41,036 nucleotides of DNA from an uncultured Deferribacteres bacterium (GTDB taxonomy: Bacteria > Zhuqueibacterota > JdFR-76 > DREG01): the NCBI GenBank assembly GCA_913009825.1, contig CAJVYQ010000048.1:1-41036 (forward strand), in the 5' to 3' direction. Made by a program: the position numbers and the translations under genes. Each line of letters starts with the position of its first letter. Positions within the stretch are counted from its first letter, which is position 1. Shown here in pieces: positions 1 through 41,036 of this stretch. The notes under the pieces were generated by a model. That model was not told the DNA's origin. It saw only the letters and a program-made list of their open reading frames with translations, and searched no databases.

Positions 1-375
1 AATAAGGTAATAAGGTTAGGTGTTTGTAGATTTTGCTTATTACTAAGGTTTCAAGACAAAAAAGGATTATTCAAGGCAAATATTTATATCGCAAATGTCT
101 GATTTTAGATACAGGTGAACTGTTACACATATTCTTGTTTTTGTTACACAAACAGATGCGGATTCCTAACCGCAGTAGTATTGATTTTTACAAATCCATT
201 GGTTAGTGCATTAACCACAAAAATATTTTTATAATTTCTTGATAAGAAAATTTTTTATTAGTACTTTATTCTAAATGTAAATAAGTACATTTCGGAGAAA
301 TTATTCAACTATTTCTCCTGCTGGCAAAGCAGGTTATTTGCAAATTGTTATGCGTAATAAGGAGGACTGATCGGT
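1..375. other. Intergenic leader of the proton ATPase gene
   Basis: I see no gene here. The stretch is AT-rich and precedes the P-type ATPase. The 9-base word TGTTACACA occurs at 121-129 and again at 142-150, in the same orientation and 21 bases apart (two helical turns), which could be an operator. A ribosome-binding site (AAGGAGG) lies just before the ATPase start. I could not assign a convincing promoter. Confidence 0.5.
121..150 (+). promoter_or_regulatory. Direct repeat TGTTACACA, possible operator
   Basis: Two identical 9-mers are spaced 21 bp start to start, so they face the same side of the helix about 230-250 bp upstream of the ATPase start. The repeat is seen directly. A role as a protein-binding site is a guess, and chance in AT-rich DNA is possible. 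Confidence 0.25.
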
Positions 376-2826
376 ATGAAGAAGACCACAATAGATACGG
401 ATACTATAAAGAAGGCGACAGTAAAAGACCTGTTTGAAAAATTTTCATCAAGTGAAATTGGCATTTCAGATTCAGAAGCAAAAGAACGGCTTCAAGAGTA
501 CGGATATAATGAAATTTCCGAAAAGAAGGTCAATCCGTTAATCAAATTTTTAAGTTATTTCTGGGGACCTATTCCCTGGATGATTGAAATTGCAGCCATC
601 CTTTCAATAATCATACATCATTGGGAGGACTTCTGGGTAATATCTGCATTGCTGTTGTTGAATGCCGTGGTTGGATTCTGGCAAGAGCACAAGGCAGACA
701 ATGCTATTGAATTACTCAAACAGAAATTAGCGATGAAGGCACGGGTGCTGCGTGATGGCAAGTGGCTTGAAATAAATGCCGGGGAACTGGTTCCGGGTGA
801 TGTCGCGCGTGTGCGCTTGGGGGATATTGTACCGGCAGATGTTAAACTTTTTGATGGAGACTATCTTTCTATTGACGAATCCGCTTTGACCGGTGAGTCT
901 CTTCCTGTTGATAAAAAAGTATCCGATATTGCTTACTCCGGATCGATTATCCGGCAAGGAGAGATGAATGCCCTGGTGGTAACTACCGGTTTAAACACCT
1001 TTTTTGGAAAGACTGCCAAATTAGTATCCGAGGCAAAAACAATCAGTCACTTCCAGAAAGCGGTTATTAAGATAGGAGATTATCTAATCGTTCTTGCCGC
1101 ATTTATGGTGACAATTATCTTTCTTGTGTCTTTTTTAAGACATGAAAGTTTTATTGAAACACTTCAATTTGCACTCGTTCTGACTATCGCGGCAATTCCG
1201 GTTGCACTACCCGCTGTTTTGTCGGTTACTATGGCAGTAGGGGCTGTTATACTGGCCAAAAAGAAAGCTATAGTAAGTAAATTAACTGCAATTGAAGAAA
1301 TGGCGGGGATGGATATTTTATGTTCTGATAAAACAGGAACCATTACAAAAAACGAATTAACGCTGGCAGAAGTAAAACCATTCGAAAACTTTACCGCTAA
1401 TGATGTATTGTTATATGCAACACTTGCATCCAGAGAGGAAGACAAAGACCCCATCGACACCGCAATTATCAATAAAACAAAATCAGTGGAGGCTCTTGCG
1501 GGGGTACCGGACTCTTTTATGAAAAGTGATTACAAACCATTCGATCCTGTTATAAAACGTACGCAAGTAACACTCTCGGATTCTGATGGTAATACTTTTA
1601 AAATTACAAAAGGAGCGCCACAGGTTGTACTATCGCTTGTAGCAAAGAATAAAGGGGAAATGACTAATAATGCTAATAAGCAGATCGACGATTTTGCAGC
1701 CAAAGGATTTCGTACACTTGGCGTTGCCAAAACGGATACTGATGGAAACTGGCAATTTGTCGGGTTGATTCCACTCTTTGATCCTCCCCGGGAAGATTCT
1801 GCACAAACCATTAAAACAGCGCAAGATATGGGCGTAGAGGTCAAAATGGTCACCGGCGACCATTCTGCCATCGGCAAACAAATTGCGCAGCAGGTAAACC
1901 TTGGCACTAACATTATGCCGGCTTCGTCATTTTTGAATAAACCCGATAGAGAAGCAAAGCGCATCGTTGAAGATGCAGACGGTTTTGCTCAGGTTTACCC
2001 TGAACATAAGTATCATATCGTGGAATTGCTCCAGGAGAAAGGCCATATTGTGGGTATGACCGGTGATGGAGTAAATGATTCCCCTGCCCTCAAGAAAGCC
2101 GACGCAGGAATTGCCGTGGCCGGCGCAACCGACGCGGCAAAATCAGCTGCAGATATTGTACTTACCTTGCCGGGACTTTCAGTCATTATAGACGCCCTAA
2201 AGGAAAGCCGGAAAATCTTCCAGCGTATGAACAGCTATGCTATCTATCGCATTGCCGAAACTATTCGTGTACTTTTCTTCATCACGCTTGCTATTTTGGC
2301 CTTCAATTTTTATCCGGTAACAGCTATCATGATCGTTTTGCTTGCGTTATTTAATGATGCTCCTATAATGGCCATTGCCTATGATAATGTCCACTATTCC
2401 AAGGAACCGGAAAAATGGAATATGAGAATTGTTTTAAGTATGTCCACTGTTTTAGGGTTTATTGGTGTTATCAGTTCTTTCGGAATATTTTATATCGCGC
2501 AGGAGGTTTTGCATCTTCCAAGAGAAATGATTCAATCATTTATTTTTCTAAAACTTGCTGTTGCCGGGCATTTAACCATATTTTTAGCTCGCACACGTGG
2601 TCCATTCTGGTCTATTAAACCTAGTGCTATCCTGTTTTGGTCGGCTGTAATTACCAAGGCTTTGGCAACACTTGTTGCTGTTTATGGCTGGTTTATTACA
2701 CCAATTTCATGGAATTTGGCTCTTTTAGTTTGGGGATATGCAATAATTGCTTTTTTGATAACAGATTTTATCAAAGTTCGTGTTTACAAATTACTGGATC
2801 ATCGGAATGTTATATTTCATAGATAA
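376..2826 (+). CDS. Plasma-membrane proton-efflux P-type ATPase (type IIIA)
   Basis: This membrane pump uses ATP to export protons, giving pH homeostasis and membrane potential. The 816-residue protein has the full P-type core: TGES actuator loop (172-175), phosphorylated Asp318 in DKTGT, KGAP in the nucleotide domain, and the GDGVND hinge. The fourth membrane segment has PVALPAVLSVTMAVGA, and the sixth has NDAPIMAIAYD; both patterns are typical of proton pumps of the plant, fungal and archaeal H+-ATPase family rather than Ca2+ or heavy-metal pumps. Length fits the family, without the long C-terminal autoinhibitory domain of plants. The start is supported by AAGGAGG just upstream. A small HEAT protein begins 27 bp downstream and is probably cotranscribed. 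The exact ion is inferred from family motifs. Confidence 0.93.
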   Translation: MKKTTIDTDTIKKATVKDLFEKFSSSEIGISDSEAKERLQEYGYNEISEKKVNPLIKFLSYFWGPIPWMIEIAAILSIIIHHWEDFWVISALLLLNAVVGFWQEHKADNAIELLKQKLAMKARVLRDGKWLEINAGELVPGDVARVRLGDIVPADVKLFDGDYLSIDESALTGESLPVDKKVSDIAYSGSIIRQGEMNALVVTTGLNTFFGKTAKLVSEAKTISHFQKAVIKIGDYLIVLAAFMVTIIFLVSFLRHESFIETLQFALVLTIAAIPVALPAVLSVTMAVGAVILAKKKAIVSKLTAIEEMAGMDILCSDKTGTITKNELTLAEVKPFENFTANDVLLYATLASREEDKDPIDTAIINKTKSVEALAGVPDSFMKSDYKPFDPVIKRTQVTLSDSDGNTFKITKGAPQVVLSLVAKNKGEMTNNANKQIDDFAAKGFRTLGVAKTDTDGNWQFVGLIPLFDPPREDSAQTIKTAQDMGVEVKMVTGDHSAIGKQIAQQVNLGTNIMPASSFLNKPDREAKRIVEDADGFAQVYPEHKYHIVELLQEKGHIVGMTGDGVNDSPALKKADAGIAVAGATDAAKSAADIVLTLPGLSVIIDALKESRKIFQRMNSYAIYRIAETIRVLFFITLAILAFNFYPVTAIMIVLLALFNDAPIMAIAYDNVHYSKEPEKWNMRIVLSMSTVLGFIGVISSFGIFYIAQEVLHLPREMIQSFIFLKLAVAGHLTIFLARTRGPFWSIKPSAILFWSAVITKALATLVAVYGWFITPISWNLALLVWGYAIIAFLITDFIKVRVYKLLDHRNVIFHR

Positions 2827-2853
2827 AAAGTATAATTTATTAAAGGATAAAAA

Positions 2854-3372
2854 ATGGATGAAACAATTATAGATCCTGAAGATATAGAAATTCAACAATT
2901 AATCAAAACCCTTGGCAGCAAAAATGGAATGGAAAGAAAAGAAGCGCGTGCAAAACTTGTGGCAAAGGGTAAAACCACAATAGATTTTTTAGTGGAACTG
3001 GTTAGCCATCCACAGCATGTTTGTCGTTGGGAAGCTTTGAAAACAATGGCAGAAATTGGGGATCCCATCTCAATACCCCTGTTTATCCAGGCTTTGGAAG
3101 ATGATGAAAGTGATATTCGTTGGCTAGCAGCGGAAGGACTTATAAAATTAGGCGTTCAATCTATTAAACCCCTTCTTAAAACACTCATAGAAAAATCAGA
3201 TTCTGTTTTTCTTTTAGCCGGGACCCATCATATTTTTTATGATTTGAAAAAAACAGAAAAACTTCCGGCAGGTTTTCCAGCTAATAAATTATTATCCGCA
3301 CTAAAAAATCCCGGATGGATAGAAAGTGTTAAACCAATGGCTTATGAATTATTGAATAATCTGGAATCCTAA
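2854..3372 (+). CDS. Small HEAT-repeat protein, paralogue 1 (ATPase-linked)
   Basis: A 172-residue soluble alpha-helical repeat protein with no signal peptide or membrane segment. HEAT-like helices run through most of it: EAR..LVAKG (about 30-40), RWEALKTMAEIGDP (58-71) and RWLAAEG (89-95), followed by a THH motif (124-126). It shares this order and spacing with two other genes in the window (33595-34164 and 34209-34772), so the three form one paralogous family. HEAT proteins are usually protein-interaction scaffolds; no enzymatic motif is visible. It follows the proton ATPase by 27 bp with an AAAGGA ribosome site, so a role in regulating or assembling that pump is plausible but unproven. Confidence 0.85.
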   Translation: MDETIIDPEDIEIQQLIKTLGSKNGMERKEARAKLVAKGKTTIDFLVELVSHPQHVCRWEALKTMAEIGDPISIPLFIQALEDDESDIRWLAAEGLIKLGVQSIKPLLKTLIEKSDSVFLLAGTHHIFYDLKKTEKLPAGFPANKLLSALKNPGWIESVKPMAYELLNNLES

Positions 3373-3615
3373 AGAAATGTTTTTTCATCAACGGATAACA
3401 TAACCGGTCTTCATTGAAAAGATATAAAAAGACAGGGTTCTGGGAAGCTGCTGCAATAGCAGTAGGAACAATGATTTGAACAGCGATGCGCGAATTTTGA
3501 TTTTCGGTGCCCGCAAAACGTTTTGTAAAATTTAAAAGTATTGTGCGCCGTATGTTCCAGCGGCTTATTTTAACGTTATCTTTTATATCCGGTAAAAAAC
3601 CGGGAGAGGAGAAAG

Positions 3616-4737
3616 ATGATGAAACGAATTCATTTGGAGAATTTACTGCTCACATTGGTTTTGATCCTGCCCGTTCTGTTCGGCTGTGCCACAAAAAATT
3701 CCGATACACAAACAACCGCTTCAAACCGGTCGGTGCGGGGACTTGTGGATACGGTAGGTTTTGCCGTCTCGCCGGCACAGATCGAGGCTGTAATAAAACT
3801 GAGCACACAATTGGAAAAGGATTCATTAACCGGCGAAGACCGGCTTTTCCGCCAGCCCTGGATCGCCGGCATTTCTCCCCACGATGATTATCTTTACGCC
3901 GGCCAGGTTTATGTGCATATTATGAGGAATATGAAAGCGAAACGGATCATTCTTTTCGGTGTGGCGCACAAAGCCTGGAAATGGCAGGTGGAAAATAAAC
4001 TGATTTTTGACCATTTCACCCGCTGGCGCGGCCCGTACGGCCCGGTTCCCGTCTCGGGGATCAGAGAAAAAATACTCCAACAACTACCGGAAAGTTCATA
4101 TTTGGTATCCAATGAATATGAGGGCGAGGAACATTCGCTGGAAGCGCTCATCCCGTTTCTGCAATATTACAACCGCGATGTGGAAATTGTCCCCATCCTC
4201 GTCCCGTACATGAAATGGGAGCGGATGGATTCACTGGCCACCATGCTGGCAAAGACCGTTAATAATATCATCACCGAAAAGAACTGGCAGTTGGGCAAAG
4301 ATATCGGCTTCCTGATTTCAACCGATTGCTGCCACTACGGCGACCAGGACTGGGGCGGGAAAAACTACGCGCCCTTCGGCTGCGACATTCCCGGATACGA
4401 GAAGGCGGTTGCCCGGGAGTACGATATCATTCATAAACACCTGACCGGCGCTACACAACCTTCGCGATTAAAGAAAATGTTGTACCGCCTGGTGGATGAA
4501 AAGGATGTACATCAGTATAAAATTACCTGGTGTGGGCGCTTCTCTGTGCCGTTCGGCGTTGATTTTCTCCATCGATTGACTCAGCAGATGCACATCCCCC
4601 CTATGCAAGGCCATCTTTTGCGGTATGATAACAGCGTTGCTTTGGGAGAATTGCCCGTGAAGAAATTGGGTCTGGGACAAACGGCTCCCAGCAATTTACA
4701 CCACTGGGTAGGATATGTCGCCATGGGGTTCAGATGA
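3616..4737 (+). CDS. MEMO-like protein (AmmeMemoRadiSam system protein B family), predicted lipoprotein
   Basis: The body matches the MEMO/AmmeMemoRadiSam-B family: SPHDDYLYAG near residue 93, an EEHSLE..PFLQYY block, and ISTDCCHYG. These correspond to the conserved His/His/Cys-type pocket of MEMO1 and of extradiol-dioxygenase-like folds. The N-terminus is unusual, with basic residues, a hydrophobic stretch and lipobox LFGC with Cys24, so it looks like an exported lipoprotein of 373 residues. Family members are usually cytosolic and linked to AMMECR1 and radical-SAM partners, neither of which is visible here. Two tandem ATGs follow GAGGAGAAAG; I use the first. The substrate is unknown. Confidence 0.85.
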   Translation: MMKRIHLENLLLTLVLILPVLFGCATKNSDTQTTASNRSVRGLVDTVGFAVSPAQIEAVIKLSTQLEKDSLTGEDRLFRQPWIAGISPHDDYLYAGQVYVHIMRNMKAKRIILFGVAHKAWKWQVENKLIFDHFTRWRGPYGPVPVSGIREKILQQLPESSYLVSNEYEGEEHSLEALIPFLQYYNRDVEIVPILVPYMKWERMDSLATMLAKTVNNIITEKNWQLGKDIGFLISTDCCHYGDQDWGGKNYAPFGCDIPGYEKAVAREYDIIHKHLTGATQPSRLKKMLYRLVDEKDVHQYKITWCGRFSVPFGVDFLHRLTQQMHIPPMQGHLLRYDNSVALGELPVKKLGLGQTAPSNLHHWVGYVAMGFR

Positions 4738-5068
4738 TGGAGAATGAATTTTTCAGAAAAACTGTAAATCTTCTTGCACCATCGTAAATCATCCTGTATA
4801 TTTTACGGTGATGAACGAAATAATACAGAAATATCGTTTTTTGAACGGCATTTAGCCCCTATCTCCCGGCAGAAAAATCCGGCGCGCAGCAAACAGGGAA
4901 AACCACATTAGCCCAAAAACAATATCCCGATCTTACATATATATAATTTGGTAACTATTCAGGTGGCCCGCTGATATCGCTAAAAAACGAGAATCGTTAA
5001 CTATTTTGTCCTATTCGTATGATTTCGTGTAATTCGCGGGCTGAATAGGCAAACGATTTTTTCAATTT

Positions 5069-5140
5069 CTCTGCGCCCTCCGCGTCTCTGCGTTAAAAAA
5101 ACAGGCGCTTTAAAACGCAGAGGCGCAGAGAGCGCAAAGG
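5069..5140. repeat. Inverted repeat (CTCTGCG type)
   Basis: A left arm reading CTCTGCGCCCTCCGCGTCTC and a right arm reading AACGCAGAGGCGCAGAG form an imperfect stem around an A-rich and GCGC centre. The type is familiar as an intergenic palindrome in environmental bacterial genomes. No function can be assigned. Confidence 0.5.
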
Positions 5141-5151
5141 AAGCGGATTTG

Positions 5152-5172
5152 TTCAAAAAACTAAAGTGTTAC
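5152..5172 (+). repeat. Dispersed 21-bp repeat, copy 1
   Basis: TTCAAAAAACTAAAGTGTTAC is one base over the quoting limit in full; its core ACTAAAGTGTTAC is shared with copies at 29695-29715, 30080-30100 and 34802-34822. Here it does not lie next to a start codon, which favours a repeat end over a promoter. Confidence 0.5.
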
Positions 5173-5399
5173 GGTATTGTCACTACTCAGGCAGCCCGCG
5201 AAAGACTCAAAAAAAAACAGGAAAAAAGTTAGATGAGATATTTCGATTCTTTCGTGCGCTTTCTGCCTGTGTCAGACAGACGTGAGCTGAATAGTTATAT
5301 AATTTGAATGAAAGAATACCGGCACTTTTCATTTGCTTCCCATCAAATTTGATGTTACTTTAAATTCAACTCAATAAATTCAATTAAAAAAGATTCGGC

Positions 5400-5897
5400 A
5401 TGTCAGATAAATCCGATATTAAAGATTTTCTGCTTCGTGAAAAATGGGCTGAGCTTGAAACCGCGTTACAGAAAAAACCCGCTCTTATTCGACACATCAT
5501 GGGTTTCCTTTACCACGTGGAAGAAGAGATGCGCTGGCGGGCAGTGAAAGCGTTTGGCATTGCCGCCACCGTTTTGCATGACGAAAAAATAAAAGACCTT
5601 CTCCGCCGGATGCTCTGGTCGATGAACGACGAATCCGGCACTTGCTGCTGGTTTATTCCGCAGGCTGTCGGTGAAATCGGCTATCAGCGGCCTGAATTGA
5701 TTGTGGATTTTTTACCCGGATTAGTGTACTTCAAAAACGATCCGGACGCACAACTTCGTAATGGTATTTTCTGGGCACTGGACCGAATTGCCGAATCCGG
5801 AACGGAAATTCCCGATCCGGATGATTTGATGGAACCGGAATCCGTCCTGGAGAACCGGGTGAAAGAAGTCAGGCGTTATTCGGCAAGCCGGAATTGA
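5400..5897 (+). CDS. HEAT-like protein of the DVU0298 type
   Basis: A 165-residue soluble protein whose composition and motifs (MRWRAVKAFG, ESGTCCWFIPQAVGEIG, LRNGIFWALDRIAE) match the small HEAT-like family around Desulfovibrio DVU0298, which has no established function. It is distinct from the three RWLAAEG-type HEAT paralogues in this window. The last two codons (Arg-Asn) and the TGA stop lie inside the end of a 117-bp MITE (5888-6004), so the native C-terminus has probably been replaced. No strong ribosome site precedes the ATG. It is flanked by repeats on both sides and appears monocistronic. Confidence 0.8.
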   Translation: MSDKSDIKDFLLREKWAELETALQKKPALIRHIMGFLYHVEEEMRWRAVKAFGIAATVLHDEKIKDLLRRMLWSMNDESGTCCWFIPQAVGEIGYQRPELIVDFLPGLVYFKNDPDAQLRNGIFWALDRIAESGTEIPDPDDLMEPESVLENRVKEVRRYSASRN

Positions 5898-6004
5898 GCG
5901 ATTCTCTTGTTTTTAAGCTTGTTTTTATTACTTAACGGATTTTCATTTTAAGTGCAAATACGGCTGGCGATTCAGCGAATCGCCCTAAAATTGCTCAATT
6001 TAGG
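5888..6004. mobile_element. 117-bp MITE, copy B1
   Basis: The ends are CCGGAATTGAGCGATT and, inverted, CCTAAATTGAGCAATT. The interior aligns end to end with the 117-bp element at 40692-40808 in reverse orientation, including AACGGATTTTCATTTT and the palindrome GGCGATTCAGCGAATCGCC. No target duplication is evident (GCAAG against TATTA), and the left end has diverged at bases 3-4, so this copy may be old or recombined. It supplies the stop codon of the preceding gene. Confidence 0.8.
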
Positions 6005-6375
6005 TATTAGTAACACTTTTCGTGTATTCAGTGTGTTTCGTGGGCTGAATAGTTACAAAAATCGCAACTACTCAGCTGTGCTTGTTTTTTGATATGCAGG
6101 AAACTTCGACTGAATTTATCCTGAGCTTGACGAAGGGCTTAAGCCGGCTAAAATAGCCATGCTGAGCGGAGTCGAAGCGTGATTACAATTAATTCATGTA
6201 GCACACCTGAGTAGTTGCCAAAAATCTTAAAAATTTTTCGAAATCAGATTCTTTTCCCTTCGTTCGCATAGCAGCCCTGTTTTCTTTTACCACAATCATG
6301 GCGACAAAGACATGCAATGTTTCAGAGAACAAATAATCAATTTATCCGTAGTTTTCTTTTCAGGAGGATTCAAAA
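6005..6375. other. Intergenic region before the GH116 gene
   Basis: The region holds a repeat end (GGGCTGAATAGTTAC near 6041-6055), the element at 6063-6219, and about 150 bases without visible structure. AGGAGG sits a few bases before the GH116 start. No promoter could be assigned. Confidence 0.5.
6063..6219. repeat. MITE-like repeat with CAACTACTCAG ends
   Basis: The left end GCAACTACTCAGCTGTGC is matched by an inverted right end GCACACCTGAGTAGTTGC. Inside is a palindrome built on the CTTCGACTGA/CCTGAGCTTG words common in environmental genomes. The right half is homologous to 38957-39125 (shared TGCAGGAA, AGCCATGCTGAGC and GTGATTACA). It has no coding capacity. Confidence 0.6.
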
Positions 6376-8928
6376 ATGAAAACAATCAAATTCATCATTG
6401 CCTTTTTTTCAATCTTTCTTCTGTTTGTACAAATCACGGGATGTCAAAAAATGAATGAACCAATAAGTAACCAACAGAAAAGAGAATACAACAGCGCTTA
6501 TGCCGGTCCCTTTCTCAATCGTATTGCGTTTCCCATCGGAGGAATCGGAGCGGGCATGATCTGTCTGGAAGGGACCGGCGCCATCTCCCACGTGTCGGTG
6601 AGGAATCAGCCGGAAATATTCAATGAACCGTGTACATTTGCCGCTATCTCGGTGAAAGGGGTTAAAAACGGTACAAAGGTATTGGAGGGCCAGGTTCCGG
6701 CATGGAAATATTTTGGCCGCCCCGGCAGCGGTAACGGCGCGGCCGGCAGCAGCTTCGGTTTGCCGCGGTTCGAACATGCTTCTTTTCTGGCCCGTTTTCC
6801 TTTTGGCAAGACCACCCTGCAGGATGACGATATCCCGCTGCAGATTGACATCACCGGCTGGAGCCCTTTTATCCCCGGGGATGGCGACAATGCCAGTCTG
6901 CCGGTGGGTGCCTTGGAATACCATTTCAAAAATCCGACCGGAGCAAAAATAGAAGCGGTATTTTCGTACAACGCCAAAAATTTCATGAAAATGGGCAATG
7001 AAGGGAACTTCATCAAACCGGTAGAAAAAGGTTTTGTGCTTTATCAGGAAGGCAGCGAAAAGGAACCGCAAAACTTGGGAGGATTTGCCGCATTTGTCGA
7101 CGACTCCAACACAGTTGTGGATCACTGCTGGTTCCGGGGCGGCTGGTGGGATCCTCTTACCATCGCCTGGAAAAATATTCAGGAACAAAATTTACGCAAT
7201 ACGCCACCCATAAACGGTCCGGCGCCCGGCGCTTCCCTGTTCGTACCGTTTACCTTACAGCCGGGTGAAGAAAAAACCGTTAAACTGATGTTTGCCTGGT
7301 ATGTACCCCGCACGGATTTACGTTTGGGCAAAGATCCGGAACCGGCACAGCAAGCCAAACTATCGACGCAAACCTGCTCTGTCAACAGCCCGTTTTATGT
7401 TCCCTGGTATGCCGGGAAATTTCACAGTATCGAAGAGGTCGTTAGTTACTGGCGTACTCAATATCACGATCTGCGTACCAAATCCAAAATCTTCAGCGAT
7501 ACTTTTTACGATACAACCCTCCCCCCGGAAGTTGTTGAGGCTGTTGCCGCCAATCTGACCATCCTTAAAACGCCAACCGTGCAGAGACAGGTTGACGGTC
7601 GTCTCTGGTGCTGGGAAGGCTGCTCCGATAACCGCGGCTGCTGCTCCGGTTCCTGCACTCACGTCTGGAATTACGCCCAGGCCATTCCCCATCTGTTCCC
7701 GCAATTGGAACGCACCCTGCGGGAAACGGAATTCCGGGTCAGTCAGGATGAACGGGGACACCAGGTGTTCCGCACGGCGCTGCCCATCCGCCCGCAGCAG
7801 CACACTTTCCATGCCGCGGCCGACGGGCAGTTGGGCGGCATCATGAAAATGTACCGGGAATGGCGCATCTCCGGCAATACGGTCTGGTTGAAAAAATTAT
7901 GGCCCGCCGTGAAACAAAGTTTGGATTATTGCATCCGAACCTGGGACCCCAAAGGGAAGGGTGTCTTGGAAGAACCGCACCACAATACGTACGATATCGA
8001 ATTCTGGGGACCGGACGGCATGTGCACCAGCTTCTATCTGGGCGCACTGACTGCGGCAATCGACATGGGTGAAGCGCTGCATGACGACGTATCCCGCTAC
8101 CGTGAACTGCTGCAGAGGGGCAGGAAGTTCATGGAAACCAATTTGTACGACGGTGAATATTTTTACCAGCAGGTAAAATGGAAAGGATTACAAACACCTG
8201 ATCCGGTTGCTGCTGCCCAAAACAGTTATTCCGATTATTCCAAAGAAGCCATTGAACTTTTGCAGAAAGAAGGTCCTAAATATCAGTACGGTACCGGCTG
8301 CCTTTCCGACGGCGTTTTGGGTTTTTGGATTGCCCGGATGTGCGGCCTGGGAGAAATTGCCGATCCGGCCAAAGTAACCAGTCATTTACTGGCGGTTCAC
8401 AAATATAATTTAAAACACGATCTGACCGACCATGTCAATCCGCAGCGGCCCTCTTTTGCCTTGGGTAAAGACGGCGGACTTCTGCTCTGCACCTGGCCAA
8501 AAGGAGGCGCGCTCACCCTGCCGTTTGTGTACAGCAACGAAGTGTGGACCGGCATCGAATACCAGGTAGCATCCCATCTGATGTTGGAAGGAAAAGTTGA
8601 TGAAGGGCTGGAAATTGTCCGCGTCTGCCGCGACCGCTACGACGGCACTGCCCGCAATCCTTTTAATGAGTACGAATGCGGCCATTGGTACGCCCGCGCC
8701 CTGGCAAGTTACGGTTTGCTGCAGGGGTTAACCGGCGTACGTTACGACGCTGTGGAAAAAACACTTTATATCGACTCGAAAATCGGCGACAATTTTAAAA
8801 GTTTTTTTGCCGCGGAAACCGGTTTCGGTTCTGTTGGTTTGAAAAACGGCAAACCGTTTGTGGAAATGAAGATGGGAACACTGGATATTGAGCATGTCAT
8901 GGTTTCCGGGAAAGAGATGGCTTTATGA
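6376..8928 (+). CDS. GH116 (GBA2-like, DUF608) glycoside hydrolase lipoprotein
   Basis: An 850-residue member of the non-lysosomal glucosylceramidase/beta-glucosidase family GH116. The N-terminal beta domain starts with FPIGGIGAGMICLEG. The catalytic alpha/alpha barrel contains GSCTHVWNYAQAIPHLFP, then EEPHHNTYDIEFWGP, in which Glu532 aligns with the family nucleophile, and CLSDGVLGFW, in which Asp645 aligns with the acid/base. The N-terminus is a lipoprotein signal with lipobox ITGC and Cys23, so the enzyme is exported and membrane-anchored. Its substrate is probably a beta-linked sugar (glucoside, xyloside or similar). A strong AGGAGG precedes the start. The nearest genes are unrelated, so there is no polysaccharide-utilisation operon around it. 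Residue assignments come from motif matching without an alignment. Confidence 0.88.
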   Translation: MKTIKFIIAFFSIFLLFVQITGCQKMNEPISNQQKREYNSAYAGPFLNRIAFPIGGIGAGMICLEGTGAISHVSVRNQPEIFNEPCTFAAISVKGVKNGTKVLEGQVPAWKYFGRPGSGNGAAGSSFGLPRFEHASFLARFPFGKTTLQDDDIPLQIDITGWSPFIPGDGDNASLPVGALEYHFKNPTGAKIEAVFSYNAKNFMKMGNEGNFIKPVEKGFVLYQEGSEKEPQNLGGFAAFVDDSNTVVDHCWFRGGWWDPLTIAWKNIQEQNLRNTPPINGPAPGASLFVPFTLQPGEEKTVKLMFAWYVPRTDLRLGKDPEPAQQAKLSTQTCSVNSPFYVPWYAGKFHSIEEVVSYWRTQYHDLRTKSKIFSDTFYDTTLPPEVVEAVAANLTILKTPTVQRQVDGRLWCWEGCSDNRGCCSGSCTHVWNYAQAIPHLFPQLERTLRETEFRVSQDERGHQVFRTALPIRPQQHTFHAAADGQLGGIMKMYREWRISGNTVWLKKLWPAVKQSLDYCIRTWDPKGKGVLEEPHHNTYDIEFWGPDGMCTSFYLGALTAAIDMGEALHDDVSRYRELLQRGRKFMETNLYDGEYFYQQVKWKGLQTPDPVAAAQNSYSDYSKEAIELLQKEGPKYQYGTGCLSDGVLGFWIARMCGLGEIADPAKVTSHLLAVHKYNLKHDLTDHVNPQRPSFALGKDGGLLLCTWPKGGALTLPFVYSNEVWTGIEYQVASHLMLEGKVDEGLEIVRVCRDRYDGTARNPFNEYECGHWYARALASYGLLQGLTGVRYDAVEKTLYIDSKIGDNFKSFFAAETGFGSVGLKNGKPFVEMKMGTLDIEHVMVSGKEMAL

Positions 8929-9033
8929 TAAAGAATTTAATAGTGATGGTTTTCAAACCACCTCACATCAGATAAATTGAATCAGGAATTTAAAAAGTAA
9001 ATGGTATAAAAGTGATTTGGGATTGAATAAATA

Positions 9034-10065
9034 ATGAACGAATCGAAACGAAAAAATGATTTTTTCGGCACACTTCGGCAGGATTTCCGGGAATTGAAGG
9101 AATACTTTTTGTCCGAAAGTCAGAAGAGCAGACTGGAAGGGATGAGCAAACTGAAACAGAGTTTGTACCTGACAGGCTGGTTGATAAAAATATTATATCA
9201 GAAACTAACCCGGGTGCGACAAATACTACTCATCGTTGGCATTGCCGCGCTTTTTATCGGTAATAATAGCGGCAATTCGAGCCATTTAATTGGCGGCGCC
9301 ATTCTTCTCTTCATCATCATGTTGGAGATAAAAGATAAACTGTTAGCGCGCGATGAGCTGTTAGCCGGCCGCGCGGTGCAGAATGCATTGCTGCCGGAAA
9401 GAAGTCCCGTAATTCCCGGTTGGGATGTCTGGCTGTTTACCCGGCCGGCCAATGATGTGGGCGGCGATTTGGTGGATTACATGAAAATCAATGAAAACCG
9501 GTTTGGTTTTTCCCTGGGCGATGTGGCCGGCAAAGGGCTTGCCGCGGCGCTGTTCATGGCCAAATTGCAGGCAACCATACGTGCTATCGCGCCGGATTAT
9601 TCTTCCCTCGCTGAACTGGCACAGAAAATTAACCGGATTTTCTGTCGCGACGGATTGCCAAACCGTTTTGCATCACTTATCTATCTGGAATTGAAAGCCG
9701 GGGAAAACACAGTTCGGCTAATTAATGCCGGCCACCTCCCGCCATTGCCGGTAGAAAACGGCGTTATCGGGGAGATGCAAAAAGGCGGCCCGGCATTGGG
9801 CCTGATGAAAAATGCCGAATATTCAGAGAAAGCACTATCACTGGAACCGGGAAATTTGCTGTTCATCTATTCCGATGGCCTGACGGAAGCCAGAAATGAA
9901 AAGGGCGAGTTTTATGGCCTGCACTATGTGAAAGAAATTCTTTCATCAACCAACCATTTATCCGCAGCGGAAGTTGGTGAAAAAATAGTAACCAAAGTTG
10001 ACCGTTTTATCGGAGATGCTCAAAGATATGACGACCTTTCTTTAATGGTGTTGAAACGGATTTAA
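9034..10065 (+). CDS. Membrane-attached SpoIIE/RsbU-type PP2C phosphatase
   Basis: A 343-residue serine/threonine phosphatase of the type that dephosphorylates anti-sigma-factor antagonists in partner-switching systems. Residues 64-100 hold two hydrophobic stretches, followed by a short linker with QNALLPE and the PP2C core: NDVGGDLVDY, LGDVAGKGLAAALFMA, SDGLTEARN and YDDLSLMVL. These give the acidic metal-binding residues of an active enzyme. There is no HAMP, GAF or receiver domain, so the sensing input is the membrane segment. No anti-sigma antagonist or HPK/RsbW-like kinase is nearby. The start has no clear Shine-Dalgarno sequence. Its stop is 2 bp from the stop of the convergent next gene, with no terminator between. 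Confidence 0.88.
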   Translation: MNESKRKNDFFGTLRQDFRELKEYFLSESQKSRLEGMSKLKQSLYLTGWLIKILYQKLTRVRQILLIVGIAALFIGNNSGNSSHLIGGAILLFIIMLEIKDKLLARDELLAGRAVQNALLPERSPVIPGWDVWLFTRPANDVGGDLVDYMKINENRFGFSLGDVAGKGLAAALFMAKLQATIRAIAPDYSSLAELAQKINRIFCRDGLPNRFASLIYLELKAGENTVRLINAGHLPPLPVENGVIGEMQKGGPALGLMKNAEYSEKALSLEPGNLLFIYSDGLTEARNEKGEFYGLHYVKEILSSTNHLSAAEVGEKIVTKVDRFIGDAQRYDDLSLMVLKRI

Positions 10066-10067
10066 TT

Positions 10068-12131
10068 TTATTTAACTAAAATCATTCTCCCGGTTTCAAT
10101 TAATTTATCCGTAATAATTTTATAAAAATAGATGCCGCCTGTTAAATTAGAACCGTCGAATTTAACTTCATAATTACCCGGCAAACGGACACTATCAACC
10201 AAAATAGAAACTAACCGACCCTCTGAATTAAAGACGGCTATTTTTACATGCGTTCTCTCTGAAACTGAATAGGAGATGCTTGTACTTGGATTAAACGGAT
10301 TGGGAAAATTTTCCAGATTTATTCCTGTCGGCTCAAAACTGTCAAGGTTATTAACTGCGGTAGTACCACGGAGTTGTAATTCGATGACTTCCAAATAGTC
10401 TGCTATTGGAATGGAAATAGTGGTTCCGCTCACATTTTGCGAGCCATTGTCAATCTGGTACACTTTAGCGGACAATGATGTCGCGTGGCTAATTGTTATT
10501 TTTCCGCTTTTGTGATTGTTGTAGGCGAAGATAAAATAATGATCATTGTTTGACGCATCCACATAATATTCAATGCAGGATGTAGACGGCGCTTTAATAG
10601 TGAAAGCGAGATCGGGAGTTAGGTTTGAAATATCGCTTACCTGATCGAAGCCCAATGGCTGCGAGCGCTTGTTGCCCCACTCATCTTTTGTCCCATTATC
10701 GCCGACGAGTGAAACCATTTTATTTTTTAACAGATCATATTCTGCGTCGGAAATTGATTCCGCTCCAGCCAAAACTACATTTTTAATGTATTTCAAATCA
10801 ATATAAGTCATTGTTTCCAGCGGCAAAATTCTAAACGGAATGTGTTTTTGCACCAATTTCAGAAAGGCGTTTTCGTAGGAATCGAAGGTTGATTCTGTTT
10901 CAAAGGTAAAATCCTTGCTCCGCATCGGATAAATAAGAACGGTATTTCGAAACGGAACACGTTTATTCAATACCGGTTCTCTGAGCAAATCTAAAAATGC
11001 AAAACTGTTGGCCGGGGGAGCCGTATCCGCAGTCGGATAATAATTTCCGGAATGGCACAACGTGATTGAAAATTCTCTCCTCGCCTGGTCGGCATCTTTG
11101 GGCCAACCGAGAAACAGCATTGGAAAATTAGGATTTGCATCGCGGGTGGCTTTTGACATTCTGAACGCAGCGAGATAATCACCTTCGGGTTCAATCTCCG
11201 GTGAACAGGCGATACCTCCGCCTATGGTAAACAGAACATCATTTCCGAGGAACGTGCCGCTTTGATAATCGCAAGAAGAGCTTTCAAAGAAGGGCGTAAC
11301 GCCGAGTGAACGAGCGTAATCGGCTAACCCTCCGAGATAGTCGCAAATCACTTCATGTCGAAAATAGACGAATTTTCGCCAGTCTTCAGAAGACCAATCC
11401 ACCCGGGAAGGGATTGGAATGCCATATCCGCTTTGAAATTCCGCTTCAAAATAACTATCTTTGGAGGCCCACTTCGTTCCGAAACTATCCACACCGGGCA
11501 AAAAAGCCGCATCCACATAGATGCCGTCCAATCCAGTGGCGCTCAGCGCTTTTACTCTTTTTTTGAAAATATCGAGCCAGGGGCTAAGCGGCGAAGCCCA
11601 CGCATCCTCTGAGCTGCCGGGGATCCAATCGATTTGAGAAGTAGTGTACCACACCATCTTCCGGCCGGTAATATCTACTTGAAGAAGATTGGGAAAATTA
11701 CGGGCGAATGATGGCATGGACGGGTCATTTTTTGCCCCCACCGTAATCACTTCCAAACCGTTGACGTAGCCAATAACTTTCAGGTTACGGGCATGTGCTT
11801 CATTAACAAGAACTTGAATTCTGCTAAGCGTTTTGGCAAATCCGATTTCATCCACAAAAGTCTCATACGATTGTTCATCATCAATGTAAAAAATAACAAC
11901 ATTAGCTCCGGCATTCTTTGCTGTATTGAGCCTGTGTCTGATCTGTTCATCCGAAGTTTTATCCTCCCCATTCATCCGGGCAAAAGCGGTTTCAAAGGGA
12001 TACAAAATATCAAACGGCCGGACTTTCATTTCGTACGCCCAATCGGGATAGCCATTTTGTGATGAAGCCGCCGCGGCAAAGGATAGCATTGCCAAAAGTA
12101 GAAGAAAAATAATCTGAGGCCAATTTTTCAT
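10068..12131 (-). CDS. T9SS-secreted glycoside-hydrolase-like TIM-barrel protein
   Basis: A 687-residue secreted protein. The signal peptide ends near AAAASSQ. Residues 40-370 look like a TIM barrel of the hypothetical glycoside-hydrolase (GHL) kind, with strand-like segments GANVVIFYIDDE, LKVIGYVNG, LDGIYVDAAFLP and VTPFFESSS; the acidic residues after these strands are candidate catalytic residues. A middle region with VVLAGAESISDAEYD resembles the trimerisation or glutamine-amidotransferase-like domain of such enzymes. The C-terminus (from about 607) is a T9SS type A sorting domain with NFPNPFNPST and a final GRMILVK. GAAAGGACA provides a ribosome site. Substrate unknown; no CAZy family can be named with certainty. 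Confidence 0.75.
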   Translation of the reverse strand: MKNWPQIIFLLLLAMLSFAAAASSQNGYPDWAYEMKVRPFDILYPFETAFARMNGEDKTSDEQIRHRLNTAKNAGANVVIFYIDDEQSYETFVDEIGFAKTLSRIQVLVNEAHARNLKVIGYVNGLEVITVGAKNDPSMPSFARNFPNLLQVDITGRKMVWYTTSQIDWIPGSSEDAWASPLSPWLDIFKKRVKALSATGLDGIYVDAAFLPGVDSFGTKWASKDSYFEAEFQSGYGIPIPSRVDWSSEDWRKFVYFRHEVICDYLGGLADYARSLGVTPFFESSSCDYQSGTFLGNDVLFTIGGGIACSPEIEPEGDYLAAFRMSKATRDANPNFPMLFLGWPKDADQARREFSITLCHSGNYYPTADTAPPANSFAFLDLLREPVLNKRVPFRNTVLIYPMRSKDFTFETESTFDSYENAFLKLVQKHIPFRILPLETMTYIDLKYIKNVVLAGAESISDAEYDLLKNKMVSLVGDNGTKDEWGNKRSQPLGFDQVSDISNLTPDLAFTIKAPSTSCIEYYVDASNNDHYFIFAYNNHKSGKITISHATSLSAKVYQIDNGSQNVSGTTISIPIADYLEVIELQLRGTTAVNNLDSFEPTGINLENFPNPFNPSTSISYSVSERTHVKIAVFNSEGRLVSILVDSVRLPGNYEVKFDGSNLTGGIYFYKIITDKLIETGRMILVK

Positions 12132-12391
12132 GACTGTCCTTTCTACCGCTGCGAGTTGGCTCTGATAGTTTATTATTTAATGAAATACGTTAAATTTGAA
12201 AAACTAATTTCTTCTTGAGAAATTTGACAATCTATTTTTATGCATCCGGGTAAAAGTCCCCTCTCGATAGAGTGAATCTCCTTGCCTTTTATCATGAGTT
12301 CTTCTCGATAGGCGCGTTCAAAAAGTTTCATGCGGCTTTAATGCTTCTTTCCGAATTGATTTTGCAAAACTTGCCACGGTAAAGATTGTTC
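12132..12391. other. Spacer between two T9SS genes
   Basis: The 260 bases carry no gene and no strong hairpin. The promoter of the downstream minus-strand gene presumably lies here, but I cannot place it. Confidence 0.3.
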
Positions 12392-14590
12392 TTACTTCAG
12401 CAAAATCATTTTTTTCGCGGCCCTAAATTCGCCCGCAATGATTCGATAAAGATACGTCCCCGCCGCCACGCTGCGGCCTCTGCCATCCAGCCCATCCCAA
12501 TCGACACGATAAATTCCCGGAGCCTTTTTTTCATTCACCAATGTGCGTATTAATTCACCCTGCAAATTGTAAATGCAAAGCTTGACCCAAACCGCCGGTT
12601 TTCCCGAAGAACGAAGTTCAAAATGAATGGTAGTGGCAGGATTGAACGGATTGGGATAATTTTGCTGCAGATCAAACTTATCCGGAATCTGCAAGCTTAC
12701 TTTTTTCGCTACCGATGTGGTAATATAGGGTTGACTAAAAATTGATGTGTTCCCCGCCGAATCGGTTGCCGTAGCTGTGATATAAGGTCCTGACGGATTT
12801 CCTGCCCATTGAAAGTTACCTGAATTATCAGCAGTTGTATTTCCTTCATAAATTTTCCCCTCATCCTCCGGATCGGAAAAGATTTCAACGATCGAATTGG
12901 CAGGAGCTGTTCCGGATACCGTGCCACTGCTGAAATCAAAAATTGAAGGCGGTGTAAGTGGAATATTTTTGCCTTGTTTGTAAAAAATTCCCGAACCGCT
13001 ATTATTACTGATGGAATTTTGGGTGATTGTATTTTGAATTGTGCTATCCGTGTAGGAATAGATTCCCTGTAAACCGCTATTTGTGATAAGATTATGAGGG
13101 CCAATTTGATTATTTTGAGAACCTGTTGTTAAATAGATTCCTAAAGAAGCATTGCCCAAATTCCCTGTCCCGCCGACCTGGGCGCCGATATTATTCCCAA
13201 TAATCCGATTATTGCTCGATTGTCGGATAGATAAACCGATGTGGAAATTACCTGATATCAGATTGCCTTGTCCCTGCTCCAATCCACCAATAACATTAAA
13301 CGCTCCCCCCCACAACTCAATACCATCCCATTTATTGCCAATTGATTTTGTTCCGGTTACATCGGTACCAATATAATTACCAATAATTTCATTGCGAAAT
13401 CCAGAGATGAGAATGCCGCCATTACCGTTCCCGGAAATAATATTGCGCTCTCCGGGAAGAATTCCACCGATGATATTTTCATAAACTTTGGAATACATCT
13501 CTATCCCCATCCAGCCATTTCCCAGGTCTTTTGTGCCCGTTGCATCCGTTCCGATGAAATTTCCGATGATACGGTTCCCGTGAGCAGAACCAATTATAAA
13601 AAACCCGTTTAGCAGGTTCCCTGAAATCAGATTTCTGAATTCCGGATTATCGCCGCCAATCGTATTAAACGAACCTTGGGAAATATAAATTCCGATGCTA
13701 TTGGGCACCGTATCCGTACCAGCGGCATTGGTGCCAATATAATTTCCCCAAATATGATTATAGTTTGCTTCTTCACCGGGCAGCCAGATACCTGAACCAT
13801 TCATGCCATTGATGATAAGATGAGAAATAGTATTGTGGCTGCTGGAAACTTTCAGAAGAAAATTATCACCAATCATTTTCAATTCATGCCCATTTATTTC
13901 TATTTCCGGACCGTCGGGATTTGTGTCCTGCCCAATAAATGCCTGTTGCGATTTGCCGTCGATCACCAGGTTTGAATCGGTAATCGCCGGTAAAAGAGAT
14001 TGGGGATAAATTGTCCAAACCCCAGTCGATGTGTCGAAATGGGCATCATTTTGAGGAATTTTAAAAACAATCGTGTCGGGGCCGGCGTTTGAGTTTGCTT
14101 GTTCCAGCGCCCGTCGTAACGAACCTTCTCCGGAATCATTCGTATTGGTAACAATATTTGCATTCTCTGTTTGCTCCATAACAGACAGGGAAACAATACA
14201 ATAAGCGCCATCGCCAAAATTACCGTTACCTTTTGTGTAATCGGCAGTAGCCTCATATTCACTGTCAGTACCTGAAGCCCAGATTTTAAAGGACATGGAA
14301 TCACCGGCGGCATAGCCGTCAACCCCGCCGGTCTGGGAATTGTCCACCCAAGCTGTGAGCGCCAGCGGCGGCGTGCCGGTCCAGACCGAAGCGCCAACAC
14401 ATAAATCATTGGGGGTAAACACACTAATTTCGTCACCATTGTGCAGAGAACTGCCATGCAGCATTACACTATCAACGACAATGCTGTAGCTATCTCCCGT
14501 GTTCGCGGTAAATGTGAAATGTTGCGGCTGAGCGTTCAGAAAAACCGGATAAATCAGTGACATGAAAAGCAATGAAACAATTTTCTTCAT
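12392..14590 (-). CDS. T9SS-secreted right-handed beta-helix protein
   Basis: A 732-residue secreted protein. The signal peptide is about residues 1-20. Residues 22-135 form a module (SYSIVVD, GDEISVFTP, LCVGASVW, GNFGDGAY) that occurs twice more in the neighbouring gene at 14705. Residues 165-600 are a right-handed parallel beta-helix made of about 25-30-residue units such as IIGNFIGTDATGTKDLGN and NIIGG..PGERNIISGN, typical of pectate-lyase-like and adhesin folds. A T9SS sorting domain follows (QNYPNPFNPATT to KKMILLK). AAGGAGAGG precedes the ATG. No catalytic residues are recognisable, so an adhesive or carbohydrate-binding surface role is as likely as an enzymatic one. Confidence 0.82.
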   Translation of the reverse strand: MKKIVSLLFMSLIYPVFLNAQPQHFTFTANTGDSYSIVVDSVMLHGSSLHNGDEISVFTPNDLCVGASVWTGTPPLALTAWVDNSQTGGVDGYAAGDSMSFKIWASGTDSEYEATADYTKGNGNFGDGAYCIVSLSVMEQTENANIVTNTNDSGEGSLRRALEQANSNAGPDTIVFKIPQNDAHFDTSTGVWTIYPQSLLPAITDSNLVIDGKSQQAFIGQDTNPDGPEIEINGHELKMIGDNFLLKVSSSHNTISHLIINGMNGSGIWLPGEEANYNHIWGNYIGTNAAGTDTVPNSIGIYISQGSFNTIGGDNPEFRNLISGNLLNGFFIIGSAHGNRIIGNFIGTDATGTKDLGNGWMGIEMYSKVYENIIGGILPGERNIISGNGNGGILISGFRNEIIGNYIGTDVTGTKSIGNKWDGIELWGGAFNVIGGLEQGQGNLISGNFHIGLSIRQSSNNRIIGNNIGAQVGGTGNLGNASLGIYLTTGSQNNQIGPHNLITNSGLQGIYSYTDSTIQNTITQNSISNNSGSGIFYKQGKNIPLTPPSIFDFSSGTVSGTAPANSIVEIFSDPEDEGKIYEGNTTADNSGNFQWAGNPSGPYITATATDSAGNTSIFSQPYITTSVAKKVSLQIPDKFDLQQNYPNPFNPATTIHFELRSSGKPAVWVKLCIYNLQGELIRTLVNEKKAPGIYRVDWDGLDGRGRSVAAGTYLYRIIAGEFRAAKKMILLK

Positions 14591-14627
14591 GGTTCACCTC
14601 TCCTTGATATTAGCGATCATTGAAATA

Positions 14628-14679
14628 AGGAAAGGTGCGGATTATAAATAATTCTTTTCGTATAATCCGCACCTTTCCT
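14628..14679 (-). terminator. Perfect 19-bp stem-loop downstream of the large T9SS gene
   Basis: The arms 14628-14646 and 14661-14679 are exact inverted complements (AGGAAAGGTGCGG with ATTATA on the left) around a 14-base loop. The hairpin lies 26 bp past the stop of the minus-strand gene at 14705, in the right place for a terminator or 3'-end stabiliser. The T-tract on the minus strand is weak (TTATTTC). Confidence 0.6.
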
Positions 14680-14704
14680 GAAGAAAGCTTAATTTAACAA
14701 TATT

Positions 14705-17700
14705 TTATTTGATCAGCGTTGCTTTTTTAATGGAAACGAATGATTCCGTTTTTAAGCGATAAATGTAAATGCCGCTGGGCACCGGATTACCATTTTGATC
14801 CAATCCGTTCCAAAGCAACCGGTTGTTCCCCGCATTCATCTCTTTATTATCGATCAACGTGCGGATTTCGCTGCCTTCAAGATTGAATATCTTCAGTGCA
14901 ACCCTCTCGTTTTTAGGCAATTCAAAGGTAATCAAGGTCTCCGAGTTAAACGGATTGGGGTAATTCTGATGGAGAGAAAATGTGCCCGGCACGGTTTGCC
15001 CTGTCAATTCAACCGATGCAAAAGCACCGGCGCCGAATTTACCGGTACCTTTGCTGAAGCCGGCATGGAGAACAATCTCTTTTCCAGTGTTTTTATCCCA
15101 GAATTTGAAGATCATGTTCTCCCCGTCGCGATATCCATCCGATTCATCGGTTCGCTCATCATCTGCCCATGCAGCAATGCCAACAATAGCGTTACCATTC
15201 CAGGCGCCGGCGCCCACACATAATCCTGATTCTGTGAAAACACCTATCTCATCGCCAATTTGAGGCTGAACATCATTTAACTGAAGAGAACGGATCACAA
15301 TACTGTAACTTTCACCGGTTTTTGTGTGAGGTGTAAAATGCGCAGCCGCACGATTTGACACGGAAAAAGTATGGGGGAAACTTTTTGCCATAAGGGAAGC
15401 GGCAGGATAAGTTAATGTGTCCGGGGCATTGACGTAGAGTTTGTATCCTTCGCCGGGCGACATGTTGTTTAAATTGTTGATCATGTTTGGAATGAAGAAC
15501 TTGCCGTTATCCGCTTTAATAATAGCCAAATTATTCAAAATTGAATTGAGCGCTGTTTCAGCTCCCATGGACGTGGTTGGCAAATAGCTGATAAAATTCC
15601 ATCCGGAAGACAATGGCATGAGTGTATCTATTTTGACGGGCTGACCGGTCAGGGATATTTGTTCCGGTGAATTAAAGTATATTTTATATCCTTCCAGTAT
15701 ATTCAGTTGGCCGATATTATTAATGGCCTTAGGAATATAAAATTGCCCGTCATTATTCACAACAATAGCCAGGTTGTTCGCTGCGCCAAAAACATTATCC
15801 GGAGCTAAATCGGCAGGATTCACATTGAAAGAAATCCAGCTCCAGCCCTGAGCCAATGCCAAAGTTTGGGTTATCGATGATAAGGCTGCTAATTGAGAAA
15901 TACGGGCATAGGGTCCGTCACCAAAATTACCATTACCCCGACTGTATGTGACAGTTGCCGGATATTTGCTATCAGCGCCTATGCTCCATACTTTAAATGT
16001 CATCGGGTCTCCTACTGCATAACCATCGACAACCTGTTGTGTTTGGCTGTCATCGCCCCAGGCAGTTAGAGCCAAAGGTGTGCTGCCATCCCAAACAGAG
16101 GCGCCCACGCACAATCCTGCCGGCGTAAAAACGGCAACTTCATCGCTAATTGTTAACGGATTTCCGTCAAGAGTGGCGGCATCAACAACGATACTGTAGC
16201 TGTTACCGGTATTGGAGGTAAAGACAAAATGTGGTTGTCCTCCTGGGTTTCCGGTAAACATCACAGCAAACTCGGAAAGGTGATTCACTTCACCGCAAAT
16301 GATGTTTGCGTTCACGTCCAGCGACGTTGTAATATCCACCCATTGCGGATTTTCATACACCTGCAGCTTCAGCGCCGCTTCCTGCGCAGGAGTCAGACCG
16401 GTATCATCATAATGAATACAAATTTCGATAGTACCAGTGAAGGTTGCTGTGGTAGTGATATTATAGTAGGTGGGGTTGGCCGCCGGTGTGATGGTGAATC
16501 CGTTTGGCGGGGGAGTCCCGGTGGTTGAAGTTGTCATTTTCGTATTGCCGGGAGTCGCAACATTTCCGAATGTGATACCAGAACCATTTCCCAGGTCTAC
16601 CTGAATATTTGCTCCGGTCTGGGTGTTTTCCTGGGCAAAAACAGTAAATGCCGCATCACTCCAATCAAATATTCTGCTATCAATATTATTAGCATCCGGA
16701 TCCGTATAATCCGGATCATTTTTTCTGGCATCTGCCACTCGAATTTTTCCCTCCTCGGGAACAGGAAAGCCTGAGGTTTGGACTGTCCAATTGAAGGAAC
16801 CGTTATTAGGTGTATTGGCGACAATCCGAAACCAGAAAACGGTGCCCAACTGTTCAAGTTGAATATCAATGCGTACTGGAGAGTTAAAATTCTCGCTCGA
16901 CCATCGAATCTCATGTTGAGTACCCACCCCCCACTTCTCGCCGCCATTGGGACTGATCACTTGCAGAGATGGCACCGTGGTGTTCAAAATATTTCCATAA
17001 ATATCAAAATCATGGGTGTTAAAATTACGCTGATCCTCCCAAACCACCAAAGCATTCGGCTCTTTGGAACTAACTGCTATTGCCGGATTATAAGGATCCT
17101 CATTTCCGGTAACAGAGGAAAGAATTACATTATCCGGAACTGAACCATTAAAACCACCGGACCCCATAGAGTTAGCACGGATATGGTTAACCTGAGTATC
17201 ATTTTGAGAATCCGGGCCGGGTGTTTCCCGCCAAGCTACCATAAATTTATTGGCAAAGGAATTGTATTCAACTACGGGATTCCAGGTTTCAGCATAAGTA
17301 GAATACGCCCAGTGGGACCATATTTTTGAAACGGGAAAAGTCTCTGTAGAGACACCATCTGTTGTGAGATAATCAATTTTACCAGCATCAACAATCCCGC
17401 ACCAAATTCCTGTCCATTGAAGCCCTTGCCAAGTCATATTATTGTCCTTGTCAGCCCAAACTAATAAGAATACGGGTTTGTCATCCCAATAGCCGAAAGC
17501 CAGATTCCATCCTTCAGGACTACCGATTTTTGACTGCTGAAAGGGAATCGAATAATAAAGCTGACCGGATTGCGTATCCGTTAAAGTGAGCATAGCCTTG
17601 CCATCGCTGTCAAGCATCATAGGACCATTAGGATTTTCAATGGAGATTAGATATCTTCCTGATGGGGTTTCCGGAGATATCACCGGCGCATAAGCAATTG

Positions 17701-18379
17701 AATATTCAATAGTCTTATCACAAAGTCTGTCACCGGATTTATAAATCACTTGTGCTGTGTTCAACGGTTGGCCAACAGCGTCAATTTTCCGGGAATAAAA
17801 TCGAGTATAGCAAACACCCTGAAAGGTACCCGGAAACTTTTCCTGTCCAATTACCAGATAATTCATTGCCTTTATATTATAAAGTATGGTCGGATTATTT
17901 GCATTTGGAATTAATAAAGTTGTTCCTCCTATTTTGGTTCCTGTGGCAGATAACCGCTGTCCATAGATACTTAAATCAGGAGCAATACCGGAGACAAAGA
18001 CAACTAAATATTCATTTTTCTGCGAATTATAAGCAACAGAAGGCAACCCCTCCGCATAATCTGAGATAGTAAAAACAGTGCCTGTCTGGCCCAAATGGCC
18101 AACTCTCATAGCTAAAAGTCTTTTCATTTGACTTGAATATGATTCCAGCCAGACAACTAAATATTCATTGTCGGTAGAATTATAAGTAACATCACAACCA
18201 TAATCTTTAGTATTGCCTTGATAAATTGGGAAATCAGCAAGGGCTGGAAAAGTAAGTAGTAAGATTAATAATAACCTAAATTGAGCGATTCTAATGTCAT
18301 TCCGTAGGAATCTTGTTGGTTTAATGCACAAAACTAACAAGATTCTTTCCCGCCTGCGGTCGGGCAGGCAGAATGACAA
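14705..18379 (-). CDS. Large T9SS multidomain secreted protein, 5' end interrupted by a MITE
   Basis: The reading frame is open for 1224 codons from a TTG that lies inside an inserted MITE. That start has no ribosome site and is probably not native. The pre-insertion start is at 18456 (see the fragment at 18415-18456). From the N-terminus: several YNSxxNEYLVVW-type repeats suggesting a beta-propeller (about 50-450); a Kre9/KNH-like domain beginning ISPNGGEKW (about 470); a GNVATPGN/HLSEFAVMF domain; the SYSIVVD/DEVAVFTP module (about 716-830); two tandem GW-ISF modules; a second SYSIVI/DEIGVFTE module (about 1011-1126); and a T9SS sorting domain (NYPNPFNSET to KKATLIK). Whether a secreted product is still made is uncertain: MITE-encoded basic residues run in frame into the retained LLLILLLTFPALA. 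Confidence 0.8.
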   Translation of the reverse strand: MSFCLPDRRRERILLVLCIKPTRFLRNDIRIAQFRLLLILLLTFPALADFPIYQGNTKDYGCDVTYNSTDNEYLVVWLESYSSQMKRLLAMRVGHLGQTGTVFTISDYAEGLPSVAYNSQKNEYLVVFVSGIAPDLSIYGQRLSATGTKIGGTTLLIPNANNPTILYNIKAMNYLVIGQEKFPGTFQGVCYTRFYSRKIDAVGQPLNTAQVIYKSGDRLCDKTIEYSIAYAPVISPETPSGRYLISIENPNGPMMLDSDGKAMLTLTDTQSGQLYYSIPFQQSKIGSPEGWNLAFGYWDDKPVFLLVWADKDNNMTWQGLQWTGIWCGIVDAGKIDYLTTDGVSTETFPVSKIWSHWAYSTYAETWNPVVEYNSFANKFMVAWRETPGPDSQNDTQVNHIRANSMGSGGFNGSVPDNVILSSVTGNEDPYNPAIAVSSKEPNALVVWEDQRNFNTHDFDIYGNILNTTVPSLQVISPNGGEKWGVGTQHEIRWSSENFNSPVRIDIQLEQLGTVFWFRIVANTPNNGSFNWTVQTSGFPVPEEGKIRVADARKNDPDYTDPDANNIDSRIFDWSDAAFTVFAQENTQTGANIQVDLGNGSGITFGNVATPGNTKMTTSTTGTPPPNGFTITPAANPTYYNITTTATFTGTIEICIHYDDTGLTPAQEAALKLQVYENPQWVDITTSLDVNANIICGEVNHLSEFAVMFTGNPGGQPHFVFTSNTGNSYSIVVDAATLDGNPLTISDEVAVFTPAGLCVGASVWDGSTPLALTAWGDDSQTQQVVDGYAVGDPMTFKVWSIGADSKYPATVTYSRGNGNFGDGPYARISQLAALSSITQTLALAQGWSWISFNVNPADLAPDNVFGAANNLAIVVNNDGQFYIPKAINNIGQLNILEGYKIYFNSPEQISLTGQPVKIDTLMPLSSGWNFISYLPTTSMGAETALNSILNNLAIIKADNGKFFIPNMINNLNNMSPGEGYKLYVNAPDTLTYPAASLMAKSFPHTFSVSNRAAAHFTPHTKTGESYSIVIRSLQLNDVQPQIGDEIGVFTESGLCVGAGAWNGNAIVGIAAWADDERTDESDGYRDGENMIFKFWDKNTGKEIVLHAGFSKGTGKFGAGAFASVELTGQTVPGTFSLHQNYPNPFNSETLITFELPKNERVALKIFNLEGSEIRTLIDNKEMNAGNNRLLWNGLDQNGNPVPSGIYIYRLKTESFVSIKKATLIK

Positions 18380-18424
18380 AACTATTTGGGTGGTTGTTTC
18401 AAGCTATAAATCGCTCAATTTAGG
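18275..18424. mobile_element. 150-bp MITE, copy A1, inserted in a signal-peptide coding sequence
   Basis: Perfect 16-bp terminal inverted repeats, CCTAAATTGAGCGATT and its complement, bound the element. The 5-bp target duplication AATAA lies at 18270-18274 and 18425-18429. The interior holds a GTCATTC...GAATGAC palindrome and aligns along its length with the 150-bp element at 33423-33572. Taking out the element and one AATAA restores an uninterrupted frame for the T9SS gene. Confidence 0.9.
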
Positions 18425-18456
18425 AATAAAATTAAAATACCGGAAATAATTTTCAT
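18415..18456 (-). pseudogene. Detached start of the large T9SS gene
   Basis: After GGAGGTCCGCT, an ATG opens the peptide MKIISGILIL, then runs into the MITE and stops at codon 14 (TGA within the terminal repeat). Joined across the MITE minus one target copy, it would continue LLILLLTFPALA, giving a textbook signal peptide in frame with the 1200-residue body. This is strong evidence that the native start is 18456 and that the insertion is recent. Confidence 0.85.
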
Positions 18457-18877
18457 AGCGGACCTCCTTCTGGGGTAATTTGTAACTATTCAGGCTCAGT
18501 ATTCCTTGTAGAGCGAGACGCTGTCTCGCTAAGGCGATTCAGCGAATCGCCTTACATAAAAGAACACAATGCTGAATAGTTACGATAATTTTTTTAAATA
18601 CATTTCTATTTTTATTATGTATCAATTTGATGAATTACATAAAATTTTTTGTGACAACTCAGGTTCAGGGTTCAAAAGTTCCCGGTTAAAGGTTTAACGG
18701 TATGAAACTTCAAAAAATATAATCAAAAATTTATCAATTTGCACTACTATTATTACGAACGGGTCAAAGATATTACATAAAATTTTTGTTGCTTTATGTT
18801 TTGCAAAGTTTTAAATTTTTTAGCAACATGTTTATGTATTTCTTCATTTTAATTCGTAATAAATAAGAAAGCGCTAA
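18457..18877. other. Intergenic region between the T9SS gene and the sigma factor
   Basis: This holds the native ribosome site of the T9SS gene (minus strand, next to 18457), the 102-bp repeat at 18482-18583, and roughly 290 AT-rich bases before the ECF sigma factor. The sigma-factor promoter must be in the latter part, but no consensus is clear. Confidence 0.5.
18482..18583. repeat. 102-bp MITE-like element with GTAACTATTCAG ends
   Basis: The ends GTAACTATTCAG and CTGAATAGTTAC are perfect 12-bp inverted repeats. Inside are two palindromes, AGCGAGACGCTGTCTCGCT and GGCGATTCAGCGAATCGCC. The second palindrome also sits in both 117-bp MITEs, which have different ends. No clean target duplication was found. 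Confidence 0.65.
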
Positions 18878-19441
18878 ATGAGTGTGAATTTTAAAGCATC
18901 GAACGAAGAAGATGCTGTGTGGCTACAAAAATATTTTGAGACTAAAGACACAAAATATTTTGGTAAGTTATATGAAAAGTATAAACAGCAAATATTTTTT
19001 AGATGTAAAAAGTTGCTGCAAAATACCGAAGAAGCAAAAGACATGACAAGCGATACATTCATAAAAGCCTTCGAAAAGATACATACCTTCAGATTAGGTT
19101 CTCCATTTTATCCCTGGTTGAGCCGTATCGCTGCCAATTTCTGTATCGATCAATTGCGAAAACGGAGCCGCTATCAATATGAAGACATCGAACAAATATA
19201 CGCTGTATCTTACTCTGAAGAAACAATGGAGGAACGTGAATACCAGAATGAATTGAAACATAAAATTCAAGTAACAATCGAAAAATTGAAAACAGAACAA
19301 AAGCGCTGTTTTTCATTGTTTTATATTTACCAATTATCTTACGAAGAGATTACCGAAAGAACGGGATTCCAGCCTAATGCGGTGCTTTCTTATATTCAAA
19401 ATGGACGGCGAAGATTTAAAATATTTATGGAGCAGTTATAA
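18878..19441 (+). CDS. ECF-type sigma-70 family RNA polymerase sigma factor
   Basis: A 187-residue sigma factor with only regions 2 and 4. Region 2 spans FGKLYEKYKQQIFFRCKKLLQNTEEAKDMTSDTFIKAFEKI and the promoter-melting FYPWLSRIAANFCIDQLRK (each given here only to place the region). Region 4 contains the helix-turn-helix LSYEEITERTGFQPNAVLSY. It redirects RNA polymerase to a small regulon, probably of envelope or surface genes. The TAA stop overlaps the next ATG by one base, so it is translationally coupled to its probable anti-sigma factor. Its target promoters are not identifiable here. Confidence 0.93.
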   Translation: MSVNFKASNEEDAVWLQKYFETKDTKYFGKLYEKYKQQIFFRCKKLLQNTEEAKDMTSDTFIKAFEKIHTFRLGSPFYPWLSRIAANFCIDQLRKRSRYQYEDIEQIYAVSYSEETMEEREYQNELKHKIQVTIEKLKTEQKRCFSLFYIYQLSYEEITERTGFQPNAVLSYIQNGRRRFKIFMEQL

Positions 19442-20379
19442 TGCCGTTTGAACATAAAGAACAAAATTTTGATAAAAAATACGGAAAAGCCTTGCGCACA
19501 ATGAAAACAAAAATTGCGGATTCCTGCCCGGAGGCCGAAGTTCTGCTGCGATATTACCGGCATGAACTTGCGCCGGCAGAGGCCGGGAGAATTCAACAGC
19601 ATGTGGATATTTGTCCGGATTGTCTTCTGGCCCTGACCCATGTTGAACATGCCGGAGAAGCGGGCGATACACTACCGGAGAATTGGCCAACGATTGAACG
19701 GGAGATGGATCGCTGCGTATATTTATTTCTGGAATCGAAAGCTGCCGGGCAAGCGAAACCTGCTGCAAGAATAAATTTGCTGAAGCGATTACGCGGTGGC
19801 ATTCGCCGATTGGCGGCCAATCTTGCGCCCGGGCCGGTGGCCTATGCAGGTCTGATGGCAGCGGTTTTGATCGGCATTGTCTACTCCTATGCCTATTTCA
19901 GCCGCCCGGCCTATTTTGATCCGGCACAGATTCACAGGGAGTCGATAGGCACGCTGAGAAACACAGCCGCGGCGGAAAATGAATTGCAGCAAGGGATCCG
20001 AAGCTTCGCCCGCGGCAATTATTCTCACGCTATCGAAAAGCTGGGAGCAGCGATTCCGGCTTCGCCGAATAACTACATTACAAATTATTATCTGGGTCTG
20101 GCTTATTTAATGGATGCAAAAAAGACCCTGCCCGGCCTGGCCTATGATTTTGATGCCAAAAAGGTTAGCGAGGGGAAGCGCTATCTGCAGAATGCCCTTA
20201 CTCTTTCGGGAGACAATGCCTTTTATCAGGAGGACAATTATTGGTACCTGGCCAAAGCTTATCTGATGGAGGGCGGCATATCCGCTGCCAAACTATATTT
20301 GAACAAGATATTGGCATTGCAGCGTCCCGGGTTAATGAGACAGGATGCCGCCCGAAAACTCCTCGATGCCCTGAAGTAA
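19441..20379 (+). CDS. Zinc-finger anti-sigma factor with an extracytoplasmic TPR-like domain
   Basis: A 312-residue single-pass membrane protein. Cys29 and the HVDICPDC motif (His54, Cys58, Cys61) form a zinc-binding anti-sigma domain that would hold the sigma factor encoded just upstream. One membrane helix (about 138-156, GLMAAVLIGIVYSYAYF) is followed by about 150 residues with TPR-like helices (FARGNYSHAIEKLGAAI, NYYLGLAYLM, NYWYLAKAYLMEGG). In the usual topology the TPR region faces the periplasm and could sense partner proteins. GGAG precedes the ATG. A second ATG at 19501 would remove 20 residues without touching the zinc site. Confidence 0.85.
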   Translation: MPFEHKEQNFDKKYGKALRTMKTKIADSCPEAEVLLRYYRHELAPAEAGRIQQHVDICPDCLLALTHVEHAGEAGDTLPENWPTIEREMDRCVYLFLESKAAGQAKPAARINLLKRLRGGIRRLAANLAPGPVAYAGLMAAVLIGIVYSYAYFSRPAYFDPAQIHRESIGTLRNTAAAENELQQGIRSFARGNYSHAIEKLGAAIPASPNNYITNYYLGLAYLMDAKKTLPGLAYDFDAKKVSEGKRYLQNALTLSGDNAFYQEDNYWYLAKAYLMEGGISAAKLYLNKILALQRPGLMRQDAARKLLDALK

Positions 20380-20397
20380 ATCGACATGCAGGAGGAA

Positions 20398-20422
20398 TGA
20401 GCGGGAGTGCAACTCCCGCTCA
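20398..20422 (+). terminator. Stem-loop after the anti-sigma gene
   Basis: TGAGCGGGAGT and ACTCCCGCTCA form a perfect 11-bp GC-rich stem with a 3-base loop, 19 bp past the anti-sigma stop. No T-tract follows, so it may act with Rho or protect the 3' end. It also lies downstream of the minus-strand TPR remnant. Confidence 0.5.
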
Positions 20423-20443
20423 GCAACAAAGATGCTATTCTAT

Positions 20444-20749
20444 TTAAAAATCCATCCCCTCAGCAGTAAAAATCCAACAATAGATTTTTTCGGATACAAC
20501 AAAATATTCAATTAATAATTGATGGTCATTCAATGCGTCCTTAAATTGCGAAAGATAGAAGGAAATAGTACCGATGTTACCGATGTTGAGACTTTGCAAT
20601 TTTTCATCCTTAATCTCCTGCGCAATCTCCAATGCCTTTTTATATTTTCCAGAGCTTCCTGAAACCTGCCCGAATTGCGAAGCACAACCCCGGAATTAGA
20701 AAGCCAGATAATCTCATTTCTTTTGTCGCTAAATTCCCGGGCTGAAAAA
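20444..20749 (-). pseudogene. Remnant of a TPR protein gene
   Basis: Reading on the minus strand from just after the histidine-kinase stop, one frame gives IIWLSNSGVVLRNSGRFQEALE. A shift by one base then continues KALEIAQEIKDEKLQSLNIG and SQFKDALNDHQ. Together these make canonical TPR helices. Adding a single A in the run GGAAAATATAAAA would give EALEKYKKALEIAQE, so a one-base deletion is the simplest cause. There is no start codon or N-terminal part. The remnant is probably the relic of a longer TPR signalling protein. Confidence 0.65.
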
Positions 20750-22165
20750 TCAACCAACATTATCATGCGGTAAAACCACCCGAAAAATACTCCCCTTTCC
20801 CGGTTCGCTCTCCGCTTCGATTTTACCGTTATGCGCTTCAACAATCAGCTTGCAGATAGTTAATCCCAGGCCGCTGCCGCCGGTTTTGCGCGAGCGGTCT
20901 TTTTGTACACGGTAAAAACGGTCGAAAATATGGGGCATGTCTTCTGTGGGTATTCCCGGTCCATTATCCTCGATTTTTACCGCGATCCGGCCGGCCGGCT
21001 CCTGCATGGAAAGTACAATTTCCCCGGAATCCTGCGTGTATTTAATGGCGTTTTCGACAAGATTAAAAAACAGTTGATACAAACGATCCCGGTCACCGTG
21101 CATTTTTACCGGTATCAGCTTTTTTACAACCAACTTTTGCTCCTTCAAATCCGCCAGAATTCCCGCATCGCTGATCACATCCTGCAGCAGCGCCTTCAAT
21201 TCAAAATCCGAGAAAGAAAAACTGGTCTGAATATCTTCCGTTTTGGCAAGCAGTAATAAATTGTTGATCAGATGAGTCAGTCGTGAAACGGTTTCCACAT
21301 CGTGCACCAATTTTTCTCTGAATTCCAGGGAAAGTTCTTCATTGTTCAGCTCGCTTTCCCAATGGGCGCGCAGCACAGACAGGGGGGTTTTTAATTCATG
21401 TGCGGCATCCGCTAAAAACTGCCGCTGGCTGTCGAAGGCATTTTGTAACCGGTCCAACAGATGATTCAGCGTATCGGACAACCTGCCCAGCTCATCTTTG
21501 CCGGTTACACCGTTGATCCGCTCATTCAAATTGGTATAACTGATGTGGTTGGCTTTGCTGGTGATCACATCCACCGGGCGCATAGATTTTCGTGTTAAAA
21601 AAAATCCGCTCACACCAATCAGGACGGAAACGACTGCGATAAGAAGAGCGATGGTTGCAAGCAACTTTCGGAGAGACTCTTCGACTTTTTCGATGGCTGA
21701 AGCAACGGTTACCCAGCCAATCTGCTCTTTGTTGAAAAATATTTTCCGGTTAATTGCTCTGAAAGTCACTTCTCCTTTTCCGTCCGGATGCAAATATTGA
21801 TCATATTGGGGGACTTTTCGTTCAACGATCTCTTCCAGTTCCACCTGTTTCACGGAAAGCGGGACAGGGAGCGAAATGGTTTTGCTGAGAGGAGAAGAAT
21901 AGACCGGTCTGCCCGTTTCATCATACACAATCAGATAGTAGCTGAGAAACGGGTTTTCTTTTATCGAATCCAGACGGACAATATCAAACTGTTTTGTGCC
22001 GGGATTGTAATTGTTCCGGATATTCTTTACTACGGTATCCAACTGTTGATCTACCGCCCGGTACAACTGTTTTCGCATGAAAATATAGATTCCCGCGCTA
22101 AACAGCAGCAGGATAAAAAATGTGGAAAAAAAGTGCCAGAGCGTTAAACGCCAGCGAATTGTCAT
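20750..22165 (-). CDS. Sensor histidine kinase, HAMP type
   Basis: A 471-residue inner-membrane kinase. Membrane helices at about 7-30 and 168-191 frame a periplasmic sensor domain of about 135 residues. HAMP follows, then HisKA with phospho-acceptor His256 (AAHELKTPLSVLR), then the ATPase domain with NLVENAIKYT (N box), DNGPGIP (G1), FDRFYR (F box) and GSGLGLTICKLIV (G2). It overlaps the response-regulator gene by 4 bp, so the pair is one two-component system of the EnvZ/CpxA/PhoR layout. The sensor domain is not recognisable, so the signal is unknown. The neighbouring DegP gene hints at envelope stress. Confidence 0.93.
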   Translation of the reverse strand: MTIRWRLTLWHFFSTFFILLLFSAGIYIFMRKQLYRAVDQQLDTVVKNIRNNYNPGTKQFDIVRLDSIKENPFLSYYLIVYDETGRPVYSSPLSKTISLPVPLSVKQVELEEIVERKVPQYDQYLHPDGKGEVTFRAINRKIFFNKEQIGWVTVASAIEKVEESLRKLLATIALLIAVVSVLIGVSGFFLTRKSMRPVDVITSKANHISYTNLNERINGVTGKDELGRLSDTLNHLLDRLQNAFDSQRQFLADAAHELKTPLSVLRAHWESELNNEELSLEFREKLVHDVETVSRLTHLINNLLLLAKTEDIQTSFSFSDFELKALLQDVISDAGILADLKEQKLVVKKLIPVKMHGDRDRLYQLFFNLVENAIKYTQDSGEIVLSMQEPAGRIAVKIEDNGPGIPTEDMPHIFDRFYRVQKDRSRKTGGSGLGLTICKLIVEAHNGKIEAESEPGKGSIFRVVLPHDNVG

Positions 22166-22842
22166 GATGAATCCCTGATGATATATCCCACACCGCGAAC
22201 AGTCTGGATCAGTTTTTTCTTGTGATGATCATCGATCTTTTTGCGCAGATTTTTGATATGAACATCGACAAAATTGGTCATAGTGAACAGATCAAAATTG
22301 TCGCCCCATACATGTTCGGCGATGGACAGACGCGATACCACCCGGTTTTTGTTATACAGAAGAAATTCCAGAATGGCATATTCTTTAGCGGTCAGTTGAA
22401 TGGTTTTGCCGCCGCGGATCACTTCATGTGTGTTGGTGTAGACCACCAAATCGTGCACGGAGAGGGTAGAAGTTTTGATCTCGCTGCTTCGCCGCAACAG
22501 GGTTCTTACTCTTGCCAGCAGTTCCGGAATTGCAAATGGTTTGGTTAAATAATCATCGGCGCCGGCGTCCAGGCCGGCAACTTTGTCTTCGATGCGGTCT
22601 TTTACGGTTAACAGCAGCACCGGCACCCGAATATCTGCTTGTCTGATCTCTTTGAGAACTTGAATGCCGTCCATTTTGGGCATGCGGATATCCAGGAGAA
22701 TCAGATCATATTCACCCACAAGCGCCTTATCGAGGCCGCTCTCCCCGTCAAAAGCCACCTCCGCCTGGTAATGTTCACTTTCCAGAATGTTCTTGATGCG
22801 CAGGGCAAGAGATTCTTCGTCTTCTACAATTAATATTCTCAT
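22162..22842 (-). CDS. OmpR/PhoB-family response regulator
   Basis: A 226-residue transcription factor. The receiver has acidic pocket EDEE (8-10), phospho-acceptor Asp51 (LLDIRMPKMDG), the conserved Thr and Lys101 (TKPF). The C-terminal winged helix has the EHVWG...TNFVDVHIKNLRKKI pattern and VRGVGYI. Such proteins bind tandem half-sites with an 11-bp period when phosphorylated by the partner kinase encoded by the overlapping gene downstream. It is the only OmpR-type regulator in the window and so the best candidate to bind the four CTTCAT direct repeats. None of those lies upstream of its own gene. Confidence 0.95.
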   Translation of the reverse strand: MRILIVEDEESLALRIKNILESEHYQAEVAFDGESGLDKALVGEYDLILLDIRMPKMDGIQVLKEIRQADIRVPVLLLTVKDRIEDKVAGLDAGADDYLTKPFAIPELLARVRTLLRRSSEIKTSTLSVHDLVVYTNTHEVIRGGKTIQLTAKEYAILEFLLYNKNRVVSRLSIAEHVWGDNFDLFTMTNFVDVHIKNLRKKIDDHHKKKLIQTVRGVGYIIRDSS

Positions 22843-22935
22843 GGCCTTCTTCCTGTTGTCAACGATGCAAATAAATAAAATTTAATCAATATTCTGCAAA
22901 TATCAAATACAACTTGCAGTTAAATCCAAACGTTT

Positions 22936-22980
22936 AAAAACTGATTCCATCGTTGATCCGTTACGCGGCGATGGAATCAG
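22936..22980 (-). terminator. Rho-independent terminator of the DegP gene
   Basis: A perfect 12-bp stem (CTGATTCCATCG and its complement) with a 16-base loop is followed on the minus strand by TTTTTAAA. It lies 47 bp beyond the DegP stop. Confidence 0.8.
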
Positions 22981-23027
22981 TTATTCTGAATTCCGTGAAT
23001 TTCCTTTTATAAAAAGGAGACAAATAG

Positions 23028-24536
23028 TTATGGAATCGGGAACGCGACAAAAAAGTGATTTTCGCCACGGTTAATATAGAACAGAACGCTGTCACCCGAT
23101 TTCACATCCTGCATAATTTTGTCAAAATCTTCCAGACTGTTCACAGTCTTTCTATTAACTTTCGCTACTACATCACCTTCCCGAATTCCTATTTCTGCTG
23201 CGACTCCGGACGGATCGACACCGGTAATAACCACTCCTTTTTGTTTATCCGGAAGCCGGTATTTCTGAATCAAATCCGGTGTGATGTTGGCCACGCTCAT
23301 GCCGATTTTATCGTACGTGCTTTTACCCTGTGCCAACTGCTGTGTCTGCGGATTTAATTCTCCCAATTTTACATCGATGGATTTAATCTTACCATCGCGG
23401 ATCACTTCCAGCGTTACTTTGGTATCGGGTGAAGTACTGGATATCCAGGTACTCAATTCGGTGGTGTTGTGCACTTCTTTTCCGTTAAACCGCAGGATGA
23501 CATCCTCCTCTTTTAAACCTGCTTTTTCCGCCGGGGCATCTTTTTGCACACTGCTGACGATGACTCCTTTCACCGTTTTCAGCTTCATTGCTTTGGACAG
23601 ATCCGGCGTTACATTCTGTATGGTTACACCCAGCCAGCCGCGCACCACTTTCCCTTTTTCGATGATGTCTCCCATTATTTTTTTAGCCAGGTTCACCGGA
23701 ATAGCAAAGCCAATGCCCATAAAACCACCGGTTTGTGTGGCAATGGCTGAATTGATGCCGATAAGCTTCCCTTTCATATTAACCAACGCACCGCCTGAAT
23801 TTCCCGGGTTAATGGCCGCATCTGTCTGAATGTAATCTTCATAATGGGTCAGACCAACGCCGCTTCTCCCTTTGGCGCTAATGATGCCGGCCGTTACGGT
23901 GTGTGCCAGTTGAGGATTTAACGGTGAACCGATGGCCAGCACCCAATTGCCAACGCGGGCGGCATCGGAGTTACCTAATTGAATAGCTTGCAGATTTTTT
24001 GCCTCGATGGTGATAACCGCCAGGTCGGTTTGCGGATCCTTTCCTTTCACTTTGGCTTCAAACTCCCGGCCGTCCATCAAACGGACCTTGATATTGTCCG
24101 CACCATCAACCACATGATTGTTGGTTAAAATAGTACCGTTATCATTGGTGATTACCCCGGAGCCCAACCCCATTTGTTTCATATCCCCCTGAGACTGGGG
24201 AGATTGAAAAAACCGTTTAAAAAAATCATCACCAAAAAATTGGTCAAATGGCGAACCGGAATAAGGTCTCTGTTGAACCTTGATGTCCTTTTCTGTAAAA
24301 ATGGTTACAACGGCAGGGCTAACCTTTTTTGCTACCGCTGCAAACACATCGCTTAACTGCTGGGCGACGTTGCCGTCCGGTATCTGATTTTGTTCCTTCA
24401 CGGCCGTTTTTTCATGATCTGCCAAACTCGCATTTGTTTCGTGTGTCCAGTTAAAACCTGCGGCAACGACCAGGCCGATAACGATTCCCACAACAACAAA
24501 CAGCCACATGTGTTGCTTTACATTTGTAATTTTCAT
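23028..24536 (-). CDS. degP: DegP/DegQ-type (Do family) periplasmic serine protease
   Basis: A 502-residue HtrA protease/chaperone that degrades or refolds damaged envelope proteins. A membrane anchor or uncleaved signal (about 11-28) precedes the trypsin-like domain with catalytic His141 (TNNHVVDG), Asp171 (DPQTDLAVI) and Ser247 (NPGNSGGA). Two PDZ domains follow: one with RGWLGVTIQNV and DAPAEKAGL, and a second with IGMSVANI and VDPSGVAAEIGI. AAAGGAGGG gives a strong ribosome site. Its upstream region holds a CTTCAT-N5-CTTCAT box 84 bp before the ATG, and a terminator follows, so it is a single-gene unit. The family is certain; degP and degQ cannot be told apart. Confidence 0.95.
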   Translation of the reverse strand: MKITNVKQHMWLFVVVGIVIGLVVAAGFNWTHETNASLADHEKTAVKEQNQIPDGNVAQQLSDVFAAVAKKVSPAVVTIFTEKDIKVQQRPYSGSPFDQFFGDDFFKRFFQSPQSQGDMKQMGLGSGVITNDNGTILTNNHVVDGADNIKVRLMDGREFEAKVKGKDPQTDLAVITIEAKNLQAIQLGNSDAARVGNWVLAIGSPLNPQLAHTVTAGIISAKGRSGVGLTHYEDYIQTDAAINPGNSGGALVNMKGKLIGINSAIATQTGGFMGIGFAIPVNLAKKIMGDIIEKGKVVRGWLGVTIQNVTPDLSKAMKLKTVKGVIVSSVQKDAPAEKAGLKEEDVILRFNGKEVHNTTELSTWISSTSPDTKVTLEVIRDGKIKSIDVKLGELNPQTQQLAQGKSTYDKIGMSVANITPDLIQKYRLPDKQKGVVITGVDPSGVAAEIGIREGDVVAKVNRKTVNSLEDFDKIMQDVKSGDSVLFYINRGENHFFVAFPIP

Positions 24537-25078
24537 GATGTTACCCTCCTTTTTTTGTGCTTCCGTACGAAATTGAGTTGATTTTTACAAATTTATTGCA
24601 TTTAAAATAAAGAAGGAAAATGAAGAATAAATGAAGAAATGGGATTTTTTTTATCTTTTATCGAATTGATTGTGACAATGAGAAATTTAACCTGAAAAAT
24701 TCATTCGCCACGAAGGAACAAAGGCACAAAGGTATAATAGACAATAAGTTATATAATTTGCATTTAAATAGAAAAATACGCAAAAAAAACTGAGTTTTAA
24801 TTAATGGATTGCCTTAGATGCAATATTATTAGTAACTTAGTGTCTTTGTGGTAAAAGTTTGTGAATAATGTAGGTTAAAAAGCAATGCCTCCGTGGCAAA
24901 GCCCGGAACCAAGAATGGAAACAACTTTGAAGTGCTTTGCGGTATGGGTACAATCGATGGCACTTACATCTTTTGGCATGACAATTCACCATCAGGACAT
25001 CTATGTAACACGAGCAAATAAAAACTTACCGGAATCTACCGGGTCGAATTCTTGCGAAATCTAAGGGATAATCTTCTC
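24537..25078. other. Intergenic region between DegP and the hybrid kinase
   Basis: The left part is the DegP promoter region with its regulatory box. Around 24708-24734 is a CACGAAGGAACAAAGGCACA type sequence, and 24839-24856 holds its partial inverted partner, an arrangement common as an intergenic repeat. The stretch 24885-25064 is open for 59 codons on the plus strand but resembles no family I know. Confidence 0.5.
24617..24641 (-). promoter_or_regulatory. CTTCAT direct-repeat box upstream of DegP
   Basis: On the coding (minus) strand CTTCATTTATT is followed by CTTCATTTT. The two CTTCAT half-sites are 11 bp apart, as in OmpR/PhoB-family sites. It starts 84 bp before the DegP ATG. Three other boxes with the same half-site and spacing lie at 28153-28169, 34971-34987 and 37176-37192. 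Confidence 0.6.
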
Positions 25079-27979
25079 TCATTTTTCATCCAGAATCATT
25101 CTCACTTTTTTTGCTAATTGATCCGGTGAAAATGGCTTTTGCATGAAATGCGTACCGGGTTCCAAAATTCCGTGATAAACAATCGCATTGTCGGTGTACC
25201 CTGATATAAACAATACTCTCACATCCGGTCGTATTTTACTGATTCTATCTGCCAGCTCTTTCCCACTCATATTCGGCATAACAACATCTGTAATTAGTAT
25301 AGAAATCGATTCTATATATTTATTAAATTCTGCCAATCCTTCTTCACTGCCTTTCCCAACGATCACAGTATAACCCAACCTCTCAAGAGTTTTTTTCGTC
25401 ATTTTTTGAACACTCTCATCGTCCTCAACCAGAAGAATGGTTTCGGTTCCGCGTTGTGAAGAATTTTCCGGCTTGTTCTTTGACAAAGATTCCGGCATTT
25501 CCGTCACCGAAGGCAGATAAATCTTAAAGGAAGTGCCTTTTCCCGGTTCACTGTAGACCAGGATATTGCCGCCGCTTTGTTTGACGATGCCGTAAATCAT
25601 GGCCAAACCCAATCCGGTTCCCTTCCCCTTTTCTTTGGTAGTAAAGAAAGGTTCGAAGATTCTCTCTTTCACTTCGTCCAACATACCTGTTCCCGTATCG
25701 CTCACGGCAAGCATAATATATTTTCCCGGTTTTACAAAGAGATGGTGCTGCGTATATTCCCGGTCTAACATCACATTTTGCGTTTCAATGGTTAATATTC
25801 CTCTATCAGGCATGGCATCCCGGGCATTAACCGTTAAATTAATCAGAATTTGTTCCATCTGACCGGGGTCAGCCAGAATACTTTCCAAATTCTCATCAAA
25901 AACCGTAACTATTTTAATATCTTCACGGATGAGCCGGTTCAACATTTTATTAAGATTTCTCACGATATCATTCAGGTTGATTATATGTATATCTAAAATT
26001 TGACGTCTGCTGAAAGCTAATAATTGACGTGTAAGCTCTGCCGCCCTTTTGCCGGCTTTGCGAATCTCTTCGATATCTTCCCAACGGGCATCATCCCGAT
26101 CCAAATCGGAAAGCAATAAATCGGAATATCCGGAGATTACAGTTAACAAATTATTAAAATCATGAGCAATACCGCCGGCAAGTTGTCCGATTGATTCCAT
26201 CTTTTGCGATTGTCTGAACTGATCTTCCAATTTTTTATATTCGGTAATATCAAACAAATACCCTTTCATTGTTTCCAGAGTACCGCTTTCATTAAAATCA
26301 CCAATCAGATTTTGGATCGCAAAAACCGGTTGGCCGTCGGCACGTTTTAATTTAATTTCATAATTTTCAAGCTTTTTCTCCTCTTTAAGTAATGAAATCA
26401 TCTCATACCAATCCTCAAAACCTGAGCAAAAAGAAATAGCATTATGTTTCAACACTTCATCTTCGGAGTCGAACCCCAATATTTTAGCAAAAGCCGGGTT
26501 GCAAAAAATAATTTCACCTTCCGCTGTGCAGATATAATTTCCCGTTATATCTTCGGTAAAAAGCAGCTTATATCTGTCCTTCACTGATTCCAAAGCTTCT
26601 AAAGTGTGTTTTTTATCGGAACGGGTTTGCAGCATCATAATGCCGTACGCAGCATCATGGGCCAGATTCATCAACAGATTTACTTCATCCTCACCAAAGG
26701 AATTTGTTTGTTCCGAATAAATATTCAAAGCCCCGAAAGATTCTCCATGTGAATCCATTAAGGGTAAAGCAATAAACGATGTAGAGCCATGGTTTGGTAC
26801 CTGCTTCCACCAGCCGGAAAAACTTTCGTCTGTTTTAATATCTTTCACAATCACAGGCCTTTCTGTCCGAATCGCCGTTCCCGTTGGCCCGCGTCCTTTT
26901 TCGTTGTCTGCCCAGCTAAGATTCAAATTGTCGACATAATTTCCTTCAAACCCCCATCGAGCTACCGGTTGAATTGATTTTTTTTGATCGTTTTCGGCAA
27001 ATCCTATCCATGCAGAACGGTATCCTCCCGTATCTACAATGGATTTACATATCATATTTAGTAAATCGGACCATTCTGTTGCGTGCACCAAAATGCTGTT
27101 GCATTCGTTTATTGTTTTGAACATCCGGTTTAATTTAAGCAGCTTTTCTTCCATCCGGCTACTTTTAGCGATTTCTGCCTGCAGTTCTTTATTTCTGTCT
27201 GTCAACGCGAATGTGCGCTCTTTAATAATGTTTTGAGCGTGCTCCTCTGCATCTTGAAGAATAGTTGCCCTGTCTTTTAATTCAGAAATATAGCGAGTTC
27301 GATATATCATTAATAATAATCCAATGATCAGGCTTAACGCAATTCCTGCCCAGCTTATCAGGAAAGCATAATACGTTTCCTTATCTAACTGTTGATAATG
27401 TTCCTGCCTCAATGTTTTTTGTTCATTTTCCATCCGGACGACTAAAAGACGAATATTGTCCATACTTTTTTTGCCGGTATTTTTTTGCAGGGAATCACGC
27501 ATTTCTTTTATCTTTCTTTCTCTTTGTAATTGAAGCTCATTGTCAAAAACCGAAATATATTCTTTTATCGACTGTTCAATCTGCTCCAGATAATTTTTCG
27601 CATTCGGTGAGTTCACTAACACAGTTTTCAAATTGGCAATGAGATTTTCAGTTTTCTTTTTTGAATTCCGGTAAAACTGCAAATCGTTTTCCCCGCCGGA
27701 GAACAGATAACTGCGCTGTCCTATTTCAACATCTTTCATATTTGACAGAAATAGTTCAAGATTATCAATCACCTTTCCCGTTAGTTCCTCACTATTATAT
27801 TCTTCTTGCAGCTTCCGGTTCATTCGGTAAGAACCAAAAGTTGTCAGGATTAGCAGAACGATGATACCTACGGATATCCGGTAGGTTAATGCATTTATAT
27901 TACGTCGAAATCTTTTACGGTTATTATAATCTTGGACACCGGTTGAAACATATCCACTTTTTTGAACATTGGGGGGCAT
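25079..27979 (-). CDS. Hybrid sensor histidine kinase (CHASE3-like, GAF, PAS, HisKA, HATPase, receiver)
   Basis: A 966-residue multi-domain kinase. Membrane helices at about 34-53 and 206-226 flank a helical periplasmic region with GQRSYLFSGGE, typical of CHASE3. Then come a coiled coil, a GAF domain (about 300-455, with ARWGFEG and SFIALPLMDSHGE), a PAS domain (about 465-585), HisKA with His606 (GGIAHDFNNLLTVISGY), HATPase (NLTVNARDAMPDRG, GTGLGLAMIYGIVKQSGG) and a C-terminal receiver with Asp898 (ITDVVMPNMSG). It has no output domain, so it must pass phosphate to or control another protein. A CTTCAT box lies 174 bp upstream. The start has only a weak ribosome site. The ligand is unknown. 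Confidence 0.92.
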   Translation of the reverse strand: MPPNVQKSGYVSTGVQDYNNRKRFRRNINALTYRISVGIIVLLILTTFGSYRMNRKLQEEYNSEELTGKVIDNLELFLSNMKDVEIGQRSYLFSGGENDLQFYRNSKKKTENLIANLKTVLVNSPNAKNYLEQIEQSIKEYISVFDNELQLQRERKIKEMRDSLQKNTGKKSMDNIRLLVVRMENEQKTLRQEHYQQLDKETYYAFLISWAGIALSLIIGLLLMIYRTRYISELKDRATILQDAEEHAQNIIKERTFALTDRNKELQAEIAKSSRMEEKLLKLNRMFKTINECNSILVHATEWSDLLNMICKSIVDTGGYRSAWIGFAENDQKKSIQPVARWGFEGNYVDNLNLSWADNEKGRGPTGTAIRTERPVIVKDIKTDESFSGWWKQVPNHGSTSFIALPLMDSHGESFGALNIYSEQTNSFGEDEVNLLMNLAHDAAYGIMMLQTRSDKKHTLEALESVKDRYKLLFTEDITGNYICTAEGEIIFCNPAFAKILGFDSEDEVLKHNAISFCSGFEDWYEMISLLKEEKKLENYEIKLKRADGQPVFAIQNLIGDFNESGTLETMKGYLFDITEYKKLEDQFRQSQKMESIGQLAGGIAHDFNNLLTVISGYSDLLLSDLDRDDARWEDIEEIRKAGKRAAELTRQLLAFSRRQILDIHIINLNDIVRNLNKMLNRLIREDIKIVTVFDENLESILADPGQMEQILINLTVNARDAMPDRGILTIETQNVMLDREYTQHHLFVKPGKYIMLAVSDTGTGMLDEVKERIFEPFFTTKEKGKGTGLGLAMIYGIVKQSGGNILVYSEPGKGTSFKIYLPSVTEMPESLSKNKPENSSQRGTETILLVEDDESVQKMTKKTLERLGYTVIVGKGSEEGLAEFNKYIESISILITDVVMPNMSGKELADRISKIRPDVRVLFISGYTDNAIVYHGILEPGTHFMQKPFSPDQLAKKVRMILDEK

Positions 27980-28148
27980 ATTTCTTTTCTCTTTTTTTTG
28001 TCCGGAATTCCCAGACTCAGTGTGTTGGCTGCTATCATTTAAAATATAGTCTTTGTAATTATTATAACAAAATATTTTTCTTAAATGCTACCTATTTTCT
28101 TAATATTCCATTACATTTTTCTTAATCCTCTAACAAAATTTATATGCT

Positions 28149-28172
28149 TATAATGAAGGATTTATGAAGGCT
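28149..28172 (-). promoter_or_regulatory. CTTCAT direct-repeat box upstream of the hybrid kinase
   Basis: On the minus strand CCTTCATAAAT is followed by CCTTCATTATA, an exact 11-bp period. It is oriented toward the hybrid-kinase gene, 174 bp before its ATG, in the gap after the upstream HAMP kinase gene. Confidence 0.55.
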
Positions 28173-28232
28173 AAAATAAATTCGCTATTTTTTTTATCAG
28201 ACTTTTTATTTAGCGACAAAACACGTTACCCT

Positions 28233-29660
28233 TCATTGCATTTTAGGCAATTTTATTTCAAAAATGGTCCCTACTCCCACTTCGCTGTTCACTTTTATCG
28301 CCCCGCCGTGGGCTTCCACAATCTTTTTTACCACAAACAAACCCATGCCGGAACCTTTTATTGTACGTTCTGTGGCACGCAGGCGACCAAACGGCTGGAA
28401 TAAAACCGGCAGATCGTTCTGTGAGATACCGGCGCCCCGGTCTTCAATAAAAAAGGAAATATAGGATTCTCTTCGTTTCACCTTTAAAAAGATAGTTGAA
28501 TTTTTGGGGCTGTACTTCACCGCATTTGAAATTAAATTAACCGCAACACGTTCCAATCTTTTTTCATCTCCGTATACGGTACATTCGCCATCCCCTTCAA
28601 ATTGGATGGAGTGGCTGGTTACTATTTTATTCTGCTCCAGATGAATATCCCGGATCAGATCAGCGAGATCGAATGCCTTTAACTGTAGAGATAAATGACC
28701 TGTTTGCACCTGAATATTGTCCATTAAATCGGCAGCAAGATTTTCCAATTGTTGAACATTCTTAATAATTCTTTCCAGCCAGAATTTTTGCTGTTCCGGA
28801 TTGAGAGAATCACCCTTCAAAATACCGGCGGCGCCGCCAATAAAAACCAGCGGATTTTTAATATCATGTACAATCGAGGCGATAAATTCCCGCTTCACTT
28901 TTTCCCTGCCGGCAATATCATCCGCCATATTATTGAAAGTGCAGCAAAGACGGCCGATTTCATCATTGTTAATCACCGGAGCCCGGGCAGCGAAATCCCC
29001 CTGACCGAATTTTGCTACGGTCCGGCTCAATCGCACAGTCGGATGAACAATACGCCGGTAAAGAAATAAAGCTCCCGTCATAACAATAAACACGACAAAA
29101 AGGATTAGTCCTGTCAGGTATTCATCTTCCAGCCGGTTCCATTGCTGCGATTTTTCCACCGCCCGGGCCATCAATTCTCTGTTTTGGTTTCTGAACCGTT
29201 CAATTTCCCGCAGTAACCGGTCAGTGAGAACATTCATGTTTTCAACAGATGCAAGTGAACTATCCGATGCACCGGTCAACATACGATGAAAAGCAATCTC
29301 CATCTGATTGATTTTCTGCTCATCTTCCCTTCTTTTCGCTTGTATGTCGATCTCATTCAACAGTTCCTGAATTCCGGTCAGATCCAGCTTTTTACTACGC
29401 CCAAATTTTTTATTTAAGGTTTTTTGTGCCAACAGGTCATTTCTTCTCTCCGACAAAATGGAAGATTCCAGAAGATGGGTCAATTCGTTTACTTTGGAAT
29501 AATACAGTATTTCCCTGGTCAGATTTTGAAATTTTTTACCGGTGAGAAACAACAATGATGAAAGAACGGTGATGGAAAGGATGATTACAGTGGTCCAAAA
29601 AATGATGAAAATTTTAAGATTGCCCTTCCGGAGAATTTTTTTTAAGAATTTCATTTCCAA
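28233..29660 (-). CDS. Sensor histidine kinase with HAMP domain
   Basis: A 475-residue membrane kinase. Helices at about 17-40 and 182-201 enclose a helical periplasmic domain of about 140 residues. A HAMP domain follows (FGQGDFAARAPVINNDEIG), then HisKA with His265 in SIVHDIKNPLVFIGG and HATPase with NLISNAVKYSP, EDRGAGI, and GSGMGLFVVKKIVEAHGG. VHDIKNPL is a less usual H-box than HELKTPL. No response regulator is adjacent, so it is an orphan. It could feed the OmpR-type regulator at 22162. The start follows AGAGGATTTGGAA, with two ATGs two codons apart. A copy of the 21-bp dispersed repeat lies 35 bp upstream of the start. Confidence 0.92.
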   Translation of the reverse strand: MEMKFLKKILRKGNLKIFIIFWTTVIILSITVLSSLLFLTGKKFQNLTREILYYSKVNELTHLLESSILSERRNDLLAQKTLNKKFGRSKKLDLTGIQELLNEIDIQAKRREDEQKINQMEIAFHRMLTGASDSSLASVENMNVLTDRLLREIERFRNQNRELMARAVEKSQQWNRLEDEYLTGLILFVVFIVMTGALFLYRRIVHPTVRLSRTVAKFGQGDFAARAPVINNDEIGRLCCTFNNMADDIAGREKVKREFIASIVHDIKNPLVFIGGAAGILKGDSLNPEQQKFWLERIIKNVQQLENLAADLMDNIQVQTGHLSLQLKAFDLADLIRDIHLEQNKIVTSHSIQFEGDGECTVYGDEKRLERVAVNLISNAVKYSPKNSTIFLKVKRRESYISFFIEDRGAGISQNDLPVLFQPFGRLRATERTIKGSGMGLFVVKKIVEAHGGAIKVNSEVGVGTIFEIKLPKMQ

Positions 29661-29694
29661 ATCCTCTTTATGCGTTCACTGTTTTACTCTTATC

Positions 29695-29715
29695 GTAACA
29701 CTTTAGTTCTTTGAA
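29695..29715 (-). repeat. Dispersed 21-bp repeat, copy 2
   Basis: On the minus strand this is AAGAACTAAAGTGTTAC with TTC before it, 35 bp upstream of the HAMP-kinase start. It is inverted relative to 30080-30100, so the two may be ends of a 406-bp element. It also resembles the sequence at the same distance from the HEAT gene at 34772, so a shared promoter is the other reading. Confidence 0.5.
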
Positions 29716-29772
29716 AAAAATCGCTTTGTAGTTAACGGACAATTCAATTCTATCACGAAATTACCAAAAACC

Positions 29773-29880
29773 TGTCATTTCGACTGGAGTCCCGATGATT
29801 TTTATCGGGACGGAGTGAGAAATCTCTGCCTGCGGAGATTTGAGATTCCTCATCCCAAAGGAACGGGATTCGGAATGACA
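29773..29880. repeat. GTCATT/AATGAC palindromic repeat
   Basis: This opens with TGTCATTTCGACTGG and closes with GGGATTCGGAATGACA. Inside, GTCCCGATGA and ATCGGGAC form a hairpin, as do AAATCTC and GAGATTT. It is related to the palindromic cores of the two 150-bp MITEs. Non-coding. Confidence 0.55.
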
Positions 29881-29925
29881 TTATTGGAGCTCATTTAAAT
29901 GAACAATTTTGTAAGTTCAAAAAAT

Positions 29926-30060
29926 AAGTGCGACACTTTTGTACCATGCAAATTCTGGTTTGTATAATTCATTTTCCCCAAAAAGCCCCTCACACAATGC
30001 CGGAGGTTTTTGGGGGAAAATGAATTTGCTTGATAATTAATGAGTTGCATTGTCGCACTT
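29926..30060. repeat. 135-bp hairpin element with AAGTGCGACA ends
   Basis: Terminal inverted repeats AAGTGCGACA and TGTCGCACTT enclose a long near-perfect stem: AATTCATTTTCCCCAAAAA at 29966-29984 against its complement at 30007-30026, with one extra base. It is probably a non-autonomous mobile element. No target duplication was found. Confidence 0.55.
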
Positions 30061-30079
30061 GCTACTTGAATCCACCTTT

Positions 30080-30100
30080 TTCAAACAACTAAAGTGTTAC
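30080..30100 (+). repeat. Dispersed 21-bp repeat, copy 3
   Basis: The core ACTAAAGTGTTAC is identical to copies 1 and 2. It is inverted relative to 29695-29715. No plus-strand gene follows, which argues against a promoter role for this copy. Confidence 0.5.
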
Positions 30101-30122
30101 AAAAAATTGATTCTCCATTTTA

Positions 30123-30174
30123 ACCTCTCCGGACCTCCTCAAAACAGAGGAGGCCTTTTTGCACTGGAGAGGTT
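30123..30174. terminator. Nested GC-rich stem-loop
   Basis: The outer arms CCTCTCC and GGAGAGG enclose GGACCTCCTC and GAGGAGGCC, followed by TTTTT on the plus strand. It lies 150 bp past the end of the minus-strand Omp85 fusion gene. The T-tract is on the strand opposite to that gene, so its role as its terminator is doubtful. Confidence 0.35.
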
Positions 30175-30326
30175 TGGAACGTTTACGCCTGTCTTCGTTT
30201 GGGCAGAAATTCAACTGCCGCCAAAGCAGGTCATTTCCTGCGGCTATCGTAATGTCATTTACTTCGAACATTTCAATACAATTGCAAAACAACAAGGTCA
30301 AATGACTTTCTGTCGATATTTTTAAC

Positions 30327-33300
30327 CTACCATCCCGGCGCAATCTGGAAACCTACAGTCCATCCTTTTCCGGGTCGCTGAAAGGGATAAGCCACATAGG
30401 TTTCCACAATCAGGTAACCCAAAATATTCATCCTGACGCTAATACCCGTACTGAATACAGGCACCCGTTCCTCCGTATTTTTCGTTATTTTCATAACCGG
30501 CATTTCATGGCTGGACCAGGCCAGTCCGCCGTCGACAAACAGGGCCAGTTCCGTTGGCAAATAAGGGAACTTGATCAGCCCGTAATTTTTTGTACCCAAA
30601 ACCGGCACGCGGAATTCAACATTGGCCACGGCAATTCTGCTGCCCGACAGACGGTTGTAAACCGGGTTAGTATAAGGTTCATCGATAGCGTTGGTGTATC
30701 TCTGCGTAGAAAATGAGCCGGAACTGTAACCACGGACAAAAGTTTGATAGCCCAAAAACAGAGGATAAAAATTTTCCGCATCTTTGCCGTATCTGCCGTA
30801 ATGCAAAGCCCGGAAGGCAAGCGTAAACGGACGCTTAAAAAAATAACGCCGGTAATCGGCTAACAGGGTAACATAGCGATAGTGACCGAAAGTAGGTTCT
30901 ATTTCAAACCGGTAACGCCCGCCCCGGCTGGGAGAAGTGAACCCGGAATAGGAGTAATCGCCGACATAGGCAATGGCGCCCTGGACAAGATTCATCCCGG
31001 GCGGCGTTGGTAAATTTTCCTTTTTGTGTGAGATAAGTCTATTTCCAAGAGAAATGAAGCTTTCCAATTCACGGTTGAACCAGATTCGGCTTACCCCGGC
31101 ATTGGCTTCGAAACGGCGGGTTGCGGAAAGCGGATATTCCATTAAAACCGACGCCTGATCAACAAATACCCGGTCACGCAGCCATTCTTCCAGCGTGCCG
31201 ACGTACGTTTGTCCGCCCACATCAACCGGATAGGGCGAGATCATCTGTGCTCTCGAGATGTAGGGGATATGAGACACACCGCCGCCCCAGTTCCAGCGAT
31301 GAGTGCGGTTTTGATAGATCAGTTGCCCGCCAATTTCTTTGAAACCGCCGTTGGATTGAAATGACGCGCCCACCACCCGTTGCCCTAAAATATCGCTAAA
31401 ATAACCGCTGATTCCTCCGCCGAGGTAAGAACCGTAGCGATCCACGGCGACGCCAAGCACCGGTTGTCCGATATAAGCAAGCCTGAGTTTGTGATGGCGA
31501 TTCATTGACGGATAAGTAGTTTCTTCCGGCAATCCGGTTTGAAAATCTTGCAAATAAGCAACAACCTCACTGGTCTCCACAGCTCCTGCCGGCGGTAATA
31601 TTCCGGTAACCGGGCGGTACAGTTTAAAACCTTTCATGGCGCTGCCCCGGGTTTGCTCTGCCGTAAGGGAGTAGATATGATACTTGCCATGTTCAAAAAC
31701 AGAAAACATCAACTGGCCGGATTTGGGAGAAATGGTCATCGCCGGCGATAATGCAGTAATACCGCTAATTCCGGTGGCTACTTTTGTGATCCGGAAAATT
31801 TCACCGCTGTTTAAATCCGTACGATAGATATTGCTGATGCCGTCCTGATCGGAGATGAAAAAAAGACTGCTTCCATCCGGAGAGAACAAAGGATTGATCT
31901 GTTTAGTCCGGTTGAACAGATCGGGATAGTTTACCTGGCCGGACGCCAAATCCAGGATGGCAATCCGCATATTGCCGCTGCTGAGCCGGTGAAAATCGGT
32001 GCCGGAACCGTAATCGGTTACAAAAGCCAATCTCCTGCCGTCCGGCGACCAGGCGGGCATCAGATTTGCGTAAAGATCGTCCGTCACCTGCCGGAGTGAA
32101 TCGTTGGGAAAATCGTACAGAAAGAGATCGCCAATTCCGCCGTGCAAGCCGGAAAATAGCAAAGAGTTTCCATCGGGCGACCAGGCAAGATTGGAAATTT
32201 CTCCGACCGCATCAAAAGACATCATCTTTTCAATCTTTGTTGTCCGGGCGTCCACAATAGCAATCTGACTGTTGCCATCGGCCAGGGTTACAAAAGCGAA
32301 TTTTTTACTGTCCGGCGACCAACTGCCGCTGGAGCTAATGAAACTCAGGGCGTCGAAATGGGCATTCCGGTTTTCGCTGGCAAGTTTTCTGATAACCCTG
32401 CCGGTATGGGCATCGGCTAAAAAAAGGTCGATGGAAAAAACATCTCTTTCCGACATGAACGCAACATATCTGCCATCGGGGCTAAGTGAGGGAGCCAGAT
32501 TCATATTTTGTTCACTTAATATTTTTTCAGCCGGTTTTGTTGTCAGGTTGTCACCCTTTATCAATGGTAAATACGCATTCTTTGTCACTCTTTCCCAATC
32601 GGAGAAAAGAGAGTCGGGCTTCATTTGAAACAGACTGTCCGTGGCCATGGGAATGCTTTTCATCAACATGGACAATTCAAACAATTTAACAACGGTGGAA
32701 TCGCCCCAAACGCCGCCGATATAAGCCAACAAGGATTGGCCGTAGCGGTAAGGAAAATAGCGGGGAATGGTTTTGAAAGTAGGAAAATCTTTCTTCTGCA
32801 AAACCGCGTCCCGCATCCACATAGCGGTGTGGGCGTCTTTCCTGCCTAGGGAAAGATATTCCGCCATCCCTTCAATCATCCATAACGGCAATTGCTGCAT
32901 GGCATTAACGGAATAATTGGTGTCCGATTGGGCAATATCGTACTGAAAAGCGTGAACCAGTTCATGACCGAGGACATGGTCGTTTTCCCTCTGAACACCG
33001 GTAAAATGAATCACTACACGATCCAGCAGCGGTTCGGTAACGCCGCCGGTTCCCTGTCCAATCAGGCCTTCGATGGTGTTGGTTTGTTGAAAATCCGGTC
33101 CGTCCGCATAGAGAATAATCGGTTTCCTCTTTTTGAATTTGTGTTGGAACAGTTGTGTGTAGCGGCTGTACCAACGTTCCGCCATCCGCGCGGCCTTTTC
33201 CGCCAACACCTTTTCGGCAGGATAGTAATAAAGGTCGAAATGGGGAGTTCGTATCACTTTGAACTTAAATTGATCATACTGGACTTTGTTGCGGCCAAAA

Positions 33301-33392
33301 TATTGGGCCGATGCATTGTTGAATATTGGACAGAACAGAAAAAAGGTGATAAATAAAATCACATTTGCTGTAAAAATCTGTTTTCTTAACAT
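30327..33392 (-). CDS. Peptidase MA-like / TolB-like propeller / Omp85 (BamA-TamA) fusion protein
   Basis: A 1021-residue envelope protein with three parts. After a signal peptide ending near NASAQ comes a gluzincin domain of the peptidase MA type: HELVH at 143-147 and WMIEGMAEY with Glu174 as probable third zinc ligand. Residues 280-600 contain PD40/TolB-type propeller repeats (SPDGRYVAFMSE, SPDSKKFAFVT, SPDGNSLLFSG, SPDGRRLAFVTD, SPDGSSLFFISD). The remaining C-terminal part is rich in aromatic beta-strands, with GGRYRFEIEP and a final strand ending in Trp, as in Omp85 surface-antigen barrels. No POTRA repeats are visible. It could couple proteolysis to an outer-membrane pore. AAAGGAGAG precedes the ATG; a MITE inserted 30 bp upstream has altered its leader. 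Confidence 0.85.
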   Translation of the reverse strand: MLRKQIFTANVILFITFFLFCPIFNNASAQYFGRNKVQYDQFKFKVIRTPHFDLYYYPAEKVLAEKAARMAERWYSRYTQLFQHKFKKRKPIILYADGPDFQQTNTIEGLIGQGTGGVTEPLLDRVVIHFTGVQRENDHVLGHELVHAFQYDIAQSDTNYSVNAMQQLPLWMIEGMAEYLSLGRKDAHTAMWMRDAVLQKKDFPTFKTIPRYFPYRYGQSLLAYIGGVWGDSTVVKLFELSMLMKSIPMATDSLFQMKPDSLFSDWERVTKNAYLPLIKGDNLTTKPAEKILSEQNMNLAPSLSPDGRYVAFMSERDVFSIDLFLADAHTGRVIRKLASENRNAHFDALSFISSSGSWSPDSKKFAFVTLADGNSQIAIVDARTTKIEKMMSFDAVGEISNLAWSPDGNSLLFSGLHGGIGDLFLYDFPNDSLRQVTDDLYANLMPAWSPDGRRLAFVTDYGSGTDFHRLSSGNMRIAILDLASGQVNYPDLFNRTKQINPLFSPDGSSLFFISDQDGISNIYRTDLNSGEIFRITKVATGISGITALSPAMTISPKSGQLMFSVFEHGKYHIYSLTAEQTRGSAMKGFKLYRPVTGILPPAGAVETSEVVAYLQDFQTGLPEETTYPSMNRHHKLRLAYIGQPVLGVAVDRYGSYLGGGISGYFSDILGQRVVGASFQSNGGFKEIGGQLIYQNRTHRWNWGGGVSHIPYISRAQMISPYPVDVGGQTYVGTLEEWLRDRVFVDQASVLMEYPLSATRRFEANAGVSRIWFNRELESFISLGNRLISHKKENLPTPPGMNLVQGAIAYVGDYSYSGFTSPSRGGRYRFEIEPTFGHYRYVTLLADYRRYFFKRPFTLAFRALHYGRYGKDAENFYPLFLGYQTFVRGYSSGSFSTQRYTNAIDEPYTNPVYNRLSGSRIAVANVEFRVPVLGTKNYGLIKFPYLPTELALFVDGGLAWSSHEMPVMKITKNTEERVPVFSTGISVRMNILGYLIVETYVAYPFQRPGKGWTVGFQIAPGW

Positions 33393-33422
33393 AATCTCTC
33401 CTTTGGGCTGATTTTAATAAAA

Positions 33423-33572
33423 CCTAAATTGAGTGATTCCGAGCTTAAATTATCCGCCAACGAGTTTTGTCATTCTACCTGCCCGGCCACAGGCGGGGAA
33501 GAATCTTGTCAATTCTGTGCACAAAACCAACCAGATTCCTACTGAATGAGCGTGAGAATCGCTCAATTTAAG
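33423..33572. mobile_element. 150-bp MITE, copy A2, in the leader of the Omp85 fusion gene
   Basis: The ends are CCTAAATTGAGTGATT and AATCGCTCAATTTAAG, flanked by a perfect 5-bp target duplication TAAAA (33418-33422 and 33573-33577). The interior aligns with copy A1 in reverse orientation, including the TGTCATTCT...GAATCTTGT core. It lies 30 bp upstream of the start codon of the minus-strand Omp85 fusion and just after the HEAT operon end. Confidence 0.88.
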
Positions 33573-33594
33573 TAAAAATTATTTCATTCATCCT

Positions 33595-34164
33595 TCACAA
33601 TTGTTTTTGTTTTTTCTCCAGTAGATTTAGCAACCTCTCTGCCGCAGCTATTCGATCTTTGGTTTCATTGGGAGATTCCAGGGCGGTGAGAAGATCAGAC
33701 ATTCCCGGATAATTCGTCTTTTTAGAAAAAGCGACAAAGATATGATGCATGCCTTTGCGCAATTCTTCCGCAATAGAAACTTTTTGTAAGGAATGTAAAA
33801 GGAAAATCAGACCTTTTTCACCCAATGTAATAAATCCCTCCTCTCCCAACCAGCGGACCGTGCTGTCTTTGTCCTCCAAAGCATAAAAGAAAAGAGGCGC
33901 CGCAACCGGGTCGGCTATATCGATTAAGGCGAGCAGGGATTCTTTTCTCATCTTTTCCACGGAAAAAACGGAATCGCTAAGTTTTAAATTCGGATTGGAT
34001 GCAAGCACGGCTTCCCTGAGAAAATCTACTGCTTTCCCCCCCATAGCGACAACTGTCTCCCTGGCTTCAAGGCGTGTATTCTCGTTTTGACAACCCAGAT
34101 TCCTGAAAAGAGTATGAATGTTTTTTCCCTCGAATTTACTTTTTTCATTTTTTAAATTTTGCAT
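33595..34164 (-). CDS. Small HEAT-repeat protein, paralogue 2
   Basis: A 189-residue soluble helical protein. It shares with the other two family members an EAR..VVAMGGKAVDFL start, ALIDIADPVAAPLFFYALED, RWLGEEG (104-110) and a HHI pair (140-141). RWLAAEG has changed to RWLGEEG, so it is the most divergent of the three. It follows paralogue 3 by 44 bp in the same direction with AAAGAGATC as ribosome site, so both are probably cotranscribed. No catalytic motif is visible; a scaffold or adaptor role is inferred from the fold. Confidence 0.83.
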   Translation of the reverse strand: MQNLKNEKSKFEGKNIHTLFRNLGCQNENTRLEARETVVAMGGKAVDFLREAVLASNPNLKLSDSVFSVEKMRKESLLALIDIADPVAAPLFFYALEDKDSTVRWLGEEGFITLGEKGLIFLLHSLQKVSIAEELRKGMHHIFVAFSKKTNYPGMSDLLTALESPNETKDRIAAAERLLNLLEKKQKQL

Positions 34165-34208
34165 GTCGATCTCTTTATGTTATAAAGTGAGGTGCTTATT
34201 TTTTACAA

Positions 34209-34772
34209 TCACGGAAAATTGGTTATAGCTTCTAAAACTTTTTTTGCGCTTAGCGGGATTCTTTCATCCTCGACAGGATTTTTCAATTCATTCAGAAGTT
34301 CCCGCATCCCCGGGATTTTTCTTAACTGAATAAATGTACTCAAAACATGATGGGCGCCCCGTCTGAGAAACAGGGAATCCGGAGATTTGATCAGGGCATC
34401 CAACAGATATTTTAAACCATCATTTTGCAATGCGCTAAATCCTTCGGCTGCCAGCCATCGGATACTGTTGTCCTCATCTTTCATTGCATCCAGGAATAAA
34501 GGCGTAGAAGAGGGGTTGGCAATCTCCACCAACGCTTTTAATGCTTCCCACTTTAAATGACCCGGCGAAACACCGAAGTTAGCCAGTTTTTCATTATGAT
34601 TGGCAATAATAATAGCTTCGGCAAGATAATCGACCGCATCTGTCCCCCTGGAAACAAATACTTTCCTGGCTTCTTGACGATTAAGACCATTTTCTCCGCC
34701 CAAATCAAAAAACAGACTTCGGATATTTTCTTTTTCAATATTTATCTTTGATTTTGTTTCTTCCGTTTTCAT
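34209..34772 (-). CDS. Small HEAT-repeat protein, paralogue 3
   Basis: A 187-residue soluble helical protein very close in layout to the ATPase-linked paralogue at 2854: NGLNRQEARKVFVSRG, KWEALKALVEIANPSSTPLF, RWLAAEG (105-111) and AHHV (140-143). It contains about 15 more residues between the first and second repeats. It is transcribed divergently from FtsH, 321 bp apart. Between them lies a CTTCAT box oriented toward this gene. A copy of the 21-bp repeat ends 29 bp before its ATG and could be part of its promoter. Confidence 0.85.
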   Translation of the reverse strand: MKTEETKSKINIEKENIRSLFFDLGGENGLNRQEARKVFVSRGTDAVDYLAEAIIIANHNEKLANFGVSPGHLKWEALKALVEIANPSSTPLFLDAMKDEDNSIRWLAAEGFSALQNDGLKYLLDALIKSPDSLFLRRGAHHVLSTFIQLRKIPGMRELLNELKNPVEDERIPLSAKKVLEAITNFP

Positions 34773-34801
34773 TTTATTCTCCGAAATTTTACTGTTTTAT
34801 T

Positions 34802-34822
34802 GTAACATTTTAGTTCTTTGAT
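34802..34822 (-). repeat. Dispersed 21-bp repeat, copy 4
   Basis: On the minus strand ATCAAAGAACTAAAATGTTAC is followed by AATAAAACAGT; the matching HAMP-kinase copy continues GATAAGAGTAAAACAGT. Both lie 29-35 bp upstream of a start codon in the same orientation, so these two may be core promoters or operators even if the other two copies are repeat ends. Confidence 0.45.
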
Positions 34823-34966
34823 AAACTGTACCCTTTTAATCTTTGGATGAGTTTATCGATGTCATTCCGAATCCCCGCATCACCATCCGGTCTCTGTAGG
34901 AGTTACATATTTGAAATACAATCCAAATCAATAACAGTACCGCCATTTTTTATTAGTTTAGCACAG

Positions 34967-34991
34967 AAAAATGAAGAAAGAATGAAGAATG
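34967..34991 (-). promoter_or_regulatory. CTTCAT direct-repeat box in the HEAT/FtsH divergent region
   Basis: On the minus strand CTTCATTCTTT is followed by CTTCATTTTT, half-sites 11 bp apart. It points toward the HEAT operon (199 bp from its ATG) and sits about 23 bp upstream of the FtsH -35 element, so it could act on either or both. Confidence 0.55.
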
Positions 34992-35009
34992 GGATGATAA
35001 AATATTTTC

Positions 35010-35038
35010 TTTGCAAAAGGTCATTTTTTTACTATAAT
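35010..35038 (+). promoter_or_regulatory. Sigma-70-like promoter of FtsH
   Basis: TTTGCA, 17 bases, then TATAAT, 55 bp upstream of the FtsH ATG. Spacing and the perfect -10 make it the best promoter visible in the window. FCB bacteria often use a different -10 (TAnnTTTG), so the call is moderate. Confidence 0.5.
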
Positions 35039-35093
35039 AAAAGCAGGCATATAAATCGTCCTTTTTTTCAACAGAAATATCAGAGGCATAATT

Positions 35094-37013
35094 ATGAAAA
35101 AAGCGAACATGCAAAAAACCAATTTTCAGACAAAACCGAAAAAGCCGGATTTGGAGATAAATAAACCATCAAACCAGCAGTTAAAAAAAGGACCCTGGAA
35201 TTTTTTTATCTGGTACTTTTTAATCTCAATTTTTCTTTTTTATATCTGGCAGTCATCCCTTGAAAACAGGAGAGAGGAAATTCCGTACAGTCAGTTTCAG
35301 GGATATCTGGCAAAAGGGCAAATAGATACCGCTACGGTCAGCGACCGAAAAATTTCTGGACTGTTAAAACTGAAGGATGCCAAATCCGGCAAACCACGCC
35401 GCTTTGTTACCGTCCCGTTACTCAATACCGATCTTGCTAAAGAGTTAGATGCGCACGGCGTAAAATATTCGGTAAAAATCGGTCAGGATTGGATGACCGG
35501 TTTTCTGATGAATTGGATATTGCCGTTCGGATTTTTAGCCGTCATCTGGATTTTCATTTTTAAACGCATGGGCAAGGCCAGTACCAATTTTTTAAATTTG
35601 GGACAAAATAAAGTTCATATTCATGCAAACAATCTGGAAAAAATCACCTTTAAAGATGTTGCCGGAGTAAACGAAGCCAAACAGGAATTGAATGAAAGTA
35701 TCGAGTTTTTGAGGAATCCGGAACATTTTCAGCGGCTGGGAGGGAGAATGCCGAAGGGTGTGCTTTTGGTTGGCCCTCCCGGAACGGGCAAAACCCTTCT
35801 GGCGCGGGCGGTGGCAGGAGAAGCGGAAGTTCCTTTTTTCAATATCAGCGGCTCCGAATTTATAGAGATGTTTGTCGGCGTCGGCGCGGCGAGAGTTCGG
35901 GATCTGTTTGAGCAGGCGCGTAAAAAAGCGCCGTGTATTATTTTTATCGATGAGCTGGACGCCATCGGTCGTGCACGGGGCGGCCCTATGGTAATGGGCG
36001 GCCACGACGAGCGGGAACAAACTTTAAACCAGATACTGGTTGAAATGGACGGTTTCGACAGCACAGCCGGCGTGGTTGTGATGGCTGCCACAAACCGGCC
36101 GGAAATTCTGGATAAAGCGCTGCTGCGGGCGGGGCGTTTTGATCGCCATATTGTTGTGGACAAACCGGATTTGAAAGATCGTGTGGAAATATTACAAATT
36201 CATACAGAAAAATTAATGCTGGCTAAAGATGTGGATTTGAAAGTTGTAGCGCAAAGAACGCCCGGTTTTGTCGGCGCGGATCTGGCCAACATTGCCAACG
36301 AAGCAGCGCTTATGGCAGCACGGTTCGACCACAATGCAGTGATGATGAACGATTTTGAAGCGGCGATCGACCGCGTAATTGCCGGGCCGGAGAAGAAAAA
36401 CCGCACATTGGGGCCGAAAGAAAAACATCGTGTGGCTTATCACGAATCCGGTCATACTCTTGTGGCAGTGATAGTGCCTACCGGAGAACCGGTTCACAAA
36501 GTTTCGATCATCCCCCGCGGCATCGGCGCTTTGGGATACACGCTGCAATTGCCGGTGGATGAAAAATTCCTTTCCACTAAAAACGAACTGACTGATCAAA
36601 TCGCCATCCTTTTGGGCGGACGCGTGTCTGAAGAGATTGTTTTGGGTGACGTTTCTTCCGGCGCCCAAAATGATCTGGAACGTGCCAGCGAAATTGCCCG
36701 AAGCATGGTTTGCCAGTTGGGGATGAGCGAAAAATTGGGTCCGTTAACCTGGGGAAAACGCCAGCGATCTCAATTCCTCGACGTGGATTATGGTGAAGAG
36801 AAAAACTACAGCGAAGAAACGGCGCGTCTGATCGACGAGGAAGTAAAAAATCTGATCGAAGAAAATCATCGCCGTGTCCGTGAAATTTTAACCGAAAACC
36901 GCCAAAAACTGGATGACCTGGCGATGTTATTGGAAGAAAAAGAAGTGATCAGTGGCGAGGAAGTAATGGAAATGGTCGCTCCTGAAAAAATTGAACAGAA
37001 TGACCCTTCCTGA
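35094..37013 (+). CDS. ftsH: ATP-dependent zinc metalloprotease FtsH
   Basis: A 639-residue membrane-anchored AAA+ protease that extracts and degrades membrane and misfolded proteins. Two membrane helices (about 36-56 and 141-161) flank a small periplasmic domain starting PYSQFQGYL. The AAA domain has Walker A GPPGTGKT (227-234), Walker [12 protein letters not shown] with Asp286-Glu287, and the second region of homology [20 protein letters not shown]. The M41 domain has HESGH (450-454) and the third-ligand region [12 protein letters not shown]. All catalytic residues are present. The N-terminus before the first helix is long and Lys-rich. The stretch QFLDVDY near the end differs from typical housekeeping FtsH, so it may be a second, stress-linked paralogue; this cannot be decided from one locus. 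Confidence 0.96.
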
Positions 37014-37326
37014 AAAATCAGATGTTTCCGGTTGGGTTTTTGCAGCTTGTAGTTTACATAATAGAAACGTCCGATTAAAAAGAAAGCGTGCTAAAGTCTC
37101 CCGAAGTCTCGGGGGCCTGCTAATTTTGAGCTTGGAAGTTTTTTCTCCGGCAGCATTTTTCATCTACCTTTCAGTCTTCATTAAAACTTCATCTTTGTAG
37201 CTTAAATTTAAGTAAAATGAGTTGTTAATTTCTCTCTGCCTGCAAATTGTAAAATGGACGGGGATTTTGTGAAACTGTTAATTGTATCTTATTCATTGTA
37301 TTTTAACCATATTACGGAGCGATAAA
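37014..37326. other. Intergenic region between FtsH and the small helical pair
   Basis: No gene. There is a weak CCCGA...TCGGG hairpin near 37102-37116 and a CTTCAT box at 37176-37192 upstream of the next operon. No T-rich terminator for FtsH is apparent. Confidence 0.5.
37172..37196 (+). promoter_or_regulatory. CTTCAT direct-repeat box upstream of the small helical pair
   Basis: CTTCATTAAAA is followed by CTTCATCTTTG, half-sites 11 bp apart, oriented toward the gene at 37327, 135 bp before its ATG. A weaker pair, TTCAT at 37159 and TTCAG at 37170, is also 11 bp apart just upstream. Confidence 0.55.
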
Positions 37327-37560
37327 ATGAAAACATCAAAAAAATTTGTGGACTGGATGATTGAACGTGACAAACACATCATGGACGCCCATTTGAAAAA
37401 GGGGAAAAATCTGTTAGAAATTGAATATCAACTCATGAAAAAAGAGATGAACAGATTGCGTAATTATTTGCATCGTCTCGAGTCATTGATTGAAAGACAG
37501 GAAGATTTAAATTCAGTGCTTCCCGAATCACAGAAAGGAGATAATCATCATGTGGACTGA
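37327..37560 (+). CDS. Small helical protein of unknown function (first of a pair)
   Basis: A 77-residue, highly charged, coiled-coil-prone protein with no signal peptide. I start it at the ATG after ACGGAGCGATAAA; a longer frame from 37282 has no ribosome site. Its core (KKFVDWMIERDKH, LLEIEYQLMKKEMNRLRNYLHRLE in two pieces) lines up with the N-terminal 60 residues of the next gene (EKLLDWEKNFAKL, DHEYLTRELPRLK, IHLHKIEEL), so the two seem homologous. It overlaps that gene by 11 bp and is therefore coupled to it. No family is recognised. Confidence 0.7.
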   Translation: MKTSKKFVDWMIERDKHIMDAHLKKGKNLLEIEYQLMKKEMNRLRNYLHRLESLIERQEDLNSVLPESQKGDNHHVD

Positions 37561-38098
37561 AATTGAGGAAAAGCTTTTAGATTGGGAAAAAAACTTTGCT
37601 AAATTATGGTTAATAAAAACCCGGAAGTACACTGATATCGATCATGAATATTTAACCAGAGAACTACCAAGGTTGAAAGCAGAAAAGGAATCTGTTGAAA
37701 TACATCTGCACAAAATAGAAGAACTTATGGCCAAAACCAAAGTGCTTATCGATAATTTGGATGAAGAGTTGTGTAATAAACTGACCGGCAGTTCTTCTCT
37801 GGCGGGAACGGGACAGATACTTTTGGACCATTTCGGTAAAAAACTGCAAGGAAAAAGAAGCGAAGGCAGGAAGAATATCCGTAAGTTTCTGGAAGATCAC
37901 TATGTAATCAACCACAGCGCTTCCCGCGAGCTGTTTGCCCTTTTGGAAGAAGTCCGGCTTCTTCAGTATCAGGTGGATATCCCGCAAAACCTTCTAAAAG
38001 AACCGTTTAATTTTGGGAACATGGACTTAGACATGGCTCTCTATCCTGGTAATGAACTGCTTCTGCAATTGGGTGGTTGGTGGAGAATCAACTCATAA
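37550..38098 (+). CDS. Helical protein of unknown function (second of a pair)
   Basis: A 182-residue soluble protein. The N-terminal 65 residues form a charged helical segment similar to the preceding small protein. The middle has RKNIRKFLEDHYVINHSASRELFALLEE, split here as a helix pair, and the C-terminus ends LLLQLGGWWRINS. No cofactor, membrane or catalytic motif is visible. AGAAAGGAGATAATC lies inside the upstream gene as its ribosome site. It sits between FtsH and a BI-1 protein and shares a putative stress box with its partner, so a proteostasis role is possible but only inferred. Confidence 0.72.
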   Translation: MWTEIEEKLLDWEKNFAKLWLIKTRKYTDIDHEYLTRELPRLKAEKESVEIHLHKIEELMAKTKVLIDNLDEELCNKLTGSSSLAGTGQILLDHFGKKLQGKRSEGRKNIRKFLEDHYVINHSASRELFALLEEVRLLQYQVDIPQNLLKEPFNFGNMDLDMALYPGNELLLQLGGWWRINS

Positions 38099-38127
38099 TC
38101 TGAACTATTTTGGGAAAGGAGGTTTTT

Positions 38128-38829
38128 ATGCATGAAAGTTCATATTACCAACCGGCACTCACTAAAGTGCAGGAAAATGCCCTACTCAGATCTGTGTACA
38201 ATTGGATGATGGCAGGCTTATTTATTTCCGGTTTTACCGCATTTTTTGCCGGCAATAATGTGGCGATACAACAATTATTATTTGGCAACCCTTATGTTAT
38301 CTGGATACTTGTATTAGGAGAACTGGGATTGGTATTCGTCATTTCCGGCGGCAATCGCTCTATGACCGCTTCAACAGCTTCCGGTCTTTTTATTCTGTTT
38401 TCTTTTTTAAACGGACTTACCATTTCCTCCATTTTTCTCATCTATACCGCTCAGTCTATTACAACAACATTTTTCATCACCGGGTTGACTTTTGGCGTAA
38501 CCAGTTTTTATGGTTACGTTACCAAAAGGGATTTAACCTCGCTGGGAAATTTCATGTTTATGGGACTAATCGGCATCATAATCGCTTCTGTGGTTAATAT
38601 GTTTTTGCATAACCCTGCAATGAGCTGGGTCATTAGCTATTTGGGAATTATCATATTTGTAGGGCTAACCGCGTATGATACACAAAAAATTCGCAAGCTT
38701 GGCGAGACTATAAAGTCTAACGGTGAGCAGTTTAATAAACTGGCCATTATCGGCGCCCTGTCGCTCTATCTGGATTTTATCAATCTGTTTTTAATCTTGT
38801 TGCGTTTCACCGGCAGAGGCAGGGACTGA
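38128..38829 (+). CDS. Bax inhibitor-1 / YccA family membrane protein
   Basis: A 233-residue inner-membrane protein with seven hydrophobic helices (for example FISGFTAFFAGN, LGLVFVISGG, SGLFILFSFLNGLTISSIF, MGLIGIIIASVVNMF, YLGIIIFVGLTAYDTQKIR). The YDTQKIR signature and the final acidic/hydrophobic helix are typical of the BI-1/YccA/YbhL group, whose members conduct or leak Ca2+. Escherichia coli YccA is a substrate and modulator of FtsH, which matches its position 1.1 kb after ftsH. The ATG at 38128 follows GGAAAGGAGG; an upstream TTG in frame would include the ribosome site and is rejected. Confidence 0.93.
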   Translation: MHESSYYQPALTKVQENALLRSVYNWMMAGLFISGFTAFFAGNNVAIQQLLFGNPYVIWILVLGELGLVFVISGGNRSMTASTASGLFILFSFLNGLTISSIFLIYTAQSITTTFFITGLTFGVTSFYGYVTKRDLTSLGNFMFMGLIGIIIASVVNMFLHNPAMSWVISYLGIIIFVGLTAYDTQKIRKLGETIKSNGEQFNKLAIIGALSLYLDFINLFLILLRFTGRGRD

Positions 38830-39217
38830 GTGTGGTTATCTATTTGCCAAGCATAAATCAACGTTTAAATTCGCGGTAAATAAAATTTCTTCGTAACCAT
38901 AAAAAGCCCTTTTACGAAGATATGTGAAATGACAGATGTTATTCATTTTTTATAAATGCTTATTGTTTGATGTGCAGGAAGCCTCCGGGATTCCTGCCCG
39001 CAGCAGGCAGGCGCTCAGGCTGGCTTCAATAGCCATGCTGAGCCCTTCGACAAGACAAGCTCAGGATAAACTCAGTCGAAAGCGTGATTACAGTTAATTC
39101 ATAGTGTGCATACCTTAGTAGTTACATTCATTGAGAAGTTGTATTATGAACTATTTCAAAAACTAAAAACCGGACTATATTTTGGGGAAATCGTTTGTTA
39201 ACCTGAATTATTCGGGA
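38830..39217. other. Intergenic region after the BI-1 gene
   Basis: A hairpin with arms CTTCGTAA (38889-38896) and TTACGAAG (38912-38919) may end the BI-1 transcript, though there is no long T-tract. It is followed by the repeat at 38957-39125. No gene. Confidence 0.5.
38957..39125. repeat. Dispersed repeat related to 6063-6219
   Basis: This shares TGCAGGAA, AATAGCCATGCTGAGC and CGTGATTACA in order with the element at 6063-6219, and ends in CCTTAGTAGTTAC, a diverged copy of that family's end. The interior is the widespread CCTTCGACAAG/CTCAGGATAAACTCAG palindrome. The left end is degraded. Confidence 0.55.
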
Positions 39218-39694
39218 TTAAAGCGATTTCCCGGAAATGTTATTTATTAATTCCTCCAGCTTTAAAATCTCTTGATGAAGCGTTTTCAGCGCTTCATTTT
39301 GAGCAGAATTATGCGCAATGATAGTATGTACCTCTTGTTCCGCTTTTTTATTGATCATATAATCATTATGGGCTTCCAATCGATCCCTTTCGGCCTGTCT
39401 ATTCTGGCTCATCATAATAATTGGCGCAGCATACGCAGCCTGAAGTGAGAGCACCAGATTCATCAGAATGAACGGATAAGGGTCCCAATGATGAACCCAG
39501 GCAATCAGGTTAAGAAAAGCCCAACATAATAACATCAATGATTGCAGAATAATAAACCGCCATGATCCCATGACGGAAGCGACAACATCTGCCATTCTTT
39601 GCCCGGTAGTTTTACTCTCATTGATTATTTCGTTAATATTTCTGATTTGTGAAATTCTGCGTTTGAACGGTTTAGGGAATCTTAATGATTTCAT
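39218..39694 (-). CDS. DUF1003 membrane protein
   Basis: A 158-residue protein with the DUF1003 signature: GSWRFIILQS, N.IAWVHHWDPYPFILMNLVLSLQAAYAAPIIMMSQNR (a long conserved run broken here by naming only its parts). It has two membrane helices (about 48-68 and 75-95) and a cytoplasmic helical tail. The family is widespread and has no established biochemical function. Members are often near stress or transport genes. It follows the BON lipoprotein on the same strand but is separated from it by a strong terminator, so it has its own promoter. Confidence 0.92.
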   Translation of the reverse strand: MKSLRFPKPFKRRISQIRNINEIINESKTTGQRMADVVASVMGSWRFIILQSLMLLCWAFLNLIAWVHHWDPYPFILMNLVLSLQAAYAAPIIMMSQNRQAERDRLEAHNDYMINKKAEQEVHTIIAHNSAQNEALKTLHQEILKLEELINNISGKSL

Positions 39695-39841
39695 TTAAAA
39701 TTATCCTTATCTGTATTAATTAATAAATTCGGTTCGATAAATCACAAAAGATGATTGCAAGATATACATTTATTCATTTAAATCAAACAGGAAAGCAGCA
39801 TTCTGAATCGGTTGTAAAAAGAAAAGTCTGTTCCCTTTATT

Positions 39842-39874
39842 AAAAAAAAGGAGGGGGGCTTCCCCTCCTTTTTT
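39842..39874. terminator. Bidirectional rho-independent terminator
   Basis: GGAGGGG and CCCCTCC form a stem with a 5-base loop, flanked by eight A on the left and six T on the right, so it works in both directions. It ends the minus-strand BON gene transcript, 56 bp past its stop. Confidence 0.85.
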
Positions 39875-39929
39875 GAGGTCAAAAAATTTTACCGATTGTT
39901 ATTCAGATGAAGGGTGGATAATTTGTGAT

Positions 39930-40670
39930 TTATTTCATTCTGAACACCTTCAATTGGTTTATAACTTTTTTCACGCCAATAATTCTGTGAATATCTTTCT
40001 CTACCTGCATTTTTTCCCAGAACCGGTGTACCGTACCGGAAATAGTGACCACACCATCAACTACATTGACTGTTACATTCTTTTCCCCGGGAAAATCAAA
40101 CTTTATCATACCCAAAATAATTTCCTTCAGGTCTTTATCAACAACTTCCTGTTTTGAGGAGAGAATTATAATATTATTTTCCAGATCTTTTACTCCTTTC
40201 AACAAAGAAACAGCGGTTTGTACAGCTAATTTTTCATTGTAGCTATGCACTTCTCCGGTTAAAGTAACCGCTCCTTTATCCACAGAAACTTTGATACGAT
40301 CCGGCTCTGTAATATTTGAGATGAGCCTCAACTCCTGCAATACATTTTGCTCCAATTGGCTGTCGGATAAGTTTGAAGTTTTTACTACTATATCATTTAT
40401 GATCTCTTTCACACCGTTTACCCTGGATGTTATTTCAAGAATCTTGATTTTGTCACTCAGGGATTCCACTTGACCCTCAATACGAACGCTCCCCTTTTTC
40501 ACAGAAGTAACCAAAAAATCACCGGGATAGTAAACACTGATTTTTGTTCTTACATGTTCAGCTATCTGACCGGCCTTTTCTTTTGTGCCGGTACTACAGG
40601 CCAATCCCAATACCAGAAAAGATGCAAACAAGATATAAAAGCTTTTAAGAAAATACTGATATTTATCCAT
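39930..40670 (-). CDS. Lipoprotein with three BON domains
   Basis: A 246-residue envelope lipoprotein with lipobox LGLAC and Cys25. Three BON domains follow in tandem, each with a V(S/N)V..G.V.(I/L).G.V pattern: SVKKGSVRIEGQVES, SVDKGAVTLTGEVHS and NVVDGVVTISGTVHR, and each closing with a GVK(E/D/K)..N.(I/L) strand. BON domains bind phospholipid surfaces. OsmY-like and DolP-like members help outer-membrane integrity under osmotic or envelope stress. I start at 40670 after AAAGGAGGAACA. A longer frame to 40802 reads through a MITE and is rejected. The MITE ends 21 bp upstream of the start, just before the ribosome site, and may have changed its promoter. Confidence 0.92.
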   Translation of the reverse strand: MDKYQYFLKSFYILFASFLVLGLACSTGTKEKAGQIAEHVRTKISVYYPGDFLVTSVKKGSVRIEGQVESLSDKIKILEITSRVNGVKEIINDIVVKTSNLSDSQLEQNVLQELRLISNITEPDRIKVSVDKGAVTLTGEVHSYNEKLAVQTAVSLLKGVKDLENNIIILSSKQEVVDKDLKEIILGMIKFDFPGEKNVTVNVVDGVVTISGTVHRFWEKMQVEKDIHRIIGVKKVINQLKVFRMK

Positions 40671-40691
40671 TGTTCCTCCTTTTTCTTTTAT

Positions 40692-40808
40692 CCTGAATTG
40701 AGCGATTGCAGGGCGATTCGCTGAATCGCCAACCGGATTTGTATTAAAAATGAAAATCCGTTTCGTAAAAAAAACAAACTCAAAAACAAGAGAAGCACTC
40801 AATTCAGG
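40692..40808. mobile_element. 117-bp MITE, copy B2, in the leader of the BON gene
   Basis: The ends are CCTGAATTGAGCGATT and AAGCACTCAATTCAGG. A perfect 5-bp target duplication TTTAT lies at 40687-40691 and 40809-40813. It has the same length and interior as copy B1 (5888-6004), inverted, including the GGCGATTCGCTGAATCGCC palindrome. Confidence 0.88.
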
Positions 40809-40912
40809 TTTATCTTAAATTTACCATACATTCAATTGGGGAGTTTTGTTACGGTGCACGAATCATATAATTCCCTACCGTTTTTCATTAAAAGTGTTTA
40901 CTTCAATTTTAA

Positions 40913-41036
40913 CCTAAATTGAGCGATTGTTGCTATCAAAAAAAACCTTTTGGGTTTGTAAGACATTGTTATTATATTAATTATGTTAAAACCAACACAA
41001 TAACAATAAACAACCCAAAGGGTGGAAATAATATGG
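40913..41036 (+). mobile_element. Left end of an insertion sequence, possibly IS1380 family (partial)
   Basis: The end CCTAAATTGAGCGATT is identical to that of the 150-bp MITE A1, but the DNA inside is different. ACCTTTTGGGTTTG and CAACCCAAAGGG form an inverted pair about 80 bp apart, and GGGTGG precedes an ATG at 41033 that runs off the window and is probably the transposase start. CCTA-type ends and a 5-bp target duplication (seen for its MITE relatives) fit IS1380, the family of ISEcp1. The family call is inference without the transposase. Confidence 0.6.

Follow-up and report, generated by a model that had tools for sequence, protein, structure and literature searches.

A recent and probably inactivating MITE insertion in the gene for a large secreted T9SS-tail protein of an uncultured Deferribacteres bacterium

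The window analyzed here, a stretch of 41,036 nucleotides from an uncultured Deferribacteres bacterium, contains a 150-bp MITE within the beginning of a gene that encodes a large secreted protein with a T9SS tail. We consider it highly probable that this is a recent insertion, moved by an IS1380-family transposase, which has probably abolished the function of the gene. In the explanation that we favor, a non-autonomous MITE would have inserted recently just past codon 10 through the action of such a transposase, duplicating 5 bp of the target. The native start and ribosome site, being intact, would still direct the translation of 13 residues, up to a stop inside the MITE; the protein itself would not be made, and the host gene would most likely be null or nearly null in the present lineage. 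The 1189 downstream codons would look healthy since the event was recent and decay of the gene has yet to set in. The insertion would then represent a clean natural case, in an uncultured lineage and with the empty site found, of a young MITE disabling the gene for a secreted protein.

The insertion and the interrupted gene

The element itself has the features expected of a MITE. It is 150 bp long with perfect 16-bp arms and an AATAA duplication on both sides, it is present in multiple copies, it has no transposase-sized ORF, and the site that it occupies is empty in a relative (Table 1).

Table 1. Features at the insertion site, in coordinates of the window
Feature	Position	Strand	Remarks
Remaining host CDS	14705..18274	-	1189 intact codons and stop; C-terminal T9SS sorting domain
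Target site duplication AATAA, copy 1	18270..18274		Ortholog has a single copy (TTATT on the coding strand)
MITE, 150 bp	18275..18424	no strand	Based on sequence, TIRs and about 300 relatives by ends
TIR arm 1, CCTAAATTGAGCGATT	18275..18290	+	Matches the other arm perfectly, 16 bp
Open frame from MITE into host ORF	18275..18403	-	Possible starts: TTG at 18379, 18340 and 18331 only
TIR arm 2, AATCGCTCAATTTAGG	18409..18424	-	Matches the first arm perfectly, 16 bp
Premature TGA stop, supplied by MITE	18415..18417	-	Codon 14 of the native frame
Target site duplication AATAA, copy 2	18425..18429
Native ATG	18454..18456	-	Kept in ortholog (L101) along with Shine-Dalgarno
Native ribosome site AAGGAGG	18463..18469	-	Ortholog has AAAGGAGG at the same place
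Second MITE, another family, ends GTAACTATTCAG	18482..18583		8-bp duplication with 1 mismatch; 26 bp upstream of native ATG
Divergent sigma-70-type gene	18878..19441	+	Synteny anchor; ortholog counterpart L101:2297-2851

The host gene lies on the minus strand and its product starts with MKIISGILIL, after which (codon 10) comes the MITE. Translated with the MITE present, the native frame gives MKIISGILILFLN and then stops, yielding a 13-residue stub; when the flanks are joined without the MITE and one AATAA, they read MKIISGILILLLILLLTFPALADFP. The distance from the ATG to the stop of the gene is 3752 nt, and subtraction of 155 leaves 3597, which corresponds to 1199 codons, i.e., 1198 residues and the stop. 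The preliminary description is borne out on all of these points: it had reported the 150-bp element with its perfect 16-bp ends and 5-bp AATAA duplication at the coordinates given here, it had stated that removal of the MITE with one AATAA restores the frame and the signal peptide exactly, and it had placed the native ATG at 18456, with its ribosome site, in frame with about 1200 downstream codons after such removal. Its label of a T9SS protein is also supported as far as the C-terminal sorting domain is concerned, for which the host protein scores 35.6 bits with TIGR04183 (cut-off 23) and 28.1 bits with PF18962 (cut-off 27). By inspection, a Sec signal peptide is present in the joined flanks and in the ortholog; the MITE-bearing allele has no intact N-terminal Sec signal peptide because the MITE splits it. 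For the host gene, the insertion is probably a loss of function.

The genome has 96 matches to T9SS sorting domains and, on this basis, it likely encodes T9SS machinery. Within the window, three consecutive minus-strand genes (10068-18274) each end in a T9SS sorting domain.

An empty site had been predicted for sister strains. It was found in an independent genome of another family of the same order (G006, contig C79), in which the same divergent sigma-70 gene adjoins the ortholog. At the insertion point, the ortholog has one TTATT, and its signal peptide, MKKYSGISILLFILLLTFPAFA as compared with MKIISGILILLLILLLTFPALA in the host gene, is unbroken. Furthermore, the alignment of the ortholog sequence MKKYSGISILLFILLLTFPAFADFP with the joined flanks MKIISGILILLLILLLTFPALADFP passes across the junction without a gap. 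Over 620 codons, dN/dS between the host gene and this ortholog is 0.24 (dS ~0.83), a value that spans the whole divergence between the two and is hardly informative on how long ago the insertion took place. A second, more distant ortholog is present in another genome (G028). Both came from a whole-genome search; a scan of the genome contigs with the host protein gave no relative.

The MITE family and its likely mover

When the 16-bp end was searched for throughout the genome (an assembly of 5.1 Mb in 123 contigs) with up to 2 mismatches, 287 and 305 matches (592) were obtained, compared with 0 and 0 for the reversed control; consequently, there are about 300 such elements in this genome. Exact 5-bp duplications, mostly A+T, flank 47 of 71 complete copies, a non-random sample taken by stretches in order of similarity rank and contig, and only 1 copy has a duplication of 6 bp. 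The lengths of the copies group at 117, 130, 149-150, and 154 bp. The window contains three more elements with these ends, at 5888-6004, 33423-33572, and 40692-40808, two of them with exact 5-bp duplications.

The copies avoid genes. When the empty site is reconstructed, only 3 of the 47 fall within an ORF of at least 120 codons, versus 85% of random nearby positions (p ~1e-32). Two of the three (L039 and L007) were considered as gene-breaking insertions and rejected, since an ATG start with a ribosome site comes straight after the element. With these cases just preceding a start and ribosome site, the window copy is the only true gene breaker among the 47 with clean duplications.

The same ends, with 16 of 16 bp on both sides, flank an 1802-bp element (L059:1039-2840) that carries an IS1380-type transposase gene, and for this reason, an IS1380 transposase is, as judged from the sequence, the likely mover of the MITE. 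The product of this gene scores 70.6 bits with PF13701 (cut-off 34.7) and, as a frameshifted fragment, 163.4 with NF033539, below the cut-off of 180. The element is the only nearly complete IS1380-type copy in the assembly, and its transposase gene, L059:1274-2834 (G000:C21:66773-68333), is split over two frames. In another genome, G051, 1.7-kb IS1380 relatives with near-identical ends encode an intact transposase of 463 residues (L179) that is 60% identical in protein sequence to that of L059. Relative to this intact protein, the L059 frame break falls at a 19-bp palindrome, CCTGCCTGTGGCAGACAGG, and a second palindrome within the gene, of 18 bp, adds six extra residues in frame; there are about 97 such palindromes in the genome. 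It may be that the resident transposase no longer works and mobility has ceased, or that an intact copy is absent from the assembly.

The MITE thus resembles the IS1380 family (PF13701, NF033539) in its ends, both those of the element in this genome and those in G051. However, it has only the terminal 16-18 bp in common with the L059 insertion sequence, so that a simple internal deletion of the L059 copy would not have produced it. One MITE copy (L059:905-1034) stands beside the IS1380 element, about 5 bp away, as if one had inserted at the end of the other.

The 5' region of the host gene has been hit twice, since the second MITE upstream of the ATG is also absent from the G006 ortholog. Its family, with GTAACTATTCAG ends and 8-bp duplications, has 189 and 180 exact end matches genome-wide, several of them near contig ends, and sequence of this family is also found at 4951-5298 of the window. 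The GTAA ends and 8-bp duplication suggest IS66, and an IS66 transposase was considered as the mover of this second family; it was rejected, as PF03050 is absent from the assembly. A candidate autonomous copy at C9:6685-8847 was likewise rejected because all it comprises is a 159-bp element and, next to it, an ordinary ORF of 342 residues, with no transposase.

Age of the insertion and alternative explanations

The window copy differs from the family consensus at six positions, and each of the six bases recurs among the 46 aligned copies, in 5 to 20 of them, leaving zero private substitutions in 150 bp. The nearest copy (G000:C13:40556-40709) is separated from it by 1 substitution, which is private to that other copy, and one 4-bp indel. 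Because it has no private substitution, the window copy is young, and the suggestion in the preliminary description that the insertion is recent agrees with this result. By the rule of three, we estimate an upper bound for its age of ~2% substitution per site, as compared with a dS of ~0.83 to the ortholog. At this bound, we would expect a neutral ORF of the size of the host gene to gain a few stops. The open downstream ORF fits a younger event and continued use alike. Against the favored explanation, it can be said that the downstream frame has remained open, as it also would under continued expression.

Another explanation is that the MITE provides a new N-terminus, as had also been proposed at the outset. 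In this model, translation would start at a TTG inside the element and run through ...KPTRFLRNDIRIAQFR into LLLILLLTFPALA, giving a longer, working signal peptide and a functional gene. Part of the idea stands: a frame of 43 open codons runs from inside the MITE into the host ORF, the remaining hydrophobic core has basic residues ahead of it in the sequence, and a precedent that serves as a lead is the proposal of MITE-derived signal peptides for Yersinia (YPO1552; Delihas 2007, PMC2229807). However, the substitute start would have to be one of three TTG codons (or a rarer codon), as there is no ATG or GTG, and none of the candidates has a good Shine-Dalgarno. In addition, the RNA hairpin of the MITE (-57.9 kcal/mol, z = -8.4) buries the TTG candidates, and no promoter-like site was found on the minus strand of 18200-18900. 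Furthermore, the consensus of the MITE family has the same 43-codon open frame; consequently, the read-in frame is a property of the family, and no site-specific selection is needed to account for it. Given the lack of a good start and the stable hairpin, the idea of a substitute N-terminus is weak, and we regard it as unlikely.

It is still less probable that the insertion serves as a reversible switch, in which precise loss of the MITE with one AATAA would restore the gene and cells of both states would coexist. The piggyBac family is known for clean excision. IS1380 transposases form the outgroup of this family in published trees (PMC10813416), and precise removal of the MITE does bring back the frame and the signal peptide exactly. 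However, such restoration by precise excision is true of any insertion with a duplication, and the analysis revealed no excised allele. The frameshift in the transposase gene of L059, the one nearly complete IS1380 copy that the assembly contains, also argues against a switch. Finally, although a false join at a repeat present about 300 times might be imagined in a 123-contig assembly with high-copy repeats, an assembly artefact is scarcely credible here because the two flanks correspond to a single uninterrupted stretch of the ortholog, and the 5-bp duplication that they share is not something that a misassembly would create.

The same ends in other phyla and comparison with known MITEs

When 85,000 species genomes were searched for pairs of exact 16-bp ends placed 95-125 bp apart, 52 stretches (L127-L178) were found in about eight phylum-level groups, with phylum assignments that are those of MAG record titles and may be affected by contamination. 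The groups comprise Planctomycetota (Scalindua, Brocadiaceae), Desulfobacterales and other deltaproteobacterial groups, Nitrospirota, Nitrospinota, Neomarinimicrobiota, Calditrichota, KSB1, and a gammaproteobacterial MAG. With 32 fixed bases, we estimate that essentially no such pair of exact ends would be expected by chance. The interiors of the MITEs differ from group to group, and exact 5-bp duplications are present in 35 of 51 stretches. A transposase close to L179 occurs in 1 of 16 other MITE-bearing genomes, as a fragment. Proteins with PF13701 are found in 8 of these 16 without such ends nearby, the exception being a fragment in G088 (L199), which has an exact end beside it. Conservation of the ends throughout a wide IS1380 group would explain this pattern, as would loss of the movers or their absence from the assemblies.

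These results have led to a broader hypothesis, which we put forward tentatively and hold to be possible rather than probable. In this model, CCTAAATTGAGCGATT would mark a set of MITEs that extends across phyla, has interchangeable and unrelated interiors, and owes its movement to one IS1380-type transposase lineage; in the present genome, this set would have grown to about 300 copies and moved recently, breaking genes such as the host gene and perhaps reversibly restoring them. With ends of this reach, it becomes testable whether MITEs of different phyla are mobilized by one transposase lineage and whether their interiors are captured rather than inherited from the parent insertion sequence. 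A literature search for the 16-bp end sequence found no paper.

Like ERIC/RU-1, RU-2/YPAL of Yersinia, Correia, and RPE of Rickettsia (PMC2229807, PMC10969869), the elements described here are small, have TIRs, reach high copy number, and are mostly intergenic. Some known bacterial MITEs carry open frames and lie in genes (PMC2229807, PMC10969869), and in a Yersinia case, the element contributes part of a predicted signal peptide (PMC2229807). The window MITE differs from these families in having IS1380-type ends and 5-bp duplications. In addition, it interrupts the native frame, which stops at codon 14, instead of lengthening it. In this respect, it is unlike the in-frame MITE-ORF fusions of the Delihas or RPE type; a fusion in frame that has a proper start is absent. 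In abundance, the closest parallel drawn here is with ERIC in Photorhabdus luminescens, which has 711 copies (cited in PMC10969869); in both cases, one small element is present in hundreds of copies per genome. The sequences are unrelated, however, and in the present genome, two families coexist, each with hundreds of end matches. The window insertion is a known kind of event, ordinary insertion damage, caused by a new MITE family that is likely of the IS1380 type.
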